From positions 1-32,848 of the IMG/VR virus record IMGVR_UViG_3300030104_000163: a stretch of DNA of 32,848 nt. One strand, 5' to 3'. The translations under genes and the position numbers were made by a program. The first letter of the stretch is position 1; each line of letters starts with the position of its first letter. This document shows positions 1 to 32,848 of this stretch, in pieces. This DNA comes from a virus. A model generated the notes under the pieces. That model saw nothing but the letters and a program-made list of their open reading frames with translations. It ran no database searches and was not told where the DNA came from.

Positions 1-285
1 GCTAATAAGGTAGTTATTGCTTACGCAAATGACACACATTCAGATGACAGGGGCGAGGCTATTGTAACTAGCCTTAGCACCATAGCAACCACAAGAGGCG
101 AGGTGGCAGATGGCGGCAACGCATCAGTAGATGTTATAGGCTCTGTGTCAGATAACCAAATCGGTCTTACCACAGCGCAGCAATACTTTGTACAGAATGA
201 CGGAACAATAAGTGAAACAGCGGATAGCCCAAGTGTATTGGCAGGAACTGCTATCTCAACAACAGAATTATTAGTAAAAACATAA
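1..285 (+). CDS. Probable virion/tail-associated protein, C-terminal part (5' end outside window)
   Basis: The frame is open from the first base to a TAA at 283-285, so this is the last 94 codons of a gene that starts upstream. The sequence is rich in Thr, Ser, Ala, Asp and Val with alternating hydrophobic residues and few charges, a composition common in beta-rich phage surface or fibre proteins. The final segment (AGTAISTTELLVKT) has the flavour of repeated surface-protein modules from ocean phages. It is followed 12 bases later by a small gene with a good ribosome-binding site, in the same orientation as the large virion proteins downstream. The function is inferred from composition and position only; a non-virion role cannot be excluded. 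Confidence 0.6.
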   Translation, partial: ANKVVIAYANDTHSDDRGEAIVTSLSTIATTRGEVADGGNASVDVIGSVSDNQIGLTTAQQYFVQNDGTISETADSPSVLAGTAISTTELLVKT

Positions 286-297
286 AGGAGAAATAAA

Positions 298-507
298 ATG
301 GGAAAAGATAAAAAAACCCCAGTTATTATTAACAATAAAGAATATTTTGCAGAAGACTTAACAGATCAACAGAAGAGTATGTTAAACCACATACAAGACT
401 TAGATCGTAAATTAAAAAGTGCTAAGTTTAATGTTGATCAACTTAACGTAGGACGAGAGGCATTTATAAGTATGCTATCTAATTCACTAGAGAATGTAAA
501 TGAGTGA
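298..507 (+). CDS. Small conserved phage protein (DUF6447-like)
   Basis: A 69-residue protein preceded by AAAGGAGAAATAAA, a strong ribosome-binding site that fixes the ATG at 298. After a basic start (GKDKK) comes a predicted short strand and turn (VIINNKEYFAEDL), then one long amphipathic helix, LTDQQKSMLNHIQDLDRKL onward. This arrangement (short INNKEY-type strand, then a helix with the order Q-Q-x-M-x-x-H-I-x-D-L) resembles a family of small proteins widespread in marine myo- and podoviruses, which I recall as DUF6447; no function is known. It overlaps the next gene by 8 bases, implying coupled translation. Family assignment is from memory. Confidence 0.7.
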   Translation: MGKDKKTPVIINNKEYFAEDLTDQQKSMLNHIQDLDRKLKSAKFNVDQLNVGREAFISMLSNSLENVNE

Positions 508-754
508 CATCAAACTTACCCCTGACGATCTAGAAGAAATGCTAGACAACGCAGCTAGGCGTGGTGCTAAAGAGGCACTGCGTTCTATTGGGTTACTTGA
601 TGATGATGCACAAAAAGATATACTAGAGATGCGTAACTTAATAGAGGCGTGGAGAGATACACGTAGGTCTATCTGGTCAACTGTAGTAAAAGTAACCACT
701 GTCGCACTGCTGACGTTTATTGCAGGTGCAGTGTGGATGACAATGGGTAAGTAA
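500..754 (+). CDS. Small membrane protein, DUF6127-like; possible holin
   Basis: An 84-residue protein with an acidic helical start (SDIKLTPDDLEEMLDNAARRG), a charged middle containing EAWRDTRRS, and one hydrophobic segment at about residues 60-80 (VVKVTTVALLTFIAGAVWM) followed by a very short tail. The pattern matches single-pass proteins in alphaproteobacterial phages that I recall as DUF6127. One membrane segment plus a charged cytoplasmic part would suit a small holin or an anchor for a virion-assembly factor, but nothing here proves lysis activity. It overlaps the previous gene by 8 bases and is followed by the first large internal-protein gene. Confidence 0.65.
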   Translation: MSDIKLTPDDLEEMLDNAARRGAKEALRSIGLLDDDAQKDILEMRNLIEAWRDTRRSIWSTVVKVTTVALLTFIAGAVWMTMGK

Positions 755-764
755 GGAATAAGAT

Positions 765-2738
765 ATGTTAGAACAAAATATGAAGAATAATATAATTCAA
801 GGCAGTGCCGTACCTGAGATACCCAAACCTTCAGGTACAAAGTTTGGTGGATTTAAACCAGAAGCAGAAAAACGTATTGCTCAAAGCCTTGGTTATATGG
901 GTAATATGGCTAACTTTAATCAATTCTTAGAAGAAAACCCAGATAAAAAAGAACAGATGGATAAGTATACTAGCACCGCTATAAAGATGGCAGAGGGTGG
1001 GGCTGTACAACAAGCTGATCCTCGTGTTCTTAGTCAACAGTTTATTCCACAACAACCTAGTTTTGCAGGACAGGATATAACACAGGTACAGGCATCATTA
1101 GCCAAGACACCTAAACTACCGCTAGGTGCAACTGTTGTTCCAGTTGGTACTCAATTAACAGCAGGTCAGCTTACGTCACCTTATTCTGGACAGGTAGCAG
1201 GTACGTATGCATTGCCAACAGCATTAGGTGCTACACAACAAGCAACACCAACTGCTCAAACACAAACATCTTTAATGTCTCCCTTTCAATCGTCTGGTGC
1301 TATTGGTACAGTAGCTGATCAAACACAAGCTCAACAACTTGGACAGGTATCACAGATAGCTGCAGCACAGAATGTAGGAACATCTGTAGCTAACGTAGAG
1401 GCAGCACAAGGCACAGGAATATTAATGAACAACCCTGTACAAAGACAGATACAAGATGGCGAATTAGTATCAAGTGTGGCTAACGCAGAAACTGCAGCTA
1501 AATTTACAGAAGAAATAGAAGCCGCAACTGCAACACCATCTAAACAAGCTACAGTGCAAGGACAGTTAGAGGGCTTACTAGCTCAGTTTGAAGGTGATGC
1601 CACACCTACATGGGCTTCAGGAGCAATGAGAGCAGCCACTAATGCCATGATTTCTAGAGGTTTAGGTGCTTCATCTATAGCAGGTCAGGCTATTGTACAG
1701 GCAGCTATGGAGTCTGCACTACCTATTGCACAGATGGACTCTAGAGTAATTGCACAATTTGAGATACAAAACCTATCTAATAGACAACAACGTTCTGTTC
1801 TTGCTGCACAACAGAGAGCACAATTTTTAGGTCAAGAGTTCAATCAAGAGTTTCAGGCACGTGTAGCTAACTCTGCACGTATTGGTGACATTGCAAATCA
1901 AAACTTTACTGCTGAACAACAGGTAGCATTAGAGAACTCACGTATTGCAAATACTATGAACCTTACTAATCTATCTAACTCACAGGCTAGAGTAATGGCA
2001 GAGGCTGCAGCTTTAGCTAATATGGATATGGCTAATTTAAGTAATAGACAACAAGCTGCTGTACAAAATGCACAAAACTTTTTACAGGCTGATCTGACTA
2101 ACCTAAATAACAAACAGTCTACAGAATTGTTTAAGGCTCAACAACGTATACAGTCTTTGTTTACAGATCAGGCTGCACTCAATGCTGCAGAACAATTTAA
2201 TGCTACATCACAAAATCAAACGGATCAGTTCTTTGCTAACATGCAAAATCAAACTGCACAGTTTAATGCGGCACAAGCTAATGCACAGGCACAGTTTAAT
2301 GCAGGTCAGGTAAATGTTGTTGAAAGATTTAATGCTGAAATAAATAATCAACGTGATCAGTTTAATGCACAGAACCGTTTAGTCATTGATCAGGGTAATG
2401 CTCAGTGGCGTAGACAGATAGCAACATCAGATACAGCAGCAGTTAATCGTGCTAATGAAATAAATGCACAAAGCTTGTTAGGGTATTCACAAACTGCATA
2501 TAATAATCTATGGCAGTTCTATAAAGACAACATGCATTGGGCATGGACATCTGCAGACAATGAACGTGATAGATACGCAAGAATTGGTATAGCTCAAATA
2601 CAAGCAGACAGTACTATGCAAGCTGAACAGTTTAAGGCAGATGCAGAATTTTCTAGTGGCTTTGGTGGTTTAATTGGTAAAATATTAACTACAGATTTAA
2701 CTAAAACAGCCATAGGTAGTGTGCTTGGTTTAGGATAA
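765..2738 (+). CDS. Gln/Ala/Asn-rich internal virion protein candidate
   Basis: About 657 residues, strongly enriched in Gln, Ala and Asn. Residues 1-90 are mixed and contain a GG motif (KMAEGGAV, about 75-81). Residues 100-260 are low-complexity Q/T/A. From about 330 on, helical repeats appear: NLSNRQQ-like units at about 334, 400, 422 and 444, then a run of QFNA-type units at about 475-533. The C-terminus is glycine-rich and hydrophobic (FGGLIGKIL, then SVLGLG). Long alpha-helical, repeat-bearing proteins placed between tail genes and a giant protein are usual for the ejected internal (core) proteins of T7-like phages; no enzymatic motif was seen. AAGGAATAAG precedes the ATG at 765. Function inferred from composition and position. 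Confidence 0.65.
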   Translation: MLEQNMKNNIIQGSAVPEIPKPSGTKFGGFKPEAEKRIAQSLGYMGNMANFNQFLEENPDKKEQMDKYTSTAIKMAEGGAVQQADPRVLSQQFIPQQPSFAGQDITQVQASLAKTPKLPLGATVVPVGTQLTAGQLTSPYSGQVAGTYALPTALGATQQATPTAQTQTSLMSPFQSSGAIGTVADQTQAQQLGQVSQIAAAQNVGTSVANVEAAQGTGILMNNPVQRQIQDGELVSSVANAETAAKFTEEIEAATATPSKQATVQGQLEGLLAQFEGDATPTWASGAMRAATNAMISRGLGASSIAGQAIVQAAMESALPIAQMDSRVIAQFEIQNLSNRQQRSVLAAQQRAQFLGQEFNQEFQARVANSARIGDIANQNFTAEQQVALENSRIANTMNLTNLSNSQARVMAEAAALANMDMANLSNRQQAAVQNAQNFLQADLTNLNNKQSTELFKAQQRIQSLFTDQAALNAAEQFNATSQNQTDQFFANMQNQTAQFNAAQANAQAQFNAGQVNVVERFNAEINNQRDQFNAQNRLVIDQGNAQWRRQIATSDTAAVNRANEINAQSLLGYSQTAYNNLWQFYKDNMHWAWTSADNERDRYARIGIAQIQADSTMQAEQFKADAEFSSGFGGLIGKILTTDLTKTAIGSVLGLG

Positions 2739-2750
2739 TAAGGAAATAAA

Positions 2751-2939
2751 ATGAACGTAGCAAAATTAGCATATAAAAATTTACAAATGACTAAACCAAA
2801 ACCTAAAACAAAAGGCGGTGGTTTGTTAGCTAGAAATGTTTCAGAGGAAACTGACACAAAAAATTTAGAGCCTAATAAAAGAGTGGCTATGTATGTTGCA
2901 GAATTACGCAAAGCAAGACAAGGATTAAAAGATGGCTGA
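2751..2939 (+). CDS. Small basic protein with GG motif
   Basis: A 62-residue, Lys-rich protein beginning after AAGGAAATAAA at a fitting distance from the ATG. It contains KTKGGGLLARNV, one of several GG-(L/A)-(L/M/V) motifs followed by Lys/Arg in the proteins of this window, and a helical second half ending in ELRKARQGLKDG. It sits between two virion-type genes and overlaps the next start by 8 bases. No family was recognised; a minor virion or assembly role is inferred from neighbours. Confidence 0.6.
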   Translation: MNVAKLAYKNLQMTKPKPKTKGGGLLARNVSEETDTKNLEPNKRVAMYVAELRKARQGLKDG

Positions 2940-3432
2940 TTTACCAGAGGCATTAATAGACGCACCAATTGCAGGTCAGTCTCTTACTTCAGAGGTAGGT
3001 GGATGGCCTTGGGAGCAACCACCTCAGTACTCTACTGTAGAGGAAGCGTTAGAGTTTTATCTACCTAGATTAACTGAGCCTACATTACAGAATGATTTGA
3101 TGGACGTTATAGAGATGGGGCTTCCTTTAACTACGATTGCTAATGCGCTACAACAAGGTGCGGTCATGCAAGGTAAACACACTTTAGATGTAGGTATATT
3201 GGTTATGCCTGTAATTATGGAAATGCTTGCATACCTTGCAGAACAAAGAGACATAGAGTTTAACATGGGAACTAATGTAGAGGTAGATGATAATCCTTCT
3301 GGTGTTGCAGTTAAACTGGCTCTTAAAAAACTAAAGGCTAAAGAGGGTCAACCTGAAGAAAAGCCTGAAGCAGAAGAGGTGGAAGAAACAGAAGAACCTC
3401 TAGGTGGTTTAATGTCTAGGAGAATGGTATAA
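2932..3432 (+). CDS. Conserved marine phage virion-region protein
   Basis: A 166-residue protein. Residues 1-115 look globular, with WPWEQPPQYSTVEEALEFYL near the start and a hydrophobic helical core (LDVGILVMPVIMEMLAYLAEQ). Residues 125-155 are highly acidic and Glu-rich (EEKPEAEEVEETEE). The end, LGGLMSRRMV, repeats the GG-L-M plus basic motif seen in neighbouring proteins. I recall similar proteins in cyanophages and other marine podoviruses, without an assigned function. Its start overlaps the preceding gene by 8 bases and its stop overlaps the next ATG by one base (TAATG), so it is translated as part of the internal-protein cluster. Confidence 0.65.
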   Translation: MADLPEALIDAPIAGQSLTSEVGGWPWEQPPQYSTVEEALEFYLPRLTEPTLQNDLMDVIEMGLPLTTIANALQQGAVMQGKHTLDVGILVMPVIMEMLAYLAEQRDIEFNMGTNVEVDDNPSGVAVKLALKKLKAKEGQPEEKPEAEEVEETEEPLGGLMSRRMV

Positions 3433-4532
3433 TGGCTTTTAATTTTGGTGCATTTGTAGGTGGTTTATCACGTCAGGTAGTTGAGGACATAGAAGCTGAT
3501 GAGGCATATGAACAACAGCTAGGGTTTTTTAAAGAGAAGCAAGATATTCTTAGCAGTAAAGAAATAGAAAAGAACAGAAAGCTAAAAGAATTAGAGTTAG
3601 AGAGTAATATAAAGGCTTTAAAGTTTGCAGGTTTTGATGATCAACGTGCTGCATCTATAGCCATGTCTGGTGATTATGCAATTCAAAGATCATTAAATGT
3701 ATCAGAATATATAGCTGAAAATTATGGTGATAAGTATGATGTTAACACTTTGTATAAAATAGCAGATAACTCAACAGAAAACATGGATGCATTAGAAACT
3801 GAGGTAAAAAATACAGCAGATCAATCTAAAACAATAAGCACAGGTGTAATGGGTGGTATGGACAATGCATTGATGGGAGAAATTTATGCACAACCTACTA
3901 AAATAGATGGATCTTATGGAGCAGCTATATCTAGAATAAGCCAAGAACAAGCAGACCTTGATCCTAACTCTAGTGAATGGGCAACTTTAGAAGAAAAAAG
4001 AAAACAGTATTTAAATGACTTAACAGATTTTAAACAAGCTGAGTTAAGAAAAGATGGAAAAATTACACCAACCTTTGATGTTAATACAATAGAACCTGTA
4101 GTCAACTCTGTCCAACGTAGAAATATGGGTAAACTAAAAATAGCTGTAGATTTTCAAACAAAGCTTGTAAAAAGAATGTCTGGAGATGAGGGTAGATATG
4201 GCGTAGCTCTTTTAGCAACTGCGTATGAATTAGAAGGTAGTTATGGTGGTCTACAAGATGCGTTAATGAAAGATAAAATTACCTATAAGATGCAAGAAGC
4301 TAGAGAAGAGTTAAAGCAGTATGCTTTAAATCAAACTAATATATACAAAAAAAATCCAAAGAATATAACTGCTGTTAAGGTTGCGGCTGATAGAAAAACA
4401 GTAGGAGATAATATTGAAGAAGGTGTATACAAAGCAGGTGACGTAATACACTACACAGATGATAATGGTAATCTGCAAATAGTGGTATATACAGGTATAC
4501 AAGGTACAGATAAAATTGTAGGTATAAATTAA
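3432..4532 (+). CDS. Internal virion protein candidate, coiled-coil N-terminus
   Basis: A 366-residue protein. Residues 15-65 form a likely coiled coil (VVEDIEADEAYEQQ, then KEIEKNRKLKELELESNIK). The middle is helical and charged, and the end has a small beta-rich part around residues 335-366 (GDVIHYTDDNGNLQIVVYTG). No catalytic motif is evident. It lies between the Gln-rich protein and the 1277-residue protein, and is joined to its upstream neighbour by a TAATG overlap, matching the place of middle internal core proteins in T7-like phages. The assignment rests on order and composition; it is not a recognisable homologue of T7 gp14 or gp15 by eye. Confidence 0.6.
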   Translation: MAFNFGAFVGGLSRQVVEDIEADEAYEQQLGFFKEKQDILSSKEIEKNRKLKELELESNIKALKFAGFDDQRAASIAMSGDYAIQRSLNVSEYIAENYGDKYDVNTLYKIADNSTENMDALETEVKNTADQSKTISTGVMGGMDNALMGEIYAQPTKIDGSYGAAISRISQEQADLDPNSSEWATLEEKRKQYLNDLTDFKQAELRKDGKITPTFDVNTIEPVVNSVQRRNMGKLKIAVDFQTKLVKRMSGDEGRYGVALLATAYELEGSYGGLQDALMKDKITYKMQEAREELKQYALNQTNIYKKNPKNITAVKVAADRKTVGDNIEEGVYKAGDVIHYTDDNGNLQIVVYTGIQGTDKIVGIN

Positions 4533-4533
4533 T

Positions 4534-7500
4534 ATGACAGAACAAGTTGATATATTAGACTTATTAAAATCAAAAGAGGGGGGTTCAGGATCGTATGTTC
4601 CCCCCATTAATATTGATGAGACTACAACTCAGCCAGATGAGACTAATATATTAGAGATATTACAATCTAAAGAAGTAGAATATGTAAATCCAGAGCCTAT
4701 TGTAGAGAGTCAACCTGTAAGTAAAAGAGTTTTAGAACCTATGGTTATCCCTAAAAATGCCACAGATGATGAAGCTTTAGCTATGCAACTTGTTCCGACA
4801 GAAGAGAGGCAAGCTGAACTAACTATTGAAGAACAGATAGATCTAGGTCTAATACCCAGTGCAGATGATACTCCTGCCCCACCTCCTAAAGAAAGTGAGT
4901 TAACACGTGTTGAAAAACATACTCAATTATTTGATCAGATTTTTGAAACAGACAACGATATAGAAAATATGTCTGATGAAGAGTTTAAAAAAGAATATAA
5001 TGACACTAAAGCAAATGTAAAAAAAGAATACGATGAAGTCTTAGCAGGTTTAGGTACAGAGATAGCAACAGAGATGCGTAAAGGTTTTAATAGTGGATAT
5101 CAGGCATATGGTGCTTTAGATATATGGATAGCAAATAAAGTAGATGGTGACGCAGATGCAACTAGATTTTTAATGTCTGTAGGACAATTGTTTGGTTATG
5201 CAACTAGTGGTACAGTAGATGGTATTGAAGAAGGTCTTAAAAAATTAAATGATCAGGGTGATGGTGCGATGCCAAAACTAGGAAGGTTTATTTATAAAGG
5301 CATAAATCTTGCTATGTCTGATATGCGTAAAGGTACAGCTAGAAACGAAGAAGAATTAGCTGACATAATAGCAGGTAATATGGGGGCGTTTTTTGAGTTT
5401 GCTGAAACAATTCCTGCATTAGGTAGAGTGGTGTCTGCTGTACGAGTTTCAAGTTATATGAAACCAAAACGTGTGGCGGCAAGTCTTTCTAAAAAATATA
5501 AGAAAGAACAGAAAAAATTAAAAAAAGCAGAGCTTATGAGTCCTGATAGAGCAGGGATGGCAACACGAGAGGCTACAGCAGACAAGAAAAACTTAGCGGC
5601 ACAGATAGCAGCAGAAAATGCTGACATGATGGAAAACTTAATATTACAAACAGAAAGAAAATTAAGTGACAGGGCAGGAGAAGAGGTAAGTGTATCTAAA
5701 GTAGTGGACGGTGTGCTTGTAATAGATCCTAAAAAAGCAAGAGAGGTAGGTAGAAAAACTAATCAAAAAATAGCAGACGCAGAAAGAACAACTAGAGGTC
5801 AAAAGATTACAGGTTCAGCAGACGTAACACTAAGTGAATTTGCTGATCTCGCCACTGGTGGTGATGAGATAACAATACCAATATTAAATCCAGAAAAACT
5901 AGATGGTATAGTAGCTATAGCAAGTGACTACAAAAGAAAATTTAAAAATGATTGGGATGAAAATGATACAGTAATAGACAATCTGTTTAGGTTGACAGTT
6001 GCAGGTGAAATAGATGGACAAGATCTAATAGATGACTTAGATAAATATGGATTATCTTTTGAGGACTATGTGTTATCTGTAGTTGGATCTGGTTCTGATG
6101 CAGGTAGAGTTCTAGAAAGATTGTCACGTATTAAACGTGTACGCCCTATGTCTGAGAAAGATGATGCTATAGTAAAAGCTATGGCAGAGGCACAAGGAGA
6201 CTTCCGTAAATTCGTTGTAAGGCTAGAGGGAATAAGAAGAGGATTACTTGTATCACAAATAGCAACTGCTGCACGTAACCTAGAGTCTGCTGTTGTCCGT
6301 AGTCCTCTAGAATCTTTAGCAAATGTGTTTGATACAGCATTATGGAATGTGTCAAATAAAGGATATGGTGCAGGTGCATTATCTTTAATAAGTCCACAAA
6401 ACTGGAAGGACAGTTTTAATGTACACAAATATATGTTTAACGGTAGACCAGACCAAGTTAAAGGTTTTGTAGATTTAATACTGGATAGACCAGAGTTTGA
6501 TCAACAATTTAGCAGGATGTTTGATAATCTTAACGAGATTCAAACGGCTCAAGGTAGAGGAACTGGTACTATAACTGATAAGCTTTTGAGTGAAGCAGAG
6601 GATGTGACTCAAGCTTTAAATATACCTAACCGTTGGCAGGAGTTTTTGGTAAGACGTGCTACATTTTTAGGTGAGTTAGAAAGATTAGTAAGACGTGAAT
6701 ATGATTTAGATTTATTTGATGCTTTACAGCAGGGTAAATTAAGATCATTAATGAATGATGCATCTGATGTAAAGCCTGAGAACGCTAGAAGTTTTATTGA
6801 TTTAATTGATGAGTCTGTAACAAAGTCATTAGACGTTACATATGCAAAGACACCAGACGTTCCTTTGTTTAGAAACATATCTAGTTTTATAACACGTAAT
6901 GGTTTAACGGTAGCTATACCTTTTCCTAGATTTATGTTTAACTCTATGGAACTCATGGGTCAATATGCAGGTGGTAGTATACCAGTGATTACCAGAAAGG
7001 TAATGAGTCTAGTAGATCAAAAGTATAGAGGTCCACTTACAACAAAAGATAGACAAAGAATTAGCCGTAATGCTGTAGGTGTTCTAGGCGGTGGTGGTAC
7101 AGGACTTGCTGTCCTTGGTGCGTTAACAGAGGATGAGGAAGATCCCGATTCAATACAACAAACAATGTCAGATGCCCTTATGTCTATGGCTACCGTAGGT
7201 GCAGCATATCAGTATAGATCAGGTTTTGCAGGTGATGTACCTGCTAGTTTCAATGAGATATATACAGGCACAGATGAGAAAGGTAACAGGGTTGTATTAG
7301 ATATTAAGCCTCAGTTTCCTTTGTCTCAATATATGTATTTAGGAGAGGCAACTAGACAAATAGAAAAGGGTACGTTTGGAGATTTCTTTGATGCACGTGA
7401 GTTTATAGAAACTTTTACTGGGTCGAACTTCAGAAGAGGATCAGGACATGTTATATTAGATGAGGTTGCAAATATAATAGATGGAAGTTCCGATGTTATG

Positions 7501-8367
7501 GCAGGTGAGAATCTAGGTAGAGTAGCAGGAAGAGCATTAGGAGAATATCTTGGCACATGGATGGTTCCGTTTGGACAGGCTATAGAGTCACAGAGAGCAT
7601 ACGGTTCTCGTTCTTTAGATTACTTAGATCATAGACCAGATCCTAGTCTTGGTGGGTTCGAGACATTCTTAAAAACTACCAAAAGATATGCTATAGATAA
7701 TAGAGGTTTAAATAAAGCCCCAGACTATTTTACGTACTCAAGTGAAAAAGAATCTGACTCTCCTAGTAGAGTAGATATATTTGATCCAGAGTCACAGCGT
7801 GTAAGACCTATGCAAAGATTGTTATTTGGTCTAGGTCAGAGAACAGCAGACGCTGAGTACGCAGAGTATTTAAAAGAGATGGGATTTGATAGTTATGATC
7901 TAGCTAGTAAAAGTAAAGTGCCATCTGTAGAAAATTTTGAAAATGAAATACTATTAGAACAGTTACCTATGATTGTTCAAGCAGCAAAAGAATATGAAAG
8001 AAGCATTAGGATAAACTATCAAGAGGGTCTTCTTCCTGATGGAACGCCTATAGAGAATGTAGAAGTATATAGACGTAAAGTATCTGAAGATAAATTTTCA
8101 AACAACTACGTTAAAGAATTTGTAAAAGCACAGGTGGGTGAAGTAAAAAGATTATTAAAAGATACTGGTTATGCTAAGACAACGCCATATGTAAAAGCTG
8201 TAATGGATTTTCGGCAGTTACCCTCTGGTTTTCAAAAGATAGCAGTGCAAGAATACATAGCTAGGTTTGGGGAATATCCTGAAATAACAGGAGAGGACGA
8301 GGATGAATCGACAATGGTCTTAGAAACACTCACACAAATAGGACAAGCGTTTAGAGAAACGTACTAA
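4534..8367 (+). CDS. Giant internal virion / DNA-ejection protein candidate
   Basis: A 1277-residue protein, the largest in the window. Two short N-terminal motifs resemble each other: VDILDLLKSKE (about residues 5-15) and TNILEILQSKE (about 37-47), suggesting repeated docking peptides. Residues 60-130 are acidic and Pro-rich; the rest is mostly helical and charged, with one glycine-rich hydrophobic stretch, GVLGGGGTGLAVLGAL, at about 850. Size, position after two other internal-type genes and before the terminator suggest the counterpart of T7 gp16. I see no lytic transglycosylase motif. Its ATG has only a weak upstream AGG, so it may depend on coupling with the gene ending one base before it. 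Confidence 0.65.
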   Translation: MTEQVDILDLLKSKEGGSGSYVPPINIDETTTQPDETNILEILQSKEVEYVNPEPIVESQPVSKRVLEPMVIPKNATDDEALAMQLVPTEERQAELTIEEQIDLGLIPSADDTPAPPPKESELTRVEKHTQLFDQIFETDNDIENMSDEEFKKEYNDTKANVKKEYDEVLAGLGTEIATEMRKGFNSGYQAYGALDIWIANKVDGDADATRFLMSVGQLFGYATSGTVDGIEEGLKKLNDQGDGAMPKLGRFIYKGINLAMSDMRKGTARNEEELADIIAGNMGAFFEFAETIPALGRVVSAVRVSSYMKPKRVAASLSKKYKKEQKKLKKAELMSPDRAGMATREATADKKNLAAQIAAENADMMENLILQTERKLSDRAGEEVSVSKVVDGVLVIDPKKAREVGRKTNQKIADAERTTRGQKITGSADVTLSEFADLATGGDEITIPILNPEKLDGIVAIASDYKRKFKNDWDENDTVIDNLFRLTVAGEIDGQDLIDDLDKYGLSFEDYVLSVVGSGSDAGRVLERLSRIKRVRPMSEKDDAIVKAMAEAQGDFRKFVVRLEGIRRGLLVSQIATAARNLESAVVRSPLESLANVFDTALWNVSNKGYGAGALSLISPQNWKDSFNVHKYMFNGRPDQVKGFVDLILDRPEFDQQFSRMFDNLNEIQTAQGRGTGTITDKLLSEAEDVTQALNIPNRWQEFLVRRATFLGELERLVRREYDLDLFDALQQGKLRSLMNDASDVKPENARSFIDLIDESVTKSLDVTYAKTPDVPLFRNISSFITRNGLTVAIPFPRFMFNSMELMGQYAGGSIPVITRKVMSLVDQKYRGPLTTKDRQRISRNAVGVLGGGGTGLAVLGALTEDEEDPDSIQQTMSDALMSMATVGAAYQYRSGFAGDVPASFNEIYTGTDEKGNRVVLDIKPQFPLSQYMYLGEATRQIEKGTFGDFFDAREFIETFTGSNFRRGSGHVILDEVANIIDGSSDVMAGENLGRVAGRALGEYLGTWMVPFGQAIESQRAYGSRSLDYLDHRPDPSLGGFETFLKTTKRYAIDNRGLNKAPDYFTYSSEKESDSPSRVDIFDPESQRVRPMQRLLFGLGQRTADAEYAEYLKEMGFDSYDLASKSKVPSVENFENEILLEQLPMIVQAAKEYERSIRINYQEGLLPDGTPIENVEVYRRKVSEDKFSNNYVKEFVKAQVGEVKRLLKDTGYAKTTPYVKAVMDFRQLPSGFQKIAVQEYIARFGEYPEITGEDEDESTMVLETLTQIGQAFRETY

Positions 8368-8377
8368 CAAAAACAAA

Positions 8378-8405
8378 GGGGAGCATTTAGCTCCCCATTT
8401 TTTTT
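8378..8405. terminator. Bidirectional Rho-independent terminator
   Basis: A perfect 7-bp stem GGGGAGC (8378-8384) / GCTCCCC (8390-8396) with loop ATTTA is followed on the plus strand by A and eight T (8398-8405). On the minus strand the same stem is followed by a T-rich tract (TTTGTTTTTGTT). It lies exactly between the stop of the giant plus-strand gene (8367) and the stop of the minus-strand mazG-like gene (8404), so it can end both converging transcripts. Confidence 0.9.
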
Positions 8406-8733
8406 ATCTAGTGTCTCCACTTCCACCTATTGTTCCCTTATCCTTACGCTTCTGTAGCTTTGATAAGTTCTGTGCGGCTATCATCCCCAACGTTAAGTTA
8501 AGATCGTTAGCCAGTGCAGCGCAGTACCACAGTACATCCCCTATCTCACTGGCTATGTCCTCTCGCCATGTGTCAGGTCTGTTCTCTGGTCCATCTCGTA
8601 TAAGTTTCTTTACCTTGTTGGCTACCTCACCTGCCTCACCTGCCATACCCAATGCAGGATAGATAATTTTATGTTGATCAGGATAGATTGCTGTACCTTC
8701 TGCTGACCTTTGATATGAATTAAAATCAACCAT
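8404..8733 (-). CDS. mazG: MazG-like nucleotide pyrophosphohydrolase
   Basis: A 109-residue all-helical NTP pyrophosphohydrolase of the MazG superfamily. It carries the metal-binding pattern ExxE...ExxD as GEAGE (E33, E36) and EIGD (E63, D66), followed by VLWYCAALA. The start MVDFNSYQ at 8733 is preferred over an in-frame ATG at 8781: it has AAGGAG nine bases upstream and family members begin with a DFNxYQ-type segment. It overlaps the upstream stop by 8 bases. Such enzymes hydrolyse (d)NTPs or related nucleotides to monophosphates; phage versions are thought to aid nucleotide recycling or modulate host (p)ppGpp-type signalling, the latter debated. Last gene of the long minus operon, just before the terminator. 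Confidence 0.92.
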   Translation of the reverse strand: MVDFNSYQRSAEGTAIYPDQHKIIYPALGMAGEAGEVANKVKKLIRDGPENRPDTWREDIASEIGDVLWYCAALANDLNLTLGMIAAQNLSKLQKRKDKGTIGGSGDTR

Positions 8734-8977
8734 GTCGTACTTCTCCTTCAGAAACTGCTCTGCTTCTTGCTTTAAGTTCATACTGCTTTACCTTTTTCAG
8801 TTGCTCAAAGTAGGCTTTATTAAACCCACGTAACCATTCCCTATGCTGCATAGTATCTTTATGGAATGGATTAAACACTCGCCCATGTTTAAAATCGTGA
8901 TAACCTTTCTCGTATTGGTACTTTAACGGTGCATCATATTTGCCAAGGCCACGTTGCTTTCGAGATAAAAATTTCAT
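8726..8977 (-). CDS. Small basic protein resembling ribosome modulation factor (RMF)
   Basis: An 83-residue, strongly basic protein. The ATG at 8977 has AAGGAG seven bases upstream; a TTG at 8983 is too close to that site. Residues 24-60 (KGYHDFKHGR, then NPF, then HREWLRGFNKAYFEQL) follow the order of bacterial RMF: G-Y, then G-R, then P-aromatic, then R-x-W-L-x-G-aromatic-x-x-A. RMF binds the 30S/100S ribosome and silences translation, so a phage relative might act on host ribosomes. The N-terminal 20 and C-terminal 20 residues are extra to that core. The family resemblance is visual and moderate; a DNA- or RNA-binding role is an alternative. Confidence 0.6.
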   Translation of the reverse strand: MKFLSRKQRGLGKYDAPLKYQYEKGYHDFKHGRVFNPFHKDTMQHREWLRGFNKAYFEQLKKVKQYELKARSRAVSEGEVRHG

Positions 8978-8988
8978 ATGCAATCTCC

Positions 8989-9462
8989 TTATATTAAGTT
9001 TACTAGTTCAGCTTCTTTGTACGGAATGTGAAAGAAGTACTCATAACGTCTAGCATTATCTAACCATATCTCCTTTGCACACTCTTTGGTAAGTTGGAAG
9101 TCTTTTATTCTCCATGCTTTCTCACAGTCTCTACGTATGATATAAAAGTTGCAAAACGTCTTGTCACCCTGCATCTGTTTATACTTATTAATAAGTCTGT
9201 ACTTTCTGTAGGGTATACGTATGTCAGTCCAACTAGGATTCCAATCACCTGTCCATTGGTTTTTCATTTCTACCTCACTGTAATACTTACAACCATTCTT
9301 CTCACTCTTTATATCAAAAGAGTAGTCCTCTTCTGTATCTAGAATGGTGTGTCCAATACTCTCTAGATAGTTTGTTATTGTTATCTTAGCCTTACTGTCA
9401 TTCTTTTTGTAAGACTGAGGTTGAAACTTTCTATAATATGATCCTTTAATTGGTTCTAACAT
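8989..9462 (-). CDS. Possible PD-(D/E)XK-type nuclease
   Basis: A 157-residue protein with AAAGGAGAAACGT before its ATG. Residues 28-67 suggest the restriction-endonuclease fold: a helix (TNYLESIGH), then SFDIKS with D50, then YSEVEMKNQW giving E65-x-K67. This D...ExK order fits the PD-(D/E)XK catalytic set. The region after it (WTDIRIPYRKYRLI, FYIIRRD) looks like alternating strands and helices. It is unlike the T7-type endonuclease I found nearby and may be another phage recombination or host-DNA-degrading nuclease. Without a profile search this remains a motif-level call. It is preceded by ribonucleotide reductase in the operon. Confidence 0.5.
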   Translation of the reverse strand: MLEPIKGSYYRKFQPQSYKKNDSKAKITITNYLESIGHTILDTEEDYSFDIKSEKNGCKYYSEVEMKNQWTGDWNPSWTDIRIPYRKYRLINKYKQMQGDKTFCNFYIIRRDCEKAWRIKDFQLTKECAKEIWLDNARRYEYFFHIPYKEAELVNLI

Positions 9463-9473
9463 ACGTTTCTCCT

Positions 9474-11378
9474 TTATGCTCCGATGTCCACAACTTCACA
9501 CACATCACCAGTGCAAGCAAACGTTTGGCTTGAACTAGTTCCGTCCTCTTTCTCATAGTCAGATAACACAGACCAATCAATAGCCTTTGGCATCTGCTTT
9601 AGTAATGCCTGATATTCTTCCTTAGTGCAATCTTGATACGGTGCTTGCTGATAAGTATGATCAGAGTGTGGTAAAAATGATACACCTGACATCTCATCAA
9701 AATGTTTATACACAAATGCACCTACCTCTAGCCATTCATCATCACGCACAGTACAGGTCACGCTAGGTTTATGCTCACACCAATGCCGTTGATACATCAG
9801 CCATGTCTCTAGCTGCTCAACTGCTGTCATGTCATTACGAGTAACAGCTTTGTGTGGTGCTTTCATTGGAAAGCTAAAGACTGTAGTAGTCTCAGGATTA
9901 AACACACACGGTTCAGCAGGTATGCCCTGATCCTTCATCATGGTTGTAAGGGGATCATTGTTATCTCCTCTAACGGTTCTAATGTAATAGTCGTTATGAC
10001 GTGCATGTATCCCACTGGCTGAGTCCACGAGTTGTGATACAGTTCCTGATGGTTTGTTGCACGATATTGCTGTACTGTGATTAATGCCAAGGCGGTCAGC
10101 CCACATAGCATTAGTGTTAACCGCAACCTCACGTAAATGTTCAAGGGTCTTCTCCAGTCCTTTGTTCTTTGTGGTCATCAATGGATTGTCCATCACCCCT
10201 GTGAGTGACACACCGAGCAGACGCTCTTCTTCTGTATTTCGCTGCCACACTTTTCGCAGGTATGGAAACTTGGTGTATGTAGACTGTATAGTTCCAAGAA
10301 TTGTAGCCAGTCGTACCTTACGTTCCAAACTCTCCATAGTGTCAGTTGCACGTACAACCACTTCTGTGAGGTTGCATACTTGACCTGATCGTAATATGAT
10401 TTCGGAACATGGATTAGTGCCGAACTCGTGGTCAGGATCACGTCTACCATATTTTGCAGCTTGTTTCTTAGATGCTTCACGATTAAATATTCCCCTCTCA
10501 CCTGATTTACTTTCTACCAATGCCAACCATTCACGCATGAATGTCTCTGAATCTGGCTTGTCTGTATACGACACACTGTTGTTTGCTAACGCCCTGTGTG
10601 CAGCCTCGTTCCACCACTGACCTGACTTAGCATGACGCATACGACCATCACTCAGGTTGCTCAGAGAGATCATGGCACTACGCCTAACACCACCCACAAC
10701 AACTATCTGCCCAATGAAACACATCATGTCGTGACATTCAAGTGAACTAAGCTGTCTACCCTGTGCATTTTTAAATGTCTGTACACTAAAGTTAAACAGA
10801 TCAACTAATGGTGCAGGTCCACTAGCTCTACCACCAAATGTCTTTAGCCTAGAACCTGCAGGTCTGACCCTGCTTACATCCCATTGTGGAATCTCACCTG
10901 CCCATAGAAGAGCCAACAGTTGACGATAAGACTTAGCCCACCCTTCCTTGCTGTCCTTTACCACAATGGTAGTATCACTATTGAACAGTTCAGGCACTTC
11001 GGGAAGCTTGCTAACGAACTGACGCTCTACGCTGAAACCAACGCCAGTGCCACACAAGAGAATGAACATTGCTTCATCAAAGGCATGGGCGTGATCTACG
11101 TGAAGGTATGAACAGTTATACATACAGATGTTATCACGATCTGCTGCTGCCCCTGCCGTCATCATTGCTCTCATGCTAGGCATTACATCTAGGCTAAGTA
11201 TAGCGTCACGTAATTGATTTATATAACTATCGTCACCTGCAATCTTACGTACAACATTATCCATATAACGTTCTACTGTCTCACTCCAACTCTCTCGTCT
11301 TTGTTCCTTGTCTAACCACCTAGCATAGCGAGAGGTATGTATAAATGCTTGGTAGTCTGTTGGTAAATAATTGTTCAT
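9474..11378 (-). CDS. rtpR: Class II (adenosylcobalamin-dependent) ribonucleotide reductase, monomeric RtpR type
   Basis: A 634-residue enzyme that reduces ribonucleotides (ribonucleoside triphosphates in the RtpR family) to deoxyribonucleotides using vitamin B12 coenzyme. Key parts match Lactobacillus RtpR: YNCSYL (C89, equivalent to C119), LLCGTGVGFSVERQ (108-120), NPCSEI with C324 as thiyl-radical cysteine and E326, and C335 eleven residues on (as C408/C419), KPSGTVS, and a C-terminal redox pair C622-x4-C627. It is about 100 residues shorter than RtpR. Being B12-dependent it needs no small subunit, and none is encoded here. GGAG five bases before the ATG overlaps the stop of the small gene upstream. 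It supplies dNTPs for replication. Confidence 0.93.
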   Translation of the reverse strand: MNNYLPTDYQAFIHTSRYARWLDKEQRRESWSETVERYMDNVVRKIAGDDSYINQLRDAILSLDVMPSMRAMMTAGAAADRDNICMYNCSYLHVDHAHAFDEAMFILLCGTGVGFSVERQFVSKLPEVPELFNSDTTIVVKDSKEGWAKSYRQLLALLWAGEIPQWDVSRVRPAGSRLKTFGGRASGPAPLVDLFNFSVQTFKNAQGRQLSSLECHDMMCFIGQIVVVGGVRRSAMISLSNLSDGRMRHAKSGQWWNEAAHRALANNSVSYTDKPDSETFMREWLALVESKSGERGIFNREASKKQAAKYGRRDPDHEFGTNPCSEIILRSGQVCNLTEVVVRATDTMESLERKVRLATILGTIQSTYTKFPYLRKVWQRNTEEERLLGVSLTGVMDNPLMTTKNKGLEKTLEHLREVAVNTNAMWADRLGINHSTAISCNKPSGTVSQLVDSASGIHARHNDYYIRTVRGDNNDPLTTMMKDQGIPAEPCVFNPETTTVFSFPMKAPHKAVTRNDMTAVEQLETWLMYQRHWCEHKPSVTCTVRDDEWLEVGAFVYKHFDEMSGVSFLPHSDHTYQQAPYQDCTKEEYQALLKQMPKAIDWSVLSDYEKEDGTSSSQTFACTGDVCEVVDIGA

Positions 11379-11380
11379 GT

Positions 11381-11542
11381 CTACTCCTGCGTAATTACTT
11401 TCATGTGTTTAATTCTTATTCCATCCACATCGTGAATGTAATCATGTAACGTGTCCTCTATTTCGGGGTCAATGAAACCGTCCACAGGAACAGGGTATTC
11501 TTCCTCGTCAATCTCTAGTGTAAGAAATACTTTAACTATCAT
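11381..11542 (-). CDS. Small acidic protein (53 aa)
   Basis: An ATG at 11542 opens a 53-codon frame ending in TAG at 11381-11383, filling the gap between the DUF3310 gene and the reductase. The protein (MIVKVFLTLEIDEEEYPVP, then DPEIEDTLHDYIHDVDGIRIKHMKVITQE) has a likely beta-alpha-beta layout: strand 1-10, helix 26-38, strand 40-52. GAGG lies a few bases upstream of the ATG. It overlaps the upstream gene by 11 bases and carries the reductase's ribosome-binding GGAG at its own end. Small domains of this kind recur in marine phages; no function is known to me. Confidence 0.75.
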   Translation of the reverse strand: MIVKVFLTLEIDEEEYPVPVDGFIDPEIEDTLHDYIHDVDGIRIKHMKVITQE

Positions 11543-11795
11543 CAACCACCTCTATTAATTTAGCCAAATACCATTGGGCTTTCATCAAGTCCTCTGCTCC
11601 ATTCTTGTACTTGTATCTCCATAGGTACTTAATAATGTTACCCTGTAGATAGTACTCGAAACCTACATCAGTAGCAGCACGAATGGCATCAACACATTCA
11701 ATACCTGCTTGGTTATAATGTTTAGGACTATTAACTGGATCGTCCAGTGTAATTGTTGTCTCTCCAAATGTTAATGTATCTATTGTATCTGCCAT
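11532..11795 (-). CDS. DUF3310 family protein
   Basis: An 87-residue protein with the hallmark DUF3310 sequence: DPVNSPKHYNQAGIECVDAI (residues 19-38), then YLQGNIIKYLWRYKYKNGAEDLMKAQWYL. The family is widespread in phages and is often labelled a nucleotide-kinase-like protein, but its activity is not established. GAGGAG stands eight bases before the ATG. Its place next to ribonucleotide reductase and replication genes agrees with a role near nucleotide metabolism, which is inference. Confidence 0.88.
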   Translation of the reverse strand: MADTIDTLTFGETTITLDDPVNSPKHYNQAGIECVDAIRAATDVGFEYYLQGNIIKYLWRYKYKNGAEDLMKAQWYLAKLIEVVDDS

Positions 11796-11809
11796 TCGTT
11801 TTCTCCTCT

Positions 11810-12121
11810 CTAAAAGTTTACCTTTAAAACATTGCCATCACGATTTATTACTCTAGGTTTATCCTCTCCAAATTGTTCTTCTACTAATTTGAAAAGTTCT
11901 TTCCTGATTGCATCGTCTTTTTCTATTAATGGAATAGCACATATTAACATATCTGTCAATATACTAAGATGTGCATAGTCATTATCTTGTAGTGTATTTT
12001 CTCCTGTACTTACCTGACCTACATTAATTTCACCGTTCCACTCTCCATTCTCCATTACAGGAGAGATACGTATAATGAAATCATTAGGATCAAAGTCAAT
12101 AAAGGTATTGTCTTCTTCCAT
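11810..12121 (-). CDS. Conserved hypothetical acidic protein
   Basis: A 103-residue acidic protein: an unstructured acidic start (MEEDNTFIDFDPNDF), a probable beta region (IIRISPVMENGEWNGEINVGQV), then a long helix covering ILTDMLICAIPLIEKDDAIRKELFKLVEEQ and a basic end. I recall similar proteins in cyanophages and pelagiphages without assigned function. It lies two bases from the end of the endonuclease I gene and shares its operon. The ribosome-binding site is a G-rich AAGGGG. Confidence 0.65.
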   Translation of the reverse strand: MEEDNTFIDFDPNDFIIRISPVMENGEWNGEINVGQVSTGENTLQDNDYAHLSILTDMLICAIPLIEKDDAIRKELFKLVEEQFGEDKPRVINRDGNVLKVNF

Positions 12122-12122
12122 G

Positions 12123-12575
12123 TCATCCCCTTTTTACTTTATCATAAGGAAACTCTACTAAGTCTGGGTGATTGTCTTTACCTTTTTCACTCAACCAGTC
12201 TTCTGGAATAACCCTGTCTGCATACAAGAACATATTACGTTCACACCATGTAGCATATGTATTCTTAGCACCCTTGCTTAACTTGCGTTTACTGTTCTCA
12301 AACACAAAACGTATGTCAAGTTCAGGGTGTTGTTTTTTTATAGCCATATGCTTACGTCTATCGTCTGATGTAAACCGTCCTTTTGTTTCTATTATTAAGC
12401 CGTTGTGCAGTATAAAGTCGGGGGTATAGGTGCGATACATTAAGTCTTCCCATTCTATCTTGAGAGACTCGTACTTAAAACGTACCTTACGTTCTCTCAA
12501 ATAGTCCTTGACTTTTATTTCAAGACCACTCCTATACCCCTGCTTTAGCGCATATTTAAAACGCCTACCATCCAC
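12123..12575 (-). CDS. T7-like endonuclease I (Holliday-junction resolvase)
   Basis: A 150-residue homologue of T7 gp3. The catalytic set E19 (SGLE), D53 (YTPDF), E63 and K65 (IIETKG) matches T7 E20, D55, E65 and K67. The strongly conserved block SDDRRKHMAIKKQHPELDIR and the later TYATWCERN with ADRVIPEDW also match. The enzyme cuts branched DNA and, in T7, helps degrade host DNA and resolve replication intermediates before packaging. The start is a GTG that overlaps the upstream TAG by one base (TAGTG); no better ATG with the conserved N-terminus exists. It works downstream of the exonuclease and polymerase encoded just before it. Confidence 0.93.
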   Translation of the reverse strand: MDGRRFKYALKQGYRSGLEIKVKDYLRERKVRFKYESLKIEWEDLMYRTYTPDFILHNGLIIETKGRFTSDDRRKHMAIKKQHPELDIRFVFENSKRKLSKGAKNTYATWCERNMFLYADRVIPEDWLSEKGKDNHPDLVEFPYDKVKRG

Positions 12576-12799
12576 TAGAATTTCCAGTGCCAGTGTAATG
12601 GTGTGCCAAAGGAAGTCGGTGCTAGTCCTAGTTCCTTTAGTTCTTGACGAACTGCTTCATCAGCGTCCTTACGAGCTTGCATTGCAGTACGTAATCCTGC
12701 GTACTTAGCCTCTCGTAAAGCTTTCTTTTTTTCAGAGAGTTCCTGTTCCATCTCCTTGATGTTATCATGTAACTCTTGAATTTCTGAATCGCCTATCAT
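12575..12799 (-). CDS. Small coiled-coil protein
   Basis: A 74-residue protein with GAGGAG five bases before its ATG. Residues 5-58 form one charged helix, likely a coiled coil (EIQELHDNIKEMEQELSEKK, then REAKYAGLRTAMQARKDADE). The last residues, FGTPLHWHWKF, are aromatic and unusual. It overlaps the endonuclease I start by one base. No family recognised; small coiled-coil proteins of this position may regulate a neighbouring nuclease, which is speculation. Confidence 0.6.
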   Translation of the reverse strand: MIGDSEIQELHDNIKEMEQELSEKKKALREAKYAGLRTAMQARKDADEAVRQELKELGLAPTSFGTPLHWHWKF

Positions 12800-12801
12800 A
12801 C

Positions 12802-13653
12802 TTACTCCTCTATATATGCCACTATCTTAGGGTCTTTTGCTTTTGACATTCGTGATGGCTCTTCTACCATGTTAGGCCAACACTCATGTCGATAGTCACA
12901 GAACTTGCAACCATCATTAAGTACCGTATTGCCTGTAGGTTTACCCCTAAAGAACTCAGGTACAGGTTTGAAGCATCGTTTGAACTCGTTCTTATTGACT
13001 GTCTCCACAGTCTGTTTGATCTTGTCCATCTCCACTTCCATGTCTAGGTTGTCAGCAGGTACATACTTAATACCACCGTTGGCTTTGTTGACTACCCACC
13101 AACCACCAACTTTTTTACCTGAAGCTTTAGCATACCCTGCTAACTGCCCGACATATCCAAACGAATCTCCTTTGGCTAATGTGTCATATGACTCAAACTT
13201 ATTTCTATAAGACCAGTCTGACGCTGACTTAACATCATCGACTGCACCATCTACGATAAGATCATAACTCCCAGAAACAGTAGTATCATTACTATCTCCC
13301 ACTGGAAGACTAACCGTATCAGTGTCTTCAAAAGCCACTTTAGACTCTTTAAGAACACCCTTAAAAACAGCTTCAACTATATCTCCTAACATCATGTTCA
13401 TTACAAATGTAGTCGGCTTTGGTAATGCTGTCTCAGGTTTGTTCTTATCAAACCAGAGTTGGCAAGTAGGACGCCCAATGTTGGACATCCTTAACCTGAA
13501 CTCACCACGTTTATTACCGCTACCGAACTGACGCTTCAGTGCCTCTGCTACCTCACGTGCTACTGTGTCGATTGTTTCATCTGACATAGAAGACTTACCG
13601 TTGGCAGCGTTCTCAAGGTACTGATGTATTGCTAGTTCAGCAGGATGGTGCAT
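12802..13653 (-). CDS. Cas4/RecB-like Fe-S PD-(D/E)XK exonuclease
   Basis: A 283-residue nuclease of the PD-(D/E)XK superfamily. Residues D131 (GSYDLIVDG), D140-V-K142 (VDDVKSAS) and Q170...Y174 (GQLAGYAK) form the active-site motifs. Four cysteines arranged as C64 and C249-x2-C252-x5-C258 match the 4Fe-4S cluster of Cas4 and AddB. In T7-like marine phages this type takes the place of gp6 as the exonuclease that degrades DNA ends for recombination and host DNA recycling. The usual upstream histidine of the motif is D91 here (MLGDIVEAVF). It overlaps its upstream neighbour by one base (TAATG). Confidence 0.85.
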   Translation of the reverse strand: MHHPAELAIHQYLENAANGKSSMSDETIDTVAREVAEALKRQFGSGNKRGEFRLRMSNIGRPTCQLWFDKNKPETALPKPTTFVMNMMLGDIVEAVFKGVLKESKVAFEDTDTVSLPVGDSNDTTVSGSYDLIVDGAVDDVKSASDWSYRNKFESYDTLAKGDSFGYVGQLAGYAKASGKKVGGWWVVNKANGGIKYVPADNLDMEVEMDKIKQTVETVNKNEFKRCFKPVPEFFRGKPTGNTVLNDGCKFCDYRHECWPNMVEEPSRMSKAKDPKIVAYIEE

Positions 13654-14543
13654 TATGCAAAGTCCTCTGCATCAATGTCTACGAACTCTTCTACCGTATC
13701 AGTATCGGTATCATCATTCTTGTAGGCATTGTCATTCCATGCGTTCTTGATGTACTCATTATAGTTCTCAATCCACGCCATGAAATTAGCAAAGGCTTCT
13801 TGCTCACCGTCACCCACCTCAAGTGTCTCACCTAAGTCAAGTGTTAGTGTAGGCAGATAGAACACGTTACCATTTGGTAATGATCGTTCCTCTGTGGTTG
13901 CCTCTATGTTATGCTGCACAGGTAGCCTACGCATTTTACCTAGCTTGTTGAAGATCGTACCTGCAATCTTAAATGCATCACGGTTCTCAATCTCATAGAT
14001 AAATGCTTGTGGTGATAGTTCCACAGACTTACCTTGGTCATCCACAATATTGTGTAGTTGCACTGTACCAAACAATACACGAACACGTTTGATCTGACGA
14101 ATCAAATCTTGTGTCTTCTCAGGCAATGCTTTGAAGTCTTCAATATAACCTGCAGGTTTACCGCAGTTGAAGCCACCGTCATTGTCCTTCATGTCATTGT
14201 TTAAATCATTAGCCATCAAGGTTTTGATGTAACGATTAGGTGTAGTGTCACTACCTTTTACAAATCGCTTGTACATAAAGCGTTGTAGGTATGGACGTAT
14301 TGTAGCAGAGGTAGCATAGTAAGTCGGACCATCTGGTATCTCCAACTTATATGTACCACCAGACACAACCTCAACTTTAACCTTCTTACCATTGATGGTT
14401 TCCTCACCCATGATAGGTGAATGGTTGATACGTAGTCGAGCAAGTGTACTCGCCTGAGACTTCTGTTGTGTGTCAACATTCATCCCCATTGCTTCAGCCA
14501 TTGCGTTAAAGTTTCCTGTGTTTATTGTTGATACTTGGTTCAT
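13653..14543 (-). CDS. Probable single-stranded DNA-binding / replication accessory protein
   Basis: A 296-residue protein between polymerase and exonuclease. Its last 25 or so residues are very acidic and end with a phenylalanine (VEEFVDIDAEDFA), as in T7 gp2.5 and bacterial SSB tails that dock replication proteins. The body is beta-rich with conserved-looking stretches (YYATSATIRPYLQRFMYKRF, KRVRVLFGTVQL). Gene position and tail strongly suggest an ssDNA-binding protein, but I cannot align an OB fold by eye. AAAAGGAGAATAC precedes the ATG, and its stop overlaps the exonuclease ATG. Confidence 0.6.
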   Translation of the reverse strand: MNQVSTINTGNFNAMAEAMGMNVDTQQKSQASTLARLRINHSPIMGEETINGKKVKVEVVSGGTYKLEIPDGPTYYATSATIRPYLQRFMYKRFVKGSDTTPNRYIKTLMANDLNNDMKDNDGGFNCGKPAGYIEDFKALPEKTQDLIRQIKRVRVLFGTVQLHNIVDDQGKSVELSPQAFIYEIENRDAFKIAGTIFNKLGKMRRLPVQHNIEATTEERSLPNGNVFYLPTLTLDLGETLEVGDGEQEAFANFMAWIENYNEYIKNAWNDNAYKNDDTDTDTVEEFVDIDAEDFA

Positions 14544-14580
14544 GTATTCTCCTTTTCTGTTAAAACGAATCTTAGTTATA

Positions 14581-16626
14581 TCACGACACGTCTACTGTGT
14601 CAAGCCAATTGTCACCTATTTTTGCTTCTAATAATAAAGGCAAGTTGAAGTCGATATTCCACTTACGATTTACTATAGTAATCAGTGAGTCATTGGCAGC
14701 TTTTATTACTCTTAGTACTTTCTCCTTCTCGTTTGGATGCACATCAATCACGATTGAATCGTGTACTGTATTGACTATGCATGATTGCATTTGATTGATA
14801 CCTAACAACTGATCAATGTATATCAGTGATATAGGTACAATGTCGGCAGTGGCAAAGGACTGTACAGGGAAGTTTTTAATCTGTGTGAAATATGTCACAC
14901 TGCCATTTGACCTACGTACAACATCTGGAAATGAGAACTCACGTCCTGATGGTGTCGTTATCTTACCTGTACCCAATGCCTCACGTGCCAATTCTTTGTG
15001 CCATCTAGCTATACCAGAGTACTTCTTAGTAAACTGTTCATAGTACGCAGCTTCCGCAGGGGTACGTCCAAAGCCACTAGCACCATACAAAGGAGCGAAT
15101 GTATGAGACTTCGCATCCTGTCTGGAAATGTTTTGACCTGCATCAGATATAACCTTTGCGGTATAACTGTGTACATCAAAGCCAGTAGTTACCTCGTCAA
15201 TAGCTGTTCTGTCCTGAGATAGGAACGCAGCAACTCTAAATTCCAACTGAGCAAAGTCAGCTTCCATTATCTTGCCGCCATCCCACCGTGACTTGAACAC
15301 TCGCTTGACTGGGAACGTACCCCCACGAGGCATGTTCTGCATGTTAGGATTAGCCCCTGACAATCTACCAGTAGCTGTCCTGTGTTGCAGCAAGCTGACG
15401 TGCAGCTTACCATCTTGTTTTACATAATTGTGGATACCTTCCACAAAGCTTGATAGATATGTGTCAACAGCAGACAACCTACGCACTCGCTGTAGGAAGT
15501 GAACTGCGTCTTGCATATCACGTTGTCTAGCCACACCTTCAAGGTATACAAGTCTGTCCTTGCTTGTGGCGAAACCGTTAGCTGAAATCCATTTTGCAGT
15601 TGGGGCATTGAACTTTAACCCTGCAACTGAGGAATGGATGTCCATAAAGCTATAACCAGTAGCATTACAAGAAATACATTTATTGGGTTTAGCATAGCGT
15701 GTACCGTCCTTTCTAATTTTATATGTGTAACCAGTACCACCACAGGACTGGCATTGCTTTGCCTTTTGCTTATACAACTTAGTTGAGTTGTTGTGTACCG
15801 TTGAACGGTAGTTTGCGTCTGGCATGTATGGCTCAAACAAATCTGCCCATACCTTTTTATCATTAGGTTTCTTACTGTAGATAACCCAAGACAATTGCTC
15901 TGGACTATTAAGATTGATAGGTGTGTCACCCATCAGTTCACGTACATGTTCTTCTAGTTCACGTGTCAATGTGACACGTTCCTGTTCAAACTCTTTACGC
16001 ACATCTTCCAAAGCTTCCAAGTCAACAGCAAACCCACGCTGATAAATACGTGCAAGGTGTACCGCCAATTGATTAGTCAGTTTGATCGTTGCTTCCAGTG
16101 AGCTACACTCCTCGTACTGTTTCCGCAAACGCTCATACAATTGCTGCGTAGCATGTAGGTCAGCAGACAGGTAGTCAGATAACTCAGTGTGATCCATGTC
16201 ACGAACTGATTTACCTGCCTTGAGCCACTCCTTGAGACTGTCCTGTTTCTTAGTGTCAAGGTCATACCTCTCAGCGCAAGCTTCAAGAGACAGTGGTTCT
16301 TTCTGTCCACGCTGTAGTATGTACTCACCTAGCATGGTGTCAAAGATTGCACCCTCGTAGGTGAACCCTGACTCCCATAGCCACATCAAGTCGTGTGATG
16401 CATTGTGCATAATGAGAAGGGAAGTCTCGTCCAGTTTGCGTTGAACTATAGACCTCCCCTCTGTGGTAGGTTGTTGCTCTGAGTGATCGAATGTTACAAT
16501 GTCCTCGTGTCCAAGATCATCTAGCATACCCACCATAACCAATGTATTGTCTGGCTCGAAAGGATCAAGGTGTAGCTTGTCATTTCGTTTGGTCACAGTG
16601 TTTTCTATGTCGAGTGTTAGTTTCAT
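14581..16626 (-). CDS. Family A DNA polymerase with DnaJ-like zinc-finger insert
   Basis: A 681-residue replicative polymerase. The 3'-5' exonuclease has D6-I-E8, N75...D79 and Y152-x3-D156. The polymerase has motif A (D457-FAQL-E462), motif B (R502...K506...F510...Y514-G) and motif C (H622-D623). Between the domains, residues 292-320 hold two CxxC pairs (CQSCGGTGY and CISCNATGY), like half of the DnaJ central domain. Such an insert was described for the SAR116 phage HMO-2011. The position equivalent to E. coli Pol I residue 762 is Phe. AAGGAG five bases before the ATG; the start overlaps the upstream stop by one base. It copies the genome with the helicase and primase encoded just upstream. 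Confidence 0.96.
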   Translation of the reverse strand: MKLTLDIENTVTKRNDKLHLDPFEPDNTLVMVGMLDDLGHEDIVTFDHSEQQPTTEGRSIVQRKLDETSLLIMHNASHDLMWLWESGFTYEGAIFDTMLGEYILQRGQKEPLSLEACAERYDLDTKKQDSLKEWLKAGKSVRDMDHTELSDYLSADLHATQQLYERLRKQYEECSSLEATIKLTNQLAVHLARIYQRGFAVDLEALEDVRKEFEQERVTLTRELEEHVRELMGDTPINLNSPEQLSWVIYSKKPNDKKVWADLFEPYMPDANYRSTVHNNSTKLYKQKAKQCQSCGGTGYTYKIRKDGTRYAKPNKCISCNATGYSFMDIHSSVAGLKFNAPTAKWISANGFATSKDRLVYLEGVARQRDMQDAVHFLQRVRRLSAVDTYLSSFVEGIHNYVKQDGKLHVSLLQHRTATGRLSGANPNMQNMPRGGTFPVKRVFKSRWDGGKIMEADFAQLEFRVAAFLSQDRTAIDEVTTGFDVHSYTAKVISDAGQNISRQDAKSHTFAPLYGASGFGRTPAEAAYYEQFTKKYSGIARWHKELAREALGTGKITTPSGREFSFPDVVRRSNGSVTYFTQIKNFPVQSFATADIVPISLIYIDQLLGINQMQSCIVNTVHDSIVIDVHPNEKEKVLRVIKAANDSLITIVNRKWNIDFNLPLLLEAKIGDNWLDTVDVS

Positions 16627-16838
16627 TAATTCTCCTTATAAATACTTGGGATTTCCCATTCATCCCAGTCTTCATCTATCATGTCGTTATCTACGTTATA
16701 ATGTGTATCAAGGTCTTTGTCAAACTTTTTATTATGTGCATACAAACTTAATGCATGTTCGACTTCATCAATACTAAGCCCTAATCGTTTAACAAATGTA
16801 TTCAATCTTATCTCGTCAAATATATCCTTATGTGTCAT
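16626..16838 (-). CDS. Small acidic hypothetical protein
   Basis: A 70-residue protein. Residues 1-35 form helices (FDEIRLNTFVKRLGLSIDEVEHAL) resembling a small helix-turn-helix-like bundle, and the rest is acidic and Trp-containing (DEDWDEWEIPSIY). It begins after GAGGGGG and overlaps the gene upstream by 11 bases; its stop overlaps the polymerase ATG by one base, so its translation is coupled to that of the polymerase. A role as polymerase accessory factor is possible but unsupported by a motif. Confidence 0.6.
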   Translation of the reverse strand: MTHKDIFDEIRLNTFVKRLGLSIDEVEHALSLYAHNKKFDKDLDTHYNVDNDMIDEDWDEWEIPSIYKEN

Positions 16839-17079
16839 GTAGTGTACCCCCTCTTAGCTTTGCATAGAACGCACCCTCTGTGCTATTCAGAGAGGTAACA
16901 AGGTCTAGCAATTGTTGATATGATATATAAATAATCTGGTGTTCATTTAAATTGTTTTCAAACTGTCTTAAATAAACAGTGTCTTCGTCACTGATTACCA
17001 TCTCGACATCTTCAAACCTGTTCGTTTCATCTAATGATGTAATTATTGAGGCGTCTTTTTCAAATTCGACTGTGTACAT
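16828..17079 (-). CDS. Small hypothetical protein
   Basis: An 83-residue acidic protein. It seems beta-rich at the start (MYTVEFEKDASIITSLDE), then VYLRQFENNLNEHQIIYISYQQLLDLVTSL, and ends in a basic loop (FYAKLRGGTLHDT). AAAGGG lies eight bases upstream of the ATG. It overlaps the small basic gene upstream by 37 bases and the next gene by 11. I do not recognise a family. Its position between helicase and polymerase suggests replication-linked expression. Confidence 0.6.
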   Translation of the reverse strand: MYTVEFEKDASIITSLDETNRFEDVEMVISDEDTVYLRQFENNLNEHQIIYISYQQLLDLVTSLNSTEGAFYAKLRGGTLHDT

Positions 17080-17192
17080 TTGTTAGCCCTTTCTTTTTCT
17101 TTGGCACGTTGTCGTTCCTCTTTTGTCATGTGCCTTATTTCTTTTGAAATACCCTTGCGTTTATTAATGTGCCATTCCTTTGCTTCTGTCAC
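17043..17192 (-). CDS. Small basic protein (49 aa, GTG start)
   Basis: A GTG at 17192 overlaps the helicase stop as GTGA, with GAGG eight bases before it, and opens a 49-codon frame ending at 17043. The protein is very basic and helical (KEWHINKRKGISKEIRH, then MTKEERQRAKEKERANK). The longer reading of this frame runs back into the helicase gene and has no ribosome-binding site, so the GTGA start is preferred. It overlaps the next gene by 37 bases. A nucleic-acid-binding role is suggested only by charge. Confidence 0.5.
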   Translation of the reverse strand: MTEAKEWHINKRKGISKEIRHMTKEERQRAKEKERANKCTQSNLKKTPQ

Positions 17193-18412
17193 ACCATGTA
17201 CCTCGCTGTCTTGTATTCTAATTCGCAATGGACAACACCATGCCATCCAGATAGTTTATTCTTCACAACATTCAAGTGACGTTGTGTGTCCTCTTCCTCT
17301 TGACCATCAACCACTGGGTTCTTAGCAATCAGTACCATGAGGTCTGCCTCTGCTGCCTTACCAGTACGTGAACCTTCCATCATACTCTGGTTCAGTAACA
17401 CCTTACCCTCTGCGTCAGCAGATAACTGAGACATGTAGAAGATAGCACAGTTATGTGACTTGGCAATCTGTCGGGCATAGATTGCATTAGCTTTCAGTGC
17501 CTCGTCAGGTCTGGCAAAGCCACCTGTTCTGGCAAACTTGTCGCCCATGTCAAGCACCACGATGTCAGGTTTGTACGATTTACATACTGACTCTACCCAT
17601 GCCATGTCACGATCAGATGCGTCCTTGATCTTGATGTTCTTCTTGACTGCATTATAAACGTCACGTGCTCTGGCAGGATTGTTCTTGACTTCTTGCATTG
17701 TCATACCTGTAGCTGCTGTCAGATACCTAGCACCAACACGGTGAGAGGCTTCCTCGTTACATAGTACAATACACTTTGCACCCTGATGGGCGAACCCATT
17801 GGGAGAGGCAATGAGAGAGGCGTGGAATGAGGTCTTACCTGTGTTAGGTCTAGCACCTATCTCAATCAGGTGTCCTGCATTTACGCCCTCTATCTTACGT
17901 GTCAAGCTAGGAACGTTGAATGTCCACTGTGATTCCAAGTCGTTCATGTTGAGCAACGTGTCAATCTCAATGTCATCCCACTCAATCTGTAAGTCTGGTG
18001 TGAAGTCATCACCATAACGCTCAAGCAAATCACGTAATGGTTCGAGACTATTCTTGTCACCATTCACGTAGTCAAACCCAAGGTTGGCAATGTCCTCACC
18101 TACTACCTGTTGGAACAGCTTCGACAGCACCTCTTGTGCTACGTCACCACCCATAGGTGACTCACGTTTGATCTGGTTAAACAAAGAACCATACGCCTGT
18201 TTCTGTGCCGTTGTCATGGTAGGATTGTTAGACATAAACAATGCCTCAATCTCATCTGGTGTAACTGTACGTTCATAACGATCCATAGCCTTGTCGATGG
18301 CTTGCTTGATCTTACGAACATCCTTACTAAATAATCTGTCTGGGCATTTAGCACCACGATGGTCATCGTAGAACTCTCTATCCATCAAGCTTCGTATTAA
18401 TGATAATTCCAT
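17189..18412 (-). CDS. Replicative DNA helicase, DnaB/T7 gp4 helicase type
   Basis: A 407-residue RecA-fold helicase. Walker A is GARPNTGKT (186-194), the catalytic glutamate lies in CNEEASHR (E220/E221), Walker B is IVVLD (D288), and MSQLS (Q329) is the sensor motif. The block MEGSRTGKAAEADLMVLIAK and NKLSGWHG near the end correspond to the conserved C-terminal motifs of DnaB-like hexamers. Residues 1-150 are a helical N-terminal region that could bind primase. Unlike T7, helicase and primase are separate genes here, adjacent with no gap. It unwinds DNA ahead of the polymerase encoded downstream. Confidence 0.92.
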   Translation of the reverse strand: MELSLIRSLMDREFYDDHRGAKCPDRLFSKDVRKIKQAIDKAMDRYERTVTPDEIEALFMSNNPTMTTAQKQAYGSLFNQIKRESPMGGDVAQEVLSKLFQQVVGEDIANLGFDYVNGDKNSLEPLRDLLERYGDDFTPDLQIEWDDIEIDTLLNMNDLESQWTFNVPSLTRKIEGVNAGHLIEIGARPNTGKTSFHASLIASPNGFAHQGAKCIVLCNEEASHRVGARYLTAATGMTMQEVKNNPARARDVYNAVKKNIKIKDASDRDMAWVESVCKSYKPDIVVLDMGDKFARTGGFARPDEALKANAIYARQIAKSHNCAIFYMSQLSADAEGKVLLNQSMMEGSRTGKAAEADLMVLIAKNPVVDGQEEEDTQRHLNVVKNKLSGWHGVVHCELEYKTARYMV

Positions 18413-19204
18413 TTATGTTTCTCCTAGTGTGTTTAAGTTTCTAATGTCGGTAGGGTTACGGTATTTAAGGTCATCTATCAAACGTAAAACTTTTACATTG
18501 TTTACATAACCTCGTAGTTCTTTAGCAAATTGCAGCGTCTTTGGTAATGCGTCAGGGTCAAGTGCAATAATAATCGTGTCGAACTGTGATAAGTACCTCT
18601 TATGTACCTCAGAGAGTGACGTACCCAACACTGCTACCCCGACATATACGCCACTCTCCGAGCATCCAGAACCGCCTGTCGCACCTACAATAGCTGCACT
18701 CACACAGTCCTCAACGACTACTGCCGTTGTACCACATCCATGCACATAAGGCAAGGGATTTTTTCCATATCTTTTCCACTTAGGTAACTTTTTTCCTAGT
18801 GCTCTACCTGTAGCGTCCACCATAATATTGTTATGGACTACAGGAAATACGACACGATCTTCTTTTACATCATACAATAAGTCTTGTTCCACAGACCACA
18901 GTCTCCACTTGTAGCAGAAGTCAGAGATACGAATGTAACTCTTGACTATCCACTCAGGTTTCTGAAAGGGTACTGCTTCTGTTTCTTGTGCAGTGCTGCC
19001 CAGTGAGTTACGTATGTCATCTGTAGTTAGATGCACACGTGACCCACCAGACACACTACAACCTGCCTTGTAACAATTCCACATAAGTTGACCCATGTTA
19101 TTAGTAGCGGTGAACGTCTTAACTCCACCACAAACAGGGCAGTTAGTACGCTTAGTATCACCATTACTAATGTCTAGATCACTTATGTATTGTTTTATAT
19201 TCAT
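18413..19204 (-). CDS. DNA primase, T7-like zinc-binding and TOPRIM domains
   Basis: A 263-residue primase. A zinc-binding domain holds C22-x2-C25 and C44-x4-C49 (CPVCGG, then WNCYKAGC). The TOPRIM core has E165 (VVVEDCVSA) and D216-x-D218 (ALDPDA), the metal-binding residues of the RNA-polymerising site. The length fits T7 gp4's primase part standing alone. It stops one base before the helicase start and its ATG overlaps the recombinase stop by one base. It makes RNA primers for lagging-strand synthesis. Splitting of primase and helicase is common in marine podoviruses. Confidence 0.92.
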   Translation of the reverse strand: MNIKQYISDLDISNGDTKRTNCPVCGGVKTFTATNNMGQLMWNCYKAGCSVSGGSRVHLTTDDIRNSLGSTAQETEAVPFQKPEWIVKSYIRISDFCYKWRLWSVEQDLLYDVKEDRVVFPVVHNNIMVDATGRALGKKLPKWKRYGKNPLPYVHGCGTTAVVVEDCVSAAIVGATGGSGCSESGVYVGVAVLGTSLSEVHKRYLSQFDTIIIALDPDALPKTLQFAKELRGYVNNVKVLRLIDDLKYRNPTDIRNLNTLGET

Positions 19205-20325
19205 TATATATCACTTTCTATGTTACTCATTACACTCGATTGTACATAAGTATCTCTCTGTGTCAAGGCATTATTTGCACTTTCGTATGTATGTTTCATG
19301 TATGGTTTCACAGAAGACACATGTGTATGCCCTGTCACTGCCATAATTTGTGGCAAAGGCACACCCTTGTCTACCATCTCTGTTACACCAGTCCTACGTA
19401 TGTCCATAAGACGTAGTTCCTCTGACAGTTTAGCCAGTCTCATTACCTTACGTCCAACCTTGGACAGTCTCTCCATAGCATACGGCTCAAACTTACCTGA
19501 CCTTGGCTTTGGGTGTGGTGCTACCCACTGTTGAAAACCAAAGTCAGCTTTCTGTTCTAGTAGCATGGCATTGAGGTTGTCACTGATAGGCAGAAACACC
19601 TGTGCTCTACGCTTGCTTTGCTCCAGAGATAGCTGTTGGTTCTTGAGGTCAAGGCAATCCCATGTAAGATTACGCATGTCTCCAAGCCTCTGACACCACT
19701 CGTATGCCATGTGTACAATCAGTCCTAAGTTACGATACTCAAAGTCACTGTAGGCTACGTCAAGAAACTTGTTGACTTCACCATGTGTCCAGACAACCTT
19801 ACGCTGATGATTTCTTTTGCGTTTGATCTTGGCAAATGGGTTCTGTTCTGCGTGTTCCATTTGTATGGCATAGTTGTACACCCTACTGGCACAGGTAGCC
19901 GTATGGTTAGCAAAGCTGACACCACGTGACACCCATTCCTCATACGCTGCCTTGGCAATCTTAGGTGTGACATCTTTGTACTTCCTACACCCCATTGTCT
20001 GATGTAATATGGTGAGGAAATATCGGTAGTCGATCTTTGTGGAATCACGTAACATATTGAAATCATTAGAAGAATAGTAAAAGTTTATCAGGTCAGTAAC
20101 CTTGCCGCTTGGCTTGATGTTCACAACCTTTGACTGTTCCTCTCTCCAATCGTCTATCTGTTTATTTAACTCCTTTGCAAGCTGTCTACTAACACGTAGA
20201 TCATTACCTAATTCTTCACGTGACACGACACCTGCATTGACAAGTTTCTGTGGTGGGTTGAAGCGATACGATGTGTCACCCGAAAGTGACACTCGTTGTT
20301 GTACAAATCTAGGCAGTGCTACCAT
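19204..20325 (-). CDS. int: Tyrosine recombinase (integrase family), His replaced by Met in the HxxR box
   Basis: A 373-residue tyrosine recombinase. Residues 75-170 look like the SAM-like core-binding domain (DLINFYYSSNDFNML, then ASRVYNYAIQMEHAEQNPF). The catalytic domain has R213 (CQRLGDM), K238, R310 (MDIRRTGVTEMVDKG), H333 (VTGHTHVSSVK) and nucleophile Y342. The usual HxxR histidine is M307. Such enzymes integrate phage DNA or resolve concatemers. It is buried in the replication operon, overlapping both neighbours by one base, with no adjacent non-coding DNA for an attachment site. Whether it integrates is therefore doubtful; the fold assignment is firm. Confidence 0.88.
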   Translation of the reverse strand: MVALPRFVQQRVSLSGDTSYRFNPPQKLVNAGVVSREELGNDLRVSRQLAKELNKQIDDWREEQSKVVNIKPSGKVTDLINFYYSSNDFNMLRDSTKIDYRYFLTILHQTMGCRKYKDVTPKIAKAAYEEWVSRGVSFANHTATCASRVYNYAIQMEHAEQNPFAKIKRKRNHQRKVVWTHGEVNKFLDVAYSDFEYRNLGLIVHMAYEWCQRLGDMRNLTWDCLDLKNQQLSLEQSKRRAQVFLPISDNLNAMLLEQKADFGFQQWVAPHPKPRSGKFEPYAMERLSKVGRKVMRLAKLSEELRLMDIRRTGVTEMVDKGVPLPQIMAVTGHTHVSSVKPYMKHTYESANNALTQRDTYVQSSVMSNIESDI

Positions 20326-21155
20326 TAAGCAGCTTCCAACTGTACGAACTTCTTATCTGATACCCACTTGGATACCTCTTGCTCACGTGACCACATGCTG
20401 ATTGCCTGTGTGTCATTGCCAGTGTTACGTAGGTTGAAACCGTTACGTTCATCGGCATAAGAAGCATAGTTAGTAAACGCTGAGTACAATGCCCACTTGT
20501 TGTGACCACGTTGTGATGCTTCATGTAGGTACAACTGGTACATCTTCTCTGCCTTGCGGTCAGACTTGATCATCTCGTCAAGCAATGACTTGATGTCTAC
20601 GTACTTGGTGGAAGTCTCAGCCCACACTTGCATCTTTGCTGCTTCTGTATAGAAGTCAGTACGTGCTCGTTGTAGCTCTGATATAAAACTACGCAAAGAA
20701 AAACCAGAGGTATTCTTTCTACGTATCTTATCAAACTCTCCACGTATCATACCATTCGTGCAAAAGAAATCAATAGCACCAAAGTATACTTGGTTACTGC
20801 ATGACCCATCGACACCATGCAAAGCAATGATACGATTGCCTATGCTAGTCTCCATCTTGTCTGTTACGATGGGTACTTGCATGTCAGGAAAGGTGATGTC
20901 GAGCATTGACCATGCACCATTACGTGCAGTTGACCACCTGTATCTGGCGTTTTCAAGGTCACCCTCTGTTAACTCCTCTGTAATTGTGTTGTGCATATTA
21001 CGGTAGAAGTCACCGTGTGACGCACACTTGAACCCTTCACCCACGATACCAAGGTAATCGCCAGTGTCTTGATTTATAACATATTTTTTGTCATCCATCT
21101 TTGTTGGTTCAAAGTCTACGTCAAAGTCTAAGTGTGTTGGAATATCAAATGGCAT
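20325..21155 (-). CDS. DUF932 family phage protein
   Basis: A 276-residue protein of the DUF932 (phage/plasmid-like) family, recognised from NQDTGDYLGIVGEGFKCASH near the start, the middle HGVDGSCSNQVYFGAIDFFC-type region with TNGMI, and the C-terminal NKWALYSAFTNYASYADE. Function is unknown; members are common in phages and plasmids beside replication genes. The ATG at 21155 has AAGGAG seven bases upstream; an in-frame ATG six codons earlier lies within that ribosome-binding site and is less likely. It overlaps the recombinase ATG by one base. Confidence 0.88.
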   Translation of the reverse strand: MPFDIPTHLDFDVDFEPTKMDDKKYVINQDTGDYLGIVGEGFKCASHGDFYRNMHNTITEELTEGDLENARYRWSTARNGAWSMLDITFPDMQVPIVTDKMETSIGNRIIALHGVDGSCSNQVYFGAIDFFCTNGMIRGEFDKIRRKNTSGFSLRSFISELQRARTDFYTEAAKMQVWAETSTKYVDIKSLLDEMIKSDRKAEKMYQLYLHEASQRGHNKWALYSAFTNYASYADERNGFNLRNTGNDTQAISMWSREQEVSKWVSDKKFVQLEAA

Positions 21156-21238
21156 ATATTTTCTCCTTTTCATTTGTTATATTGGCAACTGATAATTAGT
21201 TGTATCACATACCGTTTCCCTGTACTAGTAACGATAAG

Positions 21239-21631
21239 CTATTTGTAAAATATGTGTGACCCTAAAGTCACAGTGTGTTTGTAATGCTTGCTCCAAAAGG
21301 GGCGAACATAATTTGCATGGTAGTAGATAGACCCATCGGTATTGTCCTTGACATACCCATGCACCACCTTGTGTGCTACAAGCTGAGAGTTTAACCATGC
21401 TCGTCTTTCTGTCGGTCTGTCTGACTTACCGTCACAGTACCAACTAAACTGGCATCTACCTATACCCTTTTCCAGACCCTGATATACCACAGAACATGCG
21501 TCATCAGGAAACCTGTCATTTGCAACACGATTGAGTACGACATGAGCCACTGCATACTGTCCTTCCAATGGCTCACTACGTGCCTCGTAGTACACGTTGA
21601 GTGCTATGCATGTAAGCATCTCAGCTATCAT
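21239..21631 (-). CDS. SleB-type cell-wall hydrolase (endolysin candidate)
   Basis: A 130-residue peptidoglycan hydrolase of the SleB/Hydrolase_2 family. It shows LNVYYEARSEPLEGQYAVAH with catalytic E16, then VVLNRVAN, CQFSWYCDG (60-68) and the C-terminal HANYVRPFWSK...GSHIFYK. The family cleaves the glycan backbone of peptidoglycan. The ATG at 21631 overlaps the upstream stop as ATGA with GAGG before it. There is no signal peptide, so release would need a holin. It is likely the lysis enzyme, although it sits in the early operon, away from other lysis-like genes. Confidence 0.9.
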   Translation of the reverse strand: MIAEMLTCIALNVYYEARSEPLEGQYAVAHVVLNRVANDRFPDDACSVVYQGLEKGIGRCQFSWYCDGKSDRPTERRAWLNSQLVAHKVVHGYVKDNTDGSIYYHANYVRPFWSKHYKHTVTLGSHIFYK

Positions 21632-21801
21632 TGTTGCACCTCTACCTCTAGACAAGCCACTGTCTCTGACTTGTGCGTTACCATCTTGGCTGCTTTACTC
21701 AATTCAATCTGACACTCTTCCAATGTGGCATAGTTACCCAACTGGTAGTACTCAACTGACTGTGTACTGAATAGCTGCATCCATATTAATATGTACATCA
21801 T
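21628..21801 (-). CDS. Small protein with hydrophobic N-terminus and two cysteines (57 aa)
   Basis: An ATG at 21801 (overlapping the upstream TAA) opens a 57-codon frame that ends in the ATGA of the hydrolase gene. The first 12 residues (MMYILIWMQLFS) are hydrophobic, like a short signal or anchor. The rest contains ATLEECQIELSKAAKMV (C30) and ETVACLEV (C50), a pattern of two spaced cysteines that might pair in the periplasm. A similar layout is seen in the 64-residue protein at 30414. Direct coupling to the hydrolase suggests a lysis accessory (spanin-like or holin-like) role, which is inference. Confidence 0.7.
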   Translation of the reverse strand: MMYILIWMQLFSTQSVEYYQLGNYATLEECQIELSKAAKMVTHKSETVACLEVEVQQ

Positions 21802-22310
21802 TACGCTGCCTCCTCTTCAAAACGAAACCATGATGGCACTGGACGGTTCGTCCACTTCATACTGAACCTACGTTGCTTGGTCATGTAGAACTTACGATAG
21901 CTTTTGATAGGCCAGTTCTCACCACTCTTGAGGTCAGTGTGCTCACTGAAACACTCAGGGTGTGGCGTTATGTCACCATCAGGTATGTACTGCGCTGCAT
22001 CTTGCAAGGCAAAGTAATGTCTGTTCCATGCACCAACCTTGCCGTATCTGTACCTGTACTCAGCTTGCATGTGGTCAAACAGGGCAAGGCCATAGTTGTA
22101 GTTGGCACGAGTTTTAGCTGCCCATATTGTACATGGGTGCTTCTGATGCACTGGCTTGTACAGGTCATGTTTCTCTGCATACTCAGGTGCATGTTGCCAT
22201 ACAGCAGTACACAACATCTGTGCCTCTTCCAATGGCATCTTGACTATGTGTTTGTCACACAGTTCCCATGCAATCCATTCAGGTGTGTAGCTTATTAGAA
22301 ATCTATTCAT
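21801..22310 (-). CDS. Conserved phage protein with CDKHIVKMPLEEAQML motif
   Basis: A 169-residue protein. The segment LCDKHIVKMPLEEAQMLCTA (residues 17-36), followed by YKPVHQKHPCTIWAAKTRANY and EYRYRYGK, belongs to a family very common in phages, with conserved His, Lys, Glu and Gln positions that look catalytic. I recall it as uncharacterised. The C-terminal part has the aromatic/basic YRKFYMTKQRRFSMKWTNRP. AAAGGAG precedes the ATG. Its stop overlaps the next ATG by one base. The conserved polar residues suggest an enzyme, perhaps acting on nucleotides or nucleic acid; that is a guess. Confidence 0.7.
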   Translation of the reverse strand: MNRFLISYTPEWIAWELCDKHIVKMPLEEAQMLCTAVWQHAPEYAEKHDLYKPVHQKHPCTIWAAKTRANYNYGLALFDHMQAEYRYRYGKVGAWNRHYFALQDAAQYIPDGDITPHPECFSEHTDLKSGENWPIKSYRKFYMTKQRRFSMKWTNRPVPSWFRFEEEAA

Positions 22311-22390
22311 GGTTTCTCCTTTGGTATTGGGTGGTTACCCCAGTCATCGTGTGGATCATCAGGCGGCAACGGTTTCTCCTTGTTGGTCAT
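22307..22390 (-). CDS. Possible micro-gene (27 aa, Pro/Asp-rich)
   Basis: Between the 126-residue and 169-residue genes, a frame of 27 codons starts at an ATG at 22390 (two further ATGs precede it) and ends as ATGA over the next start. The peptide (TNKEKPLPPDDPHDDWGNHP, then IPKEKP) has a non-random polar composition and repeats KEKP at both ends. An AAGGAG lies six bases upstream of an in-frame TTG at 22372, so a 21-residue form is an alternative. It overlaps the end of the preceding gene. Evidence is limited to overlap pattern and composition. Confidence 0.35.
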   Translation of the reverse strand: MTNKEKPLPPDDPHDDWGNHPIPKEKP

Positions 22391-22739
22391 CATCATCTTT
22401 ATACACTACTACACGTACATCAAAGGTCATATCTTCAATCAATACAAGCTCTGAACGTAGCTTCACAGTGTCTCCCTCTTCCGCAAACTTACGCAAGTTC
22501 TTGATGCTAATACGTCTGTCACCTCTGGTTCTGGACTTGTAGAACGTAACAATAGTAGGGGTATCGTCCTCATACAGTGCATGACACCAGTATTTATGGG
22601 TGTATTTACCATCAACATCTGCTTCCAACTTGTCGTATGCATAGTCAAGTTCTTGTTCTAAGAACTCTCGCACAGATTTGTTGGCATCTATTATGCTCTT
22701 GTTGAGCATGGTCTTAGTTAGTTTTATCTTAGCTTCCAT
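22359..22739 (-). CDS. Hypothetical protein (126 aa)
   Basis: A 126-residue protein with GAAAGGAGAATAGCTA before its ATG. Residues 1-45 are helical and charged (KLTKTMLNKSIIDANKSVRE, then LEQELDYAYDKLEADVDG); the second half looks beta-rich (TIVTFYKSRTRGDRRISIK, ELVLIEDMTFDVRVVVYK) and ends in an acidic tail. The middle SRTRGDRRISIKNLRKFAEEGD contains several Arg residues that might touch nucleic acid. No family recognised. It belongs to the run of small early genes upstream of the hydrolase. Confidence 0.65.
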   Translation of the reverse strand: MEAKIKLTKTMLNKSIIDANKSVREFLEQELDYAYDKLEADVDGKYTHKYWCHALYEDDTPTIVTFYKSRTRGDRRISIKNLRKFAEEGDTVKLRSELVLIEDMTFDVRVVVYKDDDDQQGETVAA

Positions 22740-22753
22740 TAGCTATTCTCCTT

Positions 22754-22993
22754 TCATTGCACCTGAAATGGTGCTTCATGTATATAGGGTATGTGTTCGT
22801 ACCCTTCAAGTTCGTACTCACCACACTCAAGGAAGTCAATTTGTACGGCATCAGGATTAGCCTCACGTGCCATCATCATGGCAAACTCTGTGGCACTATG
22901 CCAGTCCTTGATTGCGGGATATAGATCATCAAGATTGATACAGCTTTTAACACCGTCAATCTCAATGACTACTTCGTAAGCATTTACCTTCAT
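22754..22993 (-). CDS. Hypothetical acidic protein (79 aa)
   Basis: The ATG at 22993 (MKVNAYEVVIEIDG) overlaps the upstream stop as TAATG and has GAGG seven bases before it, so it is preferred over an in-frame start nine codons earlier. The protein is acidic with a probable beta hairpin at the start (NAYEVVIEIDGVKSCINLDD), a central helix (WHSATEFAMMMAREA) and a Tyr/Glu-rich end (ECGEYELEGYEHIPYI). No family recognised. It is the second of a coupled pair with the gene at 22993-23268. Confidence 0.65.
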   Translation of the reverse strand: MKVNAYEVVIEIDGVKSCINLDDLYPAIKDWHSATEFAMMMAREANPDAVQIDFLECGEYELEGYEHIPYIHEAPFQVQ

Positions 22994-23268
22994 TAGTTTT
23001 CCTCTGGTGTGTGATACCACGCCCTGTCATCGTCAGGCATAACATATGGACGATAGTGCTCTGGATAACCGTTCTCACCTGTCCTTGGTCTGAAGTCAAA
23101 TAGGTTCTTCAGTGTGTAAGACATGTCTTGTAGCTTACGCACCTTACCAAGGTCAGTGTCGAACATCTCACCAAAGTCCGATACTATTTCATCTATGATG
23201 TGATACAGACCTAGTAGTTCTACTACCTCTTCACGAGTTAGCTCTGTCTTTACTGTTTTATCTGTCAT
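22993..23268 (-). CDS. Hypothetical protein (91 aa)
   Basis: A 91-residue protein with GAAGGAG seven bases before its ATG, which also overlaps the upstream stop by one base. The first half is helical (TREEVVELLGLYHIIDEIVS, then DFGEMFDTDLGKVRKLQDM); the last 30 residues are loop-like, aromatic and acidic (YRPYVMPDDDRAWYHTPEEN). No family recognised. It is followed by a coupled gene (TAATG). Confidence 0.65.
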   Translation of the reverse strand: MTDKTVKTELTREEVVELLGLYHIIDEIVSDFGEMFDTDLGKVRKLQDMSYTLKNLFDFRPRTGENGYPEHYRPYVMPDDDRAWYHTPEEN

Positions 23269-23660
23269 TATTGTACTCCTTCTGCTTGTATTGTTGGCAT
23301 GTCATTGCCGTTTACATTTAACCATGCACGTTCAGCCTGATGCACAGGTGTCTCATCTGGCATCTTGACAAAGCTGTCGTACTTGAATGGATTATATCCA
23401 ATGGTATCTTTTTTATCTGATGTACTCCACTGCTCAAAACTTAAATCAAATATGAAGTCTTCATGGGTAACGTATCCCCGAACAAAGGCATGTACATTCT
23501 TCTTACGTTCACGCAGTACACGTTGTCTGCCACCCTCACGAACTACAAATTGTGGGTCATAAATTTGTATATCTTTTGTGTAATGTATTACACGTCCAGT
23601 CTTACATGAACGAACAGAGAATACACGTTTGTGTAGATTAAAGTATACTTCAACTTTCAT
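23268..23660 (-). CDS. Hypothetical basic protein (130 aa)
   Basis: The likely start is the ATG at 23660 (MKVEVYFNLHKRVFSVRS), nine bases after GAGG; an in-frame start 27 codons upstream would cover most of another small gene. Residues 1-35 suggest beta strands with basic residues (NLHKRVFSVRSCKTGRVIHY), followed by VVREGGRQRVLRERKKNVHAFVRGY. This pattern (HxxxFSVR...GxVxxY...V...GRxRV) resembles a family of small proteins in marine phages that I cannot name. It overlaps the 40-residue gene upstream by 11 bases. Confidence 0.65.
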   Translation of the reverse strand: MKVEVYFNLHKRVFSVRSCKTGRVIHYTKDIQIYDPQFVVREGGRQRVLRERKKNVHAFVRGYVTHEDFIFDLSFEQWSTSDKKDTIGYNPFKYDSFVKMPDETPVHQAERAWLNVNGNDMPTIQAEGVQ

Positions 23661-23772
23661 TTTTATAGTCCTCAATAAATTGTCTTGCAACATTCTTGTA
23701 TCGTGTGATGACAAGCACATGCCCATCATCACTATACACAATGTACTTACCGTTATGGCGTAGCACCACCAT
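23650..23772 (-). CDS. Small protein (40 aa)
   Basis: An ATG at 23772 overlaps the upstream stop as TAATG and opens 40 codons ending in TGA at 23650-23652. The peptide (MVVLRHNGKYIVYSDDGHVL, then VITRYKNVARQFIEDYKNES) reads as two or three beta strands followed by a helix, a plausible mini-domain. Its codon choice resembles its neighbours, and it fills the gap between two genes exactly. No family recognised. Confidence 0.65.
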   Translation of the reverse strand: MVVLRHNGKYIVYSDDGHVLVITRYKNVARQFIEDYKNES

Positions 23773-24002
23773 TAACCTGCGAAATGCCAGAACCTACGCT
23801 CTGTCTTTTGGTTACGGTTATGCTCAACATATAGACTGTACTTGCCTACATGGTGTGCAGTCATACACTTTTCACGATTGAATAGTGAGAAGCCACGAGA
23901 CTTCTGACTACGCTTACGTAGTAAGCCCTTCTGTCCTAAGAAATTAAAACGAAAGCCTTTAGTGCCATCATTGAGGGGTTTAGTAGCTAGTAATACAAAC
24001 AT
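23772..24002 (-). CDS. Small basic protein (76 aa)
   Basis: A 76-residue, strongly basic protein after AAAAGGAGAAAACT. The middle (FLGQKGLLRKRSQKSRGFSLFNRE) is Arg/Lys-rich, and the end (YVEHNRNQKTERRFWHFAG) is aromatic and basic. A nucleic-acid-binding role is suggested by charge only. Its stop overlaps the ATG of the 40-residue gene by one base. No family recognised. Confidence 0.65.
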   Translation of the reverse strand: MFVLLATKPLNDGTKGFRFNFLGQKGLLRKRSQKSRGFSLFNREKCMTAHHVGKYSLYVEHNRNQKTERRFWHFAG

Positions 24003-24015
24003 AGTTTTCTCCTTT

Positions 24016-24162
24016 TCAGTTTGTTAGTTTACGTGTTAAGCTTTTGTTCTTACGTGCAATTCTACGTAAGCGTTTGTGCTCATCACGCTTTGGTTTCTGT
24101 CCGACATCGGACACTTTCTTGGTGGCAGCAAACTTAATAAAGTTTTGCATCTCGTAACGCAT
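24016..24162 (-). CDS. Small very basic protein (48 aa) containing palindrome copy 1
   Basis: An ATG at 24162, seven bases after AAGGAG, opens 48 codons ending at 24016. The protein is basic (MRYEMQNFIKFAATKK, then VSDVGQKPKRDEHKRLRR). The codons for VSDVGQ lie on the repeated 16-bp palindrome at 24098-24113. It overlaps the 51-residue gene upstream by 29 bases in a different frame. The good ribosome-binding site and basic composition support a real gene; function unknown. Confidence 0.65.
   Translation of the reverse strand: MRYEMQNFIKFAATKKVSDVGQKPKRDEHKRLRRIARKNKSLTRKLTN
24098..24113. repeat. Palindrome TGTCCGACATCGGACA, copy 1 (inside a gene)
   Basis: Perfect 7-bp arms TGTCCGA/TCGGACA with a CA centre on the plus strand. 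It lies within the coding sequence of the 48-residue protein, where it encodes VSDVGQ. Same orientation as the other four copies (25369, 26312, 26647, 27343). Confidence 0.85.
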
Positions 24163-24289
24163 TGTACTTCTCCTTCTTACTAGGCTTGCGCTTTGTGCCT
24201 TTCTTTGGTGGCACTACCTGTGACGGTTTGCGCTGCTCAAGCAACGCCTTTGCCACTGGATTCGTTATGTACCTCTTGGTCAATTTCAT
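24134..24289 (-). CDS. Small Lys/Pro-rich protein (51 aa)
   Basis: An ATG at 24289, seven bases after AAGGAA, opens 51 codons ending in TAA at 24134-24136. The protein is very basic and Pro-containing (MKLTKRYITNPVAKALLEQR, then VVPPKKGTKRKPSKKEKYNA). It begins inside the end of the 89-residue gene (overlap 53 bases, different frame) and ends inside the start of the 48-residue gene. The composition is far from that of a random frame and the ribosome-binding site is good, so I call it a real, heavily overlapping gene of unknown function. Confidence 0.6.
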   Translation of the reverse strand: MKLTKRYITNPVAKALLEQRKPSQVVPPKKGTKRKPSKKEKYNALRDAKLY

Positions 24290-24506
24290 CTCGTATTCCT
24301 TCCAATACTTGTATTAAATGGGTCAGGGTTGAACCAAACTTTTTAATGGTCATACTGCCCCAGTCACCATCATCAGGTATAATACCTACCTCTTGCATGG
24401 CAGCTTCGCCATTGAGCCTAGAACTAGGGCAATCATAATGTTGTGCAATAGATATTTTTCTACCATTATGCCATACGTTAACGTTGTTGTATAAATCGTC
24501 CATCAT
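24237..24506 (-). CDS. Hypothetical acidic protein (89 aa)
   Basis: An 89-residue protein beginning after CGAGGTAAAGTT. It contains NVNVWHNGRKISIAQHYDCP (residues 8-27) and a helical C-terminal half (IKKFGSTLTHLIQVLEGIRD). The His/Cys/Asp-containing centre (HYDCPSSRLNGEAAM) might bind a metal, but no known motif fits. It starts four bases after the stop of the HhH-like gene. No family recognised. Confidence 0.6.
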   Translation of the reverse strand: MMDDLYNNVNVWHNGRKISIAQHYDCPSSRLNGEAAMQEVGIIPDDGDWGSMTIKKFGSTLTHLIQVLEGIRDEIDQEVHNESSGKGVA

Positions 24507-24510
24507 AACT

Positions 24511-25095
24511 TTACCTCGATATGTTATGTTGTCTGCGCCATGCTACCCAAGTGATAGCTTGCATTTGATAACCTTTGATACCTACCTTGTCAGCAGCCTT
24601 GTAGTAAGCTTCCGATATGGTGCGGTATTCCTTGACACCTACGTTATTGTTCTTGAGAACCCTACGTAGTCCGTCATGTATGTTCTTGGCATGACCGTCA
24701 ACTGTCACTACGTCCAGTCCAAGTATATTGGCAAAGAACGCTGTAGTCTTTTGACCATTCAGTTTAGCCATGATAGTTTTCTTGCGAACCATTTTTTGTT
24801 CAAGCATTTCCCAAGCCTTTAGCTTGTTCTGTGGATAGCCAGACAAGATTACATCGTCCATAGCACCACCATTGACAAAGCACTCAATTAGAATACGTGC
24901 AGACTTGATATTGACATTCCAATTCATCAAAGGGGATAGTGCAGCAACAACACCGACAACAGTGTTTACACTGATACCAAATTCCTTGGCTACCTTAGTG
25001 CTGTCACGCTTGGCAATGGCATACCATTTCATGCCATGTTGAATTTCATCAGCCGTAGCTGAACGATAAACTTTTAATATTTGTCTTACAGACAT
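24511..25095 (-). CDS. Conserved phage protein, possible helix-hairpin-helix DNA glycosylase-like fold (DUF7178-like)
   Basis: A 194-residue all-helical protein. Recognisable blocks are VVAALSPLMNWNVNIKSAR (49-67), a conserved NGQKT (113-117) followed by FFANILG, VTVDGHAKNIHDG (130-142) and AITWVAWRR (180-188). This set belongs to a family widespread in phages (I recall DUF7178). The order G-x-K-...-VD-x-H, with an invariant Lys and Asp, resembles the HhH-GPD glycosylases of base-excision repair, so a base-removing or DNA-binding role is possible. That link is inference. GGAG precedes the ATG. Confidence 0.6.
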   Translation of the reverse strand: MSVRQILKVYRSATADEIQHGMKWYAIAKRDSTKVAKEFGISVNTVVGVVAALSPLMNWNVNIKSARILIECFVNGGAMDDVILSGYPQNKLKAWEMLEQKMVRKKTIMAKLNGQKTTAFFANILGLDVVTVDGHAKNIHDGLRRVLKNNNVGVKEYRTISEAYYKAADKVGIKGYQMQAITWVAWRRQHNISR

Positions 25096-25100
25096 TACAC

Positions 25101-25349
25101 TTACTCCGCTTCTGCAACTTTTGTAAACAAGTCATCCCATTCATCAGGTGTAGCACCTGATATGAGAAACTCACGTTGATTTTCATCAAAGTGTGGAAAG
25201 GCATCTTGAACCAACGTCATGTTCTCTTCCCAATGCTCAAGCTCACCTTGACGTGTAGGCAACACCATTGAATTATGGTTGCCAGTAATTACAGATTGTT
25301 TGTGAACTCTCACAAAGCCATCATCTACATGTTCAATTTTATGGATCAT
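25101..25349 (-). CDS. Small acidic protein with GATPDEWDDLF motif
   Basis: An 82-residue acidic protein. The N-terminal half looks beta-rich (VRVHKQSVITGNHNSMVLPT), followed by LEHWEENMTLVQDAFPHFDE and the signature REFLISGATPDEWDDLF. I recall this signature (REFL-x-T-G-x-T-P-E-E-W-D) from a small conserved protein of ssDNA microviruses (gokushoviruses) and of many tailed phages; its function is not settled. Upstream lies one of the two identical 36-bp leaders with a palindrome, and the start has GGAG from that leader. Its translation may therefore be controlled like that of the 79-residue gene at 26052. Confidence 0.7.
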   Translation of the reverse strand: MIHKIEHVDDGFVRVHKQSVITGNHNSMVLPTRQGELEHWEENMTLVQDAFPHFDENQREFLISGATPDEWDDLFTKVAEAE

Positions 25350-25351
25350 AA

Positions 25352-25387
25352 TAATCTCCGATTAAAGTGTCCGACATCGGACTGTTT
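25352..25387 (-). repeat. 36-bp leader repeat, copy A, with palindrome copy 2 (25369-25382)
   Basis: Identical over 36 bases to 26295-26330. It contains the palindrome GTCCGACATCGGAC and, on the minus strand, the ribosome-binding CGGAG just before the ATG at 25349. In RNA the palindrome could form a 5-bp stem with an AUGU loop, 9-10 bases ahead of the ribosome-binding site. Confidence 0.85.
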
Positions 25388-25403
25388 CAGTTAAATGTGG
25401 GGA

Positions 25404-25613
25404 TTACTTTCCCCACATATCTTTTGCAATTTTGTCAGGCGATTTGTTTGAATTTTTAATTAACTTATCAGAAATTTGCAACAAATCATCTTCGTCTTTT
25501 ACATAGATACCTACATAACCAGTATCTTGATGATACACTCCGTAGCAATCATCACCAAAATCTGCTACAATGTTAGCATTGCTAAAGTTTATCGCAGTTA
25601 ATCCAAGTAACAT
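25404..25613 (-). CDS. Small acidic protein (69 aa)
   Basis: The ATG at 25613 (MLLGLTAINFSNANIVADFG) has GAGG six bases upstream and is preferred over an ATG four codons earlier that has none. The protein has a likely beta-rich N-terminal half (YGVYHQDTGYVGIYVKDEDD) and a helical Lys-rich end (ISDKLIKNSNKSPDKIAKDM). The first 15 residues are mildly hydrophobic but too short and polar for a clear signal. It lies directly downstream of the promoter-like inverted repeat at 25643-25683. No family recognised. Confidence 0.65.
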   Translation of the reverse strand: MLLGLTAINFSNANIVADFGDDCYGVYHQDTGYVGIYVKDEDDLLQISDKLIKNSNKSPDKIAKDMWGK

Positions 25614-25642
25614 TTTAAACCTCATTGTTAATGTCTACATAT

Positions 25643-25683
25643 GTTATATAACACTTTCATATATATTTCAAGTGTTATATAAC
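25643..25683 (-). promoter_or_regulatory. Near-consensus promoter inside a perfect 14-bp inverted repeat
   Basis: The arms GTTATATAACACTT (25643-25656) and AAGTGTTATATAAC (25670-25683) are perfectly inverted, separated by 13 bases. Read on the minus strand they contain TTGAAA (25671-25666), a 17-base spacer and TATAAC (25648-25643), each one mismatch from the sigma-70 consensus. Each arm also includes the 10-bp palindrome GTTATATAAC. Transcription would enter the gene at 25613. The dyad covering both promoter boxes suggests a repressor site; no T-run follows, so a terminator is unlikely. Confidence 0.65.
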
Positions 25684-25702
25684 TATGAGACTATTAAAGT
25701 TG

Positions 25703-25888
25703 CTATTCAACAACATACCAACCAGTGTCCTTGACACTGTTACAGCCATGCCGTTTCATCTTTTCTTGAAACAGCTTGCGCTGCAATTCTTCCTTACGAC
25801 TAATAGGTCTGGTCGCTTCCTCTAGTCTTTCGACTAGACGCATGGATGACGTATTATAACGTCTATTATTTACCTGTATATATTTCAT
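25703..25888 (-). CDS. Small basic protein (61 aa)
   Basis: A 61-residue basic protein: MKYIQVNNRRYNTSSMRLVE, then RLEEATRPISRKEELQRKLF and HGCNSVKDTGWYVVE. Mostly helical and Arg/Lys-rich, with a short strand-like end. GGAAGGG precedes the ATG, which follows the stop of the membrane-protein gene closely. It is the last gene before the promoter-like inverted repeat. No family recognised. Confidence 0.6.
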   Translation of the reverse strand: MKYIQVNNRRYNTSSMRLVERLEEATRPISRKEELQRKLFQEKMKRHGCNSVKDTGWYVVE

Positions 25889-25889
25889 T

Positions 25890-26048
25890 TTACCCTTCCA
25901 AATACATTACTACGTAATTGATTGCCATAACAATTACAAATATGATTGCCATATTTGGTATGGCTTGCCAACTTTCAAACATAAATGACATTAGCACTAT
26001 AGTTATTAGTGCCATACCATTTATCATAAACAATAAAAATGCTAACAT
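25890..26048 (-). CDS. Two-pass membrane mini-protein (52 aa)
   Basis: An ATG at 26048, five bases after a perfect GGAGGT, opens 52 codons ending in TAA at 25890-25892. The protein is almost wholly hydrophobic: segment one about residues 2-24 (LAFLLFMINGMALITIVLMS), a short polar turn (ESWQAIPN), segment two about residues 33-50 (MAIIFVIVMAINYVVMYL). A two-helix hairpin with short ends is a typical small holin or membrane-modifying layout. It is in the early operon, 4 kb upstream of the hydrolase gene. Function inferred from topology only. Confidence 0.75.
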   Translation of the reverse strand: MLAFLLFMINGMALITIVLMSFMFESWQAIPNMAIIFVIVMAINYVVMYLEG

Positions 26049-26051
26049 TTT

Positions 26052-26291
26052 TTACCTCCAGTAAGCTGAGTATTCAGCTTGGTCAATCCAATGCAAAGCT
26101 TGCTCTTCGTCCTCTGCCCCAACTGACATACATATGTCAATCTCTCTCTGACGTTCCTCACGGTCTTCCTTGATCTGACGATCAAGCTCAGACTGTAAGT
26201 GATCCATCCATTCAGCATTAGGCTGAATATTGCGTGGCCTAAAGCCATACACATCTTTGTATAAATCACTGAAATAAGAATAATCTTGCAT
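26052..26291 (-). CDS. Small conserved phage protein with YGFRPR motif
   Basis: A 79-residue protein. SDLYKDVYGFRPRNIQPNAE (residues 8-27) is a motif I recall from small proteins common in many phages (D-x-Y-K-x-x-x-G-x-R-P-R), of unknown function. The rest is a charged helix (LDRQIKEDREERQREIDICM) and a short aromatic tail. Its start uses the GGAG of the 36-bp leader repeat copy B, so it may be co-regulated with the gene at 25101. It ends three bases before the membrane mini-protein's start. Confidence 0.7.
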   Translation of the reverse strand: MQDYSYFSDLYKDVYGFRPRNIQPNAEWMDHLQSELDRQIKEDREERQREIDICMSVGAEDEEQALHWIDQAEYSAYWR

Positions 26292-26294
26292 TGT

Positions 26295-26330
26295 TAATCT
26301 CCGATTAAAGTGTCCGACATCGGACTGTTT
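26295..26330 (-). repeat. 36-bp leader repeat, copy B, with palindrome copy 3 (26312-26325)
   Basis: Identical over 36 bases to 25352-25387. It begins at the stop codon of the upstream 43-residue gene and carries the palindrome GTCCGACATCGGAC followed (minus strand) by the CGGAG ribosome-binding site of the gene starting at 26291. Confidence 0.85.
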
Positions 26331-26461
26331 TACTTTAGTAAAGCTGATCTAGCTTCATCTAAACTTTTGAAGAACGAAATAGACCTTTGACCTGTAATTC
26401 TACAGGTTCTATGAACGTGCCAAAAACCATTTTGGTCTATGATAACTTTAATTGTATTCAT
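26330..26461 (-). CDS. Small protein (43 aa)
   Basis: The ATG at 26461 (MNTIKVIIDQNGFWHVHRTC) has AAGGA about nine bases upstream; an in-frame start 27 codons earlier would overlap the 205-residue gene and gives an uncharacteristic Lys/Gln-rich extension. The protein reads as a beta hairpin with aromatic and His residues followed by a helix (FFKSLDEARSALLK). This layout resembles small single-domain phage proteins that bind DNA or RNA, but no family was recognised. Its stop touches the 36-bp leader repeat. Confidence 0.6.
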   Translation of the reverse strand: MNTIKVIIDQNGFWHVHRTCRITGQRSISFFKSLDEARSALLK

Positions 26462-26492
26462 TAGATAAATCCTTTTTAAAAGTGGAAACAGC

Positions 26493-27110
26493 TTACGCTG
26501 CTTCCTTTGTTTCTGCTTCTTCAGCTTCGCTGACTGTATCAATTTCCATTAATGCTTCGGCAATGTCAAGTAAATCAATACCAGAGTATTGACAAGCTTT
26601 GATGATACTTTTCACGATATCATCTTTAGATGGTTTTGACTTAGACTGTCCGACATCGGACACTTCTTCTTTAGAAGGTTGCTCAGTGGTAGCTTCAGCT
26701 TCGCTGTTTGCCTTGGCTTCTTTAGAAGCTTTGTACATAGCTTTCTGTAAAGCAGAAAGTGAAGTGTAACCTTTCTTAGATTTCTTAATGAAATCTCGGC
26801 AATCAACTTCGTTTTCAACGAACCACAAAGCTTCAGATCGTCTTCTACGATCTATCTTGTCAACATGATATGTTGCCAAAGTTTGTCTACTGATTTGACC
26901 ACTATCTAGTGGTGACTGAGCTTTCAACTCTTGTAAGAGTTTTCCAAGCCTAGTATCAAAGCCATCAGCTTTGGTATCTGCTGTAAACAGCTTTCTTTGT
27001 GCTGTTTGACGACTTTTCCAAATAGCATTTAGGGTTTTACCCTCTGCTTTTAGTTTATCCAAAGAAGTTCCTTCTTGAGTTGACTTGCTAACTGTAACTG
27101 ATTTTGCCAT
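26493..27110 (-). CDS. First gene of the minus operon: charged protein of unknown function, carries palindrome copy 4
   Basis: A 205-residue protein with AAAGGAGGCCAATC before its ATG, one of the best ribosome-binding sites in the window. Residues 1-120 are basic and helical (RRRRSEALWFVENEVDCRDF is the most distinctive block); residues 125-165 are low-complexity Ser/Glu/Lys; 165-205 are helical and acidic (IIKACQYSGIDLLDIAEALM). The linker contains VSDVGQ encoded by the palindrome at 26647-26662. Being the first gene downstream of the non-coding hub, it should be among the earliest made; a host-takeover or regulatory protein is plausible. No family recognised. Confidence 0.65.
   Translation of the reverse strand: MAKSVTVSKSTQEGTSLDKLKAEGKTLNAIWKSRQTAQRKLFTADTKADGFDTRLGKLLQELKAQSPLDSGQISRQTLATYHVDKIDRRRRSEALWFVENEVDCRDFIKKSKKGYTSLSALQKAMYKASKEAKANSEAEATTEQPSKEEVSDVGQSKSKPSKDDIVKSIIKACQYSGIDLLDIAEALMEIDTVSEAEEAETKEAA
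26647..26662. repeat. Palindrome TGTCCGACATCGGACA, copy 4 (inside a gene)
   Basis: The 16-bp sequence is identical to copy 1 at 24098-24113, with perfect 7-bp arms and a CA centre on the plus strand. It lies in the low-complexity linker of the 205-residue protein and encodes VSDVGQ in the same frame register as copy 1, although the two proteins are otherwise unrelated. Confidence 0.85.
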
Positions 27111-27126
27111 GATTGGCCTCCTTTAT

Positions 27127-27208
27127 CTATCTTCAGTTTTTATGTGAGAATATATATCTCTCACCCTAAAGTGAGATATATATTATCACTAAAAACGTAA
27201 GAAGATAG
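27127..27208. repeat. Long imperfect hairpin upstream of the early operon
   Basis: Outer arms CTATCTTC (27127-27134) and GAAGATAG (27201-27208) are perfect. Inside, GTTTTTA, GTGA, AATATATAT and CTCAC on the left each match complements on the right, closing on the loop CCTAAA (27165-27170). Four GTGA(G)/(C)TCAC units occur in it. It ends about 16 bases before the ATG at 27110, so it would lie in the 5' leader of the operon or over its promoter. Confidence 0.7.
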
Positions 27209-27342
27209 TATAAGTTGAATTTGCTGCTTTCCGTGATCCTCTGCGCTTGCCGTTTCACAGGTGACTGCAAAAATATATTTCATATATATTTTGAAGTTGG
27301 TGCGCTAAACTTGCGAGGCTCTGTTCTCTGTTTGTTCCAAGA

Positions 27343-27356
27343 GTCCGACATCGGAC
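27343..27356. repeat. Palindrome GTCCGACATCGGAC, copy 5 (non-coding)
   Basis: The 14-bp core has perfect 6-bp arms and the same CA centre and orientation as the other four copies. It lies 233 bases upstream of the first minus-operon gene, in the non-coding hub. Confidence 0.85.
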
Positions 27357-27434
27357 AGTTACCCCAAGGGGGTAGGGTAAAAATGAGCATCGACTTTGCA
27401 ACACATCCTTGATGTGATAGGTCAGCCCTTCTTA

Positions 27435-27517
27435 CACTATTTATAGTGGCAACTGATTGCATAACAGTTGTTGTAGACAACTAAGTCACTGAATACAAAT
27501 ACATTCCTCTGGGAATG
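27435..27517. repeat. Cluster of short dyads in the control region
   Basis: CACTAT-TT-ATAGTG (27435-27448), CAACTG-N9-CAGTTG (27450-27470) and CATTCC-TCTG-GGAATG (27502-27517, with a second GGAATGT at 27520) lie within 83 bases; CACATC-CTT-GATGTG (27402-27416) lies just upstream. Each has perfect 6-bp arms. They could be protein-binding sites or RNA hairpins; individually such short dyads can occur by chance. Confidence 0.45.
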
Positions 27518-27594
27518 GTGGAATGTGTCAGATGATTCCTAGTCACCAACGCCATGACATTGCATAATGCACGCAATTCCGCAGTGAATGAGCA

Positions 27595-27619
27595 GGGTAG
27601 GCAGGGGGCAGTGGGGGGG
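27595..27619 (+). other. Possible G-quadruplex tract
   Basis: Three G-runs of 3, 5 and 7 bases fall within 25 bases (27595-27597, 27604-27608, 27613-27619). The 7-G run can supply two tracts, giving four GGG tracts with loops of at most six bases. Such a tract stands out in an AT-rich genome and lies in the non-coding hub. Confidence 0.5.
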
Positions 27620-27760
27620 TGTGCGTATATATGTATGTATATCTACACAGATCAGGAAAAATGGATGTTAACCACATTACATATATACTGGTTTACACAG
27701 AACATGGTTCTGAAAATAGTGGAAATAGTAGAACAATATTTTTATTTTTACTATTAGGGG

Positions 27761-27788
27761 TTGACACGAGCCGTGAAATGTGTAAAAC
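27761..27788 (+). promoter_or_regulatory. Possible plus-strand promoter (TTGACA)
   Basis: A perfect TTGACA (27761-27766) is followed after 16 bases by TAAAAC (27783-27788, two mismatches to TATAAT), pointing to the plus-strand genes starting at 27945. The -10 box is mediocre, so this is a tentative call. Confidence 0.35.
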
Positions 27789-27807
27789 TATATATAACTA
27801 AACTAAG

Positions 27808-27899
27808 ACTCACTTAAAGTGATTACACTTAAATATTAAATATACTAAATATAATTATACTTAACTAAGATACACTTAAATGTTACACTATAAGTGAGT
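27808..27899. repeat. AT-rich repeat block bounded by 9-bp inverted repeats
   Basis: ACTCACTTA (27808-27816) and TAAGTGAGT (27891-27899) are perfect inverted repeats. Between them lie two copies of TACACTTAAAT (27824-27834 and 27871-27881), a related TATACTTAACT (27856-27866) and TCACTT-A-AAGTGA (27810-27822). The interior is almost entirely A/T, as in iteron-type origins or multi-site operators. Confidence 0.6.
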
Positions 27900-27907
27900 G
27901 GTATAAT
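27899..27907 (+). promoter_or_regulatory. Extended -10 promoter element (TGG-TATAAT)
   Basis: A perfect TATAAT (27902-27907) preceded by TGG forms an extended -10 element, about 38 bases before the ATG at 27945. No good -35 box lies 17 bases upstream, which extended -10 promoters can tolerate. The right arm of the inverted repeat (TAAGTGAGT) touches it, suggesting an operator. Confidence 0.5.
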
Positions 27908-27944
27908 AAATATTTTTGTATTAAAATACAGAAAGTTCTTGACA

Positions 27945-28157
27945 ATGGCTGAAAAATCAGTAAAACTATATACAGACAATGTTCTTGAAGAGTTTTACAA
28001 ACACGTACTTGACGGTAACATTGAAGATTTACATATTCCCCACAGTGATGTATTCTATGTACGTGAAGCTGTACAGGCTCACTACGGTAGACCATTTACT
28101 TTAGAGCATGTAGAGTGGGCAATGCGTATGGAAGGTTGGACAGATGGCAATCCCTGA
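27945..28157 (+). CDS. Small acidic protein, first plus-strand gene after the control region
   Basis: A 70-residue protein from the ATG at 27945 (MAEKSVKLYTDNVLEEFYKH). A GTG 17 codons earlier in the same frame would start inside the promoter region and is rejected. It is helical, with VLDGNIEDLHIPHSDVFYVREAVQAHYG and FTLEHVEWAMRMEGW, a layout resembling a winged or helix-turn-helix mini-domain, but no firm family. The ribosome-binding site is weak. It overlaps the next gene by 14 bases. As the first gene of its unit it may be regulatory; this is inference. Confidence 0.65.
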   Translation: MAEKSVKLYTDNVLEEFYKHVLDGNIEDLHIPHSDVFYVREAVQAHYGRPFTLEHVEWAMRMEGWTDGNP

Positions 28158-28437
28158 GAGAGTCAAAACTAAAATGAAAGAGGAAGGGTTACGTGGTGTA
28201 AACAAACCCAAGCGTACACCTAAACACCCAACTAAGTCTCATTGTGTTATGGCCTCAGAGGGTGGTAAATATAAGTTTATCCGTTTTGGACAGCAGGGCG
28301 TAAGTGGTGCAGGTAAGAGTCCTAAGACCGCTAAAGACAAAGCTCGTAAGAAAAGTTATTATGCAAGACATGATGCACAAGGTAAACCCACAACTAAGTT
28401 GAGTGCAAAGTATTGGTCACATAAAGTAAAATGGTAA
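28144..28437 (+). CDS. Conserved basic marine phage protein (DUF6321-like)
   Basis: A 97-residue protein with the conserved order GVNKPKRTPKHPTKSHCVMA, IRFGQQGVSGAGKSPKTAKD, a basic helix with SYYARHDAQGKP, and the ending AKYWSHKVKW. I recall this family (DUF6321) from cyanophages and other ocean phages, where it is often near virion genes; its function is unknown. It is strongly basic, compatible with contacting DNA. GGAAGG lies eight bases before the ATG, inside the end of the preceding gene. Confidence 0.75.
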   Translation: MAIPERVKTKMKEEGLRGVNKPKRTPKHPTKSHCVMASEGGKYKFIRFGQQGVSGAGKSPKTAKDKARKKSYYARHDAQGKPTTKLSAKYWSHKVKW

Positions 28438-28450
28438 AAGGAATATTAAA

Positions 28451-29710
28451 ATGACAGCTAGAAGAATAGCAGGTAAAATTGTAAAGGCAACTAAAAAAGC
28501 TGCCACAACTACCGCACAACAAAAGGTTAAACGAGAAGCAGCCGTAGATACTAGGTTCTCTAAAAAAGGTTATAAAGAGTATATGTCTACGGTAGACCGA
28601 AAAGCATTTGATGAAGACATGCAAAAAACATTAGCTAAACGTGCAGCTAAAAAAGGCATGTCTAAAAAAGAAGCTAATGCTATGGCAGCAGAAGAATTAA
28701 AGAAACTGCAGAAAGCTAAGAAGGTAGACAAAAGAACTGACAAGGTAGTTAAAGGTGTACGTAAAGCTAGAGATGAAGTACGTGCAGAGGACAAAGCAAA
28801 GCGTACAGGTAAAAAAGGAACACAGGGTACTGGGTTTAGATTTGCCACAAAGAAAAGTACATCAGAAGTAGCTGCAGGTAGACTTGATGCACGTACAGGT
28901 GGAGATGAAAAATTTGCATTTGAACAAGAATATGGTCGTGGTGGTAAAGAAAAGATTACTGAAGGTAAGGACTCTTTTCCTAAAATGCAGGAAGCAGCCT
29001 CAAAGGGTTCACGTAAACGTGCAGACAAAGTAGGTAAACTTGAAACCAAAGAAGAAAAAGGTACTATTACTGAAAAAGAAGCTGAACAACTAAAGCGTTT
29101 GAATAAAGCCAGTAAGAAATCAGATAAAGCAAGAGTGGCTAAAGCATCTATAACTAAAAGTACGGAGGCACGTAAAAAGGCACGTGGAGAGGCAGCTAGA
29201 GATGCTGATCCTTTTGATCCTGCTTCTATGAAAATTTCTAGAGAAAAAATTTCAACGAAAGATGTATACATTGGTAATACTACAAACGGTATTAAGACTG
29301 ACGGTGAAATACTAGGTAATCCTACTCCTAATCAAGTTAGAATGGCTATGCGTGACTTTGATGCACGAGATCGTATTGAAGCTAAAAAACAATTAGTAAA
29401 AGATATTAAAGCTTTTATACGTAGGATGCGTGGACCTGAATCTACACCTGCTATGCGTAAAGCAGGAAGAGAGATGGAAAAATTATATAATCAGTTACAG
29501 GGTAGAAAATCTGTAGGATCACAAGCAGCAAGAAAAGCTCAAGAAACAAGAAGAGCACAAGCTCGTAGTGCTCGTAATGATCCAGAAAAAAGAACATTGA
29601 CACTTAAACAAAAAGAAGCAAAAAGAGCAAGTAATAATTCAGGTTTTAAACGTGGTGGTCTAATGAAAACAGGACATAGAGACATGCGCAAAGGCGGTCT
29701 ATTTAGATAA
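28451..29710 (+). CDS. Long lysine/alanine-rich basic protein with C-terminal GG motifs
   Basis: A 419-residue protein dominated by Lys, Ala, Arg, Glu and Thr with almost no hydrophobic core: mostly charged helices (AKRAAKKGMSKKEANAMAAE, VRKARDEVRAEDKAKRTGKK). The C-terminus has two GG motifs, FKRGGLMK (399-406) and RKGGLFR (413-419). The composition is like histone-like or DNA-condensing proteins. AAAAGGAAT precedes the ATG. It sits in a cluster of further Lys-rich genes with the same GG motif, so a shared role in the virion or in DNA packing is plausible. A long open frame on the opposite strand is a composition shadow. Confidence 0.7.
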   Translation: MTARRIAGKIVKATKKAATTTAQQKVKREAAVDTRFSKKGYKEYMSTVDRKAFDEDMQKTLAKRAAKKGMSKKEANAMAAEELKKLQKAKKVDKRTDKVVKGVRKARDEVRAEDKAKRTGKKGTQGTGFRFATKKSTSEVAAGRLDARTGGDEKFAFEQEYGRGGKEKITEGKDSFPKMQEAASKGSRKRADKVGKLETKEEKGTITEKEAEQLKRLNKASKKSDKARVAKASITKSTEARKKARGEAARDADPFDPASMKISREKISTKDVYIGNTTNGIKTDGEILGNPTPNQVRMAMRDFDARDRIEAKKQLVKDIKAFIRRMRGPESTPAMRKAGREMEKLYNQLQGRKSVGSQAARKAQETRRAQARSARNDPEKRTLTLKQKEAKRASNNSGFKRGGLMKTGHRDMRKGGLFR

Positions 29711-29724
29711 AGGATAAAACAACA

Positions 29725-30015
29725 ATGGCAATGAAAACAAAAGCAACTAAACCTGCATTAAAAGATAAAAAGCCAATGAAAGCTAAACGTGGCGGTGCAG
29801 TTAAAAAGTTTGGTAAAGGTGGTTCTAATGAAGGTACAAAAATACAAAAAGCGATGTTAGACTATAAAAAAGACTTCTTGATAAAACTTCAAAAAGAACA
29901 TGGTAAAAAAGATGGGCTACGTTTATTTAAAGAAATGGACGAAATGGGTTACTTTAGAAAAGGTGGCGCAGTTAAAAAAATGAAACGTGGCGGCACGGCT
30001 ACGAAAAAGAAATAA
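29725..30015 (+). CDS. Small Lys-rich protein with repeated GGAVKK motifs
   Basis: A 96-residue protein, about one-third Lys. The motif (R/K)GGAVKK occurs at residues 22-28 and 79-85, with a further KRGG at 87-90. Between them lies one amphipathic helical region (KAMLDYKKDFLIKLQKEHGK, then GLRLFKEMDEMGYF). The motif-helix-motif layout suggests a small helix flanked by identical basic tags. AAAGGATAAAACAACA precedes the ATG. No function known; see the GG-motif finding. Confidence 0.7.
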   Translation: MAMKTKATKPALKDKKPMKAKRGGAVKKFGKGGSNEGTKIQKAMLDYKKDFLIKLQKEHGKKDGLRLFKEMDEMGYFRKGGAVKKMKRGGTATKKK

Positions 30016-30027
30016 GGATAAAATAAA

Positions 30028-30414
30028 ATGAAAACAACAACAATGGCTATTACCATAGCGGCAGCTATGGGTTTTCTTGCGGTAGCTGCAACTAAAGCAG
30101 CATCTAAAGATTTTTCTGTTGCAGGGCAAACCCTGTCGATAGGAGCGTCAACCGATATTAATTATACAACAGGAGTAGAAGACTGGGTATGGGAACTTAC
30201 ACCGTCTGCAGGAATAACTGCATTAGGTATAGGTTTAAGTGTAGCTACAGATATTGATATGTTAGAGCTAGACGAAGGAGATATATTCCAAGGGCTAGAC
30301 TTTACAGCAGACTACACTTTACCCAGTACAAATATTAGTTTGTACACTGAGGTATCTACAGACTCAGACTTAGAGTTTGGTGACGTAACGGTAGGGGCTA
30401 CGGTTAGCTTCTAA
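30028..30414 (+). CDS. Exported small beta-rich protein, outer-membrane-like
   Basis: A 128-residue protein with a clear signal peptide (basic MKTTT, hydrophobic MAITIAAAMGFLAVAA, likely cleavage after ATKA at about residue 24). The mature part is acidic with alternating hydrophobic/polar residues (SIGASTDINYTTG, ISLYTEVSTDSDLEFGDVTV) and ends in VGATVSF, a terminal Phe as in outer-membrane beta-barrels. It is half the size of a minimal 8-strand porin-like barrel, so it may form an oligomer or a fragment-like barrel. It may alter the host envelope (for example, exclusion of other phages). AAGGATAAAATAAA precedes the ATG. Confidence 0.7.
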   Translation: MKTTTMAITIAAAMGFLAVAATKAASKDFSVAGQTLSIGASTDINYTTGVEDWVWELTPSAGITALGIGLSVATDIDMLELDEGDIFQGLDFTADYTLPSTNISLYTEVSTDSDLEFGDVTVGATVSF

Positions 30415-30608
30415 TGTGGATAGCATTTATGCTCCTCTGTACTGGACCTTCCGCATTATCTTGCGAGGTTATGGCTAAGACAGATGCAACATTTCCTACA
30501 GAGGAAGCATGTGCTCAAGAAGCATTACTAGTAACTAGATACTTTGAAGAACAAGGTTATCTAGCAATACCAGATTGTAAAAAAATAAACATGGGAGTTT
30601 CATTATGA
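30414..30608 (+). CDS. Small exported Cys-containing protein (64 aa)
   Basis: A 64-residue protein coupled to the preceding gene by TAATG. The first 18 residues (MWIAFMLLCTGPSALSCE) look like a signal or anchor; four cysteines (9, 17, 33, 55) could form disulfides in the periplasm. The pattern TFPTEEACAQEALLV followed by AIPDC resembles the 57-residue protein coupled to the hydrolase at 21628. It probably works with the beta-rich exported protein encoded just before it. No function known. Confidence 0.65.
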   Translation: MWIAFMLLCTGPSALSCEVMAKTDATFPTEEACAQEALLVTRYFEEQGYLAIPDCKKINMGVSL

Positions 30609-30700
30609 AAATAGTTAAATGGATATGGAGATACCTTAAAAGAATTGTATGTGCATTATTAAACATTAAATGTGGTGCAGAATGTAACTGTAAGGCATAA
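30605..30700 (+). CDS. Cys-rich micro-protein (31 aa)
   Basis: An ATG at 30605 overlaps the preceding TGA as ATGA and opens 31 codons ending at 30700. The first 19 residues form an aromatic, basic, amphipathic helix (MKIVKWIWRYLKRIVCALLN); the end is Cys-rich (KCGAECNCKA, cysteines 23, 27 and 29, plus C16). The helix could lie on a membrane and the cysteines could bind metal. Similar tiny Trp/Cys proteins occur in cyanophages, as I recall. It fits exactly between two genes. Confidence 0.65.
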   Translation: MKIVKWIWRYLKRIVCALLNIKCGAECNCKA

Positions 30701-30704
30701 TAAT

Positions 30705-30854
30705 ATGGCTTTAACAAAACAAGGTAAGACCAAAGTAAAGAAAGTAATTAAAGGTTTGAATAAAGCCTCTAAGTTACATGCAGGTCAAGCAAAGACTTTA
30801 AAAGGTATAGTTGGTAATGGCAAAGCAAAAAGACCCAAAAGTAGGAACAGGTAA
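30705..30854 (+). CDS. Small basic protein (49 aa)
   Basis: The ATG at 30705 (MALTKQGKTKVKKVIKGLNK) follows AAGG by nine bases; an in-frame start 11 codons upstream lies in the previous gene and is rejected. The protein is one basic helix continued by KASKLHAGQAKTLKGIVGNG and a Lys/Arg tail. The ASKLHAGQAKTLK block recurs in small marine phage proteins as I recall, of unknown function. It overlaps the next gene by 38 bases. Confidence 0.65.
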   Translation: MALTKQGKTKVKKVIKGLNKASKLHAGQAKTLKGIVGNGKAKRPKSRNR

Positions 30855-31122
30855 AAAACCTAAAGGGTCTGGACGCAGACTATACACGGATGAGAATCCA
30901 AAAGATACGGTATCAATTAAGTTTGCTACGATGGCTGATGCCAAAGCTACAGTAGCTAAAGTAAAAAAAGTAAATAAACCTTACGCAAGAAAGATTCAGA
31001 TCTTGACAGTTGGTGAACAACGTGCTAAAGTTATGGGAAAGACAGCAATAGCAAATGTCTTTAAACAAACTAAAGCAGACTTGCGAAGGAAACATAAAAA
31101 GAATGGCGTATCTACAAAGTAA
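30817..31122 (+). CDS. DUF5872-like basic protein
   Basis: A 101-residue protein from the ATG at 30817 (MAKQKDPKVGTGKKPKGSGR). The block GTGKKPKGSGRRLYTDENPK followed by DTVSIKF is the signature of the DUF5872 family as I recall it, found in phages and large eukaryotic viruses. The remainder is a basic helical part (ADAKATVAKVKKVNKPYARK). DNA contact is plausible. The ribosome-binding site is a modest AAGG 11 bases upstream. It overlaps the next start by 20 bases. Confidence 0.75.
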   Translation: MAKQKDPKVGTGKKPKGSGRRLYTDENPKDTVSIKFATMADAKATVAKVKKVNKPYARKIQILTVGEQRAKVMGKTAIANVFKQTKADLRRKHKKNGVSTK

Positions 31123-31780
31123 TATACCCTACTTTAAAGCATGGGTTAGAAGAGAATACACAAAGAATATGCAGGAGTATCACGGTGAGTTCCTGCACTG
31201 TATGGTGATAGCAGTAACCTCTATGCCAAACAGAACACTAAGTTTTCAGGTTATCTTTACTGGATGTGAATCAGACGATGAAGATGACAGCCCTAATGTA
31301 CATGGTGGTGCAATGTGGGCTAGGATGCCTCTTACGGCACTTGTGGCAGATACCCCCCTAGAGGAATGGCCCACAGAACTACCACCATATTTAGCACAGC
31401 CTTGGGATTGTATGTCTCATACACACTCAGTATATAAACTGGAACGTGCAAGTCCTGCCCCTTGGATAGCTAAAGTAGATGGAGAGTTTTATCCTGCAAA
31501 GTATTACTTTACTGTAGATTATACTGAAAGTGAAGTAGCAGATGACCCTGCACAGCACAAACAGTCACACGTGTTAGAGTTATTAGATGCAGGTGAGTAT
31601 ACAGGTAACATGGTTGCGTTACCCAATAATAGAGTGAGAGTAACTCACCCTGCTTGGTTTGAAACTGGACAAGGTGCTCCAGACTTTAGACCAAATCAAA
31701 ATATATTTAACTCTAAAGAAGATGTAGACTATGTATGGGATACAGATAGAATATTTAATAACTTATATCAGGAGAAATAA
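31103..31780 (+). CDS. Conserved marine phage protein (226 aa)
   Basis: A protein of 225-226 residues from the ATG at 31103 (MAYLQSNIPYFKAWVRREYT); an in-frame start 16 codons earlier is inside the previous gene and less likely. Distinctive blocks are AWVRREYTKNMQEYHGEFLH, VTSMPNRTLSFQVIFTGCES, an acidic DDEDDSP, then GGAMWARMPLTALVAD and LAQPWDCMSHTHSV. I recall this as one of the more strongly conserved proteins of cyanophages and other marine phages; no function is established. GAAGGA lies 12 bases upstream. The mixture of beta strands and a conserved His/Trp region suggests a globular protein rather than a fibre. Confidence 0.7.
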   Translation: MAYLQSNIPYFKAWVRREYTKNMQEYHGEFLHCMVIAVTSMPNRTLSFQVIFTGCESDDEDDSPNVHGGAMWARMPLTALVADTPLEEWPTELPPYLAQPWDCMSHTHSVYKLERASPAPWIAKVDGEFYPAKYYFTVDYTESEVADDPAQHKQSHVLELLDAGEYTGNMVALPNNRVRVTHPAWFETGQGAPDFRPNQNIFNSKEDVDYVWDTDRIFNNLYQEK

Positions 31781-31782
31781 AA

Positions 31783-32361
31783 ATGTCACTATCCACAAAT
31801 GCTGCTAAATTAGCAAGACTATTAAAACAAAAAGATAAAATTATGAATGAGATTAAAATGTTAAGAAAACAGGAAGGGGCAAAAGTATCGCCAAATAAAC
31901 CTGAACCAACTACATTTGACTCTGAAAGAAAAAGAATAATGCGTACTACTAATACTGAGGCAGGGCAAAATAGAGCATTAATGAACTTAGCTAAAAAATA
32001 TAGGCGTCCTATTAAGATAGCAGGTAAAATGTTTTATCCACCTAAAGACATAGGTCCACCTACAAGGGGCGGTAGAACACCAATGAAAAAAGGTGGTACA
32101 CCTAAAAAGAAAAAAGGTATGGCACGTGGTGGTATGAAAAAGAAAGGCATGGCACGTGGTGGTATGAAAAAGAAAGGCATGGCACGTGGTGGTTTAAAAC
32201 CTGCGCCAAATAAAGGTGCAGCATCTTTACCTAAAGGTGTACGCAATAAAATGGGCTTTATGAAAAAAGGTGGCATGACTAAGAAAAAAGGTATGGCACG
32301 TGGTGGCATGAAGAAAAAAGGCTACGCTAAAGGTGGAGCAGCTAAGAAATCTAAAAAATAA
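31783..32361 (+). CDS. Lys-rich protein with tandem KKKGMARGGM repeats
   Basis: A 192-residue protein. Residues 1-85 have a helical start (AKLARLLKQKDKIMNEIKML) and a basic globular-looking segment (RRPIKIAGKMFYPP). Residues 95-192 are repeats of GG motifs: MKKGG, then GMARGGMKKK three times (112-137), MKKGGMTKKK, and KGMARGGMKKKGYAKGG. GGAG lies nine bases before the ATG. Repeats of this type are known from ocean phages without function. It closes the Lys-rich cluster and precedes a probable virion gene, suggesting presence in the particle. Confidence 0.7.
   Translation: MSLSTNAAKLARLLKQKDKIMNEIKMLRKQEGAKVSPNKPEPTTFDSERKRIMRTTNTEAGQNRALMNLAKKYRRPIKIAGKMFYPPKDIGPPTRGGRTPMKKGGTPKKKKGMARGGMKKKGMARGGMKKKGMARGGLKPAPNKGAASLPKGVRNKMGFMKKGGMTKKKGMARGGMKKKGYAKGGAAKKSKK
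32119..32193 (+). repeat. 30-bp tandem repeat inside the Lys-rich gene
   Basis: Two and a half copies of a 30-base unit (32119-32148, 32149-32178, 32179-32193) encode MARGGMKKKG units; a diverged copy lies at 32293-32322. Near-identity at DNA level implies recent duplication or active gain and loss of units. Confidence 0.8.
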
Positions 32362-32409
32362 TAAATAACTATAAGTGGTCAACCCACATTAATCTAAAGG
32401 ATATATAAA

Positions 32410-32848
32410 ATGACAACAACTACTTTTACGAAAGGTATTGAAGAGTACGAAGATAACGTAACTTTTGGTACTGGAATTACAGGCACTGGTCTTGTACACT
32501 CGTTTGGAACACGTAAGATCCAAACATTTGTAGGAAGCCTTGCAGGTACAGATACAAGCACAGCTTATGCTGACGGTGACGTTTTAGTAGAGCTAGGTGC
32601 TCTAGATACATCTTCACCCTCAAGCATTGTAACACCATCTAAGTTTTTTATTCACAGAGCTTTAATAGGTATTACAACTGCTGCAGGTGAAACACTTGTA
32701 GGCGGTCTATCTCTTAGTGCTACTTCAGGTACAGCTACTAACTCTGCTGTTTCTTCAGGAACAGAGATTGTGGGTGCAGGAGTAACATCATTTAACGAAC
32801 AGTTAAGTGCTACACAGTCAATCACTGAGGTTGATGTAAACTTTAATA
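32410..32848 (+). CDS. Probable virion structural protein, N-terminal part (3' end outside window)
   Basis: The ATG at 32410 follows AAAGGATATATAAA; 146 codons are open to the window's edge. The sequence is Thr/Ser/Gly-rich with few charges (FTKGIEEYEDNVTFGTGITG, then LVELGALDTSSPSSIVTPSK). Alternating hydrophobics suggest beta structure, as in capsid decoration or tail proteins. The composition resembles the partial protein at the start of the window. No signal peptide is present. The role is inferred from composition and position. Confidence 0.6.
   Translation, partial: MTTTTFTKGIEEYEDNVTFGTGITGTGLVHSFGTRKIQTFVGSLAGTDTSTAYADGDVLVELGALDTSSPSSIVTPSKFFIHRALIGITTAAGETLVGGLSLSATSGTATNSAVSSGTEIVGAGVTSFNEQLSATQSITEVDVNFN

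Follow-up and report, generated by a model that had tools for sequence, protein, structure and literature searches.

The window analysed here, a stretch of 32,848 nucleotides, is from an HMO-2011-type marine podophage. The 14-mer GTCCGACATCGGAC is present as five exact copies starting at 24099, 25369, 26312, 26648 and 27343, all on the plus strand with the centre CA. An exact search of the window and of the entire record revealed no sixth copy, which confirms the original prediction, as does the location of three copies in non-coding DNA and two within genes. With up to three mismatches allowed, 12 matches were found in the window versus a mean of 0.81 in shuffled sequences. A chance origin of the five palindromes is rejected.

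The leftward early operon begins with a gene for a protein of 205 amino acids (26493..27110, minus strand), the proposed site-binding regulator. One exact copy (27343..27356, minus strand) lies 246 bp 5′ of its start, between the divergent operons; it carries the G-type allele described below and reads GTCCGATGTCGGAC on the transcript strand. This upstream site is located in the variable middle of a conserved, hairpin-rich non-coding element (27221..27471, minus strand), whose hairpins show paired changes in an alignment (A3) of 48 phages. Rfam gave no gathering match in the window and no sensible weak match within 27000-28000. In relatives, a promoter-like cluster is found at −125 to −100 of the 205-aa gene, downstream of the upstream site; these positions are predicted from a consensus, and no TTGACA box is present in the window itself. 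A second exact copy (26648..26661, minus strand) lies inside the 205-aa gene at +449 and encodes S-D-V-G in a low-confidence linker (residues 140-159, pLDDT <50), which joins two helical parts of the protein. Two intergenic copies on the minus strand directly precede ribosome-binding sites, one (26312..26325) that of a 79-aa gene (26052-26291) and the other (25369..25382) that of an 82-aa gene (25101-25349), and both belong to a common 41-nt module with 95% identity. The last exact copy (24099..24112, minus strand) lies in a small basic-protein ORF of 48 aa (24016..24162, minus strand; MRYEMQNFIKFAATKKVSDVGQKPKRDEHKR...). It is translated in the same frame as the copy at 26648, yielding V-S-D-V-G-Q in both cases. 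Orthologues of the small ORF encode S-N-V-G, S-D-V-G or S-D-I-G, depending on the allele and the centre of the site.

About 100 relatives carry 2-9 sites of the form GTCC-RA-NN-TY-GGAC each in their early region. A site upstream of the first early gene is present in 84 of 87 phages and a site inside that gene in 78 of 87, and the remaining sites are found directly before ribosome-binding sites or within small genes. Most non-coding downstream sites leave 19-23 nt between their end and the following start codon. The original prediction withstood its own refuting conditions, as the number of sites, their places and the neighbouring genes are conserved; its view of a real, early-operon-specific signal in need of a trans-acting partner was right. 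The outer GTCC/GGAC letters are almost invariant, with only 4 single-letter variants beside approximately 395 sites, and letters 7-8 are free to vary. Across the 80 listed contigs, the control pattern GTCCGATGTTGGAC matched only singly and at scattered places. CRP-207 and CRP-603 have no sites, and their first genes (as listed) are unrelated to the 205-aa family.

All sites of a phage normally have one common allele, either GA..TC (G-type) or AA..TT (A-type). The site GTCCRANNTYGGAC is palindromic, and its positions 5 and 10 change together. Exceptions to this paired change are the GACAGC sites of HMO-2011-like phages and hybrids of the type G..T. In near-complete records all sites among the matches listed are confined to the early region, except for a match in the integrase gene. 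The window contains two weak matches, at 13473 and 19452, the latter (GTCCAACCTTGGAC) within the integrase gene. This copy was rejected as a working site, since in relatives it does not follow the site allele: it reads GTCCAAGGTTGGAC in about 50 of them and is unchanged in G-type phages.

The sites cluster within 3-4 kb at orthologous places around the 205-aa gene, and parS sites likewise cluster around the gene of their binder (ParB or Noc). A ParB-, Noc- or KorB-like protein, which spreads or bridges and thereby organises or partitions the phage DNA with regulation as a secondary effect, would fit such a group of genic and intergenic palindromes. Nevertheless, neither ParA (PF13614; control positive 14/14, although the record of the window may be incomplete) nor ParB_N (PF02195; control positive) was detected in the window, HMO-2011, CRP-1 or CRP-345, and an integrase is present. 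We therefore regard this explanation as improbable.

The original prediction had also considered a small mobile repeat. Mobility or gene conversion of a repeat that has no binder would account for the identity of the copies and for the 41-nt module common to two of them. However, the remaining flanks are mostly unrelated, and unlike REP- or MITE-like repeats the copies are found at orthologous places and, among the matches listed, in the early region only. Furthermore, sites with different flanks change their allele in concert and in step with a phage protein, as shown below. This idea was consequently dropped as hardly credible.

The fixed orientation of the five window copies, to which the original prediction had given weight, holds for the window and fails as a rule. 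Three or more oriented centres are available for 55 phages: on the transcript strand, 30 of these have TG only, 3 have CA only and 22 have both. Flipped centres occur even between orthologous sites; in the small gene, for instance, L133 (a relative) encodes S-D-I-G and the window S-D-V-G. TG centres are far commoner than CA centres, and this preference is confined to downstream sites. Orientation is a bias and no strict rule. As both half-sites change together, which a dimer or a base pair would demand, it is a weak argument against a symmetric operator.

The allele of the sites follows residues 119 and 123 of the 205-aa protein. In phages with T119, 249 of 255 downstream sites are A-type (249 A..T, 3 G..C, 1 G..T), and in phages with S119 and K123, 89 of 93 are G-type (89 G..C, 1 A..T, 3 G..T). 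The combination of S119 and R123 is accompanied by 20 A..T, 17 G..T and no G..C downstream sites. S119 with K123 is found in the window and in L133, T119 in L125 and CRP-1 gp01, and S119 with R123 in L276. At the upstream site we counted 48 A..T versus 1 G..C for T119, and 20 G..C versus 1 A..T for S119 with K123. Hybrid sites inside the transcript comprise 21 G..T and no A..C, and both hybrid orientations occur at the upstream site. On a tree from which the helix and linker columns were left out, the allele switched approximately 14 times. Of 10 supported independent pairs, 8-9 showed a concordant change of residue 119 and none the opposite change (p ~0.004). Residue 119 explains 0.92 of the allele entropy, compared to 0.57 for the best column of any other tested early protein, and residue 126 co-varies with the allele as well. 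None of the other tested genes tracks the allele. Because the allele tracks residues 119/123, switches recurrently and is followed by no other tested gene, the 205-aa protein is proposed as the binder of the sites, and this sequence-based assignment is very probably correct.

Phages differ in their hosts, and several phage proteins vary between lineages, as would be expected if a host regulator bound the sites and the protein code arose secondarily from host range or lineage. We consider this quite unlikely, because among the genes tested the switch is tracked by that of the 205-aa protein only, and because it recurs among close relatives: the phage L125 has an integrase 99% identical to that of the window and yet the opposite site allele.

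Homologues of the 205-aa protein are HMO-2011 gp74, CRP-1 gp01 and CRP-345 gp01. The protein is of no known family or fold. Searches against Pfam, PHROGs and PDB sequences gave no usable match, and Foldseek against the PDB no match with E <2 (best E 3.9 and 2.3); VIA Z was ≤3.9. A BFVD match (S4S2E1, 2.5e-4) is taken to be HMO-2011 gp74 from its equal length. No relatives were found in GTDB genomes or plasmids, hence no prophage context is available. The domain model is all-helical and confident. Codons 118-139 (26694..26759, minus strand) form an AlphaFold helix, the candidate recognition helix with S119, K123 and Y126, which corresponds to H105-125 in the domain model (mean pLDDT 89.8). Residues 119, 123 and 126 follow an i, i+4, i+7 pattern at the beginning of this predicted helix, and the positions of the helices suggest a possible helix-turn-helix.

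Our preferred reading, which we hold with modest confidence, is that the 205-aa protein, a dimeric early regulator, uses the palindromes as operators and damps its own operon through this stoperator-like array. The protein would be made first among the products of the leftward early operon. A symmetric dimer would sit on each 14-bp site (half-site GTCCRA) via the helix starting at residue 118, and residue 119 together with 123 and 126 would read base pair 5/10, T119 selecting A.T and S119 with K123 selecting G.C. Both the dimeric state and direct binding are suggested by the sequence comparison. As it accumulates, the protein may fill the site upstream of its own promoter, the site in its own gene and several others along the next 3-4 kb. 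Early transcription would then be damped, either because the bound protein obstructs the elongating RNA polymerase or because a loop joins the upstream site to the in-gene one. The ligand is probably DNA rather than RNA; that the net effect is repression of the operon seems only slightly better than an even bet. The excess of TG centres is not expected of a symmetric DNA dimer, and the hybrids within the transcript (21 G..T versus 0 A..C) speak against it. Codon use, common ancestry of the site-RBS modules and phage kinship partly explain these biases. Non-template C-to-T mutation is not supported as the cause of the strand bias, since at four-fold codon positions the coding strand has more C than G.

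A hint of the original prediction was an RNA element. Transcripts of the downstream sites can fold into GUCCR-ANNU-YGGAC with a 5-bp stem and a 4-nt loop. If bound by the 205-aa protein, for which we see perhaps a minor chance, such hairpins may serve translational repression before ribosome-binding sites or nut-like antitermination by the product of the operon's own first gene. The paired changes at positions 5/10 are in line with a stem, and so are the hybrids of the transcribed region, which would form a G.U pair and are not accounted for by a simple C-to-T strand bias. The restriction of the TG preference to downstream sites, the distance of 19-23 nt between most non-coding sites and start codons, and the arginine-rich stretch DRRRRSEALW in the 205-aa protein also fit. 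However, many hybrids are in a coding frame in which the codon GTT is preferred, and none of the four outer pairs shows a wobble variant beside approximately 395 sites. The loop centre is free, in contrast to most protein-bound hairpins, the flanks at −1 and −2 do not pair to lengthen the stem, and in HMO-2011 one of the four transcribed asymmetric sites is flipped. The RNA hairpin is our second choice because the predicted transcript of the 205-aa gene does not include the upstream site, which nonetheless conforms to the protein code. In its fullest form, to which we give a slightly smaller chance still, a protein of an undescribed family would bind identical hairpins in its own polycistronic messenger and control the early programme, with an amino-acid code that chooses between A-U, G-C and G.U for the pair closing the loop. 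The hairpin array would then comprise one member in the protein's own reading frame and others before ribosome-binding sites.

The proposed dispersed operators of the 205-aa protein can be compared to several known systems. The outer 4 bp of the 14-bp dyad are fixed, the next two partly specific and the centre free, as in 434, P22 and lambda; in 14-bp operators of helix-turn-helix proteins, such as those of phage 434, the central letters are free. These repressors bind as helix-turn-helix dimers with specificity set by recognition-helix positions 2, 6 and 9, and the candidate specificity residues 119/123/126 are likewise on one helix and matched to base pair 5/10. In contrast to those operators, the sites are spread over 3-4 kb instead of being grouped at promoters, and Foldseek does not recognise the 205-aa fold as helix-turn-helix. 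In the lac system, O3 lies upstream of the promoter and O2 at about +400 inside the first gene, an arrangement resembling the site upstream of the predicted promoter and the in-gene site at about +400 described here. Unlike in Lac and Gal, additional sites follow downstream; looping would be a possible mechanism. A short potential hairpin with a 5-bp stem in an early operon, a first gene encoding the would-be binder and an arginine-rich stretch in this protein are reminiscent of boxB/nut and N protein. Nevertheless, the flank composition in relatives revealed no boxA-like conserved stretch, several copies exist, and the arginine-rich stretch does not include the specificity residues. In cluster A mycobacteriophages (L5, Bxb1) the phage repressor binds operators and stoperators, many copies of a short site along transcribed genes, in intergenic gaps and mostly in one orientation, and its specificity diverges with the sites (PMC9283540, PMC6550527). 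The early operons studied here similarly contain 2-9 copies of one short site per phage, some of them in intergenic gaps, and the specificity residues of the candidate binder likewise diverge with the sites. The orientation of the sites relative to transcription shows a bias (30 phages all TG, 3 all CA, 22 mixed; 21 G..T versus 0 A..C hybrids in the transcript). In contrast to the asymmetric 13-mer read by a monomer in cluster A, the two halves of the 14-bp palindrome change together. Its copies are confined to the early region and lie partly inside coding sequence, and the proposed binder is encoded by the operon's own first gene. Neither profile nor Foldseek searches linked the 205-aa protein to a solved structure, repressors included; a kinship to the L5/TipsytheTRex repressor may nevertheless exist.

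HMO-2011-type phages are reported to be a dominant and widely distributed marine group (PMC9038755), and we found no reports on their gene regulation in the literature searched. They now gain a candidate early regulator, candidate binding sites and a readable specificity code. The code was read from repeated natural switches, including near-identical pairs of phages which differ in site allele, and can be tested with the natural proteins of the isolated phages CRP-1, CRP-345 and HMO-2011. The code also predicts the sets of phages between which cross-regulation could occur, similar to immunity groups.

By exact-match search, five copies of the 14-mer GTCCGACATCGGAC were found in the window, all on one strand and at the predicted positions (24099-24112, 25369-25382, 26312-26325, 26648-26661 and 27343-27356), and there was indeed no other exact copy. 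With three mismatches allowed, 12 matches were obtained compared to 0.81 in shuffled sequence. Two copies had been placed inside genes, which was confirmed: the copy at 26648 is located in the gene for a 205-aa protein (26493-27110, minus strand), the first gene of the leftward early operon, and the copy at 24099 in a 48-aa ORF (24016-24162, minus strand), both being read in the frame V-S-D-V-G-Q. A shared 41-nt module holds two copies, each just 5′ of a ribosome-binding site, and the fifth is found 246 bp upstream of the start of the 205-aa gene.

DNA comparison grouped the window, the complete length of one virus record (32,848 bases), with the HMO-2011-type marine podophages, closest to Roseobacter phages CRP-1 and CRP-345. 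The leftward gene order from the 205-aa gene to small early genes, integrase, primase, helicase and polymerase is the same in annotated relatives. The search of relatives proposed in the original prediction yielded some 25 public virus contigs with 2-6 copies of the 14-mer, amid single chance matches. CRP-1, CRP-345 and HMO-2011 carry the same array with altered letters (GTCCAACGTTGGAC or GTCCAATGTTGGAC, and GTCCGACAGCGGAC), the general site pattern being GTCC-RA-NN-TY-GGAC, which may overlook more diverged alleles. Contigs collected via the integrase or the 205-aa protein gave 99 distinct homologues of the latter. In phages with enough upstream sequence, a site is present upstream of the 205-aa gene in 84/87 and inside it in 78/87. 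The distance from the end of a non-coding downstream site to the next start codon is mostly 19-23 nt; of the 194 coding sites, 151 are read as S-[DN]-V-G. Among the matches listed for 24 records searched whole, all fell into the early region or were an integrase match; the HMO-2011 variant, not covered by the pattern of this search, was mapped separately.

All sites of a phage normally have one allele at positions 5/10, either G..C (G-type) or A..T (A-type). This allele differs between close relatives: the sites of the related contig L125 are A-type and those of the window G-type, yet the integrases are 99% identical. The allele is tracked by residue 119 of the 205-aa protein and its neighbours. 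The AlphaFold model predicts an all-helical domain (residues 14-139, mean pLDDT 89.8), with residues 119, 123 and 126 at the start of one helix and spaced as on one face; no counterpart of the family was found in Pfam, PHROGs, PDB sequences or PDB folds. Sites downstream of the 205-aa gene start comprised 249 A..T, 3 G..C and 1 G..T with T119, 89 G..C, 1 A..T and 3 G..T with S119 and K123, and 20 A..T, 17 G..T and no G..C with S119 and R123, raw counts which overstate independence because the contigs are related to each other. At the upstream site, A..T to G..C was 48:1 with T119, and G..C to A..T was 20:1 with S119 and K123. About 14 allele switches were placed on a tree of the 205-aa protein, from which the helix and the site-coding linker were excluded. 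Ten independent pairs had support; in 8-9 of them residue 119 changed with the allele the same way, and in none the opposite way (p about 0.004). Of the allele entropy, 92% was accounted for by residue 119, compared to 57% by the best column of the other early proteins tested.

In closely related phages a near-invariant GTCCAAGGTTGGAC, coding S-K-V-G, is found in the integrase gene (19452-19465). It may be a chance match or a relic, because its A-type letters are kept even in G-type phages.

The 205-aa protein very probably binds the sites, and probably recognizes them as DNA. This is favoured because changes in one half-site are matched in the other, no particular letters are required at the two central positions, wobble is never seen at the outer letters (alongside some 395 downstream sites, only four variants with one changed letter among the outer eight were found), and the modelled helix positions match a classical recognition helix. 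Furthermore, the upstream site follows the residue code though predicted promoter-like sequences cluster downstream of it, at -125 to -100. Recognition of the sites as RNA is our second choice: hybrid sites in the transcribed part were G..T in 21 cases and A..C in none (upstream sites: 5 G..T, 2 A..C), and the centres there are mostly TG on the transcript strand. Part of this signal, but not all of it, may be due to preferred codons, copying of the site-RBS module and phage kinship, and in HMO-2011 one of four transcribed asymmetric sites is flipped. Four-fold sites gave no support for a C-to-T strand bias as the cause of the G..T hybrids.

Several other elements were observed. Between the divergent operons (27221-27471, minus strand) lies a non-coding stretch that is rich in hairpins and very well conserved (ACAACTGTTATG-N-AATCAGTTGCC ... 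GAAACGRCAGGCGCAGAGGATC). At least two of its hairpins show paired changes, G.U pairs are very scarce, and Rfam gave no match; the stretch may serve as a replication origin or be an RNA not yet described. A long AT-rich hairpin directly 5′ of the ribosome-binding site of the 205-aa gene (27132-27200) is kept in relatives in form, not in sequence. At 25640-25690 and in intergenic gaps of relatives, several site-bearing gaps are preceded by a module that recurs around AAGTGTTATATAAC / TTTAGTGAAAGTGTT; it may consist of a terminator and then a promoter, with TATACT about 7 nt 5′ of the site in HMO-2011-like phages. Four copies of GGCACGTGGTGG (32121, 32151, 32181, 32295) arise only from the repetitive coding sequence of a protein rich in K, G and M (KKKGMARGG repeats).

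The system apparently most alike in its working is that of the cluster A mycobacteriophage stoperators, asymmetric 13-mers which follow transcription and whose repressors diverge together with them (PMC9283540; PMC6550527). We regard the array as a variant resembling these stoperators and not as a member of that family, because its sites, in contrast to theirs, are not asymmetric and no kinship of the 205-aa protein to cluster A repressors was detected. A ParABS reading of the sites was not supported. A search of the open-access text of PMC9038755 and PMC6918029, on HMO-2011-type phages, gave no passage that mentions such sites.

According to the proposed mechanism, the first protein of the operon would bind upstream of its own promoter, within its own coding sequence and at several sites further downstream. 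Occupied sites would lower early transcription by roadblock or looping, a direction of effect that we infer; the protein may instead activate or antiterminate. Judged from sequence, the 205-aa protein is most likely an early, self-limiting regulator.
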